NCBI GenBank assembly: GCA_016840025.1
Contig: JAEOTF010000457.1
Location: forward strand, 1-8,948
Source of the DNA: Candidatus Hodarchaeota archaeon
GTDB taxonomy: Archaea > Asgardarchaeota > Heimdallarchaeia > Hodarchaeales > YT1-039
Direction of reading: 5' to 3'
Length of the DNA stretch: 8,948 bases
Part shown: piece after piece, positions 1-8,948 of the stretch
Layout of the letters: each line of letters begins with the position of its first letter
Position numbering within the stretch: position 1 is the stretch's first letter
Notes under the pieces: model-generated
What the model saw: only the letters and a program-made list of their open reading frames with translations
What the model was told of the DNA's origin: nothing
The model's database searches: none
Position numbers and translations under genes: made by a program

Positions 1-169
1 AAGCATCCAATAGATCCTTTAACCACTCATTCCAATCAAAACCCTTAACCCAAGCTTTTTGAAGGGTGGCATCCATCTGGTTGTATGCTAAATCGAAAAT
101 AAGATCGATATCAGGACCTTGAACTGGGGTGAGTAAAAAGTTTCCTACATTTCGAAAAATAGTATCCAT
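1..169 (-). CDS. Partial unknown protein, N-terminal 56 residues, cut by the left window edge
   Basis: An open frame begins with ATG at 169 and stays open to base 1. The protein starts MDTIFRNVGNFLLTPVQ and contains acidic and aromatic stretches such as GFDWNEWLKDLLDA; it looks mostly helical and soluble. No family is recognised from this fragment. The start is well placed: a GAAGG Shine-Dalgarno-like motif (175-179) lies five bases before the ATG, inside the last codons of the upstream GTPase gene. Only one base separates that gene's TGA stop (171-173) from this ATG, so the two are almost certainly co-transcribed and perhaps translationally coupled. It could be a partner or regulator of the GTPase, but that is inference from position only. 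Confidence 0.6.
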   Translation of the reverse strand, partial: MDTIFRNVGNFLLTPVQGPDIDLIFDLAYNQMDATLQKAWVKGFDWNEWLKDLLDA

Positions 170-170
170 T

Positions 171-701
171 TCAGCCTTCAATTGCTTCAAGCATTTCGTT
201 TGTTATACAAGAAAATAACTTTTCTACATTAACGCCTGTAAGTGCTGAAGTTTCGATATAGTGCTCTATGCTGTATTTCTTTTGCATCTTTTTTACTAAA
301 TCCATGTTTATGTTTTTCTCGAGATCACATTTTGTTGCACAAAGTACAATGATCGGTTTTTGACCACTGCTATGGAAAATATCAATCCATGAAGGCATCT
401 GTTCGAGTGTTTCGGGTCTCGTTGCTTCAAAACAGAAAAGAACGCCTTGTGTCCCAGTCACGTACAGAGGTAGCACCTGTTTGAACCTTTCCTCTCCTGC
501 AAAGTCCCACAGCTGTAAGGTAATTTCCGTTTTACCTGTTTCTCTGTGCGCAACAACACTTTTTAGCGCAAAGTCAACCCCAATGGTTTTTTTGGTATCC
601 GAGATAAATCGAGCATTCACATAGCGATGAACGAGACATGTTTTGCCAACCCATGTTTCACCGGTTACCACTACTTTGAAAACATCTTCGAGGGAACCCA
701 T
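171..701 (-). CDS. Rab/Ras-family small GTPase
   Basis: A single-domain GTPase of 176 residues, the usual size of a Ras/Rab core. Numbered from the chosen start, G1 is GETWVGKT (14-21), the switch I threonine is T39 in KKTIGVDF, G3 is WDFAGEERF (D66 to E70), G4 is TKCD (123-126) and G5 is ETSAL (151-155). Switch I and the WD..G.ERF block resemble Rab. G4 has Thr for the usual Asn, as in Rho/Rac proteins. The catalytic Gln of DTAGQ is Glu. No C-terminal cysteines are present, so membrane attachment by prenylation is not expected. The frame is open from a TTG at 758 and has ATGs at 713 and 701. I prefer 701 because GGAG (714-717) lies 12 bases upstream and a TATATC-like box lies near 731. It is followed after one base by another gene and is divergent from the Yip1-like unit. 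Confidence 0.9.
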   Translation of the reverse strand: MGSLEDVFKVVVTGETWVGKTCLVHRYVNARFISDTKKTIGVDFALKSVVAHRETGKTEITLQLWDFAGEERFKQVLPLYVTGTQGVLFCFEATRPETLEQMPSWIDIFHSSGQKPIIVLCATKCDLEKNINMDLVKKMQKKYSIEHYIETSALTGVNVEKLFSCITNEMLEAIEG

Positions 702-873
702 AGATGATTGCATCTCCAGAAAAGTGATATAGAATTGGGATAAGTTTTCTACTAACAAAGTAATGTAAGAATCAAATAAATATTTTCACGTGCTATCCAG
801 AAAACGCAATATTTTACAGTCAATATGAGAAGTGACTAATTATTTTTTATATAAACTTGCACTGTAATCGGAA
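702..873. promoter_or_regulatory. Divergent promoter region between the GTPase and Yip1-like units
   Basis: This 172-base AT-rich gap separates two divergent transcription units. For the minus strand, TATA-like stretches occur near 731 (CTATATCAC) and 781 (AATATTTATTT); either could serve the GTPase gene. For the plus strand the clear candidate is the box at 846-854, listed separately. A CACGTG hexamer sits at 787-792, with no further evidence that it is an operator. If the GTPase is translated from an earlier codon (713 or 758), part of this region would be coding. Confidence 0.5.
846..854 (+). promoter_or_regulatory. TATA box for the small ORF/Yip1-like unit
   Basis: TTTATATAA is a strong match to an archaeal TATA box. 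Its centre (about 850) predicts transcription start near 875, which coincides with the ATG at 874 of the 45-codon ORF. This would give a leaderless or nearly leaderless mRNA, a common archaeal arrangement. The element is nearly symmetrical, but on the opposite strand no start codon lies at the right distance. Confidence 0.55.
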
Positions 874-1011
874 ATGTCAACATATCGCCAGTTCTTTCTT
901 AGATTAATGAGAAGTGAAATAAAAAGAGAATTTCTGATGGATAAGATAAGATCAATAAGACAAAAAATAGAACTTATTCAAAGAGAAAGAGAAGCGTATA
1001 GGGGAACTTAA
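874..1011 (+). CDS. Small basic helical protein (45 residues) upstream of the Yip1-like gene
   Basis: The frame reads MSTYRQFFLRLMRSEIKR and then a run rich in Lys, Arg, Glu and Ile, ending EREAYRGT. It is probably one long charged helix, possibly a short coiled coil, with no cysteines or membrane segment. An in-frame stop (TAA, 865-867) fixes the upstream limit. Support for coding comes from two placements: the ATG lies where a TATA box at 846-854 predicts transcription start, and its TAA stop overlaps the next ATG by one base (TAATG), as in translationally coupled pairs. An alternative start is the ATG at 907. No family is recognised. It may be a genuine small protein or an upstream ORF that controls translation of the Yip1-like gene. 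Confidence 0.5.
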   Translation: MSTYRQFFLRLMRSEIKREFLMDKIRSIRQKIELIQREREAYRGT

Positions 1012-1991
1012 TGTCAGCAAAAAAACAGGTTTTTTGTACTGAATGCGGCGCCCAACTCCTACCGGACGCTAAGTTCTGCGGAATTTGTGGAGCTCAACTA
1101 CGTTTAGGTGTAGACACAGAAAAAACCCCTAGCCCTGTATCTCCACCAACAACGACTACAGATGATGATACAAGAGGATTAGGGGCGATACCGCGCTACG
1201 AACGTCCCTCACAGCCACCACCTCTTTATTCTGAACCAAAAATATCTACTCAATATCAGCAAGGTGGACCTCAACAACCCCAAGCTACACCACCTTATTA
1301 TGTGGGAACCCCAACTATTTGGCAACAACCCGAGCAGAAACTAAAACGTTTGTGGGAAACATTACTTTTATCACCTGCAAAAGGAATGCGCAAGGTTGCC
1401 CGTGGTCCAGACATAGGGATACCAATATTGGTACTTTTTCTCGTGGGACTTTGTACTGGGCTTGCATCTTACATTTACTTACAGCAGCGTGTTACCGTTA
1501 ACTGGGTAGATATGTCAGGAGAGCAGAAACTTATTTGGGATAGTGTTCCACTAAGTTTATTCGCCATAGGCATCTTATTTTCCATAATTTCATCCTTTGT
1601 AGCCTCTTTTTTACTATACGGGGTGATAGCATTTTTTGGAAAAACTGCACCCTATGAAAAATCCTTTAAACAAAGTTTTGCTATAATTGGTTATGCAGAA
1701 GTTGCAAGCCTTGTTTTTTCAGTCCTAAGTATACCGTTGATGCTCTTTAGAGAAGAAAAAACAATCGAATTCGGTTCTGATGCTGGTCAGATGGAGATCA
1801 TGGAGGAAATCACACAAATTTTAATTCTCCCCCTAGAATTTCAATTATTTACCCTGATATTTTTTGGTTGGAGTCTTGTATTGATTTATTTTGGAATAAA
1901 AGGATCATTTGTTAAACAAACAGAAGTTAATAAGGTTTTTATTATTTATGTGATCGGAAGAACGCTCCTACGAGTTCTGTTTAGTGTTTAA
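1011..1991 (+). CDS. Zinc-ribbon plus Yip1-like five-helix membrane protein
   Basis: The 326-residue protein has three parts. Residues 7-30 form a zinc ribbon with CxxC pairs C9/C12 and C23/C26. Residues 35-108 are a disordered linker rich in Pro, Gln and Thr. Residues 115-326 form a membrane domain opening with SPAKGMRKVARGPDIGIP, typical of the amphipathic entry to Yip1-family domains. About five hydrophobic segments follow (135-157, 178-209, 222-246, 268-296, 305-325), matching the usual Yip1 topology. In eukaryotes Yip1/YIPF proteins sit in ER and Golgi membranes and bind Rab GTPases; prokaryotic zinc-ribbon/Yip1 proteins are common but uncharacterised. The start has an AGGGG motif (999-1003 region) just upstream and overlaps the stop of the preceding small ORF. 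The location beside a divergent Rab-like gene makes a GTPase link attractive but unproven. The assignment rests on motif and topology; a more general Yip1-clan membrane protein is possible. Confidence 0.75.
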   Translation: MSAKKQVFCTECGAQLLPDAKFCGICGAQLRLGVDTEKTPSPVSPPTTTTDDDTRGLGAIPRYERPSQPPPLYSEPKISTQYQQGGPQQPQATPPYYVGTPTIWQQPEQKLKRLWETLLLSPAKGMRKVARGPDIGIPILVLFLVGLCTGLASYIYLQQRVTVNWVDMSGEQKLIWDSVPLSLFAIGILFSIISSFVASFLLYGVIAFFGKTAPYEKSFKQSFAIIGYAEVASLVFSVLSIPLMLFREEKTIEFGSDAGQMEIMEEITQILILPLEFQLFTLIFFGWSLVLIYFGIKGSFVKQTEVNKVFIIYVIGRTLLRVLFSV

Positions 1992-2038
1992 GCAGCAGAA
2001 AGTCCCTTAAAGTGTTACAGCGGAACTTTATTCCCTTA

Positions 2039-2932
2039 TTAGGGATGTTCAAATCGCCATCGGCATGAAACAAAACTATGCCAAATGGTTCTAACATCTG
2101 GGTTTTCCTTGCCCCAGATTAAGAAAATTGCGACCAGATGTTTACAGGCTTTAGCCATCCGAGAAGTTCGGCCTAGAAAATCCCCACAATCATGTATTAT
2201 TACCCTTTTTGTTCGGTCAATATTGATCAAGAAAACAGGTTTGAGCTCTCCTGTTTCCTTATCTTTTCCAAGATAATGGCCTTTGATTCCCATAGGAGAA
2301 AAAGAAAGATCAAATTTATCTTTTATAAGTTCTTGAGCTTTTTCAATTCGTCCTGAATAGGCAAAATCTTCTACTAGATACTCTTCCATCGCTTCAGAAG
2401 AAAGAGTAACGCTTTTTTCAAGAAAATCATTGGCAAGTTCAATCAATTCCTCAAATAAGCCATATTCTGTGCTTAATGTACGGGAACACATCTTGGAGGC
2501 AATTGCAAGGCTAATAAGAGCCTTTATATGGCTACATACCGCATCAAACTCTGCAAAGTCATCACATGTGCAGATTGCCTTACCTGTACTGGGTACAAGT
2601 GTACTAGTGTTCAATTCTTCACCACGAGGGATAAAAGTTCCTATGAAGTTAGAGTCAGATTCAAAAATGTCTATAACTCGTTTTTCAATATTTAACATCT
2701 CATAAGCTTGAAAATTCACTACAGAATCTGCCAAAGACTCTAGTGCGGATGATAATTCATCTTTCTCTACTGTCTCCGCTAATGAATCTATAATAAAATC
2801 GACAAGATTATCTTTTTTCAGCTTACTAAACCCACGAAATCCTTTCTTTCGACAAATATCCTTGAGATTTGGTACTTTGAGCTGTGAAAGAAGATAATGG
2901 ACTCTATCCTCCAAAAATGCTGGATCCGACAT
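2039..2932 (-). CDS. SWIM zinc-finger protein with N-terminal SAP/Rho_N-like domain
   Basis: A 297-residue soluble protein. Residues 13-50 (from LLSQLKVPNLKDICRKKG to the DNLVDFII segment) resemble the small helix-extended-helix SAP/Rho_N fold that binds nucleic acids. A canonical SWIM finger follows at 121-135: C121-x-C123, nine residues, C133-x-H135. A second SWIM-like motif at 247-265 has the form H-x-C-x13-C-x-H (H247, C249, C263, H265), with His replacing the first Cys. SWIM fingers are found in DNA-binding and protein-interacting factors, so a nucleic-acid role is likely but its target is unknown. The ATG at 2932 is fixed by an in-frame TGA just upstream. The gene lies 73 bases downstream of the Arf-like fusion on the same strand, and that gap contains a 7-bp inverted repeat and a TATA-like sequence, so it may have its own promoter. 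It converges with the Yip1-like gene. Confidence 0.75.
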   Translation of the reverse strand: MSDPAFLEDRVHYLLSQLKVPNLKDICRKKGFRGFSKLKKDNLVDFIIDSLAETVEKDELSSALESLADSVVNFQAYEMLNIEKRVIDIFESDSNFIGTFIPRGEELNTSTLVPSTGKAICTCDDFAEFDAVCSHIKALISLAIASKMCSRTLSTEYGLFEELIELANDFLEKSVTLSSEAMEEYLVEDFAYSGRIEKAQELIKDKFDLSFSPMGIKGHYLGKDKETGELKPVFLINIDRTKRVIIHDCGDFLGRTSRMAKACKHLVAIFLIWGKENPDVRTIWHSFVSCRWRFEHP

Positions 2933-2956
2933 TATTCATCATCCATCTTAACTGAT

Positions 2957-2982
2957 CTCGGTGATAAAGAAAGTCCACCGAG
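2957..2982 (-). promoter_or_regulatory. Inverted repeat upstream of the SWIM gene (possible operator or leader hairpin)
   Basis: CTCGGTG and CACCGAG are perfect 7-base inverted copies (2957-2963 and 2976-2982) separated by 12 bases; a G·U pair could extend the stem to eight. On the minus strand the repeat ends 24 bases before the SWIM start codon. A TATA-like sequence, TATAATAA (about 3003-3010), predicts transcription start near 2980, so the repeat would overlap the start site, the usual place for a repressor operator. It could equally act as an RNA hairpin, or end the transcript of the upstream GTPase gene, although no T-run follows. Confidence 0.4.
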
Positions 2983-3005
2983 TGAATAAGAAAATTTTGC
3001 TGTTA

Positions 3006-4208
3006 TTATACGAGTAAGGGATCAGAGAGTGTGATTTGACTTTTAGGAACATACCAGCCGCCTTTTTTCTTGATGATAACGCCTTCTGTGACCAGTTGTT
3101 CAAGCACGTCTTCAAGCACCTGTGCTGAGAGATTTGTAAGTTTTTGTATGCCATCAATTCGAAGCGCAGAACGGACTTGAGAAAACGCAAACATAACTCT
3201 GAGTGGAGCTGGGGCTTGTGGTTTGAGAATTGGGATTTCCGATTTAAATGTTTTAGAAAGAAATTCAAGTAAATTTTCATCAGAAAGAGCTTCAGGGAGG
3301 GTACTAGCCCAATTGACAACTTGTTTGGCAATAGAACGAGTCTGACTAATGGAATCCAGCTTATCCACTATCGCGGCACAAATAAGCCGATCGGGACTAA
3401 GGGACGGGTGTTTGGTTTTTAAAATATCCATCTGTTTACTTTCAAAAACGATACGATGGTTACCGAAAGTGATATCGGCTAAGTGCTCGGTTTGGCTGAA
3501 AACCTGACTACCGAAACTACTTATAGCTGAAAAAAAGCCAGAGAAGATCGCACTGTCTACTTCAGTTCCACCCATAGTAGCTGCTGCTAATGGAACTCCA
3601 AAATCCGTGAATAGTACGATATTCTTTAGATGAATTCTTTCTGTTTCTTTCTGTTGCAAAACTTTCTCAGTAAACCACTCCCATGCTTCTTCCACGCCGT
3701 CTCCAAATTTTGCTGATGTCAAATATAAACCAAAGCTGCGGGGGCGCGCCATCATGAATCTTTCTAAGTGGAGTTCTGCAATGATTTCTTCAAAGGACAA
3801 TGTATTTGGTAAATCTTTCTTATTGACGATAAAACAGAATACCGCTTCTTGCTGAATCCAGTCATTTACTTTATCGAGCCATTTTCGGGCCTCAACCATT
3901 TTAAGAGGATCAGCGGAATCAAGCACCCATATGACGCCATCACATTTACGGAGGTGAGGTTCCCACAAGTGTTCTGCGAATACTGATTGACCACCTATGT
4001 CATACACAGCAACACGGGAATCAGAATCGATTTTATATGTTTCTACGTTCACACCCATAGTCGCACGGGTTTTTATTGGTTTTGTAGGTTCTTTGATGCG
4101 TTTTAGAAAAGTAGTTTTGCCGGCATTCTGAAGACCAATCACAACAATCCTCGCATCGAAATCCGGCATAGTAGAACGCATTGTTTTTACACACATTATA
4201 TACTTCAT
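3006..4208 (-). CDS. Arf-family GTPase fused to longin/roadblock-like and winged-helix domains
   Basis: A 400-residue three-part protein. Residues 18-187 are an Arf/Sar-like GTPase with G1 GLQNAGKTT (25-33), switch I TRATMGVNVE (48-57), G3 DIGGQ (70-74), G4 NKKD (129-132) and G5 TSAK (164-167). All key residues including the catalytic Gln are intact. Residues about 195-305 read as strand-strand-helix-strands-helix (IVLFTDFGVPLAA, then a helix from DSAIFSGFF, then ADITFGNHRIVFES), an order that fits a longin-like fold better than roadblock. Residues 333-388 look like a winged helix ending in the wing GVIIKKKGGWYV. Classical Arf proteins stop near 180 residues, so the extra 210 are a real fusion. 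Membrane-binding N-terminal myristoylation (Met-Gly) is absent. Starts at residues 1, 5, 10 and 14 are possible; TATATAA (4196-4202) favours residue 14 (4169), while A/T boxes near 4245 and 4262 favour residue 1. The middle-domain assignment is inference from secondary-structure pattern. Confidence 0.85.
   Translation of the reverse strand: MKYIMCVKTMRSTMPDFDARIVVIGLQNAGKTTFLKRIKEPTKPIKTRATMGVNVETYKIDSDSRVAVYDIGGQSVFAEHLWEPHLRKCDGVIWVLDSADPLKMVEARKWLDKVNDWIQQEAVFCFIVNKKDLPNTLSFEEIIAELHLERFMMARPRSFGLYLTSAKFGDGVEEAWEWFTEKVLQQKETERIHLKNIVLFTDFGVPLAAATMGGTEVDSAIFSGFFSAISSFGSQVFSQTEHLADITFGNHRIVFESKQMDILKTKHPSLSPDRLICAAIVDKLDSISQTRSIAKQVVNWASTLPEALSDENLLEFLSKTFKSEIPILKPQAPAPLRVMFAFSQVRSALRIDGIQKLTNLSAQVLEDVLEQLVTEGVIIKKKGGWYVPKSQITLSDPLLV
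4196..4202 (-). promoter_or_regulatory. TATA-like box that bears on the Arf-fusion start
   Basis: On the minus strand TATATAA lies within the first codons of the longest frame of the Arf-like gene. Its position predicts transcription start near 4173, four bases before the ATG at 4169 (residue 14), from which the protein would begin MPDFDARIVVIGLQNAG. That would be a compact, near-leaderless start like many archaeal genes. It competes with A/T-rich boxes further upstream (about 4241-4249 and 4258-4266), which would support the ATG at 4208. Confidence 0.3.
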
Positions 4209-4390
4209 CTAAGACTATTAAGAACTTTACCTATTTTCACTTTTTTTAACTATTGACTTAAAATTTCAGTACAGACAAGAACAAAAAATTTTCAAGTTTA
4301 AGTGAAATTTTGTATTGAAGTGATTAATGCAATTATTAGGTCTCTAAGTTTTATTCGAGTAATAAAATTAAGAAAGGAAAAAGATCTATT
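4209..4390. promoter_or_regulatory. Intergenic region upstream of the Arf-like fusion
   Basis: An AT-rich 182-base gap between two minus-strand genes. It holds minus-strand A/T boxes near 4241-4249 (TTAAAAAAA) and 4258-4266 (AATTTTAAG), which are candidate promoter elements for the Arf-like gene. The gap is large enough that the two genes may be transcribed separately. No hairpin terminator or small ORF worth listing was found. Confidence 0.3.
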
Positions 4391-5641
4391 TCAATTGAGA
4401 AGGGAACGCAAAGTGGACGATGGAACACGAATGAGGTAGTTTAGTCCCCCAGATGCACAATACTGTGAGACTAGAATCAGTCCCAATCCCCTTGCCCATA
4501 GAATCGCATCATAAACATAATTGACTAATTTTTCACGAGTAATTCCGCGGAATAGATGCGCTAACCGCTCTTCTGTCCTCTGGAATAACTCAGCATGCGG
4601 CACATGGAGCTGATCCGCACCTAGTTCACCTAGTGCCCTTAGAAGAGCTAGATATTGTGTTGGTCCCTCAAGAGTAGGAGAATTATCTTCTGAATGAACG
4701 ATTTTCAATCCTAAATCAGCTAATGAAAGCCCACCAGGCATAGATATACCAAAACGAGATGGGTTCAAGCCACTTTTCTCAAAATATTGGCGAACAGAGT
4801 CAGCGGTAATTAATACCGTGGTTGATCTTATACGACGACGAAGCAAGTAATCATCGGTTAAAAAACTGCGTAACTCTGCCTTAATCTCAGAAACATCTGT
4901 GGTTCCATGCAAGAAAAATAACATATCGCCAAAGAACTCGACAATTGTAGGGGGAGAAGCGAGTTCAAGAAAATCTCCATCAACAATTCCATTGAGAATG
5001 TGATGAGCCAATCGCATACCGTCTCGTTCATCAAAATCGATTGGAATCGCTGTTGACTGAGAATGATTCTTTGTATGTCGTAAAGTTCTAGTGACGGTTT
5101 TCTGATCGGTAAATAAGAGAACAGGGAAAAAAACCGGGTGTATATGCGTTAAGTTGGAAAGCACAAACTGAAGAATATCGATAAGAAAGCTATTACGAGT
5201 AGCGAGTTTCCATATTACAATGAAATCTCGGTTGTGCAATGCTTCTAGTAGCTCAGAAAGGATGTCCGCTACATTTAATGCAATTTTCACGTGATCATAA
5301 AGAGTGAATTCTGCATCAGGCTTCATTTTTTCCGCAATTTTATCCATCCTTACAAGGACTTCCTCAAAATGCGATTTAACTCCTCCACCAGTCCACTCCT
5401 TTAATTCTCTGTCGGAAGCCAATGTTTGTAGCAGGAGATCAACAACTTCTCTCCAAGAGTAAGGATCGCTAGGATCAGTTTCGAGGAAGGAACGGGATGT
5501 AAAATCAACGGTAATAGCCTTTTTTTCGGGAGGGATAGACGCACGAATGGTAGATTCTACCTTCAATGATTGAAAAGCTTCTAGTAAAACTTCTGGAATA
5601 CTATTAGAATTAGAACTTGTTAAAGGATAAAAAAGATACAT
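4391..5641 (-). CDS. Unrecognised 416-residue protein, faintly ATPase-like
   Basis: Not confidently recognised. Numbered from the ATG at 5641, the protein has a soluble alpha/beta pattern. It shows a hydrophobic strand ITVDFTS (43-49), a strand HPVFFPVLLFTDQ (168-180) that sits like a Walker B strand, then IPIDFDERDGMRLAHHIL (199-216), which resembles the segment after the ATPase core in STAND/AAA-type archaeal ATPases. A helical C-terminal part (about 345-416) could be winged-helix. No P-loop (GxxxxGKS/T) is present, so if related it is a non-nucleotide-binding relative or a truncated one. The frame is open back to 5875, with a second ATG at 5731, but the extra N-terminus is encoded by a GC-rich patch unlike the rest, so 5641 is preferred; neither start has a good ribosome-binding site. 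It lies upstream of the Arf-like fusion on the same strand across a 182-base gap. Confidence 0.6.
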   Translation of the reverse strand: MYLFYPLTSSNSNSIPEVLLEAFQSLKVESTIRASIPPEKKAITVDFTSRSFLETDPSDPYSWREVVDLLLQTLASDRELKEWTGGGVKSHFEEVLVRMDKIAEKMKPDAEFTLYDHVKIALNVADILSELLEALHNRDFIVIWKLATRNSFLIDILQFVLSNLTHIHPVFFPVLLFTDQKTVTRTLRHTKNHSQSTAIPIDFDERDGMRLAHHILNGIVDGDFLELASPPTIVEFFGDMLFFLHGTTDVSEIKAELRSFLTDDYLLRRRIRSTTVLITADSVRQYFEKSGLNPSRFGISMPGGLSLADLGLKIVHSEDNSPTLEGPTQYLALLRALGELGADQLHVPHAELFQRTEERLAHLFRGITREKLVNYVYDAILWARGLGLILVSQYCASGGLNYLIRVPSSTLRSLLN

Positions 5642-5813
5642 ACAAGAGCTTTGTGTGCCCCCTCGGTCACGTAGGGCGGCTAAACAACGGACAGGTGAGT
5701 GAGTGGCGGATGGGGGGCGGGAATTCTGCATCCGAGATGATTCTCCAGAAATACGTTTGTTGTGATTTCTCTTCTCTAAGAAGCTGTTCTCCCTATCTTG
5801 TACGCTTCTTTGC

Positions 5814-6002
5814 TTATAAGCACCTAAACAAACGCTCCTTTCCAATTTCGGGCGGGAAATAGAAATTGAGATCAATTTTCCAGCCCTTTCTACTGAATAC
5901 TTCCCATTCTGGATTTAAATCATATTTCTTCAATTTTTGTCGGAATTTAGTCGAGACTTCGCCTTTTTGTCGGACAGAATGAGAGTACAGCGAAAGTGAC
6001 AT
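5814..6002 (-). CDS. Possible small basic protein (62 residues), unrecognised
   Basis: The frame starts with ATG at 6002 (MSLSLYSHSVRQKGEV) and ends at a TAA within the GCTTATAAGC palindrome. A TTG at 6023 is an alternative start. The composition looks protein-like: a basic N-terminal half, then LNPEWEVFSRKGWKIDLNFY, which reads like alternating beta strands, then PPEIGKERLFRCL. A minus-strand TTAAATTTA near 6048-6056 could supply a promoter. No family is recognised and no good ribosome-binding site is present. It overlaps the extended frame of the downstream gene by 62 bases, which argues that the downstream gene starts later. It may be a real small gene, a remnant or chance. Confidence 0.3.
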   Translation of the reverse strand: MSLSLYSHSVRQKGEVSTKFRQKLKKYDLNPEWEVFSRKGWKIDLNFYFPPEIGKERLFRCL

Positions 6003-6185
6003 TTTTCCACATTTATTTGTCAAGAAATTTATTTTTTAGCTCCAAGGTAAATTTAAGGGTAATTTGTTCAGGAAAGTTGCAGTTTCGTAATTCATATTAT
6101 CGACTTACCGACATTATTACCTGACCACTGTTTATCGGCTATGTAATATCCTGGTATTCGAATAGCTTTTTTAGAGTACGAATAA

Positions 6186-6193
6186 GGAGAGAT
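6186..6193 (+). promoter_or_regulatory. Ribosome-binding site of the Cys-rich gene
   Basis: GGAGAGAT, preceded by AA, lies with its GGAG core ten bases before the ATG at 6200. It is one of the clearest Shine-Dalgarno motifs in the window and supports 6200 as the start rather than the in-frame ATG at 6218. Confidence 0.5.
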
Positions 6194-6199
6194 ATAAGT

Positions 6200-6553
6200 A
6201 TGGGATGCTTTATTTCTATGGTAGCTATTACTATTAAATATCATAATTGCGGCAGTAAAGACTGTTCTTGTTATACCGAAGGAAAACTGCATGGACCCTT
6301 CCTATGGCTTGTTTCTAATGATAGCACCACGAAAAAGGGGAAAAAAAAGAAAAACAATTGGAAATATCTCGGAAGAAATGCAAAAGCTGCCTATGAAATG
6401 CTCCAAATGCATGTCCCCTACCAGTTGACGAAGATCTCTCAGTATGTGCTCCAAGAAGGACTTGAGAAAACTATCGAAGAAACCCAAGAAGCTATCCAAA
6501 TTCTACCACAACGAAGTTTCTCTCGTGAAGTTATGCAGATTAAGGTAATGTGA
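6200..6553 (+). CDS. Small Cys-rich protein, DUF6788-like
   Basis: A 117-residue protein. The N-terminal half carries C17-x4-C22-x-C24 followed by GKLHGPF (28-34). The combination CG..xCxC..GxLHGPY is the hallmark of a small prokaryotic family of unknown function (DUF6788 as I recall it), usually with an aromatic-rich strand next; here LWLVSN follows. The three Cys and H31 could bind a metal, but this is inference. A lysine-rich stretch (45-51, GKKKKN after KK) comes from an A-rich run in the DNA. Residues 60-117 are helical and charged. The start at 6200 has a clear GGAG. The gene stands alone on the plus strand, converging on the membrane-protein gene 33 bases away. Its function is unknown; relatives are often found near mobile or accessory DNA, but no transposase is seen here. 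Confidence 0.65.
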   Translation: MGCFISMVAITIKYHNCGSKDCSCYTEGKLHGPFLWLVSNDSTTKKGKKKKNNWKYLGRNAKAAYEMLQMHVPYQLTKISQYVLQEGLEKTIEETQEAIQILPQRSFSREVMQIKVM

Positions 6554-6560
6554 CGTTAAA

Positions 6561-6576
6561 AATGCATGAATGCATT
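6561..6576 (-). terminator. Hairpin between convergent genes, probable minus-strand terminator
   Basis: AATGCA and TGCATT form a perfect 6-bp stem with a four-base loop (7 bp with a two-base loop). On the minus strand it lies 11 bases past the stop of the membrane-protein gene and runs straight into TTTTT, giving a hairpin plus T-run. On the plus strand it follows the Cys-rich gene by 7 bases and is followed by a looser T-rich stretch, so it may serve both genes. The stem is AT-rich and weak, and archaeal termination depends mainly on the T-run. Confidence 0.4.
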
Positions 6577-6586
6577 GAGAATTATT

Positions 6587-7141
6587 TCATTTTAGCGATT
6601 GTTCCGTTTTTAGAATATTTAGACGATAAAGATGTCCTGGAATCCATAACATGATTCCAAGAATAAAGCCTAAAGTAAAAGTGATTGGGTCTTTCCATAG
6701 AAAGAGTTTATAGTACATCGTAAGACCAAGAACAACTAATCCAATCAGAATCCTGATTTGATTTGATTGCTTGTTTGTAGAAATCTGATAAGGTAAATAA
6801 AATCCCAAAATTATTGTATGGCCGCTAAATGGAATTAAAAAAACATAACGAATAAATGAGATAAGTGCTACCATACCGCATTCAATTGCAAGAAGAATAT
6901 TGAGATCTAGTGGAGAGTCTTGAATCCAATTCCATAACAATTCTCCTATGAGAATCCCGAAAGGGAAAAATATTGGAATCATATAAATTGGAGGTACGAT
7001 CAGGTCCAGTGTTTCTGTTGCAGTAATAACTTGTGGGTAGCCCCGAATATGATAAAAGATGAAAGCGAGGCTTGTGATGATGACTCCAGAACTGTATATT
7101 ACCAAGAATTCATTTCTTAATAAATTGAACTCTTTTTTCAT
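6587..7141 (-). CDS. Polytopic membrane protein, unknown function
   Basis: A 184-residue integral membrane protein with about five or six hydrophobic segments (roughly 11-31, 47-72, 79-104, 107-119, 129-148, 151-168) and short polar loops. The best conserved-looking feature is PFSGHT (104-109) at a membrane edge, followed 40 residues later by KLFLWKDPITFTLGFILG (145-162). This resembles motifs 2 and 3 of PAP2-type lipid phosphatases (PSGHT and a late His/Asp helix), but the first motif KxxxxxxRP and the motif-3 Arg and His are not seen. An enzymatic role therefore cannot be claimed. The ATG at 7141 has AAGG 11 bases upstream and a TTTTTTTAAA box about 35-40 bases upstream. It ends in a hairpin plus T-run and lies 114 bases downstream of the peptidase gene on the same strand. 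Confidence 0.65.
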   Translation of the reverse strand: MKKEFNLLRNEFLVIYSSGVIITSLAFIFYHIRGYPQVITATETLDLIVPPIYMIPIFFPFGILIGELLWNWIQDSPLDLNILLAIECGMVALISFIRYVFLIPFSGHTIILGFYLPYQISTNKQSNQIRILIGLVVLGLTMYYKLFLWKDPITFTLGFILGIMLWIPGHLYRLNILKTEQSLK

Positions 7142-7255
7142 ATTATAATAACCTTCTTTCTAACATAAGAACTTGATTTAAAAAAATAGGGAAAAAAAAT
7201 TAGCTAGTCCAATCAAACATCCACTAAAACAAGGTTAACTGGAATATTAATCATT

Positions 7256-8668
7256 TTACGCAAGTAATTGGGCCACGAGGGCATTATAAGCAAGACTAGG
7301 TTGGATTGCCCTTATGGGCAGATTTTCATTGGGAGCGTGTCCATTTATACCCTCTATTGAGTTACCAACCATTACAAGGGGTGTATGGCGAGCAAAAAGA
7401 TAAGCTGGACCAGAACCATATGCTACTGGTATGAGATTGACCGGTGTTGGAGCAACTAGTTTTTCTGTGGTTTCTCGGAGCATCTGAACAAATGGATGAG
7501 TTACTGATGTCTTAGCGGGATCATACCCTGTTAATAACTCCACCTCAAGATCGTCAAATCCCTTTTTAATTAAGTGAGAACGGAGTAGCTTGTCGACTTT
7601 CTTTGTGGTCAGATTGGGAACTAATCGGATATCTACCTTGGCACTAGCTGCTGCAGGTACAATTGTTTTTCCTCCAGATCCTTGATATCCACTATTCAGA
7701 CCACAGATTGTTAGTGAGGGCTTATGGGACAACTCTATAAGAAGTTCTAACCCTCCTCTACTAAGTAATAACTTTTCTAATTCGTAATCCCGAAGGATTA
7801 TTTCCTCAAATTCACCTCCATATGCTTTTAATGCCTCTATATCTTCCTTCTCTGGAGGAATGACTAATTCATTAAACCCTTCTATTAAAATATTCTCTTG
7901 TTCATCTTTTAGGGTGTTTAATGCCCATACTAGACGCCAAGCTGCATTAGGAACAGCTGCAGCACTCCCACTGTGTACATCCCTATTTGGGAATTTAGGT
8001 GGTCCACCTACTTTGACTTCGAAGTAAGCAACACCCTTCAATCCACACACAACTCTAGCGGGAGTCGGAATACTTAAGGTATCACCACCACTAGAAGTAT
8101 CTTCGCTAGGGAATAATATTGCTCCTTCCCAGATACATCCATCTGCTTTCAGCAGGGACGAATTAGGTTTTGTAAAATGTGGAAGATTGTCTGAACCAGC
8201 TTCTTCTTCACCTTCTATGACGAATTTCACATTCACGGGCAGTTTTCCTAATTTCTTTTCCAATAACTCCATAGCATAAAGACTAATTGCAAACTCTCCT
8301 TTATTGTCCACGGTTCCTCTCCCAAAAAGTCGTCCTTCTCGTTCAGTTAGCTCCCATGGAGAGGACTTCCATAGGTCAAGTGGATCTTCTGGTTGGACAT
8401 CGTAATGATGATAAAACATTAGTGTCTTGGGAGCCCCAACATCCTTTTCTGCATACACAACGGGTGATCCTTCTGGAAGTGGGTACTGAGAGGCTTTGTA
8501 GCCATGGGCTTGCAAAGTTTGCTCGAGATAATTGGCACATTCTTCTATACCAGCTTGTTCCCGAAAAGCTACTGTAGGAAAGCAAACCAATTCTCTTAGC
8601 AAATCAATCGTTTTTGCTTCATATTGAGAAGCTGCAGATAACAAGTCAGAAAATGAGACAGCAACCAT
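7256..8668 (-). CDS. M20-family metallopeptidase (dipeptidase-like)
   Basis: A 470-residue zinc or cobalt-dependent exopeptidase of the M20 family, near the usual dipeptidase/ArgE/DapE length. Numbering is from a TTG at 8680; the preferred ATG at 8668 removes four residues. Metal and catalytic motifs are YHHYDVQP (ligand H92, D94), GRGTVDNKGE (ligand D125), EGEEEAGS (catalytic E159, ligand E160), CIWEG (E185 where many relatives have Asp) and GHAPNE (ligand H448). RDVHSG (233-238) carries the conserved His of the inserted dimerisation domain. No signal peptide is seen, so it is probably cytosolic and cleaves small peptides, or related N-acyl amino acids. Substrate cannot be told from sequence. 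A TTTTAAAG box (8699-8706) predicts transcription start about eight bases before the ATG. It lies upstream of the membrane-protein gene with 114 bases between, so co-transcription is possible but not required. Confidence 0.9.
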   Translation of the reverse strand: MVAVSFSDLLSAASQYEAKTIDLLRELVCFPTVAFREQAGIEECANYLEQTLQAHGYKASQYPLPEGSPVVYAEKDVGAPKTLMFYHHYDVQPEDPLDLWKSSPWELTEREGRLFGRGTVDNKGEFAISLYAMELLEKKLGKLPVNVKFVIEGEEEAGSDNLPHFTKPNSSLLKADGCIWEGAILFPSEDTSSGGDTLSIPTPARVVCGLKGVAYFEVKVGGPPKFPNRDVHSGSAAAVPNAAWRLVWALNTLKDEQENILIEGFNELVIPPEKEDIEALKAYGGEFEEIILRDYELEKLLLSRGGLELLIELSHKPSLTICGLNSGYQGSGGKTIVPAAASAKVDIRLVPNLTTKKVDKLLRSHLIKKGFDDLEVELLTGYDPAKTSVTHPFVQMLRETTEKLVAPTPVNLIPVAYGSGPAYLFARHTPLVMVGNSIEGINGHAPNENLPIRAIQPSLAYNALVAQLLA

Positions 8669-8698
8669 ACGAATCGCCAATAGTTCAGTTGATTCCTA

Positions 8699-8706
8699 CT
8701 TTAAAA
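8699..8706 (-). promoter_or_regulatory. TATA box of the peptidase gene
   Basis: On the minus strand TTTTAAAG lies about 34 bases from the ATG at 8668 and predicts transcription start near 8676. This favours the ATG at 8668 over the TTG at 8680, which would fall before the start of the transcript. Confidence 0.45.
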
Positions 8707-8948
8707 CATTGACGGAGTCTAAAAAATATTCTAGCATAGGACTGGTAAAAATAATAAAAAGCAGCTTAATTTTATGTTTAGGGAGAAAAAAATGTTCAAT
8801 TTGATTGTTTGAAATGTATTACAGAGCCACTCTAAGAGATTTATGCGTTTTAAACCTATTTCTCAGCTTATAACCTTTGAATCTAATTGACGGGAGTAGA
8901 GAGAAAGATTAGAGCCTATTCAAGAAAGATTTGTTCTTTGGAGACATT
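8707..8948. other. Right-edge intergenic sequence, nothing supportable
   Basis: An AT-rich stretch with only short frames: 19 codons from 8815 and 15 codons from 8842 on the plus strand. A minus-strand frame enters from the right edge and stops at 8909-8911. These are too short to call. No hairpin, repeat or RNA gene was recognised. Confidence 0.4.

Follow-up and report, generated by a model that had tools for sequence, protein, structure and literature searches.

Arf-family GTPase, longin domain and winged helix in a single archaeal chain

The SR-beta/SR-alpha system pairs an Arf-like GTPase with the longin domain of another chain; it is made of two chains, with SR-beta anchored in the membrane, and has no winged helix. 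In Rag/Gtr GTPases and LokiRagO (PDB 8yl2), a domain of the roadblock/longin class follows the GTPase at the C-terminus; this domain is a roadblock and not a longin, the GTPase is of the Rag type and there is again no winged helix. Tri-longin exchange factors carry three longins per chain and form heterodimers; among them, MON1 lacks a GTPase and has three longin domains, which form a Rab7 exchange platform. Pairing is common for longin and roadblock domains, and winged helices often serve as protein modules.

In the portions of the literature available, Mon1-Ccz1 is described as a tri-longin Rab7 exchange factor, and longin/roadblock pairs as established platforms for small GTPases (PMC10933270). 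In Npr2/Npr3 (NPRL2/NPRL3) of GATOR1/SEACIT, a longin is followed by winged helices (PMC3521125, accessible text); these proteins have a triad of wHTH domains and no GTPase on the chain, and belong to a complex acting on a Rag GTPase. The Arf-longin fusion of Asgard archaea was already in print by 2016: the accessible text of PMC4917890 gives 41 longin-like domains for Lokiarchaeum, five of them fused to Arf-like GTPases. For MK-D1, that of PMC10933270 gives 74 small GTPases, 26 of which are combined with roadblock or longin domains. PMC10933270 also marks some domains “?”, their function being unknown, and winged helices could be among them; neither “winged” nor “helix-turn-helix” appears in its main text. 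No archaeal fusion of longin, winged helix and GTPase was found in the available parts of the open-licence literature searched.

We analysed a gene located in a window of 8,948 nucleotides (positions 1 to 8,948 of contig JAEOTF010000457.1, Candidatus Hodarchaeota archaeon). Like the fusions of Lokiarchaeum and MK-D1, as far as the accessible text of PMC4917890 and PMC10933270 describes them, its product has an Arf-type GTPase followed by one longin, but it also carries a winged helix, which none of the Asgard Arf-longin fusions inspected has, its GTPase groups with stand-alone Arfs and its longin contains an extra insert. With one longin in 396 aa, it falls outside the tri-longin exchange factors (MON1/CCZ1/FUZ/INTU/HPS). 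It shares the order longin then winged helix with Npr2/Npr3 and differs from them in having a GTPase and a single winged helix; no search returned a sequence match to Npr2/Npr3, and the likeness is one of analogy, not of kinship.

Gene architecture and the GTPase domain

The gene and its GTPase features are as follows, residues being numbered on the 396-aa form of the protein (the 400-aa form adds 4).

3006..4208, minus strand: whole gene for the Arf-longin-winged helix chain (400 aa if begun at the first ATG)
3651..4157, minus strand: Arf-family GTPase domain, residues 14-182 (Pfam PF00025, E 6.6e-29; PDB sequence matches; Foldseek)
4110..4136, minus strand: G1/P-loop GLQNAGKTT (from the sequence; same in P0005)
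4053..4070, minus strand: switch I including its threonine, TRATMG (from the sequence)
3987..4001, minus strand: G3/switch II DIGGQ (from the sequence)
3813..3824, minus strand: G4 NKKD (from the sequence)
3708..3719, minus strand: G5 TSAK (from the sequence)

The open reading frame comprises 400 codons and a stop. The real start is probably codon 5, giving 396 aa, and the database copy of the protein (P0004, 396 aa) begins there. The domain order is Arf GTPase (14-182), longin (190-316) and winged helix (330-384). All three domains are spanned by a second protein, P0005, with 60% identity and 98% query coverage, encoded on a distinct 9,561-base contig named Promethearchaeota archaeon; the three-domain reading frame is therefore neither a chance arrangement nor a misassembly. 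The initial annotation had proposed a complete GTPase half followed by a longin/roadblock-like domain and a winged helix, and suggested that the chain could be an ancestral or parallel form of the Rag and SR assemblies. The three-domain chain is confirmed, and the interpretation partly supported: the domains were right, the roadblock was wrong and ancestry is unsupported.

AlphaFold2, given 27 sequences drawn from the 38 ids P0004-P0041, produced a model with a mean pLDDT of 77.0 and a pTM of 0.52, which we read for domain folds and not for domain orientation; an earlier single-sequence model was poor (pLDDT 48.7). The model bears out Arf, longin and winged helix on one chain, and no refuting topology was seen. 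The best 50 of 1920 matches in a Foldseek search against the PDB, which include the Asgard HodArfR1/GerdArfR1, the best 50 of 1000 from VIA-align (span 12-185) and the best 50 of 1421 from BFVD were GTPases or matches taking in the GTPase part. Since these top matches all bear a GTPase, they are silent on the longin and the winged helix. LokiRagO ranked 48th in Foldseek, with 307 columns aligned at an rmsd of 16.8.

The GTPase half is complete, as had been read from the sequence. Its Pfam Arf score is 101 bits (curated cut-off 22.3), ARF1 and other Arfs are its PDB sequence matches, and G1 to G5 are intact, placing it in the Arf family; Gtr1_RagA scored 27.4 bits, above its cut-off of 22, and SR-beta (PF09439) weakly, at 28.4 bits for a cut-off of 25. 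Because all five motifs are present, including the DIGGQ glutamine, which we take to be the catalytic one in Arfs, the GTP switch looks competent from its sequence. None of the four candidate start methionines is followed by Gly2 (MK, MC, MR, MP), and P0005 starts MSNVS. The protein is therefore predicted to have no classical myristoylated helix, and by its sequence would not be a membrane-inserting Arf of the Arf1 type, with an N-terminal myristoylated amphipathic helix, while its place in the wider Arf family stands; this helix is missing from some Arf-like proteins too.

The longin domain and the winged helix

The longin part of the gene comprises the following features.

3249..3629, minus strand: longin domain, residues 190-316, b-b-a-b-b-b-a-a (AlphaFold2 topology; Asgard module by BLAST; family profile)
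3495..3629, minus strand: longin b1-b2-a1, best kept of the longin stretches compared (37/45 identical with P0005)
3393..3428, minus strand: poorly kept b4-b5 insert of the longin, residues 257-268 (missing from the other aligned Arf-longin fusions)

In the model, residues 190-316 have the longin topology b-b-a-b-b-b-a-a, without an N-terminal helix and with two C-terminal helices, at a pLDDT of 54-62 in the blocks around a1 and 56-87 in the remaining 10-residue blocks. A longin differs from a roadblock in lacking its N-terminal helix and having a second C-terminal helix (PMC10933270, accessible text), and we assign residues 190-316 to the longins because the helices of the model fit this distinction. 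The initial annotation had placed a “longin/roadblock-like” domain at 195-305 (400-aa form): the longin stands, with limits now set at 190-316 (396-aa form), and the roadblock, with its N-terminal helix and lone C-terminal one, does not.

For comparisons we used 227 genomes from the phylum of G001, whose Asgard identity we inferred from Arf content. G001 has 56 Arf matches (best 5.7e-44); at a loose cut-off 12 of 14 control genomes matched as well, and at 1e-15 all 15 group members tested matched and none of the 14 controls. The longin of the window protein matched an Asgard module in 131 of the 227 genomes (E <= 1e-3); over a little more than 60 residues at its start, the identity reaches up to 47%. 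Inspected by eye at 30 loci, this module occurs as a stand-alone protein, in GTPase fusions, in receptor-like membrane proteins and in a HEAT-repeat protein. At L019, L021-L025, L028-L030, L037 and L038, the same module accompanies an apparent extracellular part and a membrane helix (by eye).

The longin of the window alone matched no Pfam family. A family profile was built from 16 Asgard longins picked by hand. Nine of the 16 matched PF19036, the first longin of FUZ, MON1 and HPS1 (best 2.9e-6), two matched PF19031 (INTU, CCZ1, HPS4), one Sybindin and one the clathrin adaptor small chain; seven unrelated families were matched by one member each. Against the PDB, the profile yielded 26 matches at E <= 10, with human MON1A first (E 8.5e-4) and only four MON1 chains below E 0.01. 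By name, 20 of the 26 are MON1, TRAPP subunits, AP sigma, zeta-/delta-COP or VAMP7, which we take to be longin-fold proteins, the other six being CorA (three), Abraxas (two) and one designed protein. The reversed-sequence control gave 11 PDB matches, none of them a longin (best E 0.14). When 29 Arf-longin proteins were searched with Pfam, four matched PF19036 (best 2.6e-4) and two PF19031; as a contrary weak signal, two of the 29 matched MAPKK1_Int (best E 0.004), a family of roadblock type. A two-sequence profile of the whole tail matched two topoisomerase chains in the PDB (E 0.0012 and 0.0014), presumably by chance. The predicted longin identity thus draws on the wider Asgard family together with the model, the topology being found in the latter and the kinship with known longins through the family profile. 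Judged by these profile matches, the nearest eukaryotic kin would be the first longin domain of MON1/FUZ/HPS1, that of MON1 being the nearest in the PDB.

The C-terminal part carries the features below.

3045..3209, minus strand: winged helix, residues 330-384 (AlphaFold2; sub-threshold Pfam; profile matches)
3087..3131, minus strand: presumed recognition helix a3, acidic (4/15 identical with P0005)
3045..3086, minus strand: wing hairpin, basic and conserved, KKKGGWYVP / RKRGGWYVP (10/14 identical with P0005)

The model places helices at 330-339, 347-354 and 358-370 and strands at 375-377 and 380-382 (block pLDDT 66-89), that is, a winged helix with its HTH core of three helices and subsequent b-hairpin wing, from an alignment holding essentially only two sequences in this part. 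The winged helix initially annotated at 333-388 thus holds up, at 330-384 (334-388 in the 400-aa form). Its presumed recognition helix has a net charge of -3 in the window protein. Searching the two winged-helix sequences against Pfam gave 12 and 6 families, all below cut-off, of which 9 and 3 respectively are HTH or winged-helix families by name or recall; the reversed sequences gave 0 and 1. The best single match was DUF4423 (P0005, 3e-4), by its name a family of unknown function. A two-sequence winged-helix profile gave marginal matches in 32 of the 227 genomes (E <= 0.01); 12 of these loci were fetched and 10 scanned with Pfam, leaving out L107 and L111. An HTH or winged-helix model overlapped the matched stretch in seven of the 10 (L102, L103, L104, L106, L109, L112, L113); in the other three (L105, L108, L110), the scan showed nothing beyond ferredoxin domains in another part of the protein or a weak match to something unrelated. 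Searched alone by sequence against the PDB, the winged helix had no credible match (best E 0.17).

By eye, two longin proteins without a GTPase, L017 and L032, have possible HTH/winged-helix parts and possible Npr2/3-like layouts. L032 matched PF19036 (2.1e-5) and TrmB (0.085), L017 was without Pfam support, and both were missed by the two-sequence winged-helix profile.

Distribution and origin

A protein search with the C-terminal half (827 candidates) returned only the window protein and P0005 at E <= 1e-3. A profile of both (7997 candidates scored, E <= 1e-20) returned at least five proteins, namely this pair plus three Arf-longin proteins, 302-316 aa long, that lack the last part. Among the best 120 of 195 protein relatives at E <= 1e-15, only the window protein and P0005 are about 396 aa long with a full match; of the other relatives we read P0009, P0039, P0040 and P0042, leaving out eukaryotic proteins of 566 and 571 aa. 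In the 227 genomes, searches with the C-terminal and whole-protein queries scored few candidates per genome. Among the matches listed, the furthest with the C-terminal query ends at position 158, eight residues into the winged helix, and with the whole-protein query one row reaches residue 350 across two stop codons, the others ending by 328. One scan of genome contigs and one of viral contigs gave no relative; a second genome-contig scan gave at least one locus. The winged helix is thus a rare part, with two proteins so far. The same architecture, proposed to be sought in other Asgard genomes, was met once elsewhere (P0005, Promethearchaeota) and not among the matches listed for the 227 genomes.

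To the two-domain form we applied an Arf-longin profile (five rows, 299 positions, 10 candidates scored per genome), which matched in 128 of the 227 genomes at E <= 1e-20, some rows covering the GTPase only; at least 46 genomes have a row extending to at least position 260 and so through most of the longin, usually in reading frames of about 300-350 aa. Across 20 regions with long Arf reading frames, Arf and longin were found together in 10 at a loose cut-off, and the winged-helix profile, a narrow one of two sequences, matched none of the 20, so that these were set aside as further three-domain proteins. Four of the seven reading frames viewed (L141, L144, L146, L147) have long charged or low-complexity tails by eye. 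Reversed orders also occur: L148 has a longin then an Arf, and L020 a longin then a Ras/Rab-like GTPase (class assigned by eye). At L148 (927-2387) the longin-Arf part is followed by a further domain, GAF-like by eye. L001 (WJJB01000460.1) is titled Bathyarchaeota, but its genome is the one with 56 Arf matches, G001, and the phylum group looks Asgard, possibly pointing to a mislabelled MAG.

We also looked for a stand-alone Arf with an adjoining longin-winged helix gene and found none within about 3.5 kb at the eight loci read (L072, L073, L074, L076, L078, L080, L082, L083) of the 13 closest stand-alone Arf loci. A second Arf adjoins at seven of the eight, L076 having a Ras-type GTPase and another gene. 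These seven (L072-L074, L078, L080, L082, L083), from seven genomes of one group, have tandem stand-alone Arfs beside an apparent threonyl-tRNA synthetase (by eye).

A GTPase tree was computed from 48 of 53 domains, L133, L129, L002, P0040 and P0045 having been removed ahead of the AU test. The GTPases of the window protein and P0005 join ten stand-alone Arfs with a support of 99/93, and a quick tree with all 53 domains recovered the same group. Forcing all longin-bearing Arfs into one clade cost 11.8 log units (p-AU 0.043, a marginal value for a group named once a first tree had been seen). In the longin tree one clade of fused longins had a p-AU of 0.18, which does not decide between one and several fusions; after P0005, the nearest longins by path are three from proteins without a GTPase. 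The peptidase of the window is closest to those of G050 and G053 (67% and 66%), genomes carrying those stand-alone Arfs; this identity and the Promethearchaeota name of P0005 fit an Asgard origin. The regions around the peptidase orthologues in G050, G053 and G060 (19.9, 4.5 and 16.4 kb) have no match to the window other than the peptidase itself, and a search with P0003 for a conserved neighbourhood, run without a positive control, gave 0 of 227 genomes.

Because the GTPase groups with stand-alone Arfs and not with the Arf-longin fusions, a separate, lineage-restricted fusion is favoured, and the GTPase grouping, longin kin and peptidase kin together indicate, at the level of sequence, that the three domains probably came together in or close to the lineage of those stand-alone Arfs; alternatively, the stand-alone Arfs may have lost a longin. 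Of the two origins first suggested, parallel is therefore likelier than ancestral, given that only two three-domain proteins were found and that the GTPase groups with stand-alone Arfs.

Elsewhere in the window, 174-758 (minus strand) is a Ras/Rab-like GTPase gene (Pfam Ras, 4.2e-38). Its neighbour at 1011-1988 (plus strand) codes for a protein that has a zinc ribbon and a Yip1 domain (Pfam, 7.2e-16); in eukaryotes, Yip1 proteins bind Rabs. The Arf gene is followed immediately downstream by 2042-2932 (minus strand), whose product has a SWIM zinc finger (E 2.6e-4) and an N-terminus weakly resembling Rho_N. The 494-aa reading frame at 4394-5875 (minus strand) had no Pfam/NCBIfam match and, in a search without a positive control, none in the 227 genomes.

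Proposed mechanism and its rivals

We lean slightly towards a reading in which the protein would be a GTP switch seated on its own longin platform, with a winged helix serving as a docking module, for protein rather than DNA, that was added in a restricted lineage to an Arf of the stand-alone type. The longin would pair with its counterpart in a second chain or in a different Asgard longin protein, and this pair would contact the attached GTPase in a nucleotide-dependent manner, as a built-in regulator or an effector seat. The winged helix would dock a partner, more probably a protein, or an anionic surface in contact with the basic wing, than a specific DNA. It would have been gained in a restricted lineage, as an extension of the Arf-longin arrangement widespread in Asgard archaea, probably starting from an Arf of the stand-alone kind, and the three-domain chain would not be a remnant from the ancestry of the Rag or SR assemblies. 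Identity with P0005, over stretches picked by hand, is 82% for longin b1-b2-a1, 71% for the wing, 64% for the GTPase and 27% for the recognition helix; b1-b2-a1 being better kept than the whole GTPase domain points to a constrained longin interface. That GTPase and longin have been joined repeatedly, in either order, suggests that the Arf and longin domains work together, and the profile nearness of the longin family to MON1, with its Rab7 exchange platform of longins, also speaks for a platform. The longin may act on the GTPase of its own chain.

The winged helix could instead bind DNA, with the Arf-longin part sensing state, making the protein a GTP-switched DNA-binding regulator; the sub-threshold Pfam matches do include the transcription-factor families Rrf2, GntR and TrmB, and the wing is basic and conserved. 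Against this, the presumed recognition helix is acidic and only 4 of its 15 residues are shared with P0005; an acidic, variable a3 beside a basic, conserved wing fits docking through the wing and not DNA reading by a3. Longin proteins of the Npr2/Npr3 type also carry wHTH domains, for which chromosome tethering has been speculated (PMC3521125, accessible text), and we regard the DNA-binding regulator as unlikely. The last 55 residues might also be a small helical adaptor with a hairpin instead of a true winged helix, given the lack of a Pfam family at cut-off or a significant PDB sequence match and an alignment two sequences deep; the three modelled helices and b-hairpin at pLDDT 66-89, the HTH/winged-helix overlap in seven of 10 profile matches and the contrast between reversed (0 and 1) and forward (12 and 6) searches make this very unlikely.

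The other two readings concern history and family. An ancestral, once widespread three-domain form, from which stand-alone Arfs and longin proteins split off later, would agree with the recurrence of Arf-longin fusions in many of the 227 genomes, with a longin tree that does not reject one fused clade (p-AU 0.18) and with the marginal GTPase rejection (0.043); it is quite unlikely in view of the 99/93 grouping with stand-alone Arfs and of there being only two three-domain proteins, none listed in the 227 genomes running through the winged helix. A Rag-like GTPase with a C-terminal roadblock domain could be read from the Gtr1_RagA score, the LokiRagO match and the MAPKK1_Int matches of two of 29 relatives, but Arf at 101 bits lies far above Gtr1_RagA at 27.4, the helices of the model are arranged as in a longin and LokiRagO aligns at an rmsd of 16.8. 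We rejected this roadblock/Rag reading on topology and Pfam scores, despite the weak MAPKK1_Int matches, and hold it to be extremely improbable.

The reading that we favour, a GTP switch with its own longin platform and a docking winged helix, admits a further comparison that we also think unlikely: an Arf, a MON1-type longin and an Npr2/3-like winged helix in one chain might parallel what eukaryotes distribute over separate subunits (Rag/Rab with GATOR1/Mon1-Ccz1). With the winged helix, the known Asgard Arf-longin theme gains a third domain, and the protein offers a compact single chain for asking whether an Asgard longin regulates its fused GTPase. Its longin appears related to those controlling eukaryotic membrane-traffic switches, and, through their profile matches to MON1, Asgard longins may point to where the Rab7 exchange factors obtained their first longin.
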